From Palleronia sp. LCG004 (GTDB taxonomy: Bacteria; Pseudomonadota; Alphaproteobacteria; Rhodobacterales; Rhodobacteraceae), in contig NZ_CP136759.1 of the NCBI RefSeq assembly GCF_032931615.1, positions 806,001 through 870,000 on the forward strand: 64,000 nucleotides of DNA. Direction: 5' to 3'. Each line of letters starts with the position of its first letter. Position 1 is the first letter of the stretch. A program made the translations under genes and the position numbers. This document shows, piece after piece, positions 1 to 64,000 of this stretch. The notes below the pieces were generated by a model. The model saw nothing but the letters and a program-made list of their open reading frames with translations, searched no databases and was not told the DNA's origin.

Positions 1-391
1 CCGCAAGGTCGAACCTCTGATCCTCGACGAAGCCCGCCGCCATCATCAGGACAAGCCATGGCATCGCCACCTGCGCGATGAGCGTGAAGACGATGAGTAT
101 GCTCGCGAGCCCCGTAAAGGCGTCGCGGGCGAATTCGCCCGCCCCGTCGCCCGCCTCGACCTTCTTCGAGAACATCGGCACGAAGGCCATGTTGAACGCG
201 CCCTCGGCGAAGAACCTGCGGAACATGTTCGGCAGCGAGAACGCCACGAGGAAGGCTTCGGCCACCGGTCCCGCACCCAGGGTCGCGGCGATCATAACGT
301 CGCGCGCAAAGCCCATGATGCGGCTGAGCAGGGTCCAGCTTCCCACGGTGAGGAAGCCCTTGATGAGGCGAGGTGCGGCGACGATCTTCAT
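1..391 (-). CDS. murJ: Lipid II flippase MurJ, N-terminal part (cut by window edge)
   Basis: Reading the minus strand from the ATG at 391 gives an open frame that runs off the window start (about 130 residues). It begins MKIVAAPRLIKGFLTVG and continues through SWTLLSRIMGFARDVMIA and LPNMFRRFFAEGAFNMAFVP. This is the characteristic first part of MurJ/MviN, the multi-pass inner-membrane flippase that moves lipid II to the periplasmic face for peptidoglycan synthesis. It lies directly downstream of glnD on the same strand with a 67-bp gap containing a hairpin, an order common in alphaproteobacteria. The identity is confident; only the C-terminal three quarters are missing. Confidence 0.93.
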   Translation of the reverse strand, partial: MKIVAAPRLIKGFLTVGSWTLLSRIMGFARDVMIAATLGAGPVAEAFLVAFSLPNMFRRFFAEGAFNMAFVPMFSKKVEAGDGAGEFARDAFTGLASILIVFTLIAQVAMPWLVLMMAAGFVEDQRFDLA

Positions 392-434
392 GGCGTCTCA
401 ATGCGCCCGTCGCAAAGCGGTGACAAGCGGCGGC

Positions 435-459
435 GGGAGGTTTCGCGGCGAAACCTCCC
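435..459 (-). terminator. Perfect 25-nt hairpin after glnD
   Basis: GGGAGGTTTCGC and its exact reverse complement flank a single base, and the hairpin begins at the glnD stop codon. There is no T-run on the minus strand, so it may be an attenuating or mRNA-stabilising hairpin between glnD and murJ rather than a classical terminator. Confidence 0.45.
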
Positions 460-3275
460 TATGACCGGGCGCGGGCCGCACCGGTGTCGATCGCGTGGCG
501 CAGCTTGCGTTCGAGGCTTTTCTGCTTGCTGTCGGAATAGATCTTCAGGCCGAACATGTCCTTGACGTAGAACGTGTCGACGACCTGCGCGCCGTAGGTG
601 GCGATCACCGCGCTCGCGATCGAGATGTTGGCCTCGGCCAGGGCGCGGGTGAGGTCGTGCAGGAGGCCCGGACGGTCGCGGGTATCGACCTCGATGATCG
701 TGTAGATCTCGGACCCCTCGTTGTCGAAGGCGATGTTCGTGGGGACGCGGAAATCGCGCTCGCGCTTCTTGATCTTGTCGCGGTCGTCGAGGCCCTGACG
801 TGCGATCACCTCGCCCTTGAGCGTCTTGCCGATCATCGACTTGAGACGGGGGATGCGCGCGGCATCGTAGGGGTGCCCCTCGTGGTCCTGCACCCAGAAG
901 ACCGCCGTCGCGTAGCCGTCCTTGGACGTGTAGGTGCGCGCATCGACCACGTTCGCACCGACCAGCGCGAGTGCGCCCGCAAGCCGGGAGAAGATGCCCG
1001 GATGATCGGCCATGGCGAAGCAGATCCGCGTCGCGTCGCGATCCTCGTCATCGGTGATGTCGATGCGGATCTGATCGTCCTCGATATCGCGCAGCATCTC
1101 TGCGAAGGCGCGGTGCGAGGCGACGCCGAGGCCTTGCCAGTAGGGCGGGTAATGACGCTGCATCTCGGTGCGGAGTGCCTTGCGGTCCCAGTCGGGCAGG
1201 GCGTCGCGCAGGCGGGCGCGCGCCTCGTTTCCGCGATTTTCACGATTGAGCGCCTCGAGCCCGTTCTCGAGCGCATGCGCCGTCTCGCGGTAGAGGCTGC
1301 GCAGGAGCTGCGCCTTCCAGTTGTTCCAGGTGCCGGGCCCCACGCCCCGGATGTCGCAGACCGTCAGCAGCAGCAGCAGGTCGAGCCGCTTCTTGGTGCG
1401 CACGGCCTTGGCGAAGTCGCGAACCGTCCGCGGATCGGCGAGGTCGCGCTTCTGTGCCATGTCGGACATGAGAAGGTGATAGCGCACGAGCCATTCGACC
1501 GTGTCCACGTCCTGCCGGTTCAGCCCCAGCCGGGGCGCCACCTTGCGCGCGATGCGCGCGCCCAGCACGGCGTGATCCTCGGGCCGGCCCTTGCCGATGT
1601 CGTGCAGGAGCAGGGCGAGATAGAGCACCTTGCGGTTGAACCCCTCCTCGACGATGCGCGAGGCGATCGGGAGTTCGTCCTTGAGGTGGCCCTCCTCGAT
1701 CTGGCTCATGTGGTGGACGCATTGGATCGTGTGCTCGTCGACGGTGTAGTGATGATACATGTTGAACTGCATCATCGCGACGATGGCTTCGAATTCGGGC
1801 AGGAACGCCCCGAGCACGCCCAACTCGTTCATGCGCCTCAGCGCGCGGTCGGGGCCGGGATATTTCAGGAGCAGATCAAAGAAGATCCTGACCGCCTCGG
1901 GGTCGCGGCGCATCCCGTCGTCGATGAGCGAGAGATTGGCCGAGATCGTCCGCATCGCGTCGGGATGAAGGAGATAGCCGGTCCTGAGCGCCTCGGCGAA
2001 GATGCCGAGCATGTTGAGCTTGTTCGACAGGAATGTGGCCTCGTCGCGATAGCGCAGGCGGTTCTGCACGATCGTGTAGTCGGCCTTGACCTTGCGGCGA
2101 CGGAAGAAGCCGACGAGCTTCGGCGGCTCTTTCTTGAAGTCGGCCTCGAGCGCGGTCAGCAGGATGCGCGTGAGTTCTCCCACCTTGGTCGCGTGGCGGA
2201 AATAGGCCTGCATGAAGTGCTCGACCGCGCGCCGGCCGCCGCGATCGACATATCCCATCCGCTCGGCCACCTCGACCTGGAGGTCGAAGGTGAGCTGATC
2301 CATCGCACGGCCCGTCACGAGGTGCAGATGGCAGCGGACGGCGAGGAGGAACGTCTCGGCGCGCACGAAACTCTGGAATTCCGCTTCGCTGAAGGTGCCC
2401 TTCTTCTTCACCAGATCGGCAACGTCCTGCACGTTGTTCACGTATTTCGCAATCCAGAACAGCGTCTGGAGATCGCGGAGGCCGCCCTTGCCCTCCTTCA
2501 CGTTGGGCTCGACCACATAGCGCTGTCCACCCTGGCGCTGATGGCGGGCCGTCCGCTCGTCGAGCTTGGCGCGCACGAAATCGCTGCCCGTCTCGCTGAA
2601 GAGGCGGGTCCAGAGCGCGGTCTGCAATTCCTCCGCGAGGGGCGCATGGCCCGTCAGGAAGCGGTGTTCGAGAAGGGCCGTGCGGATCGTGTAATCCTCG
2701 CGCCCGAGATGGACGCATTCGTCGATCGTGCGGCTGGCATGGCCCACCTTCAGCCGCAGATCCCAAAGGATGTAGAGCATCGATTCGATGACGCTCTCGG
2801 CCCAGCCGGTCAGCTTCCACGGGCTGACGAAAAGCAGATCGACATCGGAATGGGGACACATCTCGGCGCGGCCGTAACCGCCGACGGCGAAGACGCCCAC
2901 ATGCTGACCTTCGGTCGGGTTCGCGAGCGGATGAAGATACGTGACGGCCACGTGATGGACCATCTCGACCAGCCGGTCGGTCAGATAGGAATAGGCCGAG
3001 ACGGTCTTGCGCGCATCGAGAGGCGCTTCGGCGAAGGCCTCGGCGATCGCGTCGCGGCCGCGCGCGCGCGCCGATTTCAGATGCGCGACGGTGACCTTGC
3101 GGATTTCGGCGGGATCGCCCGCATCCTCGATCGCGGTCGTGAGTGCGGCGAGGATACGCGGGCGGTCGAAGATACGCTCGACCGGGCAAATGAGATCGCC
3201 CGGATCGCGATGCGTGTCGTCGGGTCCGGCCGGTTCAGAAACCGGCGCGGCCGAGGCGTCTGGGAGCAGGGTCAA
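459..3275 (-). CDS. glnD: Bifunctional uridylyltransferase/uridylyl-removing enzyme GlnD
   Basis: This 938-residue protein has the full GlnD architecture. A nucleotidyltransferase domain carries GGYGRAEMCPHSDVDLLF near residues 132-149, with the DxD metal ligands. An HD hydrolase domain has HDIGKG near the middle, and two ACT domains sit at the C-terminus, around ADHPGIFSRLAGAL and DRPGLLHDLTRAL. GlnD uridylylates and deuridylylates PII proteins in response to glutamine and so sets nitrogen status. The only plausible start is a TTG at 3275, since the first internal ATG is about 100 residues in. That puts the start inside the 3' end of the upstream lipoprotein gene (41-bp overlap), which implies cotranscription. 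The start is uncertain; the function is not. Confidence 0.95.
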   Translation of the reverse strand: MTLLPDASAAPVSEPAGPDDTHRDPGDLICPVERIFDRPRILAALTTAIEDAGDPAEIRKVTVAHLKSARARGRDAIAEAFAEAPLDARKTVSAYSYLTDRLVEMVHHVAVTYLHPLANPTEGQHVGVFAVGGYGRAEMCPHSDVDLLFVSPWKLTGWAESVIESMLYILWDLRLKVGHASRTIDECVHLGREDYTIRTALLEHRFLTGHAPLAEELQTALWTRLFSETGSDFVRAKLDERTARHQRQGGQRYVVEPNVKEGKGGLRDLQTLFWIAKYVNNVQDVADLVKKKGTFSEAEFQSFVRAETFLLAVRCHLHLVTGRAMDQLTFDLQVEVAERMGYVDRGGRRAVEHFMQAYFRHATKVGELTRILLTALEADFKKEPPKLVGFFRRRKVKADYTIVQNRLRYRDEATFLSNKLNMLGIFAEALRTGYLLHPDAMRTISANLSLIDDGMRRDPEAVRIFFDLLLKYPGPDRALRRMNELGVLGAFLPEFEAIVAMMQFNMYHHYTVDEHTIQCVHHMSQIEEGHLKDELPIASRIVEEGFNRKVLYLALLLHDIGKGRPEDHAVLGARIARKVAPRLGLNRQDVDTVEWLVRYHLLMSDMAQKRDLADPRTVRDFAKAVRTKKRLDLLLLLTVCDIRGVGPGTWNNWKAQLLRSLYRETAHALENGLEALNRENRGNEARARLRDALPDWDRKALRTEMQRHYPPYWQGLGVASHRAFAEMLRDIEDDQIRIDITDDEDRDATRICFAMADHPGIFSRLAGALALVGANVVDARTYTSKDGYATAVFWVQDHEGHPYDAARIPRLKSMIGKTLKGEVIARQGLDDRDKIKKRERDFRVPTNIAFDNEGSEIYTIIEVDTRDRPGLLHDLTRALAEANISIASAVIATYGAQVVDTFYVKDMFGLKIYSDSKQKSLERKLRHAIDTGAARARS

Positions 3276-4416
3276 GAACCACCACCTGATTGTTCTGGAT
3301 CTGGGCCACGGTCAGCGCGCGCTGGTTGGTACCGTCGGGCAGCAGGCGGAACACGCCATAGGCCCCCGCAAAGCCCGACCCCTGGGTGAGGGCGGAGGAA
3401 GTCAGCGCATCGGAGCGTCCCTCGGCCAGAAGCGATCCGACCGCCTGGACGCCGTCATAGGCGAGACCGGCCAGCGGATGCGGTGCCTCGCCATAGGTCT
3501 GGGTATAGCGGGCCTCGAAGGCGTTCAGCACCGACATGTCCGGCATGGTGAAGAGGCCGTTCTGCAGGCCCGGAAGGCTCAGGGCCTGGGGCACGGCGTT
3601 CCAGCGGGTCAGACCGAGATAGCGGTATTGCTGCGGGTCGATGCCGTTTTCGGGCAGGACGCTCGCCACGAGGGGAAGGTCGCTGTCGACATTGGCGGTG
3701 AGGAAGACCGTGTCGGCCCCGGTCTGGCGGACCGCCTCGGCGATGCGGGGACCGGCGGAGGTGATTCCCTCCTGCGAGAGGGCGTAGGACTGGACGGTGG
3801 CGACGCTCATCCCCGCGCGCTGGGCCGCGCCGACGATGGCGTCCCGACCGGCCTGTCCGGCCACGTCGCCCGCATGGACGACCGCGACGCTCGACCGGCC
3901 CTGTCCGCGGGCATAGCCGACGAGGCGGTTCGCGACGTTGTCGAAGGTCTGGCCGAGGATATAGACGTTGCCGCCGGCGACGGCGGTGTTGTTGGAGAAT
4001 GCCAGCACGTTGACGCCGCTTCCGGAGACGGCGGGCACCACGGCCGAGACCGACTGGGTGTAGAGCGGACCGAGGATGATCTGCGCGCCTTCGGCGACGG
4101 CGCGGCGCGCGGCACCTCCGGCCCCTTCGGGCGTGCCTTGCGTGTCGTAGACGGCGAGGTCGATCTGCGCGCCGCGCACGTCGGCCACCGCCATCCGTGC
4201 CGCGTTCTCGAGCGAGCGGCCGACGACGCCGCCGCCGCCGGAAGCGCCGCTCGGCACCAGAAGGGCCACGCGGACGGGCGCGGAGGTGTCGACGCTCGGC
4301 CCCTGATTGCCGCGCGATACCGTTCCGGGCGCGCAGGCGGCGAGCGCCACGCCCGCGAAACAGACCAGCGCCGCGCGCGTGATGGGTTTGCGCATGGCGC
4401 GCAGCGAAGCAAACAT
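3235..4416 (-). CDS. Penicillin-binding protein activator-like lipoprotein (periplasmic binding fold)
   Basis: The product is about 393 residues, beginning MFASLRAMRKPITRAALVCF with a lipobox ending GVALAAC, so it is a predicted lipoprotein. The body has the Leu/Ile/Val-binding type I fold seen in the LpoA/YraM family: VRVALLVPSGASGGGG, QIILGPLYTQSVSAVVPA, VLAFSNNTAVAG and LAGLAYDGVQAVGSLL. LpoA-type proteins activate peptidoglycan synthases, which is an inference from the family. The ATG at 4416 was chosen because a GGGGG stretch lies just upstream; an ATG at 4395 is an alternative and gives a more typical signal peptide. The gene is divergent from rsmI, the same pairing as yraM/rsmI in other proteobacteria, and overlaps glnD. 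Confidence 0.85.
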   Translation of the reverse strand: MFASLRAMRKPITRAALVCFAGVALAACAPGTVSRGNQGPSVDTSAPVRVALLVPSGASGGGGVVGRSLENAARMAVADVRGAQIDLAVYDTQGTPEGAGGAARRAVAEGAQIILGPLYTQSVSAVVPAVSGSGVNVLAFSNNTAVAGGNVYILGQTFDNVANRLVGYARGQGRSSVAVVHAGDVAGQAGRDAIVGAAQRAGMSVATVQSYALSQEGITSAGPRIAEAVRQTGADTVFLTANVDSDLPLVASVLPENGIDPQQYRYLGLTRWNAVPQALSLPGLQNGLFTMPDMSVLNAFEARYTQTYGEAPHPLAGLAYDGVQAVGSLLAEGRSDALTSSALTQGSGFAGAYGVFRLLPDGTNQRALTVAQIQNNQVVVLDPAPRRLGRAGF

Positions 4417-4505
4417 GGTAGGGAACCCCCGGAAAGATCGACGTGAACTGAACTCGAGGATCACGATATGCTCAACGGCCGGATGTGTAAATCGGCAGCG
4501 CCCGC

Positions 4506-5360
4506 ATGAGCGGCGAGACCCGGGCACTGGCACCCGGTCTCTACCTCGTGGCGACGCCGATCGGGACGGCACGCGATATCACGCTGCGCGCGCTCGACGT
4601 GCTGCGCGATGCCGACATCCTGCTGGCCGAGGATACCAGGACGCTTCGCAAGCTCATGGAGATCCACGGAATTCCGCTGGGCGGCCGGAGGCTCTGGGCC
4701 TATCACGACCATAACGGTGCGTCGGTCCGGCCGAAGATCGTGGAGCTCGTCTCGGAAGGGGCGTCCGCCGCCTTCGCATCGGATGCCGGGATGCCGATGA
4801 TCGCCGATCCGGGATTCGACCTTGCCCGCGCGATGACCGAGCGGGGGCTTTCGGTCACGACCGCGCCGGGGGCATCGGCCCCGTCGGTCGCGCTGGCGCT
4901 TTCGGGGCTGCCGACGGATCGCTATCTTTTCGCGGGGTTCCTGCCCGCAACGGCATCGGCGCGAGAGGCCGCGCTGACCGAGCTTGCCGATGTGCCCGCG
5001 ACTCTCGTTTTTTTCGAGACGGCAAAGAGATGCGAGGCGATGCTCACGTCGGTTCTCGGCAAGCTCGGCGATCGTGAGGCAGCCCTGTGCCGGGAGTTGA
5101 CCAAGAGGTTTGAGGAGGTGCGCCGGGGGAGGCTTTCCGAGTTGATCGAAGGGTGCGAGACCGATCCGCCGCGCGGTGAGATCGTCATCGTCGTCGACAG
5201 GTCGCGGGAGACGACGACCGAAGCCGACATGGAGGAGGCGTTGCGCCGCGCGCTCGACACGATGGGCGTAAAGGATGCGGCGGCCTTCGTCGCCGAGGGG
5301 TACGGCGTGAAGAAACGGGACGCATACCAGATGGCGCTTCGTCTCAAGTCCGGGGAATAA
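4506..5360 (+). CDS. rsmI: 16S rRNA (cytidine1402-2'-O)-methyltransferase RsmI
   Basis: This 284-residue protein of the tetrapyrrole-methylase fold shows LYLVATPIGTARDITLRALD at the N-terminus, LLAEDTRTLRKLM, SDAGMPMIADPG and TAPGASAPSVALALSGLPTD. These are signatures of RsmI (YraL), which 2'-O-methylates C1402 in the ribosomal P site using SAM. Length and motif order match the family. It is divergent from the lipoprotein gene and four bases upstream of yraN, so rsmI-yraN is a likely operon. Confidence 0.95.
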   Translation: MSGETRALAPGLYLVATPIGTARDITLRALDVLRDADILLAEDTRTLRKLMEIHGIPLGGRRLWAYHDHNGASVRPKIVELVSEGASAAFASDAGMPMIADPGFDLARAMTERGLSVTTAPGASAPSVALALSGLPTDRYLFAGFLPATASAREAALTELADVPATLVFFETAKRCEAMLTSVLGKLGDREAALCRELTKRFEEVRRGRLSELIEGCETDPPRGEIVIVVDRSRETTTEADMEEALRRALDTMGVKDAAAFVAEGYGVKKRDAYQMALRLKSGE

Positions 5361-5364
5361 GAGA

Positions 5365-5715
5365 TTGGATCCGCTGAAGAACCACCTTTCAGGAGGAGCG
5401 GCGGAAGAGCAGGTGGCCCGCTGGTACGCAGATGCGGGGCACGAGGTTCTGGCACGTCGCTGGCGTGGACGATCGGGCGAGATCGACCTCGTCTGCCGCG
5501 TGGGGTCCGCGATCGTCTTCGTCGAGGTCAAGCGTGCGGCGACCCATGCGCGGGCCGCCGAGCGGATCGGACCGCGGCAGATCGCCCGCATCCTGTCTGC
5601 CGCCTCGGAATATCTGGAAGGAATGCCGGACGGACAGCGGACCGAGACGCGGTTCGATGCGGCGCTTGTCGACGGGGCGGGACAGATCGAGATCCGCGAG
5701 GCGGCCTTTCCCTGA
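5365..5715 (+). CDS. yraN: YraN/UPF0102 family endonuclease-like protein
   Basis: This 116-residue protein has the conserved RRWRGRSGEIDLVCR and IVFVEVKRA motifs, the (G)EID...EVK pattern of the Holliday-junction-resolvase-like fold. The biochemical role of YraN proteins is unsettled; association with DNA processing is inferred from the fold. The start appears to be TTG (DPLKNHLSGG follows), four bases after the rsmI stop, so the two are probably translated from one mRNA. No unusual composition. Confidence 0.88.
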   Translation: MDPLKNHLSGGAAEEQVARWYADAGHEVLARRWRGRSGEIDLVCRVGSAIVFVEVKRAATHARAAERIGPRQIARILSAASEYLEGMPDGQRTETRFDAALVDGAGQIEIREAAFP

Positions 5716-5783
5716 CGCCATTGCCCTCGGGGCGGGACTGCGCCATGTAACGGCCCGATCTCCGAGCGAAAGGGTGCCTCGAC

Positions 5784-6731
5784 ATGTCATTGAAAGTCGC
5801 GATCCAGATGGATCCGATCGGGCCCATCAACATCGACGCCGACAGCACGTTCCGCATCGCGGAAGAGGCGCAGGCCCGCGGCCATGAACTGTTCTACTAC
5901 ACGCCGGACAAGCTTGCCTGGCGGGACGGAAAGGTCACGGCGCGCGGCGCGGACCTGAAGGTGAAGCGGATCAAGGGCGACCATTTCGAGCTGGGCGAGA
6001 TGCGCGAGGCGGATCTGTCGGAGATGGACGTGGTCTGGCTGAGGCAGGATCCTCCGTTCGACATGGGCTATATCACCAGCACGCATCTGCTGGACCTGAT
6101 CCGGGACACGACACTCGTCGTCAACGATCCGTTCTGGGTGCGCAACTACCCTGAAAAGCTGCTCGTCCTCCAATTTCCGGATCTCATTCCGCCCACGCTG
6201 ATCGCGCATGATCTCGAGGCGCTGCGTGCCTTCAAGGCGGAGCATGGCGACGTGATCGTCAAGCCGCTTTACGGCAATGGCGGTGCCGGGGTGTTCCGGC
6301 TGCGGGCGGATGACGGAAATCTCGCCTCGCTGCACGAGCTTTTCGCGCTGATGAGTTCAGAGCCGCTTATCGCGCAGAAATTCCTGCCGGCCGTATCGAA
6401 GGGCGACAAACGCGTGATCCTCGTGGACGGCGAGGCGGTCGGCGCGATCAACCGCGTGCCGGCCGAGGGGCAGACGCGGTCGAACATGCATGTCGGCGGC
6501 CGTCCCGAAAAGGTCGCCTTGACCGATCGCGACCGCGAAATCTGCGCAGCGATCGGCCCGCTCCTCAAGGAACGGGGGCAGGTCTTTGTCGGGATCGACG
6601 TGATCGGCGACTACCTGACGGAGATCAACCTGACCTCTCCCACCGGGATCCAGGAACTCGAGCGGTTCGACGGCACGAACGTGACGGAGACGATCTGGAA
6701 AGCGATCGAGGGGCGTGTGGCCGCGCGCTAG
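5784..6731 (+). CDS. gshB: Glutathione synthetase
   Basis: A 315-residue ATP-grasp enzyme. [20 protein letters not shown] at the N-terminus, [43 protein letters not shown] and the C-terminal [19 protein letters not shown] are diagnostic for prokaryotic GshB. It joins glycine to gamma-glutamylcysteine in the cytosol to make glutathione. The gene has its own upstream gap after yraN and converges with the LuxR-type regulator, overlapping its stop by four bases. The ChaC-like gene at 30.4 kb would act on the same thiol. Confidence 0.96.
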
Positions 6732-7342
6732 AGCACCCCGATGTTGCGCGCGCGGATCGCCGCCTGGGTGCGGTTGCTGGCCCCCAGTTTGCGGTAAAGC
6801 GCGCCGACATGAAGCTTGACCGTCGAGACGCGAATGCCGAGGACGCGGGCGATTTCCTTGTTGGAACGGCCCGCGCTCAGCTGTTCCAGGACCTGCATCT
6901 CGCGCGGCGAGAAGGTGAGGTCCTGCACGGGGGCGTCGGCCGTCTCGGGCTGAATATGTTCCGCGGGGGGATAGTAGGTGCCGCCGTCCGCAATCTCGAG
7001 GACCGTCGAGACGATCTCGCTCCCGCCGAGGGTCTGCGGCACGACGCCTGCCGCGCCTGCCTCTCTCGCATGGGTCACGAGGGGTTCGGTGGCTCGTTCG
7101 GTGACGAGGACGACCCGACTGGCATTCGGTCGCGCAACGAGCTGTTTCAGCCCGGTAAGACCGAGCATGCCTTCGACAGCGATGTTGAGCATCACCAGAT
7201 CGTAGACCTTCTCGCCGTCGAGCTTGTCGAGCGCCTGATCGAGCGTGTCGGCACAATCGACGTCGCATTCGTGCTCGGTCACGAGATGATGCGCGAAGAG
7301 ATCTCTCAGGAGAAGGGCGTTGCAGGCTATCAGGATCTTCAT
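6728..7342 (-). CDS. LuxR-family response regulator with atypical receiver
   Basis: About 204 residues starting [20 protein letters not shown]. It has an N-terminal receiver-like domain and a C-terminal GerE/LuxR helix-turn-helix ([41 protein letters not shown]). At the beta3 position where receivers carry the phosphoryl-accepting Asp, the sequence reads [11 protein letters not shown], with Asn in its place. The acidic pair after beta1 is also lost (ACNALLLRD). It is therefore probably not controlled by ordinary phosphotransfer. The ATG at 7342 was chosen over an upstream in-frame start because the receiver fold begins there. It is a single gene with no adjacent histidine kinase. Confidence 0.88.
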
Positions 7343-7523
7343 CGTCTCGCTTTCCCGGTTTAGGTGCCGCGAGCCTCCCTGCAGCAACGTAACCTTAGAA
7401 TTCGAGACAAATTTAATCTATCCGAGTTTGGACTCTTGGCTAATTGGTTAGCGCTCGCGAATGCTGCCACGCGAAGATCCGCCGCAACCGAGGCGGGAGA
7501 TCGCGTGGCAGTTTCCCGTCGCG

Positions 7524-8102
7524 TTACCTCTTGCGGTCGCGGCGCGACGACATCGGCTGGAACGCGACGCCTACATGCGCCTCGCAATAGGGCTTTCCGG
7601 CCTGGGTGGGCAGACCGCAGAACCAGAAGTTCTCGGTGGCGGGATCGCCGACCGGCCACTTGCAGGTCCTTTCGGTCAGCTCCATCAGGCTGAGTTTCTT
7701 GGCGGATTTCTCGACCTCGCGGACGGAGGCCAGCGCTTCGGGGCTGATCTCGTTGGCGGAGGGCTGCGGCGGCAGGGGCTGACCCGCGGGGATGATCGCG
7801 CGCCTGTTGGATTGCGGCGGGCTCGCCGACTGGGTCGAGGGCTCCTCGGGTTCGTCCTCCACCTCGGGCTCGGGTTCGGGCTGCGGTTCGGGCGGAGGGG
7901 TCGGCGCGACATCCGCGACCTTGGTCTCCTCCTCGATCGCCTTCTCGAGAATGCCATTGCGGTTCGACAGGCCCAGCCGGTGCACCTTGCCGATCACCGC
8001 GTTCCGGGTCACGCCGCCCAGTTCCTTGGCGATCTGGCTGGCCGACTGGCCCTCGTTCCACATTCTCTTGAGCGTTTCGACACGTTCGTCGGTCCAGGAC
8101 AT
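7524..8102 (-). CDS. gcrA: Cell-cycle regulator GcrA
   Basis: A 192-residue protein beginning MSWTDERVETLKRMWNEGQS, then ASQIAKELGGVTRNAVIGKV: the N-terminal helix-turn-helix of GcrA. A Pro/Glu-rich linker (PPPEPQPEPEPEVEDEPEEP) follows, then the C-terminal segment CKWPVGDPATENFWFCG...PYCEAH that binds the sigma-70 domain in Caulobacter GcrA. GcrA works with CcrM methylation at GANTC sites to control cell-cycle promoters. The ATG at 8102 is the only start consistent with the family N-terminus. It is divergent from the ABC-2 permease gene. Confidence 0.95.
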   Translation of the reverse strand: MSWTDERVETLKRMWNEGQSASQIAKELGGVTRNAVIGKVHRLGLSNRNGILEKAIEEETKVADVAPTPPPEPQPEPEPEVEDEPEEPSTQSASPPQSNRRAIIPAGQPLPPQPSANEISPEALASVREVEKSAKKLSLMELTERTCKWPVGDPATENFWFCGLPTQAGKPYCEAHVGVAFQPMSSRRDRKR

Positions 8103-8228
8103 GGTCGGCCCCTCGATTGCAAAGGCGAGGCGCGATTTCTTCGCCTCGCCTTGAGATTTCGTTGGAGCGCCTATTCTAATCACGACCGCGCCAGATACAA
8201 GCGACGCTGTCCAAGGGGAAAGATCGAC

Positions 8229-9032
8229 ATGGCACAGACCGACGAGATGGGCGTCCGGCGTTTCGGACGCTGGAACAGGACCGGAACCGCGACGCTCGCC
8301 CATCGCGAATGCCGACGCTTCATGTCGATCTGGAGCCAGACCGTCATGGGGCCGCTCATCAATGCGGGGCTGCTTCTCGCCGTCTTCGCGATCGCGATCG
8401 GGCCAACGCGCGGCGACGTGATGGGGGTGAGCTATGTCCACTTCATCGCGCCGGGCCTGCTGATGATGACCGTCATCCAGAACAGTTTCGCCAACACGTC
8501 TTCCTCGCTTCTTGCCGCGAAGGTGCAGGGCAACATCGTGGACACGCTGATGCCGCCGCTGTCGCCGATGGAGCTTCTGGTGGGGTATCTTGCGGGCGGG
8601 CTCGCGCGCGGGGCGCTCGTCGGGCTGGTGATCGGGGTGGTGATGCTGGTGCTTCTCGGGACCGGGATGGCCCATCCGCTGTGGTTTCTGGTCTTCCTGA
8701 CGCTCGGTGGTCTGATGATGGGGGCGCTCGGCATCCTCGCGGGGATCGTTGCCAACAAGTTCGACCAGATGTCGGCGATCACGAATTTCATCATCACGCC
8801 GCTGAGTTTCCTGTCGGGCACGTTCTACTCGATCGAGGCGTTGCCGGATGCGTTGACCACCGCCGCGCATTTCGATCCGATCTTCTATCTGATCGACGGC
8901 GCGCGCTACGGAACGCTCGGGGTTTCCGATACTTCGCCGTGGCTCGGTCTTGCGGTCTGTCTGGGCGTGACGGCCGCGCTTTCAGGCTTGGCGCTGCGCT
9001 GGTTCCGGAGGGGTTACCGCCTGAAATCGTGA
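8229..9032 (+). CDS. ABC-2 type transporter permease
   Basis: A 267-residue integral membrane protein with about six hydrophobic segments and the ABC-2 signatures YVHFIAPGLLMMTVIQNSFA, AKVQGNIVDTLMPPLSPMEL and ITPLSFLSGTFYSIEALP. Such permeases pair with an ATPase to export polysaccharide, drugs or lipids. No ATPase gene lies next to it on either side, so the partner must be encoded elsewhere. The substrate cannot be told from the sequence. The ATG at 8229 follows a GGGGAAAGATCGAC ribosome-binding region. Confidence 0.9.
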   Translation: MAQTDEMGVRRFGRWNRTGTATLAHRECRRFMSIWSQTVMGPLINAGLLLAVFAIAIGPTRGDVMGVSYVHFIAPGLLMMTVIQNSFANTSSSLLAAKVQGNIVDTLMPPLSPMELLVGYLAGGLARGALVGLVIGVVMLVLLGTGMAHPLWFLVFLTLGGLMMGALGILAGIVANKFDQMSAITNFIITPLSFLSGTFYSIEALPDALTTAAHFDPIFYLIDGARYGTLGVSDTSPWLGLAVCLGVTAALSGLALRWFRRGYRLKS

Positions 9033-9136
9033 TCGAACGCCCCTCAAAGGGGCTGTTCAGGGTTTGAGAACGTCCTAAGGTTGAAGGGTTCGGTCGCGTC
9101 ACGCGGCGCGACCCCCATGCTGGAGGAGGTTCGCGC

Positions 9137-10012
9137 ATGGCAAAGGCAATCGGCAATCCCGGAAGCGTCGCGATCGGGGCAATCGGCTCCGTGTTCGGCA
9201 TCGTCCCATCGGTCCTGCGCCGGATCGGTGGACGGCGCGAGGCTGTTCCGGATCTCAGACCCCTGACCACGTCGGATCTGCGGCTGGCGCTACGGGCCGG
9301 GCTCGACGATTTCATGACGTTCCGGTCCGACATCATCTTCGCATGTCTGCTCTACCCGGTGATCGGCCTGGTCCTCGCGCGGTTCGCGTTCCAGGCGGAC
9401 CTCATCCCGCTGCTCTTTCCGCTTCTCGCGGGGTTCGCACTGCTGGGCCCCGTCGCGGCGATCGGCCTCTACGAGATGTCGCGGAGGCGGGCGCGGGGGG
9501 AAGAGGCGAAGTGGTCCGATGGCTTCTCGGTCCTGTCCTCGCCGTCGCTCGGCGCAATCGTGATGCTGGGGGCGATCCTGTTTGTGCTTTTCGCGGCCTG
9601 GATCGGCGCGGCGGGGATGATCTATGCCGCGACGCTCGGCCCCGAGGCACCGGCGGGCCTGGGCGATCTGCTTGCGCGCGCGACGGGAACCGGTGCGGGG
9701 TGGACGATGATCGTCGTGGGATTTGCGGTCGGCTTCGTCTTTGCCGCGGTGGTCCTCGCGATCAGCGTGGTCTCCTTTCCGCTGCTCGTCGATCGCGACG
9801 TGGGCGTGATGGCCGCCATCGCGACTTCGGTGAGGCTCGCGGCGGCCAATCCCGGGCCGGTCGCGCTCTGGGGGCTGATCGTGGCCGTTTCCCTTGCCAT
9901 TGCGGCGATCCCGGCGCTACTCGGGCTGGTCGTCGTGATCCCGGTGCTGGGACACGCGACCTGGCATCTCTATCGCAGGGCGGTTCCGCGCGACCCGACG
10001 CGAACCCGCTAG
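9137..10012 (+). CDS. DUF2189 integral membrane protein
   Basis: A 291-residue protein with a polar N-terminus (to about residue 65) and about six transmembrane helices. Features include LRLALRAGLDDFMTFRSDII, FALLGPVAAIGLYEMSRRRA and PLLVDRDVGVMAAIATSVRL, the conserved core of DUF2189 (cytochrome c oxidase subunit I-like membrane proteins of alphaproteobacteria). No enzymatic motif is visible. A GGAGGAGG ribosome-binding site precedes the ATG. It is in the same direction as the permease upstream and argD downstream, but with gaps over 100 bp, so probably its own unit. Confidence 0.82.
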   Translation: MAKAIGNPGSVAIGAIGSVFGIVPSVLRRIGGRREAVPDLRPLTTSDLRLALRAGLDDFMTFRSDIIFACLLYPVIGLVLARFAFQADLIPLLFPLLAGFALLGPVAAIGLYEMSRRRARGEEAKWSDGFSVLSSPSLGAIVMLGAILFVLFAAWIGAAGMIYAATLGPEAPAGLGDLLARATGTGAGWTMIVVGFAVGFVFAAVVLAISVVSFPLLVDRDVGVMAAIATSVRLAAANPGPVALWGLIVAVSLAIAAIPALLGLVVVIPVLGHATWHLYRRAVPRDPTRTR

Positions 10013-10205
10013 ACGCGGGCCGGAACACGGGCTAGAGGAGGGCGCATGTCACGCATCTGCGCCCTCCGCCTGCCGCGTCTCCGACGCTGATCGTCGGTTC
10101 CGGCGTGCTTGCGCGCGCCATCCTTCCCCATCCTCCGAAGATTGACACCCGGGACCCGCTTTGGCACGTATCGTGCTTTGCCGGTGCCGCCAGGAACGAC
10201 GCGAC

Positions 10206-11378
10206 ATGATCCCTTCGATATTGCCGACCTACAACCGCGCCCCCATTGCGTTCACGCACGGAGAGGGGGCTTGGCTTACCGCCGAAGATGGCAGCCGATA
10301 CCTCGATTTCGGCGCGGGCATCGCGGTCAACGCGCTTGGCCATGCCAATCCGGAGCTTGTCGAGGCGCTGACGGCCCAGGCCCGGAAGCTCTGGCACGTG
10401 TCGAACCTCTACGAGATCCCCGAACAGAAGCGGCTCGCGGATCTGCTGGTCGAGCATACCTTCGCCGATACGGCCTTCTTCACCAATTCCGGAACCGAAG
10501 CCTGCGAACTCGCGGTCAAGATGGCACGGAAATACTGGTCCGAAAGCGACGCGCCGCGCCACCGGATCGTGGCGTTCGAGGGCAGCTTCCATGGCCGATC
10601 CTCGGCCGGGATCGCCGCCGCGGGATCCGAGAAGATGACCAAGGGTTTCGGTCCGCTGCTGCCCGGGTTCACGCATCTGCGCTGGGGCGATCACGATGCG
10701 CTCGAGGCCGCGCTCGATGACAGTGTCGCGGCCGTCATCGTCGAACCGGTGCAGGGCGAGGGCGGCATCCGCCCGATGCCGGATGCCTGTCTCAAGGGTC
10801 TGCGCGAGCTCTGCGACCGGCACGGCATCCTGCTTATCTTCGACGAGGTGCAGTGCGGCATGGGCCGGACGGGACGCCTTTTCGCGCATGAATGGGCGGA
10901 TGTCGCGCCCGACATCATGATGATCGCCAAGGGCATCGGCGGTGGTTTTCCCTTGGGTGCGGTGCTTGCATCCGAGAAGGCGGCCGCCCCCATGTCCGCC
11001 GGCAGCCACGGGTCGACTTATGGCGGCAATCCGCTCGCCTGTGCCGTCGGGGCCCGGGTCATGGAGATCATGACCGCGCCCGACTTCCTTCCCGACCTGC
11101 GCCGCCGGGCGGCCAATCTGCGCCAATCGCTCGAGGGTCTGGTCGCGACGCATCCCGATATCTTCGACCATGTGCGGGGAACGGGCCTCATGCTCGGGCT
11201 CAAGTGCAGGGTGCCGGCCGGCGATTTCGTCAAGGCGGGTTACGGCGAGCATCTGCTGACCGTTCCGGCCGCCGACAACGTCGTGCGCCTGCTGCCGCCG
11301 CTGAACATCTCCGAGAGCGACATCGAGGAAGCGCTCAGGCGCCTCGACGCCGCCGCGCGCGCGCTCGAGGCCGCCTGA
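10206..11378 (+). CDS. argD: Acetylornithine aminotransferase (class III PLP enzyme)
   Basis: A 390-residue protein starting [20 protein letters not shown]. It shows the class-III aminotransferase hallmarks: [35 protein letters not shown], the PLP-lysine segment [15 protein letters not shown], and [13 protein letters not shown]. It converts N-acetylglutamate semialdehyde to N-acetylornithine in arginine synthesis (and may also serve lysine synthesis). Immediate proximity to argF supports ArgD over other class-III enzymes. The ATG at 10206 gives the typical ArgD N-terminus; in-frame upstream sequence is non-homologous. Confidence 0.95.
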
Positions 11379-11410
11379 GCGTCATCCGTCCCGAAAAATT
11401 CCCGGGGGTG

Positions 11411-11426
11411 CGGGGGCTTGCCCCCG
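11411..11426 (+). other. GC hairpin between argD and argF
   Basis: CGGGGGC-TT-GCCCCCG forms a perfect seven-base stem with a two-base loop inside the 74-bp argD-argF gap. There is no T-run, so it is more likely a pause or processing hairpin than a full terminator. Confidence 0.4.
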
Positions 11427-11452
11427 TTCTCCGGCCCCAACCGGACCCGAAA

Positions 11453-12358
11453 ATGCCCCATTTTCTCGACATCGACAAAACCGACAAAACCGACCTCAGG
11501 GCCGTGATCGACGCGGCGCGCAGTATGAAGACGCGGCGGGGCGATCGATCGAAGGGCGCGCCCGACGACGAGACGCCGCTCGCAGGCCGGATGGTCGCGC
11601 TCATCTTCGAGAAGCCCTCGACCCGGACCCGTGTGTCCTTCGACGTGGGCGTGCGGCAGATGGGTGGCGAGACGATGGTCCTGTCGGGGGCGGACATGCA
11701 GCTCGGCCATGGCGAGACGATCGCCGACACGGCCCGCGTCATGTCGCGCTACGTGGATCTCATCATGATCCGCACCTTCGAGGAAGCGACGCTTCTGGAG
11801 ATGGCCGAACATGCGACGGTGCCGGTCATCAACGGGCTCACCAACCGGACGCATCCCTGCCAGATCATGGCCGACATCATGACGTTCGAGGAGCATCGTG
11901 GATCGATCGCGGGCCGCAAGGTCGTCTGGTCCGGTGACGGCAACAACGTCTTCGCGAGCTTTGCGCATGCCGCGCGGAAATTCGACTTCGACCTGACGTT
12001 CACTGGGCCCCAGCAGCTCGACCCCGAGCCTGCGCTTCACGACCTGATTACGATCGAACGCGATCCGCGGCGTGCGGTCGAGGGTGCGGATCTTGTCGTG
12101 ACGGATACCTGGGTGTCGATGCATGACCCACAATCCGCCAAGGAGCGGCGCCACAACCAGCTGCGCGGCTATCAGGTCAATGCGGAACTCATGGCCCATG
12201 CGAAGCCCGACGCGCTCTTCATGCATTGCCTGCCGGCCCATCGCGAGGACGAGGTTACGTCGGAGATCATGGACGGTCCGAATTCGGTGATCTTCGACGA
12301 GGCCGAGAATCGTCTGCATGCCCAGAAGGCGATCATGCGGCACTGCCTCGGCGTCTAG
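11453..12358 (+). CDS. argF: Ornithine carbamoyltransferase
   Basis: A 301-residue protein with the carbamoyl-phosphate loop [15 protein letters not shown], the ornithine-binding [27 protein letters not shown] and the catalytic [13 protein letters not shown]. It condenses ornithine with carbamoyl phosphate to give citrulline. It sits 74 bp downstream of argD on the same strand, a usual alphaproteobacterial arrangement (argD-argF). A strong terminator follows the stop codon. Confidence 0.97.
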
Positions 12359-12375
12359 ATCCAACCGCACCGTAT

Positions 12376-12412
12376 GAAAAAAGGCCCCGGACGTGATGTC
12401 CGGGGCCTTTTT
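12376..12412. terminator. Bidirectional rho-independent terminator
   Basis: The stem GGCCCCGGAC / GTCCGGGGCC with loop GTGAT is flanked by A-run and T-run (AAAAAA...TTTTT). It serves argF on the plus strand and the converging BCCT gene on the minus strand. Confidence 0.92.
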
Positions 12413-12433
12413 CGTGTTCTGATGTTCAGGCCG

Positions 12434-14104
12434 TCATTCGGCCGGAGAAGGCTCTCCGCCCGGCGACGGCGAAACGATTTCCGAATCCACCGTATCGAGT
12501 GCCGCGGAATGCGGGGCGTTCGGCATGTTGTGATCCGCCTCGACATCGTTGCGGAACCGCTGCCTGTGGCGATGGACCATGAGCTCGTCCCATCTGAGCG
12601 CCCGCCAGAGCCCCAGGGCGATGGCCAGGATCACGACGGCGAAGGGGAAGCCCGCGATGACCGCGGCTGCCTGCAGCGCGTCGAGACCGCCCATGATCAG
12701 CAGGACGCAGGCGACGGCACCCTCGCTGATCGCCCAAAAGACACGCTGGATCTTGGGCGGATCGGGATCCCCGCCCGCCGTCAGCATGTCGATCACGAAC
12801 GATCCCGAATCCGACGACGTGACGAACCACATGATGATCAGGATGATCGCGAAGATCGACATGACGGACGAGAAGGGGAAGTAGGAGAGCAGTTCGAACA
12901 TGGTCTGGGCGTAGTTGTCGCGCGTCGCCTCGACGAGCGCGGTCTCGCCGTCGAGCGACAACTTGATCGCAGTACCGCCGAAGGCCGTGAACCAGAAGAA
13001 CATGATGGAGCAGGGGATCAGCATGATGCCCATCAGGAACTCGCGGATCGTGCGGCCGCGGCTGATCCGGGCGATGAAGACGCCGACGAAGGGTGCCCAG
13101 CTTACCCACCAGGCCCAGTAGAAGATCGTCCAGCTGTTCTGCCAGGTGCCGCCGCTCCAGCCTTCGGTCCAGGTGCCCAGATCCGCGAGGGAGGCGACGT
13201 AGTTGCCGTAATTCTCGACGAAGCTGTCGAAGATGAAGAGCGTCGGTCCGACGATCACCATGAAGGTCAGGAACACGAAGCTGAGGCCGATATTGATGTT
13301 CGACAGGCGCTTGATCCCCCCGTCGAGACCGGCCAGCACCGACATCGTCGCGGCGCCGGTGATGAGCGCGATGATGATCACCTGCATGAGGGAGGATTCG
13401 GGCAGACCGAACACCCGCGAGAGGCCGGTATTGACCTGGATCGCCCCGAGACCCAGCGAGGTCACGATGCCGAACATCGTCCCGAACACGGCGACGACGT
13501 CGACGAAGTCACCCCAGCGTCCGTAGATCCGCTCGCCCAGGAGCGGATAGAGGGAGGACCGGATCGTCAGCGGCAAACCCTGACGGTAGTGGAAATACGC
13601 CAGAGCAAGCGCGATGACGGCGTAGATCGCCCATGCGTGGAAGCCCCAATGCATGAAGCTGAGGGACATGGCCTGCCGTGCGGAAGCGAGGGTCTCGGCC
13701 TCGCCCATCGGCGGCGAGAAAAAGTGGAACATCGGCTCCGCCACGCCCCAGTAGATGAGCCCGATGCCGATGCCCGCCGAAAAGAGCATCGCGGTCCAGC
13801 TGATCAGCGGATATTCGGGATCCTCGTCCATCCGTCCCAGACGGATGTCGCCGAAGGGTCCGAGTGCCACGAAGATCACGAAGATGAGGAGAAGGTTTAC
13901 CTCGATCACGAGGAACCATCCGAAATTCGTGGCGAGGAAGTTTTGCAGCCCGGTGAAGACCGAGCTGGCCGTTTCTGTGAATATCGCCCCGAAGAAGATG
14001 AATCCGAGGATGAGGATTGCCGACCCGATGAAGACGGGTCGGTTCACCCTTGGAAAAATCCAGAGCGACGATTGGTCGATCTTTGTATTCTGGTGTTCGT
14101 CCAT
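12434..14104 (-). CDS. BCCT family betaine/choline/carnitine transporter
   Basis: A 556-residue protein with twelve predicted transmembrane helices. Family motifs are SWTAMLFSAGIGIGLIYWGV, LSFMHWGFHAWAIYAVIALA and the signature WTIFYWAWWVSWAPFVGVFI followed by ARISRGRTIREF. BCCT carriers import quaternary ammonium osmolytes by Na+ or H+ symport. The exact substrate is not determined by these motifs. The acidic/polar C-terminal tail of about 60 residues may be regulatory. The ATG at 14104 gives MDEHQNTKIDQ and then the first helix. Monocistronic, ending at the shared terminator. Confidence 0.93.
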   Translation of the reverse strand: MDEHQNTKIDQSSLWIFPRVNRPVFIGSAILILGFIFFGAIFTETASSVFTGLQNFLATNFGWFLVIEVNLLLIFVIFVALGPFGDIRLGRMDEDPEYPLISWTAMLFSAGIGIGLIYWGVAEPMFHFFSPPMGEAETLASARQAMSLSFMHWGFHAWAIYAVIALALAYFHYRQGLPLTIRSSLYPLLGERIYGRWGDFVDVVAVFGTMFGIVTSLGLGAIQVNTGLSRVFGLPESSLMQVIIIALITGAATMSVLAGLDGGIKRLSNINIGLSFVFLTFMVIVGPTLFIFDSFVENYGNYVASLADLGTWTEGWSGGTWQNSWTIFYWAWWVSWAPFVGVFIARISRGRTIREFLMGIMLIPCSIMFFWFTAFGGTAIKLSLDGETALVEATRDNYAQTMFELLSYFPFSSVMSIFAIILIIMWFVTSSDSGSFVIDMLTAGGDPDPPKIQRVFWAISEGAVACVLLIMGGLDALQAAAVIAGFPFAVVILAIALGLWRALRWDELMVHRHRQRFRNDVEADHNMPNAPHSAALDTVDSEIVSPSPGGEPSPAE

Positions 14105-14239
14105 TGAACGCTCCCGTGTGAGGTCCGACGACCAAGACGGAGGTGACCCACCCCGGACGCGCATGGCCACCAAGCTTAACGCATGACAAAATGTTTACAA
14201 CGCCGTGCAGCGAGATTGAGGCAAGTTCGGCCCGTCGCG

Positions 14240-16624
14240 TCAGTCGCCGCGCCGTTTCGCACGCAATGTCGGCGGAGCCTCTCGCGGGTCGTCTGGCCAG
14301 GGGTGGCGAGGGTAGCGGGCGCGCATGTCCTTGACCACGTCGGCATAGCTTCCGACCCAGAACCCTGGCAGATCGGTCGTGACCTGAACAGGTCGTCCCG
14401 CGGGTGAGAGAAGCGATATCTTCAATGGAATTCCAGCCACTTGTGGGTGGGACTTCATTCCGAAGAGTTCCTGGACCCGAACCGAGATCTCGGGCGTCTC
14501 GCCGCCGTAATCGATCGGCAACCTGCGCCCCAGCGGCGAGATCACGTGCGGCGGGGCCTCCCGTTCCAGACGCTGCTGCGCGTCGTAATCGAGCCGCGCA
14601 CGCAGCGCGGGAAGCGTGTCGAATTTCTTCCAGTCCGCCGTGGTTCTGAGGCCACCGATGAACGGCAGGAGCCAATCCTCGGCCGTATCGAGCAGTGCCT
14701 GGTCGTTCGTGTCGAACGCCCCGGTCAGCGCGACGCGGGCGAGAAGCCGGCGCGTCGCACCGCTGTGGAAGAACCCGACCTGGCGGATCCCCTCGAGCAT
14801 GGCCTGTGCCACTGCGTCGTCCGGCGCATCGGGCCAGAGCCGGTCGTCGAGCGCGATCTGCCCGAGCCGTTCCTGCTGGCGTGCGACGACGCGGCCTTCG
14901 CGGCGGGACCATTCGCAAACGTTCCGCCAGCCGATCCGGTGACCCAGAACGGCCCGCAGATCGGCCTCCGGGATGGCGATTGCCTGGCGGATGCGGGCTT
15001 CGCGGGGATGGCCGTCCGTATCCGTCACGACGAGAAGGCGTTCGGTCGCCAGTGGATCCTCGGCACCCATCGTCGCGCCCTTGCCGCCCGAAAGGAGCCA
15101 GCGCGGGGCGTTTCCCTTTCGGCGCAGCGCGATACGGTCGGGATAGGCGAGGGCCGCTTGCTGCGCGGCGCTCAGATCCGCGTCGGGGCCCGCCGCGCGG
15201 GCAAGGCGCTTCGCCTCGTCGCGGATCCGGGCGACCGCCCCCTTGCCGAGGCCGAAGCCGTTCGGATTGTCGAGCGCGCGAAGCCGCAAGGTCAGATCCG
15301 CACCGCGATCGCGCAGGATGTCGCGATCCGACAGGATGGCGGCGAGCGGTGCGGCTTTCCGACCGGACAGCTGCAACATATGGGCGAGCCGCGGGTGGAG
15401 CGGAAGTGCGGCAAGCGCGCGGCCGTGATCGGTGACGAGGCCTTCCTCCAGCGCACCCAGATCTCCGAGCAGCGTGCGTGCTTCGGCCATCGCGCCGTCG
15501 GGCGGCTGCGTCAGGAAGGGCAGGTCGGCGGAATCGCGTGCGCCCCAGAGCGCGAGATCCAGCGCGAGGGAGGAAAGGTCGGCCGTCTCGATCTCGGCCG
15601 GGGGGAAGGCCGGCAGCGCGCCGTCCTCGCCGCGCGTCCAGAGCTTGTAGGCGATGCCGGGGGCCACGCGGCCGGCGCGGCCGCCGCGCTGCGCGGCCTC
15701 CGCATGGCTGACGCGCTCGGTCACGAGCCGCGACATGCCCGATCCGGGATCGAAGCGCGCGCGCCGCGCAAGGCCCGCATCGACCACGACGCGGACATCC
15801 TCGATGGTGAGCGACGTCTCGGCGATCGAGGTCGCGAGGACCAGCTTGCGGCCCTTGGAAGGCGCGATCGCGGCGCGCTGATCGGCGAAGGACAGGGCAC
15901 CGTAGAGGGGCCGGATCTCGATCCCTGGCAGGTCCAGCGCGGCCATGATGCGCCGGATCTCGCCCTCTCCGGGAAGGAAGCAGAGGATGCCGCCCTCGGT
16001 CTCGGCCGCGGCGCGAGTGATGAGGCGGGCCATCTCGGTCTCGAGCCGGGATTGCTTCGCGCGCGGAACATCGAGCCAGCGCGTCTCGACCGGATGGGCG
16101 CGGCCCGCGCTCGTCACGATGGGGGCATCCAGCAGCTCTGCCACCGGCCCGGCATCGAGGGTCGCGGACATCACGAGGACGGCGAGATCCTCGCGCAGGG
16201 CCTGGCGCACCTCCCATGTCAGGGCGAGACCCAGATCGGCGTTGAGCGAGCGTTCGTGGAACTCGTCGAAGATGACGCAACCGATCCCCTCGAGGCCCGG
16301 ATCGTTCTGCAGGCGGCGGGTCAGAATCCCTTCGGTCACGACCTCGATCCGGGTCTTGCCCGTGACCCTGGCCTCGCCTCGAATGCGGTAGCCCACGGTT
16401 TCGCCGACGCTCTCTCCCAGCGTTTCGGCCATGCGCTCGGCCGCGGCCCGCGCGGCGAGGCGGCGCGGCTCGAGCATCACGATCCGACCTTCGATGCGAT
16501 CGAGCAACGCGAGCGGCACGCGCGTCGTCTTGCCCGCGCCGGGCGGAGCCTGCAGCACCGCGCGGCCATGCGTGGCAAGGGCCGAGAGGAGTTCCGGCAG
16601 GACGTCGTCGATCGGAAGGCGCAT
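14240..16624 (-). CDS. hrpB: ATP-dependent helicase HrpB
   Basis: A 794-residue DEAH/DEFH-type helicase. It shows Walker A APPGAGKTTRVPL near residue 26, motif II FDEFHERSLNAD, motif III VMSATLDA, and motif VI QRGGRAGRVAPG, followed by the HrpB-specific C-terminal region (GERLL...PISYDYAQQ-like: LDYDAQQRLEREAPPHVISP, LPIDYGGETPEISVRVQELF). HrpB helicases are widespread, but their physiological role is poorly defined. Divergent from meaB. Confidence 0.95.
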   Translation of the reverse strand: MRLPIDDVLPELLSALATHGRAVLQAPPGAGKTTRVPLALLDRIEGRIVMLEPRRLAARAAAERMAETLGESVGETVGYRIRGEARVTGKTRIEVVTEGILTRRLQNDPGLEGIGCVIFDEFHERSLNADLGLALTWEVRQALREDLAVLVMSATLDAGPVAELLDAPIVTSAGRAHPVETRWLDVPRAKQSRLETEMARLITRAAAETEGGILCFLPGEGEIRRIMAALDLPGIEIRPLYGALSFADQRAAIAPSKGRKLVLATSIAETSLTIEDVRVVVDAGLARRARFDPGSGMSRLVTERVSHAEAAQRGGRAGRVAPGIAYKLWTRGEDGALPAFPPAEIETADLSSLALDLALWGARDSADLPFLTQPPDGAMAEARTLLGDLGALEEGLVTDHGRALAALPLHPRLAHMLQLSGRKAAPLAAILSDRDILRDRGADLTLRLRALDNPNGFGLGKGAVARIRDEAKRLARAAGPDADLSAAQQAALAYPDRIALRRKGNAPRWLLSGGKGATMGAEDPLATERLLVVTDTDGHPREARIRQAIAIPEADLRAVLGHRIGWRNVCEWSRREGRVVARQQERLGQIALDDRLWPDAPDDAVAQAMLEGIRQVGFFHSGATRRLLARVALTGAFDTNDQALLDTAEDWLLPFIGGLRTTADWKKFDTLPALRARLDYDAQQRLEREAPPHVISPLGRRLPIDYGGETPEISVRVQELFGMKSHPQVAGIPLKISLLSPAGRPVQVTTDLPGFWVGSYADVVKDMRARYPRHPWPDDPREAPPTLRAKRRGD

Positions 16625-16687
16625 GGCTTCCGTCTAAGCCCATGGGGGGCACTGGACAATGCCCGCGCGGTCGGGCCAGATCGCCGC

Positions 16688-17671
16688 ATGGATCTCGACG
16701 CGATGATCGACGGTGTACGCGGCGGCAAGCGCCGGGCGCTCGCGCGAGCGATCACGCTCGTCGAAAGCGCCCGGTCCGAGGATCGCAAGGCGGCGGCCGC
16801 CCTTCTCGACGGTGTGGCCGATCCCCGGCGACAGGCGCTCAGGATCGGGTTGTCGGGCACGCCGGGCGTCGGGAAGTCGACCTTCATCGAGGCGTCGGGG
16901 CTGATGCTGATCGGGCAGGGCAGGAGCGTGGCGGTCCTCGCCGTCGATCCGAGCTCGACGCGGTCGGGCGGATCGATCCTGGGCGACAAGACCCGCATGC
17001 CGCAGCTCAGCCGCGATCCGCGGGCCTTCATCCGTCCCTCGCCGAGCCAGACCGAGCTCGGCGGCGTGGCGCGGCGCACGCGCGAGGCGATCGCGCTCTG
17101 CGAGGCCGCGGGGTTCGACGTGGTCATCGTCGAGACGGTGGGGGTGGGGCAGTCCGAAACGATCGTCGCGCAGATGACAGACATCTTCACGCTGCTTCTG
17201 GCCCCCGGCGGCGGCGACGAGCTTCAGGGCGTCAAGCGCGGCATCATGGAGATCGCCGACCTGATTCTCATCAACAAGGCCGATGGCGACATGAAGGCGC
17301 AGGCCGAGAGGACACGGGCCGATTACGCGGGTGCGCTGCATCTGCTGCGTCGCCGCGACGGAGATCCGGAGGGTTTCCCGAAGGCGCTGAGCGTCTCGTC
17401 GACCGAGGATGCAGGTCTGTCGCAGGCCTGGGAAGAAATGGCCTCTCTCGCCGACTATCGACGAGGGACGGGGCACTGGGACCGGACACGCGCCGCGCAG
17501 AGCCGCCACTGGTTCGAGGAGGCGGTGCGCCACGGGATCGTCCGGCATCTGACGGCGGATGCCGCGACCCGCGCGCGGATGGAGGATCTCGGCCGGGCGG
17601 TCGCGGCCGGAGAGACCGCACCGTCCGCCGCCGCCGACCGGATGATCGAACACCTGTTCGGGCGTGACTGA
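16688..17671 (+). CDS. meaB: MeaB/ArgK GTPase chaperone of methylmalonyl-CoA mutase
   Basis: A 327-residue G3E-type GTPase. Walker A is LSGTPGVGKSTFIEA near residue 55, followed by VAVLAVDPSSTRSGGSILGD, VIVETVGVGQSETIVAQMTD and LILINKADGD. MeaB protects and loads adenosylcobalamin-dependent mutases, as in methylmalonyl-CoA or ethylmalonyl-CoA metabolism, which fits a Rhodobacteraceae host. The mutase is not in this window. The start MDLDAMIDGV at 16688 is chosen because upstream in-frame sequence overlaps hrpB antisense only. Confidence 0.95.
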   Translation: MDLDAMIDGVRGGKRRALARAITLVESARSEDRKAAAALLDGVADPRRQALRIGLSGTPGVGKSTFIEASGLMLIGQGRSVAVLAVDPSSTRSGGSILGDKTRMPQLSRDPRAFIRPSPSQTELGGVARRTREAIALCEAAGFDVVIVETVGVGQSETIVAQMTDIFTLLLAPGGGDELQGVKRGIMEIADLILINKADGDMKAQAERTRADYAGALHLLRRRDGDPEGFPKALSVSSTEDAGLSQAWEEMASLADYRRGTGHWDRTRAAQSRHWFEEAVRHGIVRHLTADAATRARMEDLGRAVAAGETAPSAAADRMIEHLFGRD

Positions 17672-17794
17672 CGCCGCCGGGACCCCCTTGACGCCCCCCC
17701 GTCGATTGCCTATTGGCCTGCAACTCGAACCCATTCCCGTCCGCCGGCCGATTCCGCGGCCTACCCCGGACACGACCAGACGAGGATCAGACCC

Positions 17795-18082
17795 ATGTCT
17801 CGCGTTTGCGAATTGACCGGCAAAGGCCCGATGAGCGGCAACAATGTCAGCCACGCTCAGAACAAGACGCGCCGCCGTTTCCTGCCCAACCTCAACGACG
17901 TGTCGCTGATGTCGGAAACGCTTGGCCGGACGTTCAAGCTCCGCATCTCGGCTGCGGCGCTGCGCACCGTCGACCATCGTGGCGGGCTTGACGCGTTCAT
18001 GGACAAGGCGAAGGCCGAAGAGCTGTCGCCCGGCGCGCAGAAAATCAAGAGAGAGATCGAGAAGGCCCGGGCGAACGCCTGA
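17795..18082 (+). CDS. rpmB: 50S ribosomal protein L28
   Basis: A 95-residue protein starting [20 protein letters not shown], then [16 protein letters not shown] and [19 protein letters not shown]: an unambiguous L28 sequence of the longer alphaproteobacterial type. It stands alone between meaB and a terminator, so probably has its own promoter in the 120-bp upstream gap. Confidence 0.98.
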
Positions 18083-18107
18083 GTCACAACTCCTTTTTAT
18101 ATTCGGC

Positions 18108-18133
18108 AAGGCCCTGCTTCGGCGGGGCCTTTT
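18108..18133 (+). terminator. Rho-independent terminator of rpmB
   Basis: The stem AAGGCCC/GGGCCTT with loop TGCTTCGGCG is followed by TTTT, starting 26 bases after the rpmB stop. Confidence 0.88.
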
Positions 18134-18202
18134 CGTGTTTGTCGGTGGCACCGGGTCCGGTGGAACGTCTTGGCGACCTGCTGAGCTGGGTTCGCGGCCG
18201 AT

Positions 18203-18224
18203 GCGGGCGGCCAGGGCCGCCCGC
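18203..18224 (-). terminator. Perfect GC palindrome after the porin gene
   Basis: GCGGGCGGCC-AG-GGCCGCCCGC lies just past the porin stop codon. The stem is very stable but there is no T-run on the minus strand. It is probably the 3' end hairpin of the porin mRNA. Confidence 0.5.
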
Positions 18225-18232
18225 GACCGATA

Positions 18233-19366
18233 TCAGAATTCGAATGTCAGCGACGTCTGGATCCGGTCGACGTCGTAGCTGCCGCCGTCGAAGCTGTCGC
18301 GCGTGCCGTGAAAATACTCGGCACCGATCGAGGTGTTCTCAAGGATCGAGTATTCCGCGTTGAGATGCAGCGTGCTCAGCCGCTTGGTCGCGTCGGCCGT
18401 GCCGGTCTCGTTCTCGCGGTAGCCATAGATCGCCCGCAGCGTCAGATCCTCGCCCACCGTCTGCGAAATGCCGATATAGGCCGACTGGACTTCGATCGCA
18501 TCGCCGTTCGCATCGAGATCGTCGCCGAGGAAGACGAGATAGCTCGCGATGCCCTCGCCATAGGTATAGGCCGCGTTGAGCTGGGCGCCTTCCCAGAGAT
18601 CGGCGGTGGTCGAGAGGTTCACGCCGTAGACGTCTTCCGTCCCGCCGGTGGCGTTGTTGACGTTGCCGAAGATCGCCGAAGCGCGGAGCAGAAGCGGATC
18701 GGTGTCGTAGCCGAACGCGCCGATCAGGACCGGGTCGTCGCTGTCGCCGTTGCTTTCCTCGACCGCGACCTCACCCACGAAATTGCCCGTGATGTCGAAT
18801 TCGTAGCTGATCTGTTCCTGGCGGGCGAAGGGAATGCCGGCCACGCCCTGGAAGTCGAGCGTCACGGGATAGGAGGACAGCGGCATGAACGACGTCCAGT
18901 ACTGACCGACCCGGAGGCCGTTCAGCGTCAGGTTGGCATGACGCAGACGGAAGTCGGCATCGCCCGTCGAGAAGGCGTTGTCGCCGCCATAGAGGTCGAC
19001 TTCGACCTGACTGCCGAGTTCGCCGAAGGCGGTATCGGTCGTGGTGCGGAAGCCGAGGCGCGTCTGGTTCACGGTCGCGTTGAAGAAGTCGCCGTCATCG
19101 TCGCTGTTCATGCCGACGAGACCGAAGGTCGTGTTGCCGAGCTCGTAGCCGAAATCGTAGATGAAGTCGGTCTTGAAATAGCCGTAGAGTTCGACGGTCG
19201 TGCCGGACTCGTCGTTGAAGCTGAGCGGTTCGGACGACTGTTCGAGCGTCGCGATCCGCTGTTCGAGGGCTGCGATGCGATCGGCGTCGGATTGGGCGCT
19301 GGCCTGTCCTGCGGTCAGAGCGGCGAGCGAGACGGCACCGAGAGCCGCCGGAAATGTCCTGTTCAT
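18233..19366 (-). CDS. DcaP-like outer-membrane porin
   Basis: A 377-residue protein with a signal peptide (MNRTFPAALGAVSLAALTAG, cleavage near QASA) and a short coiled coil (DRIAALEQRIATLEQSS). A beta-barrel pattern follows: VELYGYFKTDFIYDFGYELG, RLGFRTTTDTAFGELGSQVE, RIQTSLTFEF with terminal Phe. The coiled-coil-plus-barrel layout and the GYFKTD start match the DcaP trimeric porin family, associated with uptake of dicarboxylates and other anions. Substrate here is unknown. Monocistronic, with a terminal hairpin. Confidence 0.85.
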   Translation of the reverse strand: MNRTFPAALGAVSLAALTAGQASAQSDADRIAALEQRIATLEQSSEPLSFNDESGTTVELYGYFKTDFIYDFGYELGNTTFGLVGMNSDDDGDFFNATVNQTRLGFRTTTDTAFGELGSQVEVDLYGGDNAFSTGDADFRLRHANLTLNGLRVGQYWTSFMPLSSYPVTLDFQGVAGIPFARQEQISYEFDITGNFVGEVAVEESNGDSDDPVLIGAFGYDTDPLLLRASAIFGNVNNATGGTEDVYGVNLSTTADLWEGAQLNAAYTYGEGIASYLVFLGDDLDANGDAIEVQSAYIGISQTVGEDLTLRAIYGYRENETGTADATKRLSTLHLNAEYSILENTSIGAEYFHGTRDSFDGGSYDVDRIQTSLTFEF

Positions 19367-19548
19367 GATGTGCTTTCGTCTTGGTGTGGCGCGGGCCCAC
19401 GTGCGACCCACGATCAGGAAGGCCCCCTGGTCGGGAGGAATGAGGAATGATGCCGACGGGGGTGGAGCGAGGTTTGCCTGTGGGTGGCCGCGCCCGCAAC
19501 GGAATGTCGCGGCTTTCCGACCCCGCTGGGCCGATCTGTGACAAATCA

Positions 19549-20235
19549 TCAACGGATGCGGGACAGAACCTCGTCCACCCAGTCGGGCACGATCCGGCTG
19601 GCCCGCCCGTAGCGTCCGGCATCGAAGACGCCGCCCGACGGCTCGAGGTTTAGCTCGAGCGTCGGAACGCCCGCTGAGCGTGCAATATCGACGAATCCCG
19701 CTGCGGGATAGACCGTGCCGCTCGTCCCGATGGCGACGAAGAGGGTCGCATCGCCCAACCGTTCCTCGATCAGGTCTAGACCTTTCGGCATCTCGCCGAA
19801 CCAGACCACGTCGGGCCGCGTGGCGCAGGTGCCGCATCCGGGGCAGGGATCCTCGGGGTGCATCACGTCAGGCGCGTCCCAGGTCTCGCCGCAAGCCGCG
19901 CAGGTTGCGCGGTCGAGACGGCCGTGCATGTGAAGAACGTTGCGCGCACCGGCCCGGTCCAGGAGCGCGTCGACATTCTGGGTGACGAGGAAGACATCCC
20001 GGGACGATTGGAGCCGCACAAGTGCCTTATGCGCCGGGTTCGGCACGGCGAGAGCTGCATTGGAGCGGCGGGCGTTGTAGAATTCGTGGACTTGTGCCGG
20101 GTCGCGGGCGAACCCCTCGGGCGTCGCGACTTCGGAAAGGTCGTAACGGCTCCAGATTCCGCCCTCGTCCCGGAAGGTCCCGAGGCCGCTTTCGGCCGAA
20201 AGGCCGGCCCCGCTCAATATGACGATGCGTTCCAA
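19549..20235 (-). CDS. cobB: Sirtuin, NAD-dependent protein deacylase
   Basis: A 228-residue sirtuin with the NAD motif ILSGAGLSAESGLGTFRD, the catalytic LVTQNVDALLDRAG / LHMHGRL, a Cys4 zinc site (TCAACGE and DPCPGCG), and GTSGTVYPAAGFV. The segment EFYNARR supplies the Tyr-xx-Arg pair that in SIRT5 and E. coli CobB binds succinyl or malonyl groups, so desuccinylase activity is plausible. Divergent from the phosphatase gene with a 51-bp gap. Confidence 0.94.
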   Translation of the reverse strand: MERIVILSGAGLSAESGLGTFRDEGGIWSRYDLSEVATPEGFARDPAQVHEFYNARRSNAALAVPNPAHKALVRLQSSRDVFLVTQNVDALLDRAGARNVLHMHGRLDRATCAACGETWDAPDVMHPEDPCPGCGTCATRPDVVWFGEMPKGLDLIEERLGDATLFVAIGTSGTVYPAAGFVDIARSAGVPTLELNLEPSGGVFDAGRYGRASRIVPDWVDEVLSRIR

Positions 20236-20286
20236 TCGGTGTCTCCTCTGCTAGGGTCGGACGGACATATACCGAAAGGACCATCC

Positions 20287-20748
20287 GTGCCGGACCCGAA
20301 ACCCGAGAGCATCCTGATCGTCTGTCTGGGAAACATCTGTCGTTCGCCCACGGCCGAAGCGGTGCTGCGTTCGAAGCTGGCCGATGCGGGGCTGGGCATC
20401 GAGGTCGACAGCGCCGGGACGGGCGATTGGCATGTCGGAGATCCACCGCATGCCGACATGATCGCCGCGGCATCGCGGGCGGGATACGATCTGAGCCAAC
20501 TTCGCGCCCGCCAGATCGTCCCGGAGGATTTCGAGCGATTCGATCTGATACTCGCCGCGGATCCCAGTAATCTCGAGGATCTCGAACGGGTACGGCCCGC
20601 GGGAAATTCCACGCGGGCCGTACTTTTCGCGCCCTATGCGGGGCGGGGCGTCGATGCGATCCCGGATCCCTATCATACCGGCGATTTCGATGGCGCGCTC
20701 GACCTCGTCGAGGCGGCCTGCGACGGATTGCTCTCTCAGCTGCAGTAG
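20287..20748 (+). CDS. Low-molecular-weight protein-tyrosine phosphatase
   Basis: 153 residues. The catalytic P-loop CLGNICRSPTAEAVLR lies near residue 13 (C-x5-R-S) and the general acid is in IPDPYHTGDFDGAL. GTG at 20287 is the start, with GAAAGGA seven bases upstream. These enzymes dephosphorylate protein Tyr-P or related substrates; no kinase or exopolysaccharide gene is adjacent. Its 3' end overlaps the converging small-protein gene by 13 bases. Confidence 0.93.
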   Translation: MPDPKPESILIVCLGNICRSPTAEAVLRSKLADAGLGIEVDSAGTGDWHVGDPPHADMIAAASRAGYDLSQLRARQIVPEDFERFDLILAADPSNLEDLERVRPAGNSTRAVLFAPYAGRGVDAIPDPYHTGDFDGALDLVEAACDGLLSQLQ

Positions 20749-21035
20749 TTCTCGGCGGTCGTGCCGAAGCTGCGATACTTGCGCCAGAAGAGCTCGTCGT
20801 TCGGATTGTCCGACTGACGGATCTCCTGAGAGCGGTGGGGATCCTTGAAGAATCGCGCCGCAACGCGCTGATCGCGGCGGGTGAGGGTCACGTCGGCAAC
20901 CTGCTGGATGCAGCCGCAGAGCCCGCGGCTCGCCTGGCTGCGGTCGGATCCGAGACAGGCGCGTTCGATCACGCCCGCATGGGAGGCCCCTCCGGCGCAG
21001 ATGGCGAGAAGGGTGATGGCCGTCAGTTTCTTCAT
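20736..21035 (-). CDS. Small exported Cys-rich protein, function unknown
   Basis: A 99-residue protein beginning MKKLTAITLLAICAGGASHA, a clear signal peptide. The mature part, about 80 residues, has four cysteines (RACLGS, LCGCIQQV, ENYCS), suggesting two periplasmic disulfides. I recall similar proteins in Rhodobacteraceae but know no proven function for them. It converges with the phosphatase gene, overlapping it by 13 bases, and has its own promoter region upstream. Confidence 0.75.
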   Translation of the reverse strand: MKKLTAITLLAICAGGASHAGVIERACLGSDRSQASRGLCGCIQQVADVTLTRRDQRVAARFFKDPHRSQEIRQSDNPNDELFWRKYRSFGTTAENYCS

Positions 21036-21149
21036 GATGTCTGCCTCTCGATATGGCCGATGCCGGGGTTGATCCCCGATCTGTCGGCCTCTGCCAATGA
21101 GAGGGCCGTAGCACGGAACGGTGCGTCGATAAATCCGCAAGTGCCGCCG

Positions 21150-21416
21150 TCAGCTTCGAATCTCGAAGGTGTTGCACCGTTCGGTCGGGCGCTCCTCCCG
21201 CAGGAGATCGTCGACCCGGCCCGTGGGCGGGCCGTCGCGCAGCACATCGATGAGGCGTTCGCGCGCATCCGCAGAACCTTCGAGATGCGCCTCGACGCGG
21301 CCGTCGCCCAGATTGCGCACCCAGCCCGCCACGCCGTGCCGCTGCGCGGCATCCCGCGCGAAGGCGCGAAAGCCCACACCCTGCACGCGTCCCGAAACGA
21401 ATACCCGTGTCGCCAT
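21150..21416 (-). CDS. acyP: Acylphosphatase
   Basis: An 88-residue protein starting [20 protein letters not shown], then [20 protein letters not shown]: the acylphosphatase signature with catalytic Arg (GFRAF) and Asn (VRNLGDG). It hydrolyses acyl phosphates such as carbamoyl phosphate or 1,3-bisphosphoglycerate. The ATG at 21416 gives the canonical N-terminus. Divergent from lepA with an 85-bp gap. Confidence 0.94.
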
Positions 21417-21501
21417 CCTCCGTTTCCTCCTATGCTGCGTAGGGCCGCGCCTGCTCAGGCGGGCCATTGCCATCGACGGGAATTCTCCGCATATCATGCC
21501 C

Positions 21502-23304
21502 ATGACCGAGCTCAAATATATCCGCAATTTCTCCATCGTCGCGCATATCGACCATGGGAAATCCACGCTGGCCGACAGGCTGATCCAGTTGACCGGCACG
21601 GTGGCCGAGCGCGACATGAAGGATCAGCTGCTCGACGCGATGGATATCGAGCGCGAGCGCGGCATCACGATCAAGGCCAACACGGTCCGTATCGAGTATC
21701 CGGCGAAAGACGGACATACCTATGTCCTGAACCTGATCGATACGCCGGGCCATGTCGACTTCGCCTACGAGGTGAGCCGCTCGATGCAGGCGGTCGAGGG
21801 GTCGTTGCTGGTCGTGGATGCCTCGCAAGGGGTCGAGGCGCAGACGCTCGCCAACGTCTATACCGCCATCGACGCCGATCATGAGATCGTCCCGGTCCTC
21901 AACAAGGTCGACCTGCCTGCCGCCGACGTGGAGCGCGTTAAGACGCAGATCGAGGACGTGATCGGAATCGAGGCGCATGACGCGGTACAGATCTCGGCCA
22001 AGACGGGTGTCGGAATTCCCGACGTGCTCGAGGCGATCGTCACGCGCCTGCCGGCACCAGAGGGCGGCGATGCCAGTGCCCCGCTCAAGGCCATGCTGGT
22101 CGATTCGAAATACGACCAGTATCTCGGCGTGATCGTCATCGTGCGGATCATCGACGGCACCCTGAAGAAGGGCGACCGCATCCGCATGATGAAGACGGGC
22201 GGAACCTACGACGTCGATGATGTAGGCGTCTACCGACCCGCAATGACCGCGGTCGAGAGTCTCGGGCCGGGCGAGATCGGCTATCTCAACGCATCGATCA
22301 AGCAGGTGCGCGACACGCGCGTCGGCGACACGATCACGCACGAAAAGCGGCCTTGCGAAACCGCGCTTCCGGGCTTCAAGCCGTCGGTTCCGGTGGTGTT
22401 CTGCGGGCTCTTCCCGGTCGATACCAACGATTTCGACGATATGCGCGATGCGATCGAGAAGCTCGCGCTGAACGACGCGTCCTTCACCTACGAGATGGAG
22501 ACCTCGGCCGCACTCGGTTTCGGGTTCCGCTGCGGTTTCCTCGGGCTTCTGCATCTGGAGGTCATCCGCGACCGTCTGGAGCGCGAGTACGACATCGACC
22601 TCATCACCACGGCCCCGTCTGTGATCTATCACGTCCACATGCGCGACGGGGAGCGGATGGATCTGCATAACCCCGCCGACATGCCCGACATGACCCTCGT
22701 CGAGCATATCGAGGAGCCGCGGATTAAGGCGACGATCCTCGTCCCGGACGAGTATCTGGGCGATGTGCTCAAGCTCTGCCAGGATCGGCGGGGCATCCAG
22801 ATGGACCTGACCTATGCCGGAACGCGGGCAATGGTGGTCTATGACCTTCCGCTCAACGAGGTCGTCTTCGATTTCTACGACCGCCTGAAATCCGTGACGA
22901 AGGGCTATGCGAGCTTCGATTACCAGATGATCGGCTATCGCGCCGATGCGCTGGTCAAGATGCAGATCCTCGTCAACGACGAGCCCGTGGATGCGCTGTC
23001 GATGATGGTCCACCGCGACCGGGCCGAGGGGCGTGGCCGCGCCATGTGCGAGAAGCTCAAGGACCTGATTCCGCGCCACATGTTCAAGATCCCGATTCAG
23101 GCCGCGATCGGGGGCCGCGTCATCGCGCGCGAGACGCTGTCTGCCATGCGCAAGGACGTGACGGCCAAGTGCTACGGCGGCGACGCCACCCGGAAGAAGA
23201 AGCTGCTGGAGAAGCAGAAGGCCGGTAAGAAGAAGATGCGCCAGTTCGGGAAGGTCGAGATCCCGCAGGAGGCGTTCATCAATGCGCTGAAGATGGACAA
23301 TTAA
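21502..23304 (+). CDS. lepA: Elongation factor 4 (LepA)
   Basis: A 600-residue translational GTPase. G1 is [15 protein letters not shown], then [12 protein letters not shown], the G3 [13 protein letters not shown]4 NKVDLP, the LepA-specific [20 protein letters not shown], and a C-terminal Lys-rich [22 protein letters not shown]4 acts on stalled ribosomes. ATG at 21502 (MTELKYIRN) is preferred; an ATG six bases earlier is possible. Confidence 0.97.
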
Positions 23305-23330
23305 AGTAAAAACATCTTAGGCCCTGAAGG

Positions 23331-24176
23331 TTGAATATTTTCCAAAGTCTGGGAGACCATGTAAATGAAAGATTGAAATGGTCTTCAATTGGTCGCTTGG
23401 GCAATACGAAGCTCAGTCGTATTTCAGTTTTCGTTCCTTTCTTTGCTTATCTATTGTTCTTCGCGGAAGAGTTTAATGGCGCTTTTAACTTTGCGACTCC
23501 GCTTGTCATAGATGGCGAGGGAAATCTTATAGGTCTTGTTAATTGGTTATATAGCCATCAAATCGCTCTGCAGTTTCTTGGGTTGACCCTGTTTGCTGCT
23601 GGTTCAGCGTCTTACCTGATATTGTCTCCAAGGCATGTACGACTTTTCCCGGACGTAAGTGATCTCATAGCTTACATACAAGGCACGGGATCATCGACGC
23701 TGATTAACGAATTTCAAAGGTCTTCGTTGGGCGCATACCGGAGAAGATTTAGAAAAACCTATGATGGGAGAAACCTAAAGGAGCTCGAGCGTCCATCTTA
23801 CCGATTTTCCTATCCCGGAAGAGCGATTGCCAGCGTAGAGTTCTTGCGGAGTAAAGTTATCAAAAGGCAGAATCCCGGTCTTTTTTCCTCCGAGCCAAAT
23901 TCTCTCGAAAAGAGACAAAGATGTATTCAGATTATTCTTTTTCATGCTCCGCCTGAGTTAAATTTAAAAATATCTGGTCATGATTGCTGGATAAAGATCC
24001 ACGATGATTTGGCGAAGGAGGTAAACGATATCGTCTATTCTTATTATTTGTATCGGGATTTTTCGCGGTTTCCGGCGCGGATATTTACTGCTGCTCTTTT
24101 CGTGATCGCATTGCTGGTTCTGTTGATTCCACCGATCCTGACTCTAATCCGCCTTTTCGTTTATGAGCCAATTTGA
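23331..24176 (+). CDS. AT-rich orphan membrane protein, unknown
   Basis: A 281-residue ORF from a TTG (NIFQSLGDHVNERLK follows), with CTGAAGG just upstream. It is clearly AT-richer than its neighbours and uses AT-ending codons (ttt, att, aaa, gat), which suggests horizontal transfer. Predicted layout: a hydrophobic segment VFVPFFAYLLFFAEEF, a second around IALQFLGLTLFAAGSASYLI, a basic cytoplasmic domain of about 150 residues (YRRRFRKTYDGRNL, RSKVIKRQNPG, KRQRCIQIILF), and a C-terminal helix IFTAALFVIALLVLLIPPIL. I do not recognise a family. It begins 26 bases after lepA with no terminator between, so it could be expressed by read-through. Confidence 0.75.
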   Translation: MNIFQSLGDHVNERLKWSSIGRLGNTKLSRISVFVPFFAYLLFFAEEFNGAFNFATPLVIDGEGNLIGLVNWLYSHQIALQFLGLTLFAAGSASYLILSPRHVRLFPDVSDLIAYIQGTGSSTLINEFQRSSLGAYRRRFRKTYDGRNLKELERPSYRFSYPGRAIASVEFLRSKVIKRQNPGLFSSEPNSLEKRQRCIQIILFHAPPELNLKISGHDCWIKIHDDLAKEVNDIVYSYYLYRDFSRFPARIFTAALFVIALLVLLIPPILTLIRLFVYEPI

Positions 24177-24212
24177 GAGTTTAGCCTGAAAATTGCAGGG
24201 TAGCTGAATTAC

Positions 24213-24350
24213 TTAGAAGTCATTCTGCACTTGCTGAGCGGTCCCCTGCACATACCGCCCGGCGGTCTGGATGTCGCGGCCGGCACCTCCGATGGTTTCG
24301 CAGGCGGTGAGGAAGAGAAGGCCGCTGAGGGCGAGGAAGAGGGGGCGCAT
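24213..24350 (-). CDS. Entericidin-family small lipoprotein (copy 1)
   Basis: A 45-residue protein: MRPLFLALSGLLFLTACETI, then GGAGRDIQTAGRYVQGTAQQ and VQNDF. The lipobox LTAC is followed by the entericidin pattern ETIxGAGRDI...AGxxV. Entericidin A/B-like lipoproteins are small membrane-anchored peptides, some acting as toxin/antidote pairs in enterobacteria; the role here is unknown. A second copy lies 2 kb away on the same strand. Confidence 0.88.
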   Translation of the reverse strand: MRPLFLALSGLLFLTACETIGGAGRDIQTAGRYVQGTAQQVQNDF

Positions 24351-25000
24351 TTTGGGCTCCGGGGCAGGGGTGACGGAGGAACGAGGCGTCCGCCCGTCCC
24401 GCCGACAGGATTGCCGGGTCGCGCGGGCGTTCGCAAGACCTCAAGAACACCACGCGGCGTTCTGCGCACCTTGCGTTGCTTATCTAGCCACATCGCCCAT
24501 TGACTGGATTTGCTGTCCGATTGAACAGGGGGCCGTACGGCGTTAAACTCGATGTGCGAATTTTAACAAGCGCAACTGTGGGGGTCACGTCGGACCCGTT
24601 TGCGGGTTTGGAGTGACGAGGGTCGTGGCCAAGCTTCGTGGATCCCCGTTCGGCCTGAGCGTGCGGATCGCGAAGAGCTGATCGGCTCTGACCCGATCAC
24701 CATCGTGGCGGATGGAACCGCGTTTGTCGCGTCAGGGTCGCGTCGATCGGATGATGGGGGGTGGTCTAGCGGCAGCTTCGTCAGAAGCTTCGTTGTCCGG
24801 GATTTCTTCCCGGTCCGTCGCAAGCAGATGCTCCTGCCAACTGTCGAACGATCGGGGTCAATCGACGGAGATGGAGAGGATTGTTTTTAGGTGAGGCGGC
24901 AAATCTCGGAAATTAACCGGACCGAAACATTAATCTTGAAAATCTGTCCGGCCCGGCGCTAACAGCATCCTCGGTCTTGGTTCCTATTTGCGAGTTAGAA
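24351..25000. other. Noncoding gap between entericidin 1 and VPLPA gene
   Basis: This 650-bp stretch has short open frames on both strands, but none has a convincing start, domain or codon pattern. It must contain the promoter of entericidin 1 (minus) and of the VPLPA-CTERM gene (plus). I see no RNA gene or repeat. Confidence 0.5.
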
Positions 25001-25555
25001 ATGAAAGCTTCCCTCTTCGGCGCTGCCCTCCTGGCCCTCGGCGCATTCGCCACTCCGTCGCTTGCCGTCCCGATCGCCGCTCCCGGTACCGAAGGATATT
25101 CGGTCTTCGCGACCGGTGGAAACGTCACCGCGACGTATCATGGCAGCACGGCCGCCTATAACAGCCTCCTGTTCCTGAACGACACGTTCATCTTCGACAA
25201 CAAGAAGGATCCGCTTTGGGCGACGATGGATCTGGGATCTTTCACGGCCGGTCAGGAACTGGTGTTCCGGCTCTACGTGATCAACACCGATAGCTCATAT
25301 TTTACCGGGTCGCCGGACCGCAACGCCGATGGCTTCGCGCATGCCCGCGTCGAAAGCGACTGGATGGACAATATGACGTTGGTATCGTTCGAGGATCTCT
25401 ACGGCGGTCCGTTCGACTACAACGATCTGAGTTTCTCCTTCACCAACACCATGGGTGCCGACAAGATGTCCGCTATTCCGCTTCCCGCCGGTGCGCCGCT
25501 GCTGATCGCCGCGCTCGGTGGTTTTGCGGTGATGCGCCGTCGCAAGAAGAACTGA
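25001..25555 (+). CDS. VPLPA-CTERM sorted surface protein with DUF4114-like motif
   Basis: A 184-residue exported protein: signal peptide MKASLFGAALLALGAFATPS, and a body with the acidic motif SFEDLYGGPFDYNDLSFSF, the FEDl...DyND pattern of DUF4114 domains. The tail AIPLPAGAPLLIAALGGFAV followed by MRRRKKN is a VPLPA-CTERM-type signal (PLPAG motif, one transmembrane helix, basic cluster). Such tails are read by a dedicated exosortase (XrtD type) not present in this window. It is likely a secreted or surface-anchored protein, perhaps exopolysaccharide-associated. A terminator follows. Confidence 0.88.
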   Translation: MKASLFGAALLALGAFATPSLAVPIAAPGTEGYSVFATGGNVTATYHGSTAAYNSLLFLNDTFIFDNKKDPLWATMDLGSFTAGQELVFRLYVINTDSSYFTGSPDRNADGFAHARVESDWMDNMTLVSFEDLYGGPFDYNDLSFSFTNTMGADKMSAIPLPAGAPLLIAALGGFAVMRRRKKN

Positions 25556-25614
25556 GGCTTTCTACCGGATTGGATGATTACGGCAGTCCTGCTGAGATAA
25601 CCTGAGTACAGGAC

Positions 25615-25647
25615 AAGGGCCGTTTTGCTTTGCGGATCGGCCCTTTC
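25615..25647 (+). terminator. Rho-independent terminator of VPLPA gene
   Basis: The stem AAGGGCCG/CGGCCCTT has a 15-base loop and ends in TTC. It lies about 60 bases past the stop. Confidence 0.7.
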
Positions 25648-25669
25648 AATAGCATTCGGATGCGGCGAC

Positions 25670-25855
25670 TTACCTGCCGCGATGCATCCACGGAAACCAG
25701 ATCTTCATGCAAGTTTGTTGCCAGTCCTGCATCATCTGCATCTGGTTTCGTCTCATCTCTGCCATCATTTGACCGCGCGCGGGGGCGGCGATCTGGTTGG
25801 CCGCCGAGAGCCAGGCGCTCATGAACGGATTCTTGGCAAGCATCGGGTTCTTCAT
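25670..25855 (-). CDS. Small Met/Gln-rich protein, unknown
   Basis: A 61-residue ORF: MKNPMLAKNPFMSAWLSAAN, then a helical Met/Gln-rich stretch (MMAEMRRNQMQMMQDWQQTC) and KIWFPWMHRGR. A GTGAGG sequence lies about nine bases before the ATG. The amphipathic helical, Met-rich composition resembles very short phasin-like or granule-associated peptides, but that is only an impression. No signal peptide. It could be spurious; the composition argues for a real gene. Confidence 0.5.
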   Translation of the reverse strand: MKNPMLAKNPFMSAWLSAANQIAAPARGQMMAEMRRNQMQMMQDWQQTCMKIWFPWMHRGR

Positions 25856-26087
25856 AACGGCCTCACGGGTTTCGCGCGATAGTTACGCGAAGATACAAGC
25901 TGTGGCTGAACCCATCAGTTCCGCGCAATCGAGTTTGTTTCTCGAGCAAGCGAGATACGCATTGCAGATTCTCGACCAAACCGTCGAGGGCGAGCCACGC
26001 TGTCGTGTGGTGTCGTGCTCGTGGCGATTGCGAGCTTATCATGTGAGGCTTCGGACAAGCGGGGGAATAGGGCCGCAAATGTAAAAT
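25856..26087. other. Noncoding gap
   Basis: No supportable gene. It presumably holds the promoter of the 61-residue ORF on the minus strand. Confidence 0.45.
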
Positions 26088-26110
26088 GGGACAGGAAATC
26101 TTCCTGTCCC
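26088..26110 (-). terminator. Terminator of entericidin 2
   Basis: The perfect 10-bp stem GGGACAGGAA/TTCCTGTCCC with a 3-base loop is followed on the minus strand by ATTTTAC. It lies about 50 bases past the entericidin stop. Confidence 0.85.
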
Positions 26111-26161
26111 GCCTCGCATTTCCCGTGGTTTGTGGCGCGGGCCATGAGGCCGAACTTCGCC

Positions 26162-26305
26162 CTATAGGTCGTTCTGAACGTCCTGCGCGGTGCCCTGAAC
26201 GGCGCGTCCGGCGCTCTGGATGTCCTGCCCGGCACCACCGACTGTTTCACAGGCGGCAAGGGCGAGCAGGCCGAAGAGGGCGAGGAACTTGGTGGTCGAA
26301 CTCAT
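26162..26305 (-). CDS. Entericidin-family small lipoprotein (copy 2)
   Basis: A 47-residue protein: MSSTTKFLALFGLLALAACE, then TVGGAGQDIQSAGRAVQGTA and QDVQNDL. Lipobox LAAC. It aligns end to end with the copy at 24.2 kb (ETxGGAGxDIQxAGRxVQGTAQxVQND), so the two are paralogues from a local duplication, separated by the VPLPA gene and a small ORF. Own terminator; AACGGAGA just upstream of the ATG acts as ribosome-binding site. Confidence 0.9.
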   Translation of the reverse strand: MSSTTKFLALFGLLALAACETVGGAGQDIQSAGRAVQGTAQDVQNDL

Positions 26306-26362
26306 TGCAGGTCTCCGTTGAATGATTTCGCACGTTAACCGCAGCGGCGAGGCTCGGGTTCC

Positions 26363-27115
26363 TCACGCATCGAGGAAGAGGCGGATCGACGCTTCGACGT
26401 CACGCGGTTTCTCGGCGTGCAGCCAGTGGCCGGTGCCGGGAATCCAAACGAAGCGTGCTTTCGGGAAAAGTGCGCGGATGTCATCGGAATATTCGGATTT
26501 GACGTAGTCGCTGTCGCCGCCTGACAGGAACATGGCCGCGCGGGGGAAGGTCGCGTCGATCGGCTGCCAGCCCGTGATCTCTTCCATCCGGGCCTCAAGG
26601 ACGTCGAGATTCATCCGCCAACGCCCCTCGCGCACGTCGAGAGACTGGAGAAGAAACGCTCGTACGCCCGCGTCGTGAACATGCACGGCGAAGGCGTCGT
26701 CGGCCTCTTTCCTCGTGGAAATCTGCGACAGGTCGAGCGCGCGCATCGCATGAATGAACTGCATCTGCGAATGGCTGTAGGCGACGGGAGCGATATCGGC
26801 TACGACGAGGCGGCGTACCTTTTCGGGATGGTGCAACGCAAGCGCCATCGACGCCTTGCCGCCCATCGAATGGCCCAGCACGTCCCATTCCTCTTCACCG
26901 ATGATTTCGGCCAGATCGCCGGCCATCGCTTTGTAGGAATGGTCGTCGTCCCAGAACGAGTCGCCGTGATTGCGCATGTCGACAGTGACGACGCGGCCGC
27001 GATCGGACAGGCGCTTGGCGATCACGCCCCAATTGCGGCCCGTGCCGAACAACCCGTGCGCGACGAGGAGGGGGCGGCCCCCCTCGCCGAAACTCTGCGT
27101 GGCGAGGCGGTTCAC
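26363..27115 (-). CDS. Alpha/beta-fold hydrolase (YbfF/esterase type)
   Basis: A 250-residue hydrolase. The oxyanion region is [20 protein letters not shown], the nucleophile elbow [17 protein letters not shown] (GHSMGG serine), the acid within LSGGDSDYV and the histidine in [13 protein letters not shown]. It resembles short-chain acyl esterases such as YbfF. GTG at 27115 overlaps the glyA stop as GTGA, so it is translationally coupled to glyA. Natural substrate unknown. Confidence 0.9.
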
Positions 27116-28407
27116 AGGTCGGGATAGATCGGGAAGCGGGCGCAGAGATCCTCGACCTCGGCCTTCACGCGGGCCTCGACTTCGGAATTGCCGTCGGCAC
27201 CGTTCTGGGCGAGGCCGTCGACCACCTCGGTGATCCAATCGCCGATCTGGCGGAACTCGGGCTCTCCGAAGCCACGTGTGGTTCCGGCGGGAGAGCCAAG
27301 ACGGATCCCGCTGGTGATGGTGGGCTTCTCGTCGTCAAAGGGGATGCCGTTCTTGTTGCACGTAATGTGCGCGCGGCCCAGTGCGTCCTCGGTCGCGTTT
27401 CCCTTCACGCCCTTGGGGCGGAGATCGACGAGCAGGAGATGCGTGTCGGTCCCACCCGTCACGATGTCGAGCCCGCCCTTCATCAGCTGATCGGCAAGGG
27501 CCTGCGCGTTGGCGATGACCTGCGCCTGGTAGGTCTTGAAACCGGGCTCCAATGCCTCGCCGAAGGCCGCGGCCTTGCCTGCGATCACGTGCATGAGCGG
27601 CCCGCCCTGGATGCCGGGAAAGATCGCGGAGTTGAATTTCTTGGCCAAGGCCTCGTCGTCGGTGAGGATCATCCCGCCGCGAGGTCCGCGCAGCGTCTTG
27701 TGCGTGGTGGTCGTCGCCGCATGGGCATGCGGGAAGGGCGAAGGGTAGTGTCCCGACGCGACGAGGCCGGCGAAATGGGCCATGTCGACGAGGAGGTAGG
27801 CCCCGACGCTGTCGGCAATCTCGCGCATGCGGGCGAAGTCGATGATCCGTGGAATGGCCGATCCGCCGGCGATGAGCATCTTGGGCTGATGTTCGGTGGC
27901 AAGGGACTGGATCGCGTCATAATCGATCGCCATGTCCTGACGGCGGACACCGTATTGCACTGCGTTGAACCACTTGCCCGACAGGTTCGGCTTGGCACCG
28001 TGGGTGAGGTGCCCGCCGGCATCGAGGCTCATCCCCAGGATCGTGTCGCCGGGCTGGAGCAGCGCGGTGAAGACACCCTGGTTGGCCTGCGATCCGCTGT
28101 TCGGCTGAACGTTGGCGAAGTTGCAGCCGAAAAGCTTTTTGGCGCGGTCGATCGCGAGGGTTTCGACCACGTCGACATACTGACAACCGCCGTAATAGCG
28201 CCGCCCGGGATAGCCTTCGGCGTACTTGTTGGTCAGCACCGAACCCTGCGCTTCCATTACCGCGCGGCTCACGATGTTCTCGGAGGCGATCAGCTCGATC
28301 TCGTGCCGCTGACGGCCGAGCTCGTGGTCCATGGCCTCGGCCAAGGCCGGGTCGCGGTCGGAAAGGGCGCTTGTGAAGAAGCCTTCGTCGCGGTGCGGAG
28401 CGTTCAT
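27112..28407 (-). CDS. glyA: Serine hydroxymethyltransferase
   Basis: A 431-residue PLP enzyme: [60 protein letters not shown] and the PLP lysine in [15 protein letters not shown]. It interconverts serine and glycine with tetrahydrofolate. ATG at 28407 (MNAPHRDEG) is preferred over 28416 because AAAGGATG then lies at proper ribosome-binding distance. Coupled to the downstream hydrolase by a 4-bp overlap. Confidence 0.97.
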
Positions 28408-28569
28408 GGCAGACATCCTTTCGAGATCGGGCAGGGAATGCTTTCGCCCCATAGCGCAAGGACCCTCGCGACGGAAGAGAAGATGCACGCAGGTCGGATT
28501 CGGGGGCGCTTGTCAAACTGTCGTCGCGCCGTCACGTTGAGCGCGACCAGTGGGGGAGAAGATCCCGGG

Positions 28570-29331
28570 ATGTATGAAAAGATCGCCTTCGTCGCGTCGC
28601 GCTCGGAGATCGCCCAGAAAGCCATGGAGCGGCTTTGCCTCAGGTATGGCCAGACGGATCCCGACGGGGCCGACGTCATCGTCGCGCTCGGCGGCGACGG
28701 CCACATGCTCCACACCCTGCACGCGACCGAAGCATTGCCGGCCCCGGTCTATGGCATGAATTGCGGAACGATCGGCTTTCTGATGAACGAGTTTCAGGAA
28801 GACAACCTGATCGACAGGCTCGAGGCGGCGGAAGTCGCGCGGATCAATCCCCTTTCCATGGAGGCCAGGACGACAGGCGGACAGACCTTCAGGGCCCTCG
28901 CCATCAACGAGGTCTCTCTTCTCCGGGCCGGGCCGCAGGCCGCGAAGCTCAGGATCAGCGTCGACGGACGCGTCCGGATGGACGAGCTGGTCTGCGACGG
29001 TGCGATGGTGGCGACACCCGCAGGGTCGACGGCCTACAATTACTCGGCCAACGGTCCGATCCTCCCGATCGGCGCGGAGGTTCTGGCGCTGACGGCGATG
29101 GCGGCATTCCGGCCGCGGCGCTGGCGGGGCGCGCTCCTCCCCAAGAACGCGAGCGTTCGGTTCGACGTGTTGGAGCACGAGAAGCGCCCGGTCATGTCGG
29201 ATGCGGATGGCCAGTCGGTGCGCGAGGTCGCCAGCGTCACGGTCCAGAGTGAACCTTCGATCACGCATCGCATCCTCTTCGACCCGGGACACGGGCTCGA
29301 AGAGCGGTTGATCCAGGAGCAGTTCACCTGA
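28570..29331 (+). CDS. nadK: NAD kinase
   Basis: A 253-residue protein with VIVALGGDGHMLHTLHATEA (GGDG motif), GMNCGTIGFLMNEFQ, ALAINEVSLLRAGPQAAKL (NE/D motif) and TPAGSTAYNYSANGPILPIG, all NAD-kinase signatures. It phosphorylates NAD to NADP. Divergent from glyA, with a GGGGGAGAAG ribosome-binding region before the ATG. Converges with the DUF2125 gene with a 6-bp gap. Confidence 0.96.
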   Translation: MYEKIAFVASRSEIAQKAMERLCLRYGQTDPDGADVIVALGGDGHMLHTLHATEALPAPVYGMNCGTIGFLMNEFQEDNLIDRLEAAEVARINPLSMEARTTGGQTFRALAINEVSLLRAGPQAAKLRISVDGRVRMDELVCDGAMVATPAGSTAYNYSANGPILPIGAEVLALTAMAAFRPRRWRGALLPKNASVRFDVLEHEKRPVMSDADGQSVREVASVTVQSEPSITHRILFDPGHGLEERLIQEQFT

Positions 29332-29337
29332 ACCGCG

Positions 29338-30330
29338 TCAGCGTCCGACCCCGATGCGCGGCGCGGGACCCAGCGGTATGGGCCCAAGCATCATGTCGCC
29401 GTCGGCGAAGCGAAGGGGCAAGGTCACGCGGCCTTCGGTGCCCGATCCGCCGAGAAACGAGAGTCCCTGAGTGATCATCGCGGCGCGGTTCCCGGGAATG
29501 AGGCCGGCGGCGACCGCGACCTCGATCGCGCGATCGACATTCTCGAGGGTCAGGTCGATATCGCCCATGGGCAAGCCGTCGGCACCGATCTCGATCAGGC
29601 CCTCTCCGTCCAGCCCGATCCCGCCCCAGTCGAGGGCGAGGTCGTGTAGGTCGATCTTATCGATCCGAGGCTGATTGCCGAGCGCGTGACGGTCGATCGG
29701 GGCCGCGAAGTCGAGCGTCGCATCGACACGGAGGACCTCGATCGGGCCCAGTCCCGTCGCTTCGATCCGGCGACCGATCTGTTCGGGCAGGACAATGCCG
29801 GTCGCACTGAGACCGATGTTCTGGTGACGTGCATCCGGCGCACCCGGCGGGATCCGGGTCGCAAAACGCAACTCGTCCATGGAAAAGTCGATGCCGTCGC
29901 TTTCGATCAGCAGATCCTCGATCACGAAGGCCGAATGGTCGAGTGGCAGGTCGGGCGAGGTCCGGAAAGTGACCGATCCACGGGCATCCTCGTTCGTCAG
30001 CCTTACAACCTGACCGCCGCGATCCAGGGAGATCTCCGGCGGGAATATCGCGATGATCTCGTTCGGCTTGTAGCTGAGGGCGAGGATCTGGAAGAATGGC
30101 ATCGTCAGGCGATCGCCATCGGGGGCTTGGATCTCGAGTGCGTCGAAGCTCGTGTCGAAGCGATTGGGAAATCCGCTGATGCCCCTATCCGCCGCCTCGA
30201 TGCGCCATCCCTCGGCGCGAAGTTCGTCCAGGGCGGCGTCGATCCCCCGATCCAGAGCCGCCGCGCCAACGAACCAGTAGCCCGACCAGACGATCGCGGC
30301 CGCGACCACCACCAGGATCACCTTGCGCAT
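29338..30330 (-). CDS. DUF2125 family membrane-anchored protein
   Basis: A 330-residue protein with an N-terminal anchor (MRKVILVVVAAAIVWSGYWF). The remainder is rich in beta strands with the DUF2125 pattern: GWRIEAADRGISGFPNRFDT, LALSYKPNEIIAIFPPEISL, and a C-terminal FADGDMMLGPIPLGPAPRIG. The family is typical of alphaproteobacteria, with no assigned biochemical role; the repeated sheet pattern suggests a periplasmic lipid- or envelope-associated domain (inference). Divergent from the ChaC-like gene. Confidence 0.85.
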   Translation of the reverse strand: MRKVILVVVAAAIVWSGYWFVGAAALDRGIDAALDELRAEGWRIEAADRGISGFPNRFDTSFDALEIQAPDGDRLTMPFFQILALSYKPNEIIAIFPPEISLDRGGQVVRLTNEDARGSVTFRTSPDLPLDHSAFVIEDLLIESDGIDFSMDELRFATRIPPGAPDARHQNIGLSATGIVLPEQIGRRIEATGLGPIEVLRVDATLDFAAPIDRHALGNQPRIDKIDLHDLALDWGGIGLDGEGLIEIGADGLPMGDIDLTLENVDRAIEVAVAAGLIPGNRAAMITQGLSFLGGSGTEGRVTLPLRFADGDMMLGPIPLGPAPRIGVGR

Positions 30331-30378
30331 GAAAACCGTCCTCTTTTCAATGGGCCGCGCATCGTGTCTATAGGCGGT

Positions 30379-30930
30379 ATGGAACGCATGCCAGAGAAGA
30401 TGAATGGTCCGATCTGGGTCTTCGGCTACGGCTCGCTGATCTGGAATCCCGAATTCCCGGTAGCCGAACGCGTCGTCGCGACGCTTGCCGGGTATCGCCG
30501 CACGTTCTGCATGCGCTCGATCCACCACCGCGGAAGCGTGGCGAAACCCGGCCTTGTCCTCGCGCTCGACGAAGATGCAGGGGCATCCTGCCTCGGCGTG
30601 GCCTTTCGGGTGGAGGGCGGCCACGAGACGGAAACGCTCGCAGCGCTTCGGGCACGTGAGTTGATCTCCTCGGCCTATCTCGAGCGGGTGGCACCTGTGA
30701 CATTGTCCGACGGACGGCGCGTCGAGGCGCTGGTCTACGTGATCGATCCCGACCACGAGCAATATTGCGACCTGCCGCTCGAAGAGCAGGCCCGCATCAT
30801 CGCCGGGGCCACCGGCGATCGGGGACCCAATGACGAGTATCTCCTGAACACCGCATCGCATCTCTCGGAGCTTGGGATAGGAGATGCCGAACTCGACTGG
30901 CTGGTAGAGCGGGTCAAAGCGCTGGGCTAG
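30379..30930 (+). CDS. ChaC-like glutathione-specific gamma-glutamylcyclotransferase
   Basis: A 183-residue protein with the family N-terminal IWVFGYGSLIWNPEFPVAER, GYRRTFCMRSIHHRGSVAKP and LVLALDEDAGASCLGVAFRV. ChaC enzymes cleave glutathione to 5-oxoproline and Cys-Gly. A conserved Glu in the ARELI segment is a candidate catalytic acid. The genome therefore encodes both glutathione synthesis (gshB at 5.8 kb) and turnover. Start ATG at 30379. Confidence 0.9.
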   Translation: MERMPEKMNGPIWVFGYGSLIWNPEFPVAERVVATLAGYRRTFCMRSIHHRGSVAKPGLVLALDEDAGASCLGVAFRVEGGHETETLAALRARELISSAYLERVAPVTLSDGRRVEALVYVIDPDHEQYCDLPLEEQARIIAGATGDRGPNDEYLLNTASHLSELGIGDAELDWLVERVKALG

Positions 30931-30995
30931 GTATCTTTCCCTCGGGATGGCAATGGCTTATGCTGCGAGGTTATGATCAGGATCGGAACGTTTCG

Positions 30996-32177
30996 ATGAT
31001 GCCAGAGCCGGACCGCGCGGCCGAGCCGAATTTCTCGCAACCCGTGCGTCAGATCGTAAGCATGATCGTCGTGCTGATCCTCGTGGCGATCGGCACCTAT
31101 TTCGCCTATCCCCGGGTTGCTCCGGTCTTTCTCGCCAACCCGCTGCTGAACGGGTTCATCCTGATCGTTTTCCTGATCGGGGTGTTCACATGCTTCTGGC
31201 AGGAGTTGCAGCTGATCCAGTCGGTCAACTGGATCGAGGGATTCGCACGCGACACGCCCGGTCATCAGGCGACGCGCGCGCCGCGGCTGCTGGCACCCCT
31301 GGCCGCGCTGCTGCGTACGCGGCGCAACCTGCAGATATCGCCGACCTCGGCGCGCTCCATCCTCGAATCGGTCGCCACGCGGATCGACGAGGCGCGCGAC
31401 ATCACACGATACATCGTGAGCCTGTTGATCTTCCTGGGGCTCCTCGGGACATTCTATGGCCTTGCCACGACGGTTCCCGCCATCGTCGAGACGATCCGCG
31501 CACTCGCCCCGGTTGACGGAGAGGACGGGATGGACGTCTTCGGGCGGCTGATGGGAGGGCTCGAATCGCAGCTGGGCGGAATGGGAGTGGCCTTCGCCTC
31601 GTCGCTTCTTGGGCTTGCCGGATCGCTTGTCGTCGGACTTCTGGAACTCTTCGCGAGCCATGGCCAGAACCGGTTCTATCGCGAACTCGAGGAATGGCTG
31701 AGCCTGATCACCCGGTTGGGTTTCGCCGGGCCCGAGATCGATGGAACCCCCGGAAATGCCGGCGTCGTGGCCGCTGCGATGGAGCATATGTCAGGGCAGA
31801 TGGACCGGCTCGAGGCACTCTTCGCGCGGTCGGACCAGGCCCGATCTGAGGTCGATGCCCGGCTGGGGGAGCTCTCCTCCGGTATTTCCCGGCTCGCCGA
31901 CCGGTTGGAGGCCGAGGCAGCGCTCGGCCCGGCAATGGAGCGTCTGGGACAGGGACAGGATCGTCTTGCAGAAGCTCTCGAGACGGCGGGCGAGGGGGGA
32001 CCTATCGATGCGGAAAGCCGGATGCGGTTGCGGTCCATCGATGTGCAGCTTTTGCGTATCTCCGAGGAACTCGCTGCAGGTCGGCAGGAGGCGACGGCCG
32101 AACTAAGGCAGGAATTGAGGCAGATGACGCGGGCGATCGCGCGCGGCGGGCGATCCGAGACCAGCATGAGGGAATGA
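30996..32177 (+). CDS. MotA/TolQ/ExbB-family proton channel subunit
   Basis: A 393-residue membrane protein. Hydrophobic segments lie around residues 17-41 and 48-68, then about 133-160 (IVSLLIFLGLLGTFYGLATT) and 195-222 (GMGVAFASSLLGLAGSLVVG). The last two carry the MotA/TolQ/ExbB signature. The C-terminal 150 residues form a helical cytoplasmic tail. It is four bases upstream of an OmpA/MotB partner, so the two form an ion-driven stator pair. An alternative ATG at 30960 would add twelve residues. Function unknown; the pair is not next to flagellar genes. Confidence 0.85.
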   Translation: MMPEPDRAAEPNFSQPVRQIVSMIVVLILVAIGTYFAYPRVAPVFLANPLLNGFILIVFLIGVFTCFWQELQLIQSVNWIEGFARDTPGHQATRAPRLLAPLAALLRTRRNLQISPTSARSILESVATRIDEARDITRYIVSLLIFLGLLGTFYGLATTVPAIVETIRALAPVDGEDGMDVFGRLMGGLESQLGGMGVAFASSLLGLAGSLVVGLLELFASHGQNRFYRELEEWLSLITRLGFAGPEIDGTPGNAGVVAAAMEHMSGQMDRLEALFARSDQARSEVDARLGELSSGISRLADRLEAEAALGPAMERLGQGQDRLAEALETAGEGGPIDAESRMRLRSIDVQLLRISEELAAGRQEATAELRQELRQMTRAIARGGRSETSMRE

Positions 32178-32181
32178 CCCC

Positions 32182-34152
32182 ATGGCGCTGAGCAGACGTG
32201 CCACGCGCAGCGTGAACGCCGCGATCTGGCCGGGCTTCGTCGACGCGATGACGGCGCTCCTTCTCGTGATGATGTTCCTCCTTACGATCTTCATGGTCGT
32301 GCAATTCGTCCTGCGGGAGGAAATATCGGGCCAGCGCAGCCAGCTTGACACTTTGGCGAGCGAGGTATCGGGACTGAGCGCTGCGCTCGGACGGGCGGAG
32401 GAGCGGGCGCAGGCCCTCACAGACGAACGAGATGCGCTGAGGTCGAGGTCCGAGGCGCAGTCGCAGAGGATCGAGGAGCAGGGGGGGCGGATCGCGAGCT
32501 TCGAGGAGCAGGTTGCGTCGCTCCTGACCGCGCGGGACACTGCGCGCCAGCAGGCCGCGAGCCTCGCCGAAAGCGAGGCTCGCCTTATTTCCGACCAAGA
32601 AGCGTTGAACCTCGCGCTTGCGCAGGCCCGCGACGAGATCGACGCCGCTGCAGAAGAGGCTCGCTTGGCTGCCGCCCGGCGTGAAGCACTGGAAGCATTG
32701 ACAGCTGATCTGCGCGCGGATCTGGGAGAAGCCGAGGGGGAAGCGGCGGAACTCGTTCAACGGGTCAATAGTCTCGAGACATCGCTGTCCGACGAGGAAG
32801 CGCGGCGTGTGGTCGAAGCCGCCGCGGCCGATGCGCTGCGCGAACGGCTTGCGAATTCAGAAGCCGAACTGTCGGCGATGACCCTCGCGCTCGAGGAAGA
32901 GCGTGCGAGGGCGGAGGAAACTCTGACGCTGCTTGCTGCGGCGCGAAGGGCCGAAGAGGATCTCGACGAACGGCTGACTGCTGCGTTGATCGCGCGAGAT
33001 GGCGCGCGGAGCGCCCAATCCGAGGCCGAGGAAGAGCGGGACCGCAGCGCGGAATTGCTCGCTGCGGCTTTGTCGCGAGAGACGGAGCAGGACCGGGAGC
33101 TTGCCTCGATTGCCGATGCGCTTGATCAAGCCCGTGCAGCTAGGCTGAGCTTCGAAGGTGATCTGGAGGCCGCACGGGCCGCACTTGCCGAGACCGAGGC
33201 CCGGGTCGAAGCCTTGCGCGAGGATGCCGGCCGCGAGGCCGATGAGCGCGATCGTCTTGCGGCCGCGTTGGTCGAAGCGCGCGAGGAAGCCGCCGCGCTC
33301 GACGCGGCAGCGGAAAGCCGTGCGAGCGATCTGCGCGCGCAGCTCGAAGAGGCGTTGGCTCTGAAGCTCGCGGCCGAGAACCGCGCTGCCGAGCGGATGA
33401 GCGACGCCGAGCGTCAGGCGGCTCTGCTCGCGACCGCGAATGCCGAACTTCGTAACGCCGAGACTGCGGGTGCCCTTGCGGAGCGGGAGATGGAAGCGCT
33501 GAATCAGCAGGTCGCGCGGTTGCGGGAAGACGTGGCGACGCTGAGTGAACTTCTCGATCTGGCCGAGACCGAACGGGAGGCGCAGGATATCGAGATCGAC
33601 ACGCTCGGGGAAAGGCTCAATGCGGCGCTCGTCCGGGAGGCCGAGGAACAGCGTCGACGTGCCGAACTCGAAGCAGCGGAGCGCGAAAGGCTCGAAGGGT
33701 ACCAATCGGAATTCTTCGGACGGCTGAGAGGCCTCCTTGAGGATCGCGACGGGGTGGAGATCGTCGGCGACCGCTTCGTGTTCGATAGCGAAGTCCTGTT
33801 CCCGTCAGGCTCGGCTGACCTTTCGGCGGCGGGCGAGGGGCAGGTCGCGCAGGTGGCCGCTCTGCTCGAGGACGTCGCAGGCGAGATCCCGGATGGCATC
33901 GACTGGGTCATCCGCGTGGACGGCCATACCGACGATGTGCCACTGCGCGGCAGCGCCTCGTTCGCCGACAATTGGGAATTGAGCCAGGCACGGGCCCTTT
34001 CGGTCGTGCGCTTCATGTCCGATGAGTTGGGCTTTCCGGCGGATCGACTGGCTCCGACGGGTTTCGGAGAATTCCAGCCCATCGACACGGCAGGAACTGC
34101 CGAAGCCCGTGCGCGAAACCGCCGGATCGAGCTGAAGCTGACCGAGCGCTAA
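32182..34152 (+). CDS. MotB/OmpA-like stator partner with giant coiled coil
   Basis: 656 residues. A single transmembrane helix near the N-terminus (GFVDAMTALLLVMMFLLTIF) carries the MotB-like Asp at about residue 21. About 450 residues of continuous Glu/Arg/Ala-rich coiled coil follow. A C-terminal OmpA-like peptidoglycan-binding domain contains SEVLFPSGSADLSAAGEGQV, VDGHTDDVPLRGSASFADNW and ARNRRIELKL. The pair would anchor to peptidoglycan at an unusually long distance from the inner membrane. Coupled to the channel gene upstream. Related architecture occurs in MotAB, TolQR and Zorya ZorAB, but no Zorya effector genes are present. Confidence 0.88.
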   Translation: MALSRRATRSVNAAIWPGFVDAMTALLLVMMFLLTIFMVVQFVLREEISGQRSQLDTLASEVSGLSAALGRAEERAQALTDERDALRSRSEAQSQRIEEQGGRIASFEEQVASLLTARDTARQQAASLAESEARLISDQEALNLALAQARDEIDAAAEEARLAAARREALEALTADLRADLGEAEGEAAELVQRVNSLETSLSDEEARRVVEAAAADALRERLANSEAELSAMTLALEEERARAEETLTLLAAARRAEEDLDERLTAALIARDGARSAQSEAEEERDRSAELLAAALSRETEQDRELASIADALDQARAARLSFEGDLEAARAALAETEARVEALREDAGREADERDRLAAALVEAREEAAALDAAAESRASDLRAQLEEALALKLAAENRAAERMSDAERQAALLATANAELRNAETAGALAEREMEALNQQVARLREDVATLSELLDLAETEREAQDIEIDTLGERLNAALVREAEEQRRRAELEAAERERLEGYQSEFFGRLRGLLEDRDGVEIVGDRFVFDSEVLFPSGSADLSAAGEGQVAQVAALLEDVAGEIPDGIDWVIRVDGHTDDVPLRGSASFADNWELSQARALSVVRFMSDELGFPADRLAPTGFGEFQPIDTAGTAEARARNRRIELKLTER

Positions 34153-35582
34153 GGTTCGAGACTCTGCGTCTCACGCTTCCCGGAGAATTCACACGACTCA
34201 CCGACTTGTTCGCAGACGCAAAGGTACGATTGCTGCCTTTGGAACTGGGCTCTCTCTGCGTCCGTTCGGACTGAAACGCAGCAGGGCTCAAATGTCCCAA
34301 CTGTTCGTCTCTATTTTGCATACAAGTGGCGGCTTCCTGCTGCCATGAAAGATGCCGTTAGATCGAGAACGACTGGAGATGCGTCACCATGCGTGACGCC
34401 GAGCGAAGGGTCCATCTAGCCAATGAATGTTTGAAACCTAACTCATGCAATCTGGGTGCGTATTTTCAACGACAACGCCCGACTTAGTTTGCCTAGCTTC
34501 GCGATCTATCACGGTAATTGCCGAACTGTGGCCTTCAGAATCACAGAGATCGACGAACCGAAAAGGGGGGTCATTTCGTTTATCTACATATTTCGAGGTA
34601 CTTCCTTGTTGGGCCTCTGTCCTCGCTCGGTCAAGTTCGATGGTGCTAGGCACCAATCAGAACTAAATAGGGTCTCGGTGCCCAACAGGTAACTGCAACT
34701 TCGCGAATTTCTGCGCGCAGATGATGGCGGACCTGACTGCCCAATCGAGTGAGAAGACCATCACTATTTGAGTCTTGAGATCCGCGGCAAGCGTTCGGGT
34801 AAACCTGTTCGGTATCGAAAGGACCTTTGCTACGCATCCAGCCTCGGCGCAGAATTAGGTGCTTGTCGTCTCCCTGAAGGATAGGTCAACTCGGGGGAGG
34901 CTTTGCAGCTGGGTGGGGAATTTAAAAATGCCCGGCTCAAGATGGATCGTGTATCTGCCTGCGGCAAGCACGTTGCAGTAAAATCTAGCCTAGCGACGTC
35001 GTCGGATGCCGGACCCACGATCGAAGAAAGTCCCAGCATATTGAACGTCCCGAGCGGGCTCACTTGCGAGTATCCAGCGATCCGGGCCGCCCGCGAGCCG
35101 AACTCCGCCAAGGTCGTCGCGCCATATCAGGTCTGACAAGGGGCGGAAGTTCAGGGTGACTATAGTCAGGATCTAAATCGCGGCTATCGGCATCCGACGC
35201 GCGTTCATTGAGCCTGGAGTCTTTGGGGAACCGGCTAGCGCAAGAGCCACGATACGATGTTCTGCCATGCGCGGCTGAACGGCGAGATATTGTACAGCTG
35301 AGCAGTAGTTGCAATCGGGATCGAATCCTGACGCGTTACGACGGAAGATACTTGTATTGCCGCTTGGCTACGAGCCCTCTCGGACCACCACTTGGGCAGG
35401 GGCCGGATCCGCCATCCCCATCCGCGCCGCAGTCCAACCTGACCATGGTGCCAAAACTGCAATGCACCGAGATCAAAACCGGGCTATCCAATGAGGGCAG
35501 TTTGAAAAGCCGGGTATTTCCGTGGATCAGCCCTCATCCGTGCCTTGCATGAGCGACGGAACTTCGCTACGCGGTCCCTCAC
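34153..35582. other. Gene desert before tRNA-Ser
   Basis: About 1.4 kb in which only short, overlapping and unconvincing open frames occur on both strands. GC is lower and codon structure is absent. I recognise no domain, RNA or IS end. It probably holds decayed genes at the edge of the accessory region. Confidence 0.6.
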
Positions 35583-35672
35583 GGAGCGGTGGCCGAGTGG
35601 TCGAAGGCGCACGCCTGGAAAGTGTGTAGGCGGGAAACCGTCTCCAGGGTTCGAATCCCTGTCGCTCCGCCA
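35583..35672 (+). tRNA. tRNA-Ser(GGA)
   Basis: A 90-nt class II tRNA: acceptor GGAGCGG pairs with the 3' CCGCTCC-type end, there is a long variable arm, the T-loop is GGGTTCGAATCCC and the terminal CCA is encoded. The anticodon loop CTGGAAA gives anticodon GGA. Prophage remnants begin about 420 bp downstream, so it may have been an integration site. Confidence 0.95.
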
Positions 35673-36091
35673 CTTGCCCGCGCGAAAGCGTTCTCCCGAT
35701 CCGGCCGCAGCCGGAATTTTTCTCTTGTTTTCGAGGGTTATGCAGGAGGGGCTAAACACCACCATTGCTTCACGAGGCCCGAAATCGGTCTCTCCAGGCG
35801 GATATTCTCTCGACCCGATGACTTTGCTGATTTGGTGAAGTCTTTCTAAGTGCCTGTTCGGCGTAGTGTTTTCGACTGGCCAACCTAAACACTTCGATGG
35901 GGGTCGCTTTCGACCTGATGGAACGTGGCTCCAGCCTTCTCCAGCGATCAAGCAAGTCGCAGTAATTGATTCCTTCGCTCATCGGAGATCGTATGATCCC
36001 AGCTTGAGCCTCATACTTCATCTGCGGCAAAGTGAGCGGGAACCGGTTTGGTTCAGTCTCATCCAGCGTTCCGAGACCGGTGAGGCCCGCC
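35673..36091. other. Gap between tRNA-Ser and prophage remnants
   Basis: About 420 bp with no supportable gene. The open frames that run into it from the tRNA are artefacts. No direct repeat of the tRNA 3' end was seen within it. Confidence 0.5.
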
Positions 36092-36450
36092 ATGTGCAAT
36101 CTTTACAGCACGAGCAAAGGTCAGGCGGTGATCCGCGATATCGCCGGGGCGATGACGGATCATACGGGCAACCTCGCGTCCATGCCGGCATTCTTCCCCG
36201 ACCAGTCCGCCCCGGCGGTGCGCCAGGGCAAGCACGGTCGCGAGCTTGCGAAGATGCACATCCCCGGCGACGTGGCCTATGTCTGGCACGGGGCGCTGCA
36301 TGCCGGAACCATGGCCGAGAGGCTTATAACGACCGGCTTCGAGATCCGGGCGCAGATCGTCTGGCCCTGATCTTCACGCTTGTCTCTCTCGTGCGCAGCT
36401 ATGTCCTGCGGCACATCTTCGACGCCGTGACCCGCGGGCAGCGTGGCTGA
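36092..36450 (+). pseudogene. Chimeric prophage remnant: SRAP N-terminus, DNA-methylase middle, membrane-protein tail
   Basis: The first ORF (36092-36370, 92 codons) starts MCNLYSTSKGQAVIRDIAGA, the N-terminus of an SOS-response-associated peptidase (YedK/HMCES, catalytic Cys2), and continues to about PAFFPDQSAPAVR. From GKHGRELAKMHIPGDVAYVW it switches to what looks like an internal piece of a phage-type site-specific DNA methyltransferase (YVWHGALHAGTMAERL, GFEIRAQIVWP) and stops. The next 80 bases encode LIFTLVSLVRSYVLRHIFDA, resembling the end of a small phage membrane protein (DUF7220-like). Three gene fragments are joined within 360 bp by deletions. Not expected to be functional; SRAP needs about 200 residues. 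Confidence 0.75.
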
Positions 36451-36887
36451 TGGGCCGGCCGCTGATCAGCCTGACCTCGGAGCAGGCTCGCGAGGTCGAG
36501 ACGCTGGCGGTCCTTCTGAGCCAGGACCAGATCGCCGATTACTTCGGCATCTCCCGCAGCACCTTCCACGCAATCTGCTCGCGGGAGCCGGAGGTTCTCA
36601 AGCGGTATAAAAGAGGAAAGGCCAAGGCCATCGCGCATGTCGCGAACGGGCTGCTGCAGAAGGCGCGGGCGGGCTGCATGACCTCGTCGATCTTCTATCT
36701 CAAGACGCCGGCCGGGTGGCGCGAGACCGCGGAGATCCACCACAGACCAGCAGGCCCGTCCTTCGAAGAGCTGAGCGATGCGGAACTTTTCGCGCGCTTT
36801 GCCGAACTGATGGAAGAGGTGGAAGGATTGCTGGTCGAAGCCTCCATCGTGCAGCATGATCCCGATGGATGGGAGGAGGACCCGTGA
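36450..36887 (+). CDS. Phage-type helix-turn-helix protein upstream of terminase
   Basis: An intact 145-residue ORF: MGRPLISLTSEQAREVETLA, then LLSQDQIADYFGISRSTFHA (helix-turn-helix), ICSREPEVLKRYKRGKAKAI and YLKTPAGWRETAEIHHRP. It matches the type of small DNA-binding protein encoded just before P27-family terminase small subunits in alphaproteobacterial prophages. The stop overlaps the next GTG as GTGA, so the original packaging operon order is preserved. Likely a surviving piece of an otherwise deleted prophage. Confidence 0.75.
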   Translation: MGRPLISLTSEQAREVETLAVLLSQDQIADYFGISRSTFHAICSREPEVLKRYKRGKAKAIAHVANGLLQKARAGCMTSSIFYLKTPAGWRETAEIHHRPAGPSFEELSDAELFARFAELMEEVEGLLVEASIVQHDPDGWEEDP

Positions 36888-37205
36888 GACGAGGTCGCAA
36901 GCCGACCCCCGGGCCTCGCCGGAGCTGAGAGAGGGCGGGTTATCGCGATGTCCCGACCATCTCGATGCCACGGCGCGCAAGGAATGGCGCAGGCTTGCCA
37001 GGCCGCTCTTCGAGGCGGGCATCCTCACGGTGGCCGACCGGGCGGCCTTCGCGGCCTATTGCCAGTCTTGGAGCCATTGGGTGGAGGCCACGCGGAAGCT
37101 CGGGGAGACGCCACGGCTCATCCGGACCCCGTCGGGCTACGTGCAGCAGAGCCCGTGGATCGGCATCGCCAACAGGCAGCTGGAGCTGACACCAATACGG
37201 CGAGA
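36884..37205 (+). pseudogene. P27-family terminase small subunit, frameshifted and truncated
   Basis: GTG at 36884 starts VRRGRKPTPGPRRS, the usual RGRKP beginning of P27 terminase small subunits, but the frame then stops. In a neighbouring frame the gene continues as CPDHLDATARKEWRRLARPL, AAFAAYCQSWSHWVEATRKL and YVQQSPWIGIANRQLELT. It ends abruptly about residue 100 where an IS903-type transposase fragment begins. So the gene carries a frameshift near 36930 and has lost its 3' end. The large terminase gene is absent. Confidence 0.75.
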
Positions 37206-37223
37206 AGAGCGAGCAGTCGGAGC

Positions 37224-37663
37224 ATGCTCGACCAGATTCCCAACGACGAGCGGATCGACACGGTTGCGGCCGACGGTGCCTGTGACACCCGCCGCCGTCA
37301 GACGGCCATCACCGAACGGCGGGCCATCCCGATCCGGAAGGACGGCGCGCCTGGAAAGCAGACGCCCCGGCGGCGAAGTTTCGGAACGAAAGGCTACGCG
37401 CCAAATAGCGCTTCGATCGCGCATTCCGGAAGCATTGGACCGGATACCACGCTCGAAGCCGCGACGAAGCAAAGATGCGAGGTATAAAGGCCTCCGGCGA
37501 ACGCATCGTCGCCGAGACCCTGACCGCCAGACAATCGAAAGCCACATCCGCATCGCACTCGTCAACCGCGCCAACGTCTCCAGTACCGCCAGCATCGTCC
37601 GCGCGGCATGACGTCAGCGGGGAAAGAGGACCCCTGCTTCAGGCGTGGGGTCCGCAACAATGC
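37224..37663 (+). mobile_element. IS903-group (IS5 family) remnant, 3' half
   Basis: The region aligns with the C-terminal 140 residues of the transposase of the full copy at 48.0-49.1 kb. Seen in shifting frames are LDQIPNDERIDTVAADGACDT (compare LGQIPEDEQIGTVTADGAYDT), then RRRDPDRQTIESHIRIALVN and the end SIVRAA. Several frameshifts are present. Downstream of the stop it keeps the IS end, finishing GTCCGCAACAATGC at 37663, close to the terminal inverted repeat of the full copy. The 5' half and left end are gone. Its orientation is opposite to the full copy. Confidence 0.82.
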
Positions 37664-37868
37664 ATACGCGATCACTTAGGATGGCTGCTTCTGTGCGGAG
37701 CGCGTCACTAGATTGATCGGTCGCACTGCACCGTATGCCAAAATTACTCTGTGACGCTGGCCCATATCGTCGTCATCGCCACAGTACTTGTCGCACCACG
37801 AACTGCAGTAGAGTCTAGGTTTCACTCGCGGCGGGATCGGCCGCAAAGTCAAAGCTACTAACGTAGCA

Positions 37869-38927
37869 TTACGAAAACGCCGCTGGGTCGCTGACGCTCT
37901 GGCTAGGTGAAGCTGTGAACGCGTCGCTCAGCGTTACCAAGCGGCGGCGGTCTTCATCCCAAAGTTTGAGGCGTACGCTGCGCAGGCTCTCGAAAACTGT
38001 CAAACGCTGTGATTGGTCTAGATCCGGATGGTCGCGCAAGACCGACGGAAGACGATAGAATGGGATACGGCTGTTGAGATGGTGAATATGATGCAGTCCA
38101 ATATTGGCGGTCAGCCAGTGCAGCGGTGCCGGAAGATCGTAGTGTGAGCTGCCGTGCAGCGCCACTTCGTGCAAGTCCCAGTCTGGCTCATGTTGGTAGA
38201 GCGTGTCCTCGAACTGATGTTGGACGTAAAACAGCCAGATGCCCACTGTCGCGGCAAAGAGGGTCGTCGGAAGGAATAGGAGAAGAACCGGTTCGAGGCC
38301 TCCAAAGGCAACCATGACCCCCAGGGAAAGGGCCACCGCGAGGTTCGTTCCCATCGCGCTGACCCAGTACTGCCAGCCGGCAGTCATCAGTCCGAGCGGC
38401 AAGCGGTTCTGGAAAAGGAACACCCAAGCCGGGCCTAGACCGAATAGGACGACGGGATGACGGTAAAGACGGTAACGCAGGCGGCCGAGAGGGGACTGCT
38501 CGCGATATTCTGCCGCCGTCATCGTGTAAACTTCGCCCGGTCCCCGTCGCTCGAGATTGCCAGCAGCTCCGTGGTGCACGGCGTGGATACGACGCCAGAC
38601 GTCATAGGGCGTCACGGTGAGCACCCCGAGCGCGCGACCGACCCAGTCGCCAAGCGTCTTGTCGCGGAAGAGGGAGCCGTGACCGCAATCATGCTGGATT
38701 ACAAAGATCCGCACGAGGAATGCACCATTGAGAATCGCGATCGCAAAAGCGAGCCAGTGGTTGATCGACAGCGCCCACCAGCCAAGAGCCCAGAGCAGGA
38801 CGAATGGTCCCATTGTCAGGGCAATCTCTGCGAGACTGCGGCTGTCCGAAGGTTCGCGGTATTTTGCGAGTATCGGAACCCATCGCCGGGCTTCCCCAGT
38901 TGCATCGGTACGGTTGTGACTGGTCAT
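37869..38927 (-). CDS. Membrane fatty acid desaturase
   Basis: A 352-residue membrane enzyme with the three histidine boxes of fatty acid desaturases: IQHDCGHGSLF, RRIHAVHHGAAGN and NIGLHHIHHLNSRIP. Four transmembrane helices are predicted. These diiron enzymes introduce double bonds in acyl chains, usually in cold or membrane-stress response. ATG at 38927 (MTSHNRTDATG) follows GGAG by nine bases. It stands alone between IS remnants, so it may have been acquired with the accessory region; the ORF is intact. Confidence 0.92.
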   Translation of the reverse strand: MTSHNRTDATGEARRWVPILAKYREPSDSRSLAEIALTMGPFVLLWALGWWALSINHWLAFAIAILNGAFLVRIFVIQHDCGHGSLFRDKTLGDWVGRALGVLTVTPYDVWRRIHAVHHGAAGNLERRGPGEVYTMTAAEYREQSPLGRLRYRLYRHPVVLFGLGPAWVFLFQNRLPLGLMTAGWQYWVSAMGTNLAVALSLGVMVAFGGLEPVLLLFLPTTLFAATVGIWLFYVQHQFEDTLYQHEPDWDLHEVALHGSSHYDLPAPLHWLTANIGLHHIHHLNSRIPFYRLPSVLRDHPDLDQSQRLTVFESLRSVRLKLWDEDRRRLVTLSDAFTASPSQSVSDPAAFS

Positions 38928-39427
38928 GAAAATGGACTCCGATAAGGGCCTCGAGGCTGCTGGGCCCAAACGGCAACGGGAAAGACAGCCTGAGCCGCGC
39001 ATCCTCAATCGTGCGAAGCTTAGGCTCGAGGAACTCTGTTACCCTGTATCAAGGGCGGGTCGATACCGCAGGAGATAACAACGGAGCAGCAAAATCGAAA
39101 GGGAACTGCCGACGATCAAGTCGAACCGCGTTCCAGCTCCGGCGAACGGATTGCCGACATTGACCTACTGCACAAGCACTCTCTGGGAAGTTTGGTTCAA
39201 AATTCTGAAATCCGCTGCTCCGAGGCGGCCATGTCGGCTCGGTGTAGGAAGCGAGAAGCACGGGGGGCCTATACCGCTGATCTAAGAGCCGATCGTATTT
39301 AGAACCTCCTGTTCAACATTTTAGACCGTTAAGTGGATCTAGACCGGATCAACTATATCTGTTTCGAACGGTAGCGGAGGCTGGACGTACCTGCTCTAGA
39401 TACCCCCACGCTCCGCTTGGAGAGGAG
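38928..39427. other. Noncoding stretch between desaturase and IS3 remnant
   Basis: About 500 bp with only short incoherent frames. It holds the desaturase promoter on the minus strand; nothing else is recognisable. Confidence 0.5.
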
Positions 39428-40445
39428 GAGCAAACGGGAGGAGATCTTATCCATGTCTCGGCAGGTTGACATGCTGGTATCGCCGGGCCGATCGGCATCG
39501 GATGCGGTTCGGTTAATCGGGTGAACGGAGTTCGCCTGTTATCGATGGCGCAAAGCGTTCATGGGCTGAAGACCAGTGAAGTGAAGCGTTTGAGGGGCCT
39601 TGAGAAGGAGAACGCACGTCCGCGAAAGGCGGGTTCGGATCTGACGCCTGAGAATCTGAGCCTGCCGGGGGTGGGGAGGCCCACGGCCGATCGCCTTAGG
39701 AAGCTTCCAAGCTCCGCTCGCCAGCCAGTCCGGGCGCTACGGCTATCGCTGGATCGCGGCAATGTTGCGAGATACCGGTTGGGCATTGAGCGTGAAACGG
39801 ATCGAGCGGACATGGCGGCAGGACGTCGGCGGATCAGGAAAGGCCGCTGTGGGGCGTTTCCCCGATGAAGCTGAAGTGCCTGCAAAACGCTATCTTGGCT
39901 GAACGAGGGGCCGTGCAAACGTTTTCGCTCCGAGCGGTCGAACCACGTCCCCCTTTTGGGGATCTTCGCTCGCGCAGGACTCCGCCGGGCTGCGGGATAC
40001 TTCGACCTCGCTGAGAGCCGGAAGCGCAAGGGAAGGACGTTCTGAGTACTTACCGTCGTCGACGAATTCACCCGGAAGCGCGTGGTCATCAGGATCGACC
40101 GCAAGTTGAAACCGACTGACGTAATCGATGTCCTGACCCACCTGTTTATCCTGCAAGATGTGCCGGGTCATAATCGTTCGGACGATAGTCCGGAGTTCAT
40201 CGCCAGGGCAGTTCGGGACTGGACTGGCGCAGTGGGGGTGAAAGCGGTGTTCGCCGATTCGGGCAGTCCGTGGGAGACTGGCGAATGCGGAGCTTCGACG
40301 CGAAATTCCATGAAGCGTTGCTCAATGACGGAACCGACTATTCCCTTGCCAAGGCCCTGTGGAAATCGACGCGCGGAAGGTCCATCGAAACGTCGCCCGG
40401 CCTCGCTTGTTGTTGGACTATCGACCACCAGCTCCGACGACAGAG
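39428..40445 (+). mobile_element. Degenerate IS3-family element
   Basis: Shifting frames preserve most of an IS3 orfA-orfB pair like the copy at 52.3-53.7 kb. orfA pieces are SRQVDMLVSPGRSASDAVRL (compare RQVDVLVSQGRSVAEAVR) and LKTSEVKRLRGLEKENARPR. orfB pieces are LAIKRIERTWRQD-like, FTRKRVVIRIDRKLKPTDVI, VLTHLFILQDVPGHNRSDDS and AVGVKAVFADSGSPWETGEC. Many frameshifts and stops are present, so it is dead. It lacks the 42-bp insert found twice in the other copy and so shows the ancestral sequence at both sites. Confidence 0.82.
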
Positions 40446-40736
40446 CAATGATCTTTACGCGATGATAGACCTGCACAGTATCTATGTCATTATGTAGTCA
40501 ATCATCTAACGAGATGTTTTAGCGGGGATCTCTCTAGAACATTTAGTGGCTATTCGGCGGTTTTGCCTGTTTAGTTCCATGCTTTGGGTTGATCCAGTGC
40601 CCTTTAAAGCAAGGATCAAGGGTCGTCTGTTCTCAGAGGTGCGACCCCCGCGTAGTTCAAGGCGGCACTTCGACGGGTCGTCGGCGTCCGTCTTTCGCAA
40701 TCATACTAACCGCAAAAGATATGGATGATCTTTCGT

Positions 40737-41261
40737 TCAGTTCGAAATTTCTACCCCCGAGCGGCGCAAAGCGTGGGCGGTACCGTTACTTTCACCGGTG
40801 AACACTGCAATGTCTCCGGAGGGTTCGAGCACCATTGCGGTAATGTCATCCAGTCGCTCGATCCCATGCTGACGCATTAGCATCAAGATCTCGTCGCGGA
40901 CGATACGCTCGCGACGCATGTTCGCGCCCTGCAATTCGCCCTTGAAGACCAGAAGCGTGGGAGACGACTTGACCATATTCCGGATCGTTTGAGAGCGGAT
41001 GACGGCGAGCGAAATAAGATAATCGATGCCGATAATAGAGGTAAGGCCAAGCGCTGCATCGACGAACTTTACCCGTTCCAAAACGATGAACGACGCGAGG
41101 ACCGAGCCGACGGTGAAGGTAAGGATCATGTCATACATGTTGAACTTCGCAACCGTTCGCTTGCCCGCGACGCGCAAAAGGAACAGAAGAAGGGCGAAGC
41201 CGAGGGCGGCAGAAGCCGGAATATGCCAAAGGGGTCGGTCCCCATCGAGAAAGAAGTTCAT
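40737..41261 (-). CDS. DUF421 (YetF-like) membrane protein
   Basis: A 174-residue protein: three N-terminal helices, then KRTVAKFNMYDMILTFTVGS, the family core, and a soluble domain with SSPTLLVFKGELQGANMRRE and RDEILMLMRQHGIERLDDIT. DUF421 proteins are common in stress-related islands of soil and marine alphaproteobacteria; their function is not established. AGGATAAG just before the ATG at 41261 serves as ribosome-binding site. Monocistronic between IS remnants and a gene desert. Confidence 0.88.
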   Translation of the reverse strand: MNFFLDGDRPLWHIPASAALGFALLLFLLRVAGKRTVAKFNMYDMILTFTVGSVLASFIVLERVKFVDAALGLTSIIGIDYLISLAVIRSQTIRNMVKSSPTLLVFKGELQGANMRRERIVRDEILMLMRQHGIERLDDITAMVLEPSGDIAVFTGESNGTAHALRRSGVEISN

Positions 41262-42208
41262 TTCCGCTTATCCTATTGAACCAACTGAGTTTCCCGAAAT
41301 GTAATGCCGACAGCGGCAATGGCCTGCAAATTGCAAAGGTTGTCGCACCAGACCTCACGGATGGGTATCACAGCAAGGTCGAAGCAATTGAGGGCCCGGT
41401 AAGCCAATCGGGTCCTTAGTGGTGCGTTCGTTCATTTTGGGGGCACGGTTGCTCCCGGGGTATTCTGAGTTCTGGAACGTGTGCCTAAGGATCGGCTGAG
41501 TCGCGAGCACTTGAATACTACGGCGGCCCATTGTTGGACCGCCATTCGTCAACACCGTCTTCGGTGTCAGCTCGGCGAGTAGCGTGTTACGGAATTTTGG
41601 GAGCGGGTACAGTTGTCGTGCCTCTTGCGTTTTAAGGACGGTACCGCCATACCGGCTTCTATCCCGTCCAGTTCCTTAATAACAGGAACCCATTGCTGCC
41701 GGTGCGTCGTATTGCGCGCGGTCAGATTAGAAAGTACGTTCTGCATTCCGGCAACGTCGGTCATCTTCTGCAACTTCCATGACAAGACTTAGCCGGGAAA
41801 TCAGTTATTGCATTCGCAAGCAGGTCGGCGGCAATGTTGCCGGTGCCATAGATATGGGACATGTCGAACGGTACGCCATTGGCGTTAATTGGCTTGGCCG
41901 AGCGTCCAGATGACAGCACCTGTCGCAGGTTCAACTCCCTTAGATCCTGATGAAATAGGATAACGCAAGTGGACCCCGGCCGGGGTCATCGGTGTCGTTA
42001 GGTTGAGAGCGACTACATGGCTTGGGAGTCAATGCGCCTGAGTTCCTCGGCAATCGTCGTTATAAAAATGTCGCAATAGTGCCTTCCAACCCGCTAAACC
42101 ATGGCGTGGAGAATGAACTGCATCGCTGTTTGGGTCTCGCCGTTGGATTTGCCGATGACCCGCTAAAGGTACCTGGCAAAAGCCGAACCGGGTCTGGCCA
42201 CCCGGAAC
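41262..42208. other. Degenerate intergenic region
   Basis: Nearly 950 bp without a supportable gene. Short frames such as 41567-41785 (minus; LKRKRHDNCTRSQNSVTRYS near its end) look like a protein fragment, and the minus strand around 41800-41940 also reads as protein-like sequence (GVPFDMSHIYGTGNIAADLL), but I cannot name either. Probably remnants of deleted genes. Confidence 0.5.
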
Positions 42209-43060
42209 TCATATCGCAGTTTGCCTGACCGCGAGTACATCGCATACACCCTCGTAACGCGCAGGAAGTGCAGGCCACGCACTGGGAGGCAGCAGCATAG
42301 CAAGACGATGCTCGAGTGCTGAACATTCGTCATCAAGAGCCGCAGTTTCAGCAGATAAGTCGGCACGCGTGCGCGCGGCAATGGTTGTGGCCATCCCCCC
42401 GGGCGCACGGCCCCGAAGGCGGCAGGAGGCGACCACGACGGCATCCCAAGGTCGCGCCACCCGCAACCTTGCAGCCGACAGCGCGACGGCCATGCGCCGA
42501 TCCTCTTCCCGGGGGAGAGGGGCGATCCCGCCCGAAGCCCGGTACGCATCCGGCCGCCATGCGATCAGGGCACCGGGGCTCTGGCCATGGCATGGGGTCG
42601 GGTTCCAAGGAAGCGCCGCCATAATGCCGTCGATGAGCGCACGGAGAGAATCGCGCCGATCTTCGAGGAGACCGTGCTGCCGTACCGCCGCGGGCAGGTT
42701 CGCGAACTCGCCCGCGTCAGGCACCACGCGCCCGAAGGCGGCTTCGGCGTCGTCCAGCGCACGGGCAAGGACTGTGGCCGTGCCATGGGCCAGGGTACAG
42801 TCTGCGTCGGTAGTCATGACCCAGGATGGCCGTCGCAGGAGGGCTATTTCGAGCCCGATGGCGCGTGCTTCACCTACACCTCCGGCGAGAGGGGGCGTCT
42901 CAATGACGAAGGCTCCGTGCTTGTGGGCCACCGCCGCCGTCGCGTCGCGGCAGCCATTGGCGACGACGATCGCCGTCACGCCTTCGCGGCGCAGAGCCGC
43001 CAAAGCCGCGGGCAGGCGAGCGGATTCATCACGCGCGGGGATCACCGCGATCACGTTCAT
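42209..43060 (-). CDS. GT2-type glycosyltransferase (gene 4 of ATGA-coupled operon)
   Basis: A 283-residue protein with the GT-A nucleotide-sugar fold start MNVIAVIPARDESARLPAAL, AIVVANGCRDATAAVAHKHG and a DxD-like motif in VMTTDADCTLAHGTA. No transmembrane helix, so it is a cytosolic glycosyl- or glycosyl-like transferase. Its ATG overlaps the stop of the methyltransferase gene (ATGA). Acceptor and donor unknown. It is the last gene of the four-gene operon. Confidence 0.85.
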   Translation of the reverse strand: MNVIAVIPARDESARLPAALAALRREGVTAIVVANGCRDATAAVAHKHGAFVIETPPLAGGVGEARAIGLEIALLRRPSWVMTTDADCTLAHGTATVLARALDDAEAAFGRVVPDAGEFANLPAAVRQHGLLEDRRDSLRALIDGIMAALPWNPTPCHGQSPGALIAWRPDAYRASGGIAPLPREEDRRMAVALSAARLRVARPWDAVVVASCRLRGRAPGGMATTIAARTRADLSAETAALDDECSALEHRLAMLLPPSAWPALPARYEGVCDVLAVRQTAI

Positions 43061-43635
43061 GGCGATGGCAGGGGAAGGGGGGCGAAGACGGCGATGCGGT
43101 AGCGTCTGTCGGTCTCGACCGTATGGGATTGGCGTTGCGTCGCGTTCGAATATTCGGCGAATGCATCCTCGCCGCTGAGCAGGTGACCAGTCGGACCGCG
43201 CCACGTGACCGTCACCACGTCGGCACGTGGCCATGCTGCGTCGATGCGTCCTGCAACGTCTCGGATCGCGTCGGCCGCAAGGAAATAGAGAACCTCACTC
43301 AGCAGCACGAGATCGTGCATTGTCCCGGGCAACGGGCATGGCAGGAACCCCTCGACGAAGAGACCATTCGGCACGACCTTGCGTGCCGCTGCCAACGCTG
43401 TCGGTACGGCATCGAGGCCGGTATAACTAAGACATCGTGGTGCGATGCGACGGGAAAGCTCACCGTTGCCACAACCGAGTTCAAGCGCGCTTTCGTAATT
43501 CGATCGGGGCAGGGCATTCAAGACTGCCGCAAAACGTTCAGCCTCGAAGCTTGATGAGCGGAAGTTCCATGGGTCGTCCGTCTCGGCATAGAGGCCCAGC
43601 AGGTGCGCCCGCCCCGCAGCTACCGGGGCGGTCAT
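43057..43635 (-). CDS. NodS-like SAM methyltransferase (gene 3 of operon)
   Basis: 192 residues. An N-terminal segment DPWNFRSSSFEAERFAAVL is typical of NodS-family methyltransferases. The SAM motif is ALELGCGNGELSRRIAPRCL, followed by YTGLDAVPTALAAARK and LVLLSEVLYFLAADAI. NodS proteins N-methylate amino sugars freed by a deacetylase, which fits the PIG-L gene immediately upstream. Both boundaries are ATGA overlaps. The C-terminus reads RRYRIAVFAPLPLPSP. Confidence 0.87.
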   Translation of the reverse strand: MTAPVAAGRAHLLGLYAETDDPWNFRSSSFEAERFAAVLNALPRSNYESALELGCGNGELSRRIAPRCLSYTGLDAVPTALAAARKVVPNGLFVEGFLPCPLPGTMHDLVLLSEVLYFLAADAIRDVAGRIDAAWPRADVVTVTWRGPTGHLLSGEDAFAEYSNATQRQSHTVETDRRYRIAVFAPLPLPSP

Positions 43636-44324
43636 GCCGATACCGGTACAAAGAGCTCGGCTTCGCTGATGAAGCGTTCGGCAAAACCCGGTGGCATCTC
43701 GAATCCGTCGGGATCGTCGGTGACTACGAGGCCCATCTGGCTTCGATGCGCGGCAAGCGCCCGACGCTTGGCATCCCGGCGCTTGGGCAGATCCAGCCGC
43801 AAACCCGGCAGATCTTTGCCCGCCTCCAAGGCACTCCAGCGGGACCAGACCGGATAATGCCAGAGCTGCAAACCGGTGCGCCAAACGCCAACCCTCGCTG
43901 CCGCTTCCGCGCCTGCTTGGTGGTCGCAATGGGGATCGTCCGGTGACGGGAAGAGGAGTGTGTCTACACCCAGTCGATCGCATAGTCCTGTCAGGACATG
44001 CGCCAGATCGGCACCCGGCCCGTAAAGCCTGTGCAACGCCGCATCGGGAAAGCCAAGCCATGTCACGTCCCGGGCAGGCGTTCCGCCGAGCCGGCGTACG
44101 GCTTCAGTCAGTTCGCCATGCCGTACCGCAGCAAGGCGCGCGTGGGGCCAGAGCAGAGAATGCGGATGGGAGGCCGCGCCATCAGTCAGGCATACGACAT
44201 GCGTGAAACGCCCTTGCGCCCATCGTTCGGCGAGCAGCAACCCGCATCCAAGTGACTCGTCGTCGGGATGCGGGGCCAGTACGAGGAGTGGTGCTTCGCC
44301 CTCCAACAGATCCGCGAGAGTCAT
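43632..44324 (-). CDS. PIG-L family N-deacetylase (gene 2 of operon)
   Basis: A 230-residue zinc-dependent deacetylase. The metal motif is LLVLAPHPDDESLGCGLLLA (HPDDE), with GAASHPHSLLWPHARLAAVR and the third ligand region LFPSPDDPHCDHQAGAEAA. PIG-L/LmbE proteins (MshB, BshB, PIG-L) deacetylate GlcNAc-type sugars on small-molecule or lipid carriers. Together with a GT and a NodS-like methyltransferase this suggests an N-methylated amino-sugar product (inference). Overlaps both neighbours as ATGA. Confidence 0.9.
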   Translation of the reverse strand: MTLADLLEGEAPLLVLAPHPDDESLGCGLLLAERWAQGRFTHVVCLTDGAASHPHSLLWPHARLAAVRHGELTEAVRRLGGTPARDVTWLGFPDAALHRLYGPGADLAHVLTGLCDRLGVDTLLFPSPDDPHCDHQAGAEAAARVGVWRTGLQLWHYPVWSRWSALEAGKDLPGLRLDLPKRRDAKRRALAAHRSQMGLVVTDDPDGFEMPPGFAERFISEAELFVPVSA

Positions 44325-45469
44325 CGGAGCGCCTCCAGCCCGGTTTCCGTGACAGTCCGGACGGCGCGATCGAGCTTGGCGTCGGGCGCGGCCTGACGCA
44401 GGAACAGCGACAGGTCCCGCCGCATCCGGTCGAGCGGATCCCGAATGTCCTGAGCGGCCATACCGAGCGAACGTTCACAGAGCGCAAGGATACGGGTGCA
44501 GGCGCTTTCCACGGCTTCGCGCGCGAGAAGGCTATGCGCCACCGCCCGCTCGACGGCTTCTGGGGGCGCGTGACTTGCTGCTTCCACCGCTTCGGCTGCC
44601 GCTTCGACCACGGCGCGGGCAGCCGTCGCATCGGCCATGGCGCGACCCAAACGGTTGCGCTGAATGGGATCGTCGAGGCGTTCCATCCGCCGTAGCATGT
44701 CAGTCCAGCGCGCGATGAGGCCCTCCGCGCCGCCCACATGCGCCGCACAATAGCGCCAAACCCCGCCTTCGAACCAAGGCTCGGTCATCAAAGCTCCAGC
44801 CTTGCCGATGCATTCCGCCTCCTCAAGGATAATCCCCGTGGCGTCAAAGCCGCCGGATCGGGTGGCACGCATGGCGGAAGCCGTCCATGCGTCGTGGTCG
44901 TAGCGATTTGGGTCGTCTGCTGGGGCCAGGAACATCCTTATGGGGGCGTCCCGTGTCGCGCGAGCAGTCAGGACGGCGAGGCCGACATGGCCGAGACCCG
45001 ACGCGTAGCGCTTGCTTCCAATGAGTGCGAAGCCGCCCCCGCCATGGTCCCGCCATTCGAGCGGTTCGGGACCTTCGGCTCCCCATACGCCAAGTAGCAC
45101 GCCACGGCGCACTGCTGTCCGCATCGCTTCGCGGACCTGGCGGTCGCCATGTATCTCGACTAGGACAGCCGCGTTGACATGCCCCTCGACGAGCCGCGCG
45201 AGCGCTAGGTCGGCAGCCCCGATGACGCGTAGCAGGTTCGAAAGCGGACGGGCCGTCCCATGCGCCCACCCGAGACCGTGTCCTTCGGGCGAAGGTAGCA
45301 CGGCACGCAGTGTCCCCCTCTCGCGCAGCAAGTCCAAGGCGGCGGACAGGTCCGGCAGATCGTGGGTGGTGGTATTCTGGGAATTCCTCAGACGATCAAG
45401 CGATCGAAACAAGCTGGCGACGACCGCGTCAACGGCGACCGGCTCGGCAGTATGGTGTACGGGATACAT
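44321..45469 (-). CDS. Acyl-CoA dehydrogenase-family flavoprotein (gene 1 of operon)
   Basis: A 382-residue protein of acyl-CoA dehydrogenase fold: TARPLSNLLRVIGAADLALA near the N-terminus, FALIGSKRYASGLGHVGLAV in the beta domain, and the C-terminal helical half including NRLGRAMADATAARAVVEAA and ACTRILALCERSLGMAAQDI. It is divergent from classical members, and I cannot locate the usual catalytic Glu by eye. Such proteins in small clusters sometimes desaturate or hydroxylate a carrier-bound acyl or amino substrate. It is the first gene of the coupled operon, 69 bp after the Crp/Fnr gene. Confidence 0.85.
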   Translation of the reverse strand: MYPVHHTAEPVAVDAVVASLFRSLDRLRNSQNTTTHDLPDLSAALDLLRERGTLRAVLPSPEGHGLGWAHGTARPLSNLLRVIGAADLALARLVEGHVNAAVLVEIHGDRQVREAMRTAVRRGVLLGVWGAEGPEPLEWRDHGGGGFALIGSKRYASGLGHVGLAVLTARATRDAPIRMFLAPADDPNRYDHDAWTASAMRATRSGGFDATGIILEEAECIGKAGALMTEPWFEGGVWRYCAAHVGGAEGLIARWTDMLRRMERLDDPIQRNRLGRAMADATAARAVVEAAAEAVEAASHAPPEAVERAVAHSLLAREAVESACTRILALCERSLGMAAQDIRDPLDRMRRDLSLFLRQAAPDAKLDRAVRTVTETGLEALR

Positions 45470-45538
45470 GCATCCTCCCGCCCGAACGCGACGGGCATGA
45501 ATAGCAGGTAGGTCGCCTCCATCCGTAACAAGCGGTCG

Positions 45539-46276
45539 TTAAACTAGTTTACGTGCCTGTAGCTCGGCGTTGTGAAGTTCGAGGTAGGCCGGGTCGAAAT
45601 CGGCGAAACGTGCCAACCCCTCGGGGTTCGGCAAATGGATACGTCCGCCGGCCCATTCGAGAAGACCTTCGGCGCGCAGATCCCTGACGGCGTGGTTCAC
45701 ATGCACAACCGAATAGCCCAGCACCTGGGCCAAGCCGCGCTGGTCCAAGGGCATCGCGAAAGTGGATTCTCTCGTCAAACCCACAGCTGCGAGGCGTGCG
45801 TGCAACTCGCAGATTAGGTGGCCGATCCGTTGCGTGCCGCGGAGCGCCGCCCGCGTCACGATCCAAACGCGGTGCATCTTTGCGTCGATAAGTGTGGCGC
45901 GCCAGAGCAGGCGCGCGAGGCGCGGATAATCTCGGGTCAGTGCTTCGAGGTGATCGCTCGCGACGAAGTCGATCATGCAGGGCCCTATGGCCACGATGTC
46001 ATGATCGAGATGATCGAGCAGGAACGAGTGCAGATCCACGAAGTCGCCGGGCACGTGGAGCGCGCTCACGACACGTTCGGTCCGCCCTACTCGGTGGACC
46101 CGCATTGCCATGCCATCCACCAGCATGCAACTTCCTTCGGGTGCAAGCCCTTCGGCAACGATCCTTTCGGCATGGGCATAGGTGCGCCGTTCGACCGGCA
46201 TGTCGCGCAAGGCGGTGCGCTCTTCCTCCGACAATGCATTTCTGCGCGCGAGATGTGTTTCGAGCTGTTTCGTCAT
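45539..46276 (-). CDS. Crp/Fnr family transcriptional regulator
   Basis: A 245-residue regulator. It has an N-terminal cyclic-nucleotide-binding-like beta-roll (RIVAEGLAPEGSCMLVDGMA, VVSALHVPGDFVDLHSFLLD) and a C-terminal winged helix with FAMPLDQRGLAQVLGYSVVH followed by VNHAVRDLRAEGLLEWAGG. There is no N-terminal Cys cluster, so it is not an Fe-S FNR. It is 69 bp upstream of the four-gene operon on the same strand and may control or be cotranscribed with it. ATG at 46276. Confidence 0.88.
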   Translation of the reverse strand: MTKQLETHLARRNALSEEERTALRDMPVERRTYAHAERIVAEGLAPEGSCMLVDGMAMRVHRVGRTERVVSALHVPGDFVDLHSFLLDHLDHDIVAIGPCMIDFVASDHLEALTRDYPRLARLLWRATLIDAKMHRVWIVTRAALRGTQRIGHLICELHARLAAVGLTRESTFAMPLDQRGLAQVLGYSVVHVNHAVRDLRAEGLLEWAGGRIHLPNPEGLARFADFDPAYLELHNAELQARKLV

Positions 46277-46532
46277 GACCAAATGGGAACCCTTACTCTT
46301 CTGTAACAATCGTTCTATCGAATCTGGCAGGTCACGACGGCGATGTTCTAAGCCCCATCGTCAGCGGATACGTCGAGGGACTTGCGATAATAGAGAGGCC
46401 GACCTTCCGGTTTGCCTCTGACGGATGGCTCAATGATTGCCGATGTGACTGAGATTGGTCTCGGGAAGCTCGCGAGCACAAGAGAATAAATTGCTTTATC
46501 CCTGACTGGGTGTCCTTGGAGAGAAACATTCA

Positions 46533-46685
46533 TATCGCAAGCGCCGCCAGAACTCGAGAAACCGCATCGTGATCATATTCCTCGGACTTAAGACCACTCA
46601 TAGAGTTTGTGGGCCTTAGCTTGATTGCGCGGAGACTATTTCGTCAGCCGCCGTGTATGCCGCCCCAGTCATTCTTTGCTTTGAG
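46533..46685 (+). mobile_element. IS427-like (IS5 family) transposase C-terminal remnant
   Basis: Translation gives YRKRRQNSRNRIVIIFLGLK, then in another frame ISSAAVYAAPVILCF. This aligns to the IS427-group ending KRRYRRRNRIEIMFGRLKDW and TFFSAICIAATVIFWL. It is one of two such remnants, the other starting at 49.06 kb in the same orientation. The rest of the 46277-46870 gap shows no gene. Confidence 0.68.
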
Positions 46686-46870
46686 GACCAAGGAGTCAGG
46701 AGCGTAACCAAAACTCTTCTTGCGCGCAGGCCGTGACCTTCGGCCCGGCCGGGACTATCGGATATCTGGAAGACGTCGGGATCCAAAAACAAAACTCGGG
46801 CGAAACCAGGCATTCGGGCAGTGAAGTGGTTCGGAAGGGGGGCAGGGATCTTCGCGCTGTCGGATACGAC

Positions 46871-48001
46871 TCATCCATTAGGTGCTGCCAACTTGTCGAC
46901 GAAGCGCGCCCCCCAGACAAAAACGTCGGTATCGCGGACGACTTCCATCAGTGCGGCATGGCGCTCACACCGTTCGTCGAGCGGCATAGAGAGACCCTGT
47001 TCAATTGCGTCGGCGACTTCTTCGGAATCATGGGGGTTGACGATCAGAGCTTCGGTCATCTGCTCGGCTGCCCCGGCCGACCGCGACAGGATCAAGACGC
47101 CCGGATCCTGAGGATCCTGTGCGGCTACGTATTCCTTGGCGACAAGGTTCATGCCGTCTGCGAGAGGTGTCACCAATCCGACGGAAGCCAGCCGATAAAG
47201 GGGCGCGAGCGTCTCGCGTGGAACGCTTCGTACGATGAGCCGGATCGGCGTCCAGTCGATCTCGCCGTACTGCCCGTTGATGCGTCCTGTCAGTGCCTCG
47301 AGCTCGCGTGTGATTTCCTGATAGGAGGCGATGACCTCGCGCGAGGGGGGCGTGATCTGGATAAGCGTGGCGCGTGGCAAAGAAGGGTCACGCGCTTCGA
47401 GGAACTTTGCGAACCCACGTATGCGATGGGGGATTCCCTTTGAGTAGTCGAGCCGATCCACGCCGATGATCATTTTGGCACCCGCCCGGATATGTACTGG
47501 GTCATGGGAAAGCGGCGTGCTTGCGACCGAAGTGAATGCTTCGCTGTCAATTCCGATCGGGAAGGAGCGAACTTCGAACTTTCGGTCTCCGAGCTTTACC
47601 CGACCGTTGAAGAGCAACTCTCCGCAGGCATGACCGCGATATACTTCGAGGCAACGCGCGACATCCGCTTCTGTCTGGAGACCAACCAGGTCGTAGGAGG
47701 CGATCCAGCGATAGAATTCGTCGCGCTCGTTGAGGGATGCGATGTCCGAGGATGTGGGGAATGGGATATGGAGAAATAATCCCAGACGGGCCCGGACGCC
47801 CAACCGTCGCAGCTCGTAGGCAAGGGGGAGGAAGTGGTAATCGTGGATCCAGATCAGATCCTCGGGGCCGGTAATCTCTGCGAGCATTCGGGCGATCCGC
47901 GCGTTAACAGCAAGATAACCCTCGGCAAAGCGCCGTTCGAGTGCGAGGAGATCCGTCCGATGATGGCAGAGCGGCCAGAGAACGGAATTCGCATATCCGA
48001 G
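46871..48001 (-). pseudogene. otsA: Trehalose-6-phosphate synthase OtsA, 5' end missing
   Basis: The open frame matches OtsA (GT20) from the YANSVLWPLCHHRTDLLALE region onward. It includes LIWIHDYHFLPLAYELRRLG, GLFLHIPFPTSSDIASLNER, VDRLDYSKGIPHRIRGFAKF and VTPLADGMNLVAKEYVAAQD. Full OtsA has about 80 residues before this point (substrate loop and first Rossmann strands). Those are absent because the IS903-group element joins at 48001/48002. The ORF's extra N-terminal residues come from the IS. OtsA makes trehalose-6-phosphate for osmotic stress; this copy should be inactive. No otsB is next to it. Confidence 0.88.
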
Positions 48002-49056
48002 GGGCATTGTTGCAGAACTCACGCTTGAGGCATGACTTCCCCTTCCCCCGCTGAGGTTATGCGACGCGAACGATCTCGGCAGTGCCGAGGGCATTGAAGC
48101 GGTTCATGAGTGCGACGCGAATGTGGATCTCGGCGGTTTGGCGGTCAGGGTCTCTTGCGGCTATGCGTTCGCCGAATGCTTTGAGGCATCGCATTTTCGC
48201 CTCCACGCGGCTGCGTGCGTGGTATCCGGTCCAGTACTTCCAGAATGCTCTGCCGTAATGCTTCGTGGCGCGCAGCGTCTCGTTCCGCGCCTTCGCTGCC
48301 GGGCCGTCTTCCTTCCAGGCGCGCCCGTTTCTCCGGATCGGGATGATCGGTGTGGCTTGCCGGTCGGCGATAGCAGCATGGCAGCGACGTGTGTCGTAGG
48401 CACCGTCGGCGGTCACCGTGCCGATCTGCTCGTCCTCGGGGATCTGGCCGAGTAGCTCGGGTAGGATCGGGCTGTCGCCATCGCGGCTTGGAGTGAACTC
48501 GACGGCCCGGATGTCGGAAGTGGCCGTATCCATGGCGAGATGCACCTTGCGCCACTGACGACGGCCTTGGGCGCCATGCTTGCGCGCCTGCCACTCACCG
48601 TCGCCGAGGAACTTGATGCCCGTGCTATCCACGAGCAAGTTGAGCGGGCCATCGGAGCAGCGATACGGGATCTGGACCGCCAAGGTCTTTTGCCTGCGGC
48701 ACAGGGTGCTGAAGTCGGGGACGGACCAGTTCAGCCCCGCCAACCGGAGCAGGCTGGCCACCATACCGGCGGTCTGTCGCAAGGGCAGCTTGAAGAGAAC
48801 TTTGACCGACAGACAAAACTGGATAGCGGCATCTGAGAAGACGGGTGGACGTCCGAGCCGACCTTTATGCGGCGCCAGCCAAGCCATCTCCCGGTCTATC
48901 CAGATCAGCATTGAGCCGCGCTTGCGCAAGGCAGCGTTGTAGCTGGACCAGTTCGTCGTGCGGTAGCGGGCGGGGGAAGGCTTGCTCATGCAGCCCGTCT
49001 AACCAACTGGATTCACGCTGTGAATCGCCCGCAGACAGAGTTCTGCAACAACGCCC
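48002..49056 (-). mobile_element. IS5-family IS903-group insertion sequence, full length
   Basis: A 1.05-kb element bounded by near-perfect 19-bp inverted repeats: GGGCATTGTTGCAGAACTC at the left and its complement with one mismatch at the right (48002 and 49056). It holds one intact transposase gene. The expected 9-bp target duplication is not seen (left flank TATCCGAGG, right flank CGCCCACTG in the same window), and the two flanks belong to different sequences (otsA and an IS427 remnant). So the element sits at a rearrangement junction. Confidence 0.9.
48057..48989 (-). CDS. IS903-group transposase
   Basis: A 310-residue DDE transposase, intact. It shows GRLGRPPVFSDAAIQFCLSV, NIPY-type YRCSDGPLNLLVDSTGIKFL (first Asp), TVTADGAYDTRRCHAAIADR (second Asp) and YHARSRVEAKMRCLKAFGER (catalytic Glu). 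The match to IS903-group IS5 family members is clear from motif order and length. It is potentially active, since no frame disruption is visible. Confidence 0.94.
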   Translation of the reverse strand: MSKPSPARYRTTNWSSYNAALRKRGSMLIWIDREMAWLAPHKGRLGRPPVFSDAAIQFCLSVKVLFKLPLRQTAGMVASLLRLAGLNWSVPDFSTLCRRQKTLAVQIPYRCSDGPLNLLVDSTGIKFLGDGEWQARKHGAQGRRQWRKVHLAMDTATSDIRAVEFTPSRDGDSPILPELLGQIPEDEQIGTVTADGAYDTRRCHAAIADRQATPIIPIRRNGRAWKEDGPAAKARNETLRATKHYGRAFWKYWTGYHARSRVEAKMRCLKAFGERIAARDPDRQTAEIHIRVALMNRFNALGTAEIVRVA

Positions 49057-49325
49057 GCCCACTGGCCCTTGGGGAACCGAGGATACGACGAGGACTGATT
49101 CCGCGAAGACCTGATTAAAAGATGATAACGCCCTGCATCCCAAGGCGGAAGTCGCGTGATACACCAATGAAATACGACAAGCGCCGCTACCGAAAAGGCA
49201 ACCGGATCGAGATCATGTTTGGGTGACTGAAGGACCTGGCGGCGCGCCGCAACCCGCTGCGACAGAAGCACCACGGTCATCCTCTCGGCGATCACCCTCG
49301 TTGCTGTCATAATCATCCTCCTCTG
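49057..49325 (+). mobile_element. IS427-like (IS5 family) remnant
   Basis: Broken frames encode NRGYDEDFREDLIK-type sequence (with an in-frame stop), then ITPCIPRRKSRDTPMKYDKR and RYRKGNRIEIMFG followed by a stop and LKDLAARRNPL. This is the C-terminal part of an IS427-group transposase with several frameshifts. It abuts the right end of the IS903-group element and matches the type of the remnant at 46.5 kb. Confidence 0.8.
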
Positions 49326-49480
49326 TCGCCGCTGCGCAATCGATCCAAGTATGGTCCGTTTGTGTAAGAGATACAGGAATGCGTTGGACCTTTAATGTGG
49401 AGGCTGCTTCGACGTTACCAGAAGGTAGGAATTGGGTTCTAACTTGGAAGAATTTTTGGAATACTAGCCTTCGACGTTGA

Positions 49481-49506
49481 GCGACAAATGATCGATGATT
49501 TGTCGC
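49481..49506. promoter_or_regulatory. Near-perfect palindrome, putative operator
   Basis: GCGACAAAT and ATTTGTCGC flank a central GATCGATG containing ATCGAT; 24 of 26 positions are symmetric. It ends 33 bases before the first Gfo/Idh start codon, the position of a repressor site in LacI- or GntR-type sugar operons. No regulator gene is adjacent. Confidence 0.6.
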
Positions 49507-49539
49507 ACTAAATTGATCGATAAGAACAAAGGGGGGAAT

Positions 49540-50577
49540 ATGCTTGGAGTAGGCATTGTCGGGGCCGGGATGGTTGCCGATGTGAACTGGCGGGCGCTCA
49601 GGGATCTCGATGATCTCGTAAGTATTGTCGGAGTGCATAATCGCAGTTCGGAAAGGTTGAAGAAGTTCTGTTCGGAACGATCGCTCGAGCCGTTCGAAGA
49701 TCTCGACGACCTTCTGGGTCATCCCGACGTCGATGTCATACTCGTGCTGACCCCGCCCAACGCGCGGCGCGAGATCGTTCGGAAGGCAACGGAAGAGGGA
49801 AAGCATATTTTGCTGGAGAAGCCGATCGAACGGGATCTCGACGCCGCGACGGATCTTGTGGAAACAGCCGAGAAGGCCGGCGTAACGCTCGGGGTCATCT
49901 TTCAGCATCGCTTCAGGGAAGCCTCGGAAGAGCTTCGTCGGCAGATCCAGGCAGGGCGGCTCGGAAAGCTGGTCTGCGCGATGGTCGAGGTGCCTTGGTG
50001 GCGCCCACAATCCTATTACGACGAGCCAGGGCGCGGAACCTACGAGCGTGACGGTGGCGGCGTTTTGATCAATCAGGCAATCCATACGCTCGATCTCATG
50101 CTGTCTTACACGGGACCGGTCTCCGAGGTCTCGGCGCTTTCGGCAACGACCACCCTTCACGATATGGAGGCCGAGGATTTCGTTTCCGCTGGGATACGGT
50201 TCGCGTCCGGTGCGGTCGGATCTGTCGTTGCAACGACGGCCGCCTATCCGGGTGGTTCGGAATCTATCACCCTGCAGTTCGAGAACGCTTCTCTCAAGCT
50301 GCAATCGGGAACGCTGACAACGTCCTGGCAAAATGGAGAGGTCGAGACGTTCGGTGAAACCGCCACGACGGGCGGTGGTGCCGATCCCATGGCGTTCCCG
50401 CACGATTGGCATTCTTCGGCTCAGCGCGATTTTTTCGTAGCCGTCGGGGCTGGCCGCCAACCGACCGTGGACGGGGCCGAAGCACTCAAGGTGCATCGAT
50501 TGATCGACGCGATGACACGGTCGTCGTCGGAAGGACGCACGATAATATTGGAGGATACGAACCTTGAGCAAGGATGA
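49540..50577 (+). CDS. Gfo/Idh/MocA family sugar dehydrogenase (1)
   Basis: A 345-residue NAD(P)-dependent oxidoreductase. Rossmann start GVGIVGAGMVADVNWRAL, the conserved GKHILLEKPIERDLDAATDL (EKP motif), and VLINQAIHTLDLMLSYTGPV with the catalytic His region. It likely oxidises or reduces a sugar, inositol or sugar acid. A strong GGGGGGAA site precedes the ATG. Its 3' end overlaps the second dehydrogenase by 14 bases, and the likely operator lies just upstream. Confidence 0.9.
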   Translation: MLGVGIVGAGMVADVNWRALRDLDDLVSIVGVHNRSSERLKKFCSERSLEPFEDLDDLLGHPDVDVILVLTPPNARREIVRKATEEGKHILLEKPIERDLDAATDLVETAEKAGVTLGVIFQHRFREASEELRRQIQAGRLGKLVCAMVEVPWWRPQSYYDEPGRGTYERDGGGVLINQAIHTLDLMLSYTGPVSEVSALSATTTLHDMEAEDFVSAGIRFASGAVGSVVATTAAYPGGSESITLQFENASLKLQSGTLTTSWQNGEVETFGETATTGGGADPMAFPHDWHSSAQRDFFVAVGAGRQPTVDGAEALKVHRLIDAMTRSSSEGRTIILEDTNLEQG

Positions 50578-51634
50578 CATCGTCATCGGCGTGGTCGGCA
50601 TCGACCACCGTCATATCTATGGAATGCTCGAAGGAATGCTTTCGGAGGGAGCCACCTGCAAGGGATGGTGGACCGAAGGCGAACCGCAGACCATCGAGGG
50701 GTTCGTAAAGAGGTTCGGTGAGATACCAAGGGTCGAGGATCGAGAGAGCCTCCTCAAGGATCCCGATATCGACATGATCCTGATTGCATCTCCGCCCCAC
50801 GAGCGAGCGGATCGGTCGGTCGAGGCGATGGAGAACGGCAAGGACGTGATGCTCGACAAGCCGGGCTGCGTGAAGCTCTCCGAGCTTGAACGCATTGAGG
50901 AGACGGTTGCCCGGACGAAACGGATCTGGTCCATCGACTTCTCTGAGCGCTTCGAGGTTCCGGCCGCCTACAAGGCGCTGGAAATCGTCAGGACCGGCGT
51001 ATTGGGGCGAATCGTGCAGACGGTTTCGGTCGGACCGCATCGCCTGAACGCGCCGACGAGGCCTGACTGGTTCTTCGACAAGTCTCTTTATGGAGGGATC
51101 CTGGGGGATATCGGTACGCACCAGATCGACCAGTTTCTCGCTTTCACGGGGTCGACGGAGGCCGAGATCGTCAGTTCGACAATCGGCAACTTCGCCAACG
51201 AGGACCACCCCGATTTCGAGGATTTCGGCGAAGTCTTGTTGCGAAGTGAACATGCGCAAGGTTATTTCCGGGTCGACTGGTACACGCCCGACGCCCTGCC
51301 GAACTGGGGGGACGGGCGTCTCTTTGTCCTTGGCACCAATGGGTACATCGAACTTCGCAAATACGTGGATGTCGAAGGGCGGCCGGGGACGGATCACCTC
51401 TTCATGGTAACCAACGACGAGTCGAAATACATCGACTGTGCGGACGTCGAGCGGACCTATTTCTCCGACCTGAAGCGCGATGTCATAGATCGGACTGAGC
51501 ATGCAGCGTCCTTCGAACATACCGCAACCGTCATGCGGCTTGCATTGCAGGCCCAGGCGGAAGCGCACGTTCGTTGGGGACATGGCATCCGAGGGCGATC
51601 CGAACCTCTAAGGGTTCGCGCAAGGGTCCGTTAG
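50564..51634 (+). CDS. Gfo/Idh/MocA family sugar dehydrogenase (2)
   Basis: A 356-residue paralogue family member starting at TTG: SKDDIVIGVVGIDHRHIYGM, DVMLDKPGCVKLSELERIEE (DKP motif), YGGILGDIGTHQIDQFLAFT. The glycine-rich start (GVVGIDHRH) is atypical, as seen in a subgroup of Gfo/Idh proteins. The C-terminal 15 residues (RGRSEPLRVRARVR) look unlike the family and may be new sequence gained when the downstream tctA end was joined. Translationally coupled to the gene upstream; together they probably run two steps of one sugar pathway. Confidence 0.87.
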   Translation: MSKDDIVIGVVGIDHRHIYGMLEGMLSEGATCKGWWTEGEPQTIEGFVKRFGEIPRVEDRESLLKDPDIDMILIASPPHERADRSVEAMENGKDVMLDKPGCVKLSELERIEETVARTKRIWSIDFSERFEVPAAYKALEIVRTGVLGRIVQTVSVGPHRLNAPTRPDWFFDKSLYGGILGDIGTHQIDQFLAFTGSTEAEIVSSTIGNFANEDHPDFEDFGEVLLRSEHAQGYFRVDWYTPDALPNWGDGRLFVLGTNGYIELRKYVDVEGRPGTDHLFMVTNDESKYIDCADVERTYFSDLKRDVIDRTEHAASFEHTATVMRLALQAQAEAHVRWGHGIRGRSEPLRVRARVR

Positions 51635-52336
51635 TTGTGCCAGCACAGCCAGCATGGAAGGTCTTCGGATTTTTTCCTGAAGATCCTTGCGGCACCCGAT
51701 CGAGCCATGTGGTTCATGGCCGGAACGCTGAGCACGAAGATCAGCAACAACACGACGAGGAAAACTGCACTGATCGGACGTGTGAAGAAGGGTGTCGGAT
51801 CGCCGCGTCTGCCCGAGACCGTGACGAAGGTTCACATTGAGCGAATCTCCCAGCACGATACCAAGGACGAGGGTACCATCGGAAAGCGCAGTTCCCTCAA
51901 CAGGAAGCCGGGAAAGCCGAATAGAACCGTCACGTAAACTTTGAACATCCGCTGAGTGATTACAAACGAGCATACGACACAGAGGATGGCAATCACGGCC
52001 ATCAACCGTTCGCTCGGGATCGTCATCAACTGCATGAAAACTCTCTTCAGTAAAAGCCCTATGAGCAGGTTCGCGATCTTCGCCGTCAAGAGTATCGCGA
52101 CGATCTGATAAAAGAACCCGGGATTCATGACGAGGAGAAGCGGCCCCGGTCGAACACCTTGCAGGAACATCGCCGCCATAAGGACCGCCGCCGATCCCGG
52201 CAGTACGAGCGTGAGCGCCGGGATCATCGACGCCGGCACGACTGCGTTGTTGCCGGTCTCGGCTGCAATCAGCCCTTCTTGGCTGCCGTGACCATATTGC
52301 TTGCGAAGCTTCGCCGCCCATTTGGCTTTAGCGTAC
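51635..52336 (-). pseudogene. TctA-family tricarboxylate transporter permease, decayed
   Basis: The minus strand encodes the C-terminal third of a TctA permease: AKWAAKLRKQYGHGSQEGLI, AAETGNNAVVPASMIPALTL, VLPGSAAVLMAAMFLQGVRP, LTIPSERLMAVIAI-like segments, then LVLGIVLGDSLNVNLRHGL after a frameshift near 51870. At least two frameshifts are present, and the 5' two thirds are missing at the IS3 junction (52336/52337). TctA works with TctB and a TctC binding protein in tricarboxylate uptake; neither partner is present. Confidence 0.82.
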
Positions 52337-52807
52337 TGGCCTGCCCCTATCGGGTGGTCCGGTTTCAGTCTTAGTGCATGATGGGTTTCCGTGCCAAGGC
52401 GGATGCCTGCGGCGGGGCTGATCTCCGCCCGGGCGCCGGCCAGTGGACAGCCTCCGGCGCCGGCGGTCGGTAGCCCAGCGACGAATGGGGCCTAACCGTG
52501 TTGTAGTGGATCCGCCATGCCTCGATCACGGCGCGAGCCTCCGCCAGCGAGTAGAAGATCTCGCCATTGAGCAGCTCGTCACGGAGCTTCGAGTTGAAGC
52601 TCTCGCAGTAGCCGTTCTCCCATGGGCTGCCGGGCTCAATGAACGCCGTCTTCGCACCCACTGCGTCGATCCAGCCCTGCACCGCCTTGGCGATGAACTC
52701 TGGCCCGTTGTCCGATCGGACGTGGCCGGGCACTGCCCGAAGGATGAACAGGTCGGTCAGGACATCGATCACGGCGGTCGAGTTCAGCTTCCGGTCGACC
52801 CTGATGG

Positions 52808-52849
52808 CACTCGCCATCGTCCTCGGACCGATGGCGGACAATGGCTCGT
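52808..52849. repeat. 42-bp palindromic insert, copy A
   Basis: It shares 41 of 42 bases with copy B. A hairpin forms from GCCATCGTCC, loop TC, GGACCGATGGC (one bulged C). Compared with the uninterrupted IS3 remnant at about 40068-40096, the IS gains 37 bp here and the reading frame shifts. Confidence 0.8.
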
Positions 52850-53041
52850 AACTCCCGTGTGAACTCATCGACGACGTTGAGCATGCGGAACTTCCTACCG
52901 TCATGCGTCCGGCTCTCGACGAAGTCGTAGGACCAGACGTGGTTCGGCCGCTCTGGTCGGAGGCGGATGCATGACCCGTCATTCAGCCAGAGCCGCCCCT
53001 TCTTAGGTTGCTTTTGTGGCACTTTCAGACCCTCCCGCCGC

Positions 53042-53083
53042 CACTCGCCATCGTCCTTGGACCGATGGCGGACAATGGCTCGT
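53042..53083. repeat. 42-bp palindromic insert, copy B
   Basis: The single difference from copy A is T for C in the loop. Relative to the IS3 remnant near 39791-39820 the IS gains 36 bp, encoding in frame RAIVRHRSKDDGE on the minus strand. Confidence 0.8.
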
Positions 53084-53698
53084 TGCTCGACGCGTTTCAC
53101 GTTCACGGCCCAGCCGGCGTCTCGCGAGCCATGGCCGCGATCCGACGATAGCCGTAACGCCCATAATGGCTGGCCAGCGCGACGATGTCCGCGGTCAGCG
53201 CCTCCTCGTCGGCCCGCCCGTGCGGTGCCTTCCGCTGGGTCGATCGATGCTGCCCCAGAACGCGACAGGCAAGACGTTCGGAGATCCGGAACTTCCGTCT
53301 GACGTGATCGACGCATGCTCGGCGGCGGGCGGGGCTTAGAAGTTTCACTACGCGGACCTTCGGTTCCCGAGGCCGCCTCCCGCAGGATCAGCTTCTCGAG
53401 CGTCAAATCCGACACGGCCTTCCGCAGGCGTTCGTTCTCTTTCTCCAGCTCTTTCAAGCGCTTCACCTGGTCGGCCTTCAGCCCACCAAACTCCTTGCGC
53501 CAGCGGTAATACGTAAACTGTGTCACACCGATGGATCGCACCGCCTCGGCCACCGATCGGCCCTGCGATACCAGCACGTCGACCTGCCTTAGCTTCGCAA
53601 CGATCTCCTCAGGCTTATGTCTCTTCTGTCCCATTCCTTGTCCTCCATACGGCTCGAAAGCATACTCCAGGGAGGACCACTTTTCAGGGGGCAGACCA

Positions 53699-53902
53699 GA
53701 TGTAGGAGTTCTAAAGCACCAGGTTCGTGATGTTGACCGGCTTGAGCAGGATCCCCCCGGTCGCGATCTGGAAAAATGCCATGATCGCGATCAAAGCGAA
53801 GAGAATCCCGTATTCGCGCAGGTGGTTTCTGAGTAATCTCCAGCTCGCTTTGGCCTGCTGTCCGGGTGCGATGTCTGTGGATTGTTCTGTCACGTCACTC
53901 AT
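53699..53902 (-). pseudogene. XylH/GguB-type sugar ABC permease, 5' fragment with stop
   Basis: [20 protein letters not shown] leads into WRLLRNHLREYGILFALIAI and GILLKPVNITNLVL. An in-frame TAG at 53711-53713 stands where the family has Gln (NLVLQNSYI), and NSYIW follows the stop before the IS3 end. About 340 residues downstream are lost to the IS3 junction. Its ATG overlaps the ATPase stop as ATGA. Confidence 0.82.
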
Positions 53903-55433
53903 GCTCCGCGGTCTCCCGTCTTGACGATCCGGGCCATGATCTTTTCCTGACTTGCCTCGGCGGTGGGCATCTCACCCACGAACCGACCCTGGTTCATTAC
54001 GTAGAGACGGTCGGTGATACCGAGTAGCTCGGGCATTTCGGAGGAGATCACGACGATTGCCTTGCCCTGTGCCGCCAGGTCGCGGATGACGGTGTAGATC
54101 TCGAACTTCGCGCCCACGTCGATCCCGCGGCAGGGCTCATCAAGGATCAGGATGTCGGGGTCGCGAAAAGCCATTTCGAAAGGACGACCTTCTGCTGGTT
54201 GCCGCCGGAAAGATTGATCGTCACCTGCTCGATCGAACTCGACTTGAAATTGAGCCGCTTACGGTAGCGTTCTGCGACAGATGCCTCAAGTCCGCCGTCG
54301 ACGACTCCATGATCGGCAATGGCGTCGAGATGGGCGAGCGGCACGTTGCGCCTGATCGTGTTATCGAGCATCAGGCTGTAGGTCTTGCGATCCTTGGTCG
54401 CGTAGGCGAGGCCCGCGTCGATTGCCGACCGGACGGTCGAAAGATCCGCGGGCCGGCCGCCGATCTCGACTTCGCTGCGAATGTCGGAACCGTAGGACCT
54501 GCCGAAGAGGCTCATGGCGAGTTCGGTCCTGCCCGCCCCCATAAGTCCCGCAATCCCCAGAACCTCCCCGCGCCGCACGTGGAACGACACGTTGTCAACG
54601 ACCTTGCGGTCGGAATGGATCGGATGGTGGACGGTCCAGTTCCGGACCTCCATCACGATCTCGCCCGGAGCTTTGCCCGTGCGGGGCGGATATCGGTCGT
54701 TCAGCGCGCGACCTACCATGTCTCGAATGATGTCGTTCTCGCTGATGCCCCCCGAACAATCGAGCCGGGACAGGGCGGATCCGTCGCGCAAGACCGTGAT
54801 CGTGTCGGCGACGCGGCTGATTTCGTCGAGTTTGTGAGAGATTAAGATCGAAGTGACGCCCTTCTTTCGGAATTCCGTCAGAAGGGAGAGAAGCTTCTCG
54901 CTGTCGCGTTCGTTGAGCGACGAAGTCGGCTCATCGAGGATGAGAAGCCGTACTTCTTTCGAAAGTGCTTCGGCGATTTCTACGAGCTGCTGCTTGCCGA
55001 GGCCCAGATCGCCTACGCGGGTGGCAGGGCTTTCGCTTAGTCCTACACGCCGGAGAAGATCGGCCGCGCGCGCCTCGGTCTCTCGTCAGTCGATTACCCC
55101 GCGGAAGGCGCGCTCGTTTTCGAGAAAGATGTTCTCGGCGATCGACAATAGCGGGATGAGAGCAAGTTCCTGATGGATAATGATGATCCCGCGGCTCTCG
55201 CTGTCGCGGATCGACGAGAAGTGCTGGATCTCTCGGTCGAAGACGATATCCCCTTTGTAGCTGCCGGAAGGATAGACCCCCGACAGGACCTTCATGAGCG
55301 TCGATTTTCCGGCACCGTTCTCGCCTACGAGCGCGTGGATCTCGCTCTCGGCAACCTGACGGTTGACGTCATCGAGTGCCTTCACACCCGGAAATTCTTT
55401 AGTGATGCCGCGCATTTCAAGAATGGTGGCCAT
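53899..55433 (-). pseudogene. GguA/MmsA-type sugar ABC ATPase, nonsense and frameshift
   Basis: A two-cassette sugar ATPase. Cassette 1 starts [20 protein letters not shown] with Walker [10 protein letters not shown]. An in-frame TGA at 55086-55088 replaces the expected Trp (RGVIDW-RETEARAADLL). The frame then continues through LVEIAEALSKEVRLLILDEP and cassette 2 to VVLSKWLFA. There a one-base deletion near 54160-54165 shifts it to [20 protein letters not shown]. Gene order binding protein - ATPase - permease matches chvE-gguA-gguB. Confidence 0.87.
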
Positions 55434-55538
55434 CGCGCTCACCTTTCGTGGCTCTCGAGAAGGCCCCCGACCGCGCGGGTCGGGGGATGTTCGCAGCCGC
55501 CACCGCGGCCGCCGGAGATCACTCGATCTGTTCTCGGT

Positions 55539-56582
55539 TTAGTAGCCTGAGCCGATCAGGACGTCCTCCCAGTTGTTCCGGGTGACCTTTACCGGTTCCA
55601 GGAGGTAAGATGGCACGACCTTGACGCCGTTGTCGTTAGTCTCGGTATCGTTGATCTCGGGCTCGCCACCTTGGAGGAGCGCGTCGAGCATGCTCACGGT
55701 CACCTTCGCGAGTTCACGCGTATCCTTGAAGATCGTCGAATATTGCTCGCCGTTCAGGATAGACTTGATCGACTGCACTTCGGCGTCCTGTCCGGTGACG
55801 ATCGGCATCTCCATGTCGCCGGATCCGTAACCTACGCCTTTGAGCGACGACAGAATGCCGATCGAAAGTCCGTCATAGGGGGAAAGGACCCCGTGAACGC
55901 GTGCATCGGTGTAATTGGCCGACAGGAGGTTATCCATCCGCGCCTGCGCGACCGATCCGTCGCAACGGAGCGTGCCGACCGTGTCCATTCCCATCTGACC
56001 TGAGACGATGTCGATGCGTCCTTCGTCGATAAGCGGCTGCAGGATCGACATCGCACCGTCGTAGAAGAAATACGCGTTGTTGTCGTCGGGGCTGCCGCCG
56101 AAGAGTTCGACGTTCCAGGGTTCCACGTCAGGGAAGCGTTCCTCGAGGCCAGAGACGAGCGTTTCGGCGTGCTGCACGCCGACCTCGAAATTGTCGAAGG
56201 TGGCGTAATAGCTTACGTCGCCCGTATCCCGGATCAAACGGTCATAGGCCACGACGGGAATGTCCATCGCCGCCGCATTGGCGAGGGCATTCGTCAGCGT
56301 CGTCCCGTCGATCGCGGCGATCACCAGCGCATCGACGCCTTTCGTGATCATATTCTCGATCTGGGCGAGCTGGTTGGGAATGTCGTCCTCAGCATATTGC
56401 AGGTCGGTCAGGTATCCGGCTTTCTGGAGCTGCGCGACCATGTTGTCGCCGTCGGCGATCCATCGGGCCGAAGATTTCGTTGGCATAGCGATCCCGATCG
56501 TGCCGAGATCCTAGGCAAATGCCGGGCTTGCCAGCAAGGCGGCCATCGCAGTCGCGCCGAGTGCGCGTCGCGTGAAAGTCAT
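55539..56582 (-). pseudogene. ChvE-type sugar-binding protein with amber codon at signal junction
   Basis: ATG at 56582 gives signal peptide MTFTRRALGATAMAALLASP-AFA, then TAG (56511-56513), then [20 protein letters not shown]. The rest is intact: [79 protein letters not shown]. This is the ChvE/multiple-monosaccharide-binding family. The stop replaces the usual Gln right after the cleavage site, so no mature protein can be exported without suppression. 348 codons in total. Confidence 0.88.
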
Positions 56583-56691
56583 TGTGTCCTCCCTTCGAAT
56601 GCGCGGCCTGTCGGCGACGCATTTCTATTATGGTCGTCCTTGGACGAGCGAGGACAGGCTTGCGTCGAGTTCGCACATCAAGCAAGTTCCG

Positions 56692-56717
56692 ATTCTTAAT
56701 TGTGATATAGCAAGAAT
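56692..56717. promoter_or_regulatory. LysR-type operator candidate between chvE-like and lysR-like genes
   Basis: ATTCTT and AAGAAT are separated by 14 bases in the divergent promoter region, twelve bases before the LysR start codon. The layout fits a LysR-type activator site; the regulator itself is a pseudogene. Confidence 0.5.
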
Positions 56718-56728
56718 GTCATATCGAA

Positions 56729-57718
56729 ATGTGGGCGCGCGGGCCGATAAATCCGGATGATCTTGTACGTAAGGGTTTGAAATTCTTGCAGTCCAGGCTT
56801 CTTGCTGCATTGCGTGAAACCGGACAGATCGGAGCTGCGGCGCAACATGTCGGAATGACCCAATCGGCGGCATTGCGGCTGCTGTCACAACTGGACGACT
56901 TGGTTGGGACACCGCTCTATACACGGCATCCACGCGGAATCTTCCTGACGGAGGCCGGTGCCATCCTCGCCGCGCAGGCTGCCGACACGTTGAAGCACAT
57001 AGACCGCGCGCACCAACTTATAGGCGAGCTTCAGGGCGGGGCGCGGGGCCACATCCGGATTGGATCCGTGACCGGGCCGTCGCTCGAGCTGTTGCTGCCG
57101 GTCCTACGGGACATGCGCGACCAGTTTCCCCGCATTTAGGCCGCCACCCGGATCGAAACGTCCGATCGCTTGACAGAAGCATTGGTTGCGGACGATCTCG
57201 ATTTCTACATCGGCCGCATCATCGATTCCGCCGATCATCGGAATCTTAGTTTCGAACGGATTGCCGTAGAGCCTATCAGCCTGCTCGTCAGCATCGACCA
57301 CCCCCTTGCTGGCCAAGACGGGCTGACGCTTGCCGATTGCCTTCATTATGACTGGGTCATGCAGCCGCGCGGCAACCTCATGCGCGCAACGGTCGACGCG
57401 TATCTCAGGGAATGTAACCTTCCGTTGCCGGAGCATTTCGTCGGCACGACATTGACGTTGTTCTCGATTGCGCTCGTTCACGACACTAAAGCAATCGCCC
57501 CCGTCGCGCGGGCAGTCGCCGAATTCTTCGTCGCGAGATATGCTTTGATGAGCCGTCTGACGCCCCTTTCGATCCCTGTTGATATCAGGGTATCGGATTT
57601 CGGAGTCGTCGCGCGGGCATGGGAAAAGCCATCACCGGCAACGCAACGAGTGCTGAACTTGATCCGGCAGCGTGCACGGGAAATGTTCGGTGCGTCTGGA
57701 CGTCAATCTGAGCGCTGA
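56729..57718 (+). pseudogene. GbpR-like LysR regulator with amber codon
   Basis: The N-terminal helix-turn-helix is RETGQIGAAAQHVGMTQSAA followed by LRLLSQLDDLVGTPLYTRHP; the effector domain is AATRIETSDRLTEALVADDL through FVARYALMSRLTPLSIPVDI. An in-frame TAG at 57137-57139 replaces the likely Gln in FPRIQAATRIE, cutting the protein at 136 residues. Divergent orientation from the ChvE-like gene matches gbpR-chvE of Agrobacterium, where GbpR controls the sugar-binding protein. Apart from the stop the frame is intact to 57718. Confidence 0.85.
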
Positions 57719-57876
57719 GTGTTACAAAGATACTGTCTAGAAGTTTGGCCTGAACGGCTCCGTCTATCGTTCGGCACTAGCTGCTTGCAGCAGTATGGCC
57801 AGCTTTGTACGTCATACAGACCGGCGAGGGGAAGTCCGTAGTGACTTCCGCTCCGTCAGGATCGTTCAAATATAAG

Positions 57877-57966
57877 TGGCGGAGAGACAGGGATTCGAAC
57901 CCTGGGAGGGCTTGCACCCTCAACGGTTTTCGAGACCGCCCCGTTCGACCACTCCGGCACCTCTCC
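57877..57966 (-). tRNA. tRNA-Ser(CGA)
   Basis: 90 nt on the minus strand: acceptor GGAGAGG, anticodon loop with TCTCGAAAA (anticodon CGA), long variable arm, T-loop GGGTTCGAATCCC, encoded CCA. It shares most of its 3' end with tRNA-Ser(GGA) at 35.6 kb but faces the other way. It closes the accessory region. Confidence 0.95.
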
Positions 57967-58112
57967 GCGGGGGTCTGGGGGTGCCGTTTAGTCGCGTCGG
58001 TAGGGCCATGCAAGCGTCTTTTTCGAGAAACCCGATGCAGCATCCGGACTTGGCAGAGATGGATCGCAGTCCTACCTTTTCAGAATGGCTGAACCGGCGG
58101 AGCGATTGCACA

Positions 58113-58934
58113 ATGAAGACGATAGTTGCCTTTTCGATTGTCGTCCTCACGGCGGGTCCGATCCAGGCCGAGCCCTCTCAGGCATCGCGTGATCTGTTCG
58201 AGGCACTTCGTCTCACCGACGTCGTGGCGGTGATGCGCGAAGAAGGGATTCAGTATGGCGAGGACCTTCGCGAAGAGCTGTTTCCGCAATCGGGTTCCGA
58301 TGCTTGGAATGATGCCGTCAAAGGAATCTACGATTCGGATCGCATGGAGAGCCAACTTCTCGCAGGGTTCGACAAGAGGATCGAGTCTGACGATCTGCAG
58401 GCGTTGACTGAGTTCTTCACCGGAGAGCCGGGGCAGACCATAGTCGATCTCGAGATCGAAGCGCGCCGCGCCATGCAAGACGCCGACGTCGAGGAGGCGG
58501 CGGAAGAGCGCGCGGCAGAAATGCGAGCCTCGGAAACGGCTTGGATCGGCCGGATCGATGCATTTATCGCCTCGAATGATCTCGTCGAGATGAACATTGT
58601 CGGATCACTGAATTCAAACTTCGCGTTTTACGAAGGAATGACTCAGGGCGGTCTTCTCGCCGACGCGATGAGCGAAGACCAGATGATCGCCGACATCTGG
58701 GCACAGGAGCCGCAGATCCGTGCAGACACGGAAGATTGGATTTACGGGTTTCTTACACTCGCTTACCAACCGCTTAACGATGACCAGTTCGACGCATATG
58801 TCGATCTGTCAGCTAGCGATGCCGGTCAGGCGTTGAACTCGGCCCTGTTTGCGGAGTTCAACGCGATGTTCGCAGAGATATCCCGGCAATTGGGCGTGCA
58901 AGCGGCAAATTTCATGCAGTCGCAGGATATTTGA
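58113..58934 (+). CDS. DUF2059 exported protein
   Basis: A 273-residue protein with signal peptide MKTIVAFSIVVLTAGPIQAE. The helical body has LFEALRLTDVVAVMREEGIQ, QALTEFFTGEPGQTIVDLEI (the DUF2059 core LxxlxxFyxspxGxk) repeated as YVDLSASDAGQALNSALFAE. Two DUF2059-like repeats suggest a periplasmic helical protein; function unknown. Separated from rplU by about 180 bp. Confidence 0.85.
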   Translation: MKTIVAFSIVVLTAGPIQAEPSQASRDLFEALRLTDVVAVMREEGIQYGEDLREELFPQSGSDAWNDAVKGIYDSDRMESQLLAGFDKRIESDDLQALTEFFTGEPGQTIVDLEIEARRAMQDADVEEAAEERAAEMRASETAWIGRIDAFIASNDLVEMNIVGSLNSNFAFYEGMTQGGLLADAMSEDQMIADIWAQEPQIRADTEDWIYGFLTLAYQPLNDDQFDAYVDLSASDAGQALNSALFAEFNAMFAEISRQLGVQAANFMQSQDI

Positions 58935-59116
58935 GGTTTCCAACGCTTGACAGGGTGGGGCTTCCCTTGGATAACCCGCCGATCCGGGGTCCGCGTTATT
59001 GCGGGCTCAGGATTATATGACATGACGTCCCGTATGGGGCGCGCTGTCCGAGGCGGGAGTGATCCCGAAACATCCATGGAGATGGCCACAGGACGCGGAA
59101 GCAAAAGGAAGACGAC

Positions 59117-59833
59117 ATGTTCGCGGTTCTGAAAACCGGCGGCAAGCAATACAAGGTTCAACCCGGCGATGTGCTTCGGGTTGAGAAAATTGCAGCGAAT
59201 GCCGGCGAAAAAGTGCAATTCAACGAGGTTCTGATGGTGGGCACGACGCTCGGGTCGCCGCTCGTCGAAGGGGCCGGTGTGCAAGCCGAAGTGATCGAGC
59301 AGATCAAGGGCGACAAGGTCATCCACTTCGTGAAGCGTCGCCGGAAGCACGGCTCGAAGCGCACGAAGGGCCATCGCCAGCAGCTTACTCTGCTGCGGAT
59401 CGGCGACATCTTGGAATCGGGCGCGGCCGACAGTGGCGTCAAGGAAGCCCTGGGCGCAGGCATCGCCGGTTGGAAGGGCGTTGAAGCCGACAACGGCGAT
59501 TACGTCGGCAACCGGACCGGACAATCCGAAATGAAGAAGCGTGTCGTCGAGGGTGAGGCCAACGAAAAGGTCGCCTCAAAGACCGAGGCAGCCGAAGGCG
59601 GTGCGACGTCGAAACCCGGCAATCTTATTGCCGAACCGCGCGATGGCCAGGGTGACGATCTCAAGACGCTTGGGGGCGTGGGGCCGGCAATGGTCAAGAA
59701 ACTCAACTCGGCCGGCGTGTTCCATTTCGATCAGATCGCCGCATGGAGCGACGAGGAAGTCGCCTATATGGAAGATCAACTGGGTGCCCGTGGCAAAGTC
59801 GGTGCCTGGGTCTCCGAGGCAAAAGACAAGTAA
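59117..59833 (+). CDS. rplU: 50S ribosomal protein L21 with C-terminal extension
   Basis: 238 residues. The first about 105 are canonical L21: MFAVLKTGGKQYKVQPGDVL, VIHFVKRRRKHGSKRTKGHR and QQLTLLRIGDIL. A charged linker (GEANEKVASKTEAAEGG) leads to a helix-hairpin-helix-like domain: DDLKTLGGVGPAMVKKLNSA, GVFHFDQIAAWSDEEVAYME. The extension is typical of Rhodobacteraceae L21 and also appears on other proteins of this group. 15 bp upstream of rpmA. Confidence 0.96.
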   Translation: MFAVLKTGGKQYKVQPGDVLRVEKIAANAGEKVQFNEVLMVGTTLGSPLVEGAGVQAEVIEQIKGDKVIHFVKRRRKHGSKRTKGHRQQLTLLRIGDILESGAADSGVKEALGAGIAGWKGVEADNGDYVGNRTGQSEMKKRVVEGEANEKVASKTEAAEGGATSKPGNLIAEPRDGQGDDLKTLGGVGPAMVKKLNSAGVFHFDQIAAWSDEEVAYMEDQLGARGKVGAWVSEAKDK

Positions 59834-59848
59834 GGAAGGCAACGAGAC

Positions 59849-60118
59849 ATGGCACACAAGAAAGCAGGCGGTTCCAGCCGCAACGGCCGCGACTCAGCCG
59901 GCCGCCGTCTCGGCGTAAAGCTCTTCGGCGGGCAGGAAGCGATTGCCGGGAATATCATCGTCCGTCAGCGCGGTACCAAGTGGTGGCCGGGTGAGGGCGT
60001 CGGCCTCGGACGTGACCATACGATCTTCGCGACGGTTGATGGTCGCGTGACGTTCCACAAGGGACTGAAGGGCCGAACATTCATCTCGGTCCTGCCGGAG
60101 GCCGAAGCCGCCGAGTAA
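59849..60118 (+). CDS. rpmA: 50S ribosomal protein L27
   Basis: 89 residues starting [20 protein letters not shown], then [20 protein letters not shown] and [20 protein letters not shown], the canonical L27. In an operon with rplU; a strong terminator follows. Confidence 0.98.
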
Positions 60119-60137
60119 GCCGGAACATTTCCGCATC

Positions 60138-60170
60138 AAGGGGCCGGTCGACCAGACCGGCCCCTTTTTC
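60138..60170 (+). terminator. Rho-independent terminator of rplU-rpmA
   Basis: The stem AAGGGGCCGGTC/GACCGGCCCCTT with loop GACCA is followed by a T-run. It begins about 20 bases past the rpmA stop. Confidence 0.93.
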
Positions 60171-60199
60171 ATTTTATCACTGGCCTCGGGAGGAGACAG

Positions 60200-60778
60200 A
60201 TGATCCAGAAATCGACGAAGCAGAGCGGTTCGCAGGCCGTAACCGGGAAAGTCGTCACCGATCAACCGATCATTCGCAGCGAGCGCCTCATCATCCGTCC
60301 GGTCGACATCGGCGATACCGGCCTGCTCGAACTGCATCGCGGCGATGTGCGCATCGCGAGGGGAACGCAAACGGTGCCACATCCCTTGCCACCTGGAGCG
60401 ACCGAAGCGTTCGTAAGGCGTGCAGTGGACCCCGAACGGACGGAGGATATCTGGATCATTGACGCGACCCCCTGCAAGGGATCGCCGGTAAGCGGCATGA
60501 TACGGATGAAGAGCCTCGAGCGGGGGCAGTCCGATATCAGATACTGGGTCGCGCCCGACGCATGGGGTGCACATATCGCGTCCGAGGCCGTTCAGGCGAT
60601 GGTTGATGCCAATCCTCACGAATGCCGGACAATGTTTGCTGAAGTGTTTCAGGACAACCCCGCTTCTGCGCGTGTTCTGGTGAATGCCGGCTTTCAATGG
60701 CTGGGCGATGCCGAAACCTTCTCGGTTGCCAGGAATGGCCGGGTTCCGACATGGACCTACACGCGCAAGATGGACTGA
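60200..60778 (+). CDS. GNAT N-acetyltransferase (RimJ/RimL type)
   Basis: A 192-residue GNAT protein: IIRSERLIIRPVDIGDTGLL at the start, GVLR-like SGMIRMKSLERGQSDIRYWV, the acetyl-CoA loop region APDAWGAHIASEAVQAMVDA, and NPASARVLVNAGFQWLGDAE. The RimJ/RimL layout suggests acetylation of a protein N-terminus or small molecule. GGGAGGAG precedes the ATG. First of the GNAT-GNAT-obgE-proB set. Confidence 0.9.
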   Translation: MIQKSTKQSGSQAVTGKVVTDQPIIRSERLIIRPVDIGDTGLLELHRGDVRIARGTQTVPHPLPPGATEAFVRRAVDPERTEDIWIIDATPCKGSPVSGMIRMKSLERGQSDIRYWVAPDAWGAHIASEAVQAMVDANPHECRTMFAEVFQDNPASARVLVNAGFQWLGDAETFSVARNGRVPTWTYTRKMD

Positions 60779-60790
60779 CACTGAGGAGCG

Positions 60791-63974
<3,184 letters not shown>

Positions 63975-63981
63975 GGGCGAC

Positions 63982-64000
63982 GTGGATACATCAGAAGATA
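63982..64000 (+). CDS. Possible start of proA (window edge)
   Basis: GTGGATACATCAGAAGAT begins eight bases after the proB stop, with GAGGGCGAC upstream as a possible ribosome-binding site. Only six codons are visible; proA is inferred from the usual proB-proA order. Confidence 0.3.

Follow-up and report, generated by a model that had tools for sequence, protein, structure and literature searches.

A conserved four-gene operon for candidate amino-sugar tailoring, with stress-gene neighbors in part of its relatives

In Nod-factor tailoring, NodB de-N-acetylates GlcNAc and NodS then N-methylates it. The protective small molecules mycothiol (MshA/MshB) and bacillithiol (BshA/BshB) are made by a glycosyltransferase together with a PIG-L deacetylase, and nitrososynthases act on the nucleotide-linked deoxysugars of antibiotics. 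The stretch of DNA analyzed here, positions 806,001 to 870,000 of contig NZ_CP136759.1 from Palleronia sp. LCG004 (GCF_032931615.1), comprises 64,000 nucleotides and is referred to as the window. It carries four overlapping genes, here called the quartet, with a Crp/Fnr-family regulator gene upstream (Table 1). An earlier note on this DNA had assigned the four genes to the families given in the table and had placed an ATGA overlap at each of the three junctions; every family scored above its Pfam cutoff, and all three junctions read ATGA as placed. No families beyond those of the quartet and the Crp/Fnr regulator were found within the operon in the open reading frame (ORF) list and Pfam search.

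Table 1. Features of the operon and its surroundings, in window positions; named loci are the best 80 of 129 matching loci
Feature	Position	Strand	Basis
Acyl-CoA-dehydrogenase-fold flavoprotein, quartet gene 1, 382 aa	44321..45469	-	ORF; Pfam PF08028
PIG-L (LmbE) family de-N-acetylase, 230 aa	43632..44324	-	PF02585
NodS-like class I SAM methyltransferase, 192 aa	43057..43635	-	PF05401
GT2 glycosyltransferase, final quartet gene, 283 aa	42209..43060	-	PF00535
Crp/Fnr-family regulator, 245 aa from ATG	45539..46276	-	HTH_Crp_2
ATGA overlap, flavoprotein/PIG-L	44321..44324	-	Read in sequence; +4 in 61/80 named loci
ATGA overlap, PIG-L/methyltransferase	43632..43635	-	Read in sequence; +4 in 27/80
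ATGA overlap, methyltransferase/GT2	43057..43060	-	Read in sequence; +4 in 5/9 loci sharing order
OtsA (trehalose-6-phosphate synthase), N terminus missing	46871..48094	-	PF00982, 319 bits
DUF421 (YetF) protein, stress-gene neighbor	40737..41261	-	PF04239, 50.7 bits

Among the best 80 of 129 matching loci in named genomes, some of them with flanks cut by contig ends, the flavoprotein, PIG-L, and methyltransferase genes occurred together in all 80 and were joined by the glycosyltransferase gene in 76, as counted with profiles built from the loci themselves. A 92-locus set may contain the same species twice. The flavoprotein was present in 20 of 398 Pseudomonadota genomes drawn evenly across the phylum, and since just 4 to 10 first-look candidates were scored per genome, absences in the genome surveys are soft. 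At the 19 loci of this draw outside the Palleronia genome, the methyltransferase (18 loci), PIG-L (16), and glycosyltransferase (14) genes lay within about 8 kb of the flavoprotein gene. Quartet relatives were also found in Deinococcus, Nostoc, Bradyrhizobium, Sulfitobacter, Komagataeibacter, Acinetobacter, Pandoraea, and Kitasatospora plasmid records; nothing in the plasmid collection closely matched the operon DNA of the window itself, but more distant relatives do sit on plasmids. In viral contigs scanned with the flavoprotein profile, no relative was confirmed. Incomplete copies occurred as well: two loci (L131 and L132) had the flavoprotein and methyltransferase without an adjacent PIG-L gene, L141 also lacked PIG-L, and one Methylobacterium plasmid carried the flavoprotein alone. 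The flavoprotein was split across two ORFs in L005, L033, and A. soli L150, and the PIG-L gene was interrupted in the same manner in L046.

The PIG-L and methyltransferase genes were fused in three Advenella loci and in one unrelated alphaproteobacterium. Moreover, 87 of the 120 listed homologs of the fusion bore both PF02585 and PF05401 by our count from the list, the query being a fused protein of 443 aa that favors fused matches. Because the genes co-occur far beyond the alphaproteobacteria and include such fusions, the four belong together, and a neighborhood search of the kind suggested in the earlier note found the homologs co-occurring in distant genomes rather than rarely together. We conclude that the quartet is a real conserved module. 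A search of open-licence papers found no characterized pathway that matched it, and no mention of the quartet was found in the available portions of PMC6181384, PMC13130816, PMC9162365, and PMC10325922. A P. syringae PIG-L gene (PMC8005017) was considered as a relevant case and set aside; it sits in an LPS core table, and the word "methyltransferase" does not occur in the text of that paper.

When the start codon nearest to the upstream stop was chosen, a choice that favors overlaps, the PIG-L and methyltransferase genes of the 80 named loci overlapped by exactly 4 bp in 27 and by some other length of 1 to 30 bp in 45, lay no more than 20 bp apart in 5, and were fused in 3. Four-base-pair overlaps are common within operons, and therefore the overlaps alone point to co-translation and not to a complex; the earlier proposal of translational coupling stands to that extent, but the complex that was thought probable does not follow from it. 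The region around the operon had been described as decayed, and this was partly right: the OtsA ORF lacks its N terminus (profile positions 91 to 472 of 473 are covered) and overlaps a transposase ORF at 48057 to 48989. OtsA is probably a stress-gene neighbor outside the operon. We conclude that tight gene packing is conserved among the relatives.

The Crp/Fnr gene runs from the ATG at 46276 to a stop that ends at 45539, and 69 bp separate this end from the flavoprotein ATG on the same strand, in agreement with the earlier note; an alternative, longer start is the TTG at 46309. Its product scored 47.7 bits for HTH_Crp_2 (cutoff, 27.0), with the cNMP domain under the Pfam cutoff. A Crp/Fnr gene was directly upstream of the quartet in 6 of the 80 named loci, which are the six closest relatives (L002 to L007); the link to the quartet thus holds for these relatives but not elsewhere. 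Nothing convincing as a conserved operator was found between the Crp/Fnr and flavoprotein genes of the window and the six relatives. We conclude that the Crp/Fnr gene is a lineage-specific addition to the quartet.

The first-gene product scored 30.6 bits for Acyl-CoA_dh_2 (PF08028; cutoff, 22.7) and below the cutoff for PF00441, and it presumably binds flavin given its acyl-CoA-dehydrogenase fold. A PDB profile search ranked DszC, TdsC, and MsuC above every acyl-CoA dehydrogenase and also returned KijD3 (5e-7), DnmZ (4e-6), and 3mxl (2e-5), with many dehydrogenases ranking higher than these three. The predicted structure (pLDDT 87) had DszC/TdsC as top Foldseek matches; rank 11 was titled "putative Acyl-CoA dehydrogenase," and the first match titled as a specific acyl-CoA dehydrogenase came only at rank 36. 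By VIA-align, true acyl-CoA dehydrogenases tied with monooxygenases. In an alignment made from sequence rather than structure coordinates, which included 6 of 8 dehydrogenase-family matches from the same genome, the column that we take to hold the MCAD-type catalytic Glu was Gln, and that of the presumed IVD-type Glu was Gly, in 22 of 22 flavoprotein members. E234, a nearly invariant Glu, lies two residues off one of these columns, and therefore an alignment error is possible. Conserved His H97 was tried as a monooxygenase marker and discarded, as a His occupies that position also in four of six dehydrogenase ORFs of the same genome. No flavin reductase was found within the quartet. The Deinococcus flavoprotein has approximately 400 additional N-terminal residues with no Pfam family, no PDB sequence match, and no similar ORF in the scanned loci, and therefore our claim is limited to the fusion itself.

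If the flavoprotein were a true acyl-CoA dehydrogenase, the amino-sugar conjugate from the operon could be N-acylated (a glycolipid), in line with the earlier note. We consider this distinctly improbable: both catalytic Glu columns are non-acidic, the top ranks by sequence and by Foldseek favor monooxygenases, and acyltransferase and acyl-CoA ligase are both absent from the quartet. The "acyl" part of the suggested product was accordingly not supported. The flavoprotein appears slightly closer to flavin monooxygenases than to dehydrogenases, and we predict that it is more likely a flavin-dependent oxygenase than an acyl-CoA dehydrogenase.

The PIG-L protein scored 87.0 bits (cutoff, 28.2) and, like the other members aligned (n = 20), keeps the PHPDDE and HxDH motifs, which we take to bind metal. 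P17, H18, D20, D21, E22, H131, D133, and H134 were invariant in 20 of 20 members, and the second P of PHPDDE was nearly so. Its nearest solved relatives are diacetylchitobiose deacetylase, MshB, and BshB, that is, GlcNAc-type deacetylases. The nearest NCBIfam models were BshB2 (39.7 bits; cutoff, 195.25), BshB1 (35.0; 182.5), MshB (22.4; 224.35), and Mca (21.8; 277). One way to read these matches is that the quartet makes a protective cofactor of low molecular weight on the plan of mycothiol or bacillithiol, with methylation and oxidation replacing cysteine ligation; the shared logic of glycosyltransferase and deacetylase and the oxidative-stress neighbors at part of the loci are consistent with it. 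Such a cofactor seems unlikely, however, as all four scores are far under their cutoffs, the quartet glycosyltransferase is a GT2 enzyme while MshA/BshA are of GT4 type, and an MshC- or BshC-type ligase is absent from the operon.

The methyltransferase scored 48.8 bits for Pfam NodS (cutoff, 24.0), a family matched by 20 of 20 scanned methyltransferases of quartet relatives, and its profile matches included 4isc (E 1e-38) and NodS itself (3ofj; E 2e-27). It missed the NCBIfam NodS equivalog cutoff (54.3 versus 300 bits). Judged by these scores, the methyltransferase is a relative of NodS and not NodS itself. The order of deacetylation and then N-methylation put forward in the earlier note is consistent with family homology of both enzymes and would reach as far as that homology.

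The glycosyltransferase scored 36.8 bits for Glycos_transf_2 (cutoff, 23.3), and D85, D87, E186, and D187, of which the first two form the DxD, were invariant in 19 of 19 aligned sequences. Its predicted structure (pLDDT 88) best matched GT2-type folds at modest TM-scores of 0.44 to 0.55 on the query, generic matches that named no donor sugar. Further glycosyltransferases occurred near some quartets: a GT28-like enzyme and a second GT2 enzyme in 18 of 80 loci (11 genus-like labels, as assigned from record titles) and a GT4 enzyme in 19 of 80. Moreover, the accessible part of PMC6599016 describes an EcfG regulon of S. melonis that includes an overlapping glycosyltransferase gene set and an exopolysaccharide protein, which may or may not be the quartet cluster. 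The quartet could therefore add and tailor one amino sugar on a larger envelope glycan or exopolysaccharide built with these further enzymes. We regard this as possible but rather doubtful: a single glycosyltransferase stands beside the quartet in the window type and in the annotated Pandoraea and A. johnsonii records, and no polymerase, flippase, or export gene recurred among the identified neighbor clusters, part of which are annotated.

Catalase was encoded within the available flank in 33 of the 80 named loci (21 genus-like labels), directly upstream on the same strand in 16 of those 33, but in reach at only 3 of the 19 loci of the even phylum draw. The Palleronia sp. LCG004 genome contained no PF00199 catalase. 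Other recurring neighbors were DUF421 (10 of 80 named loci and A. johnsonii L149), DUF892, and LigD/Ku; trehalose synthase was rarer, with OtsA matches in only two of the 80 (L017 and L028). On the A. johnsonii plasmid (L149), one island held catalase, DUF421, a diiron-type enzyme, the quartet, OtsA, and OtsB. We conclude that the quartet lies in a stress-gene neighborhood in part of its relatives. This type of neighborhood went unmentioned in the earlier note.

An EcfG-type promoter motif (GGAAC-N16-18-[CG]GTT) was found upstream in 11 of the 80 loci, several of which are related species, and this count topped all 90 motif pairs, which averaged 1.1 and of which the runner-up reached 6. The motif was absent upstream of the window's operon and upstream of katE in 16 katE-first operons. 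A model in which the general stress sigma factor EcfG controls every copy of the operon was rejected on account of these absences; enrichment of its motif is confined to a subset.

Joint expression has been published for Acinetobacter. In the available part of PMC5660220, A. baumannii ACICU_02435-02432 carry the same four annotations in the same order, are listed as one operon by RNA-seq, and fell 31- to 62-fold in expression alongside otsA, otsB, and a catalase; the genes were matched to the quartet by annotation and order, not by sequence. Acinetobacter plasmid homologs match all four quartet profiles. Excerpts of PMC13232832 name catalase, hydrophilins, and the diiron-type protein DtpC in Acinetobacter drying tolerance and list as one possibility that DtpC helps to make a protective small molecule. 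A relative of the DtpC enzyme family adjoins the quartet on the A. johnsonii plasmid, which makes the operon a concrete candidate for producing a protective metabolite.

The following scheme is our inference throughout, from the reactions and their sequence to the choice of sugar and acceptor and the way in which the cell benefits. The GT2 enzyme would transfer an N-acetylated hexosamine or similar sugar to an acceptor, the PIG-L enzyme would strip the N-acetyl group from the transferred sugar, and the NodS-like enzyme would methylate the freed amine. The flavoprotein would then oxidize the product, for example through N-oxygenation of the kind attributed to the nitrososynthases KijD3 and DnmZ, and the resulting glycoconjugate would be synthesized ahead of, or in the course of, drying, stationary phase, or oxidative stress. 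It strikes us as about as likely as not that the quartet, as a conserved biosynthetic operon, carries out this series of glycosyl transfer, deacetylation, N-methylation, and oxidation and has a role in general stress survival. The quartet probably makes and modifies an amino-sugar compound that aids survival of drying or oxidative stress. More speculatively, and with the doubts outweighing the support, the four enzymes may yield an N-methylated, N-oxygenated amino-sugar conjugate of the hydroxylamine, nitroso, or nitrone type, an unrecognized stress metabolite that bacteria as far apart as Deinococcus, Nostoc, and Acinetobacter would share and use alongside catalase and trehalose against drying and oxidative stress. 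In bacteria belonging to at least four phyla, the quartet would connect stress-survival genes with a pathway that tailors amino sugars.

The A. baumannii operon, which is gammaproteobacterial and more divergent, resembles the window quartet in annotation and order. Like Nod-factor tailoring, the quartet uses a methyltransferase of the NodS family. Unlike that pathway, its deacetylase is of the PIG-L type whereas NodB is of the polysaccharide-deacetylase type, and the operon lacks the NodA acyltransferase and the NodC chitin synthase and adds a flavoprotein. Like the nitrososynthases KijD3, DnmZ, and that of Micromonospora, the flavoprotein is predicted to have an acyl-CoA-dehydrogenase fold (Foldseek ranks 19, 24, 31, and 35), and KijD3 was solved with an amino-sugar nucleotide, according to the structure title; the flavoprotein is only approximately 16 to 20% identical to these enzymes. 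Finally, where the mycothiol and bacillithiol pathways have a ligase, the quartet has a methyltransferase and a flavoprotein.

Four minus-strand genes with an ATGA overlap at every junction were read from the sequence, as the earlier note had described. Their upstream neighbour, a Crp/Fnr-type gene, stops 69 bp before the first of them. All four products matched Pfam families above cut-off (Acyl-CoA_dh_2, PIG-L, NodS-type methyltransferase [MT] and GT2 glycosyltransferase [GT]). A single-sequence query with the Acyl-CoA_dh_2 flavoprotein gave a single match in the 3.87-Mb, five-contig genome.

Positions of the quartet and of features discussed with it
Feature	Record	Position	Strand	Remark
Flavoprotein	window	44321-45469	minus	first gene of quartet
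PIG-L	window	43632-44324	minus	
MT	window	43057-43635	minus	
GT2	window	42209-43060	minus	
Crp/Fnr-type gene	window	45539-46276	minus	
OtsA	window	46871-48094	minus	
DUF421	window	40737-41261	minus	
Phage terminase small subunit-like ORF (PF05119)	window	36856-37611		~5 kb downstream of quartet
Flavoprotein	Deinococcus radiodurans plasmid (L093)	7543-9882		
Iron-containing redox enzyme (PF14518)	Acinetobacter johnsonii plasmid (L149)	3843-5249		DtpC-like size; adjoins quartet

The earlier note held that repeated co-occurrence in a gene-neighbourhood search would support a dedicated pathway, and the genes did co-occur. Named genomes were scanned at one genome per species, which found 129 loci, and among the best 80 of 129 the flavoprotein, PIG-L and MT were present in 80/80 and a GT besides in 76/80. 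The order flavoprotein, PIG-L, MT recurred in this best 80 of 129. At 65 of these loci a same-strand GT lay no more than 2.5 kb upstream of the flavoprotein, and at 9, the window's lineage and Advenella included, the GT followed MT. Three of the best 80 of 129 loci held interrupted copies, with the flavoprotein in two ORFs (L005, L033) or PIG-L split (L046). When other loci were added to the named set, PIG-L was found in 91, MT in 91 and GT in 85 of 92; the sole locus lacking both PIG-L and MT (L090) was a weak match at 25% identity. Nearer to home, 10 of the 60 nearest genomes (own among them) and 7 of 13 genomes of the genus (own excluded) matched.

Even draws of genomes gave the frequency of the set. 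The flavoprotein profile matched 20/398 Pseudomonadota genomes at E<=1e-20, 7 of the 20 outside Alphaproteobacteria, and 6 of those 7 loci (L142-L147) kept the window's order of all four genes. Within ~1.5 kb of the 20 flavoproteins, PIG-L was found at 17 and MT at 19; with a reach of ~8 kb and the own genome left out, the counts were 16/19 for PIG-L, 18/19 for MT and 14/19 for the GT profile. Among 289 alphaproteobacterial genomes there were 5 flavoprotein matches (E<=1e-30) and 9 PIG-L profile matches (E<=1e-20), of which 4 adjoined the flavoprotein, 4 lay in genomes with no flavoprotein match and one (G318) lay ~280 kb from the flavoprotein of its genome. We conclude from these counts and neighbour positions that the quartet is patchy, in ~2-5% of genomes at the thresholds used, yet strongly linked.

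The flavoprotein matched in 46 plasmid records. Six were examined in detail, and PIG-L and MT were also present in five: Deinococcus radiodurans (MT ~2.8 kb further on), Nostoc, Bradyrhizobium, Sulfitobacter and Komagataeibacter. The Methylobacterium record held the flavoprotein without the rest of the quartet. The D. radiodurans flavoprotein carries ~400 extra N-terminal residues, for which no Pfam or PDB sequence match was found. A further 82 plasmid records matched an Arthrobacter fusion protein, and all four quartet profiles matched in each of the four examined, namely Acinetobacter johnsonii, A. soli (flavoprotein in two ORFs, unannotated), Kitasatospora (GT by profile match, where no gene is listed) and Pandoraea.

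A single ORF encodes both PIG-L and MT at three loci of Advenella and at L129, which belongs to an unrelated alphaproteobacterium. The Advenella fusion as query, whose length biases the search towards fused matches, returned 137 homologues; PF02585 and PF05401 occurred together in 87/120 among the matches listed, including Arthrobacter, Microbacterium and Cellulomonas. Two other homologues of ~630 residues (P0228, P0231) join a PIG-L domain to PF04488, a possible further glycosylation link. Because the PIG-L/MT fusions are real and spread across phyla, there is good evidence that the two enzymes catalyze consecutive steps on one substrate. In PDB profile searches, the closest matches of PIG-L were diacetylchitobiose deacetylase, MshB, BshB and teicoplanin deacetylase, its motif residues are invariant among aligned members, and MT matched the bacterial methyltransferase structure 4isc (1e-38) and NodS (2e-27). 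By homology, PIG-L would remove an N-acetyl group and MT would then methylate the amine. The chemistry proposed in the earlier note is plausible for the deacetylase and MT, but for the first gene it is probably incorrect.

A Crp/Fnr-type gene directly preceded the flavoprotein gene in 6 of the best 80 of 129 named loci (L002-L007: three Palleronia, Salipiger, an uncultured Rhodobacteraceae and Fulvimarina). The flavoproteins of these six loci share 67-73% identity with that of the window. The Crp/Fnr gene is a lineage-specific addition to the quartet, and its occurrence with the quartet in Fulvimarina as well suggests that the five-gene unit was transferred. A second, different Crp/Fnr-family association was found at L052, L053 and L056, where the gene lies on the opposite strand just past MT. 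An extended form of the cluster was found at 18 of loci L058-L081 (Bosea, Brevundimonas, Porphyrobacter and others): a GT28-like enzyme separates GT2 from the flavoprotein, a second GT2 follows MT, and a GT4 often lies upstream.

A KatE-type catalase lay in the available flank (up to 7 kb on either side of the quartet) in 33 of the best 80 of 129 named loci, across 21 genus-like labels. Of 35 catalase ORF matches, 16 were directly upstream in the same orientation, separated by 18-278 bp from the matched part of the gene that follows; the others were divergent (6), convergent (5), downstream (2) or in other arrangements (6). Catalase was in reach at 3/19 loci of the Pseudomonadota even draw, and no PF00199 catalase was found in the own genome. 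Other recurring neighbours in the best 80 of 129 were DUF892 (11), DUF421 (10), LigD (7) and DUF389 (6). By Pfam, OtsA and DUF421 are neighbours of the window's quartet; OtsA matched in 2 of the best 80 of 129. In the window (46871-48989), OtsA is missing ~90 positions of its profile at the N-terminus, and the ORF overlaps that of a transposase; the trehalose synthase therefore looks truncated by insertion. An EcfG-type motif lay upstream in 11 of the best 80 of 129, the highest count among 90 permuted motif pairs (true pair included; mean 1.1, next 6); none was found upstream of the window's operon or of katE in 16 katE-first operons. We conclude that a stress-gene neighbourhood is present in many relatives.

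The quartet is a real, conserved pathway with a putative product, acceptor and benefit. It is apparently uncharacterised; no paper on its function was found in the open-licence literature searched. In one study, A. baumannii ACICU_02435-02432 are marked as one operon (acyl-CoA dehydrogenase-related, LmbE, SAM methyltransferase, glycosyltransferase); in two strains dependent on colistin its expression was lowered 31- to 62-fold, and otsA, otsB and a catalase fell along with it (PMC5660220). The correspondence to the quartet is drawn from annotation and gene order; homologues from A. johnsonii scored 122-159 bits against the four quartet profiles. A STRING analysis quoted in another paper lists LmbE, a glycosyl transferase and a SAM methyltransferase as gene neighbours of blsA and gives KatE and OtsB as its indirect partners (PMC9948694). 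The A. johnsonii plasmid holds catalase, DUF421, the PF14518 enzyme, the quartet, OtsA and OtsB within ~15 kb. DtpC is described as a predicted diiron enzyme whose gene is co-transcribed with katE; either one alone is enough for drying tolerance, and a protective small molecule made by DtpC is one possibility named there (PMC13232832). Judged only by its family and size, the A. johnsonii PF14518 enzyme may be DtpC-like.
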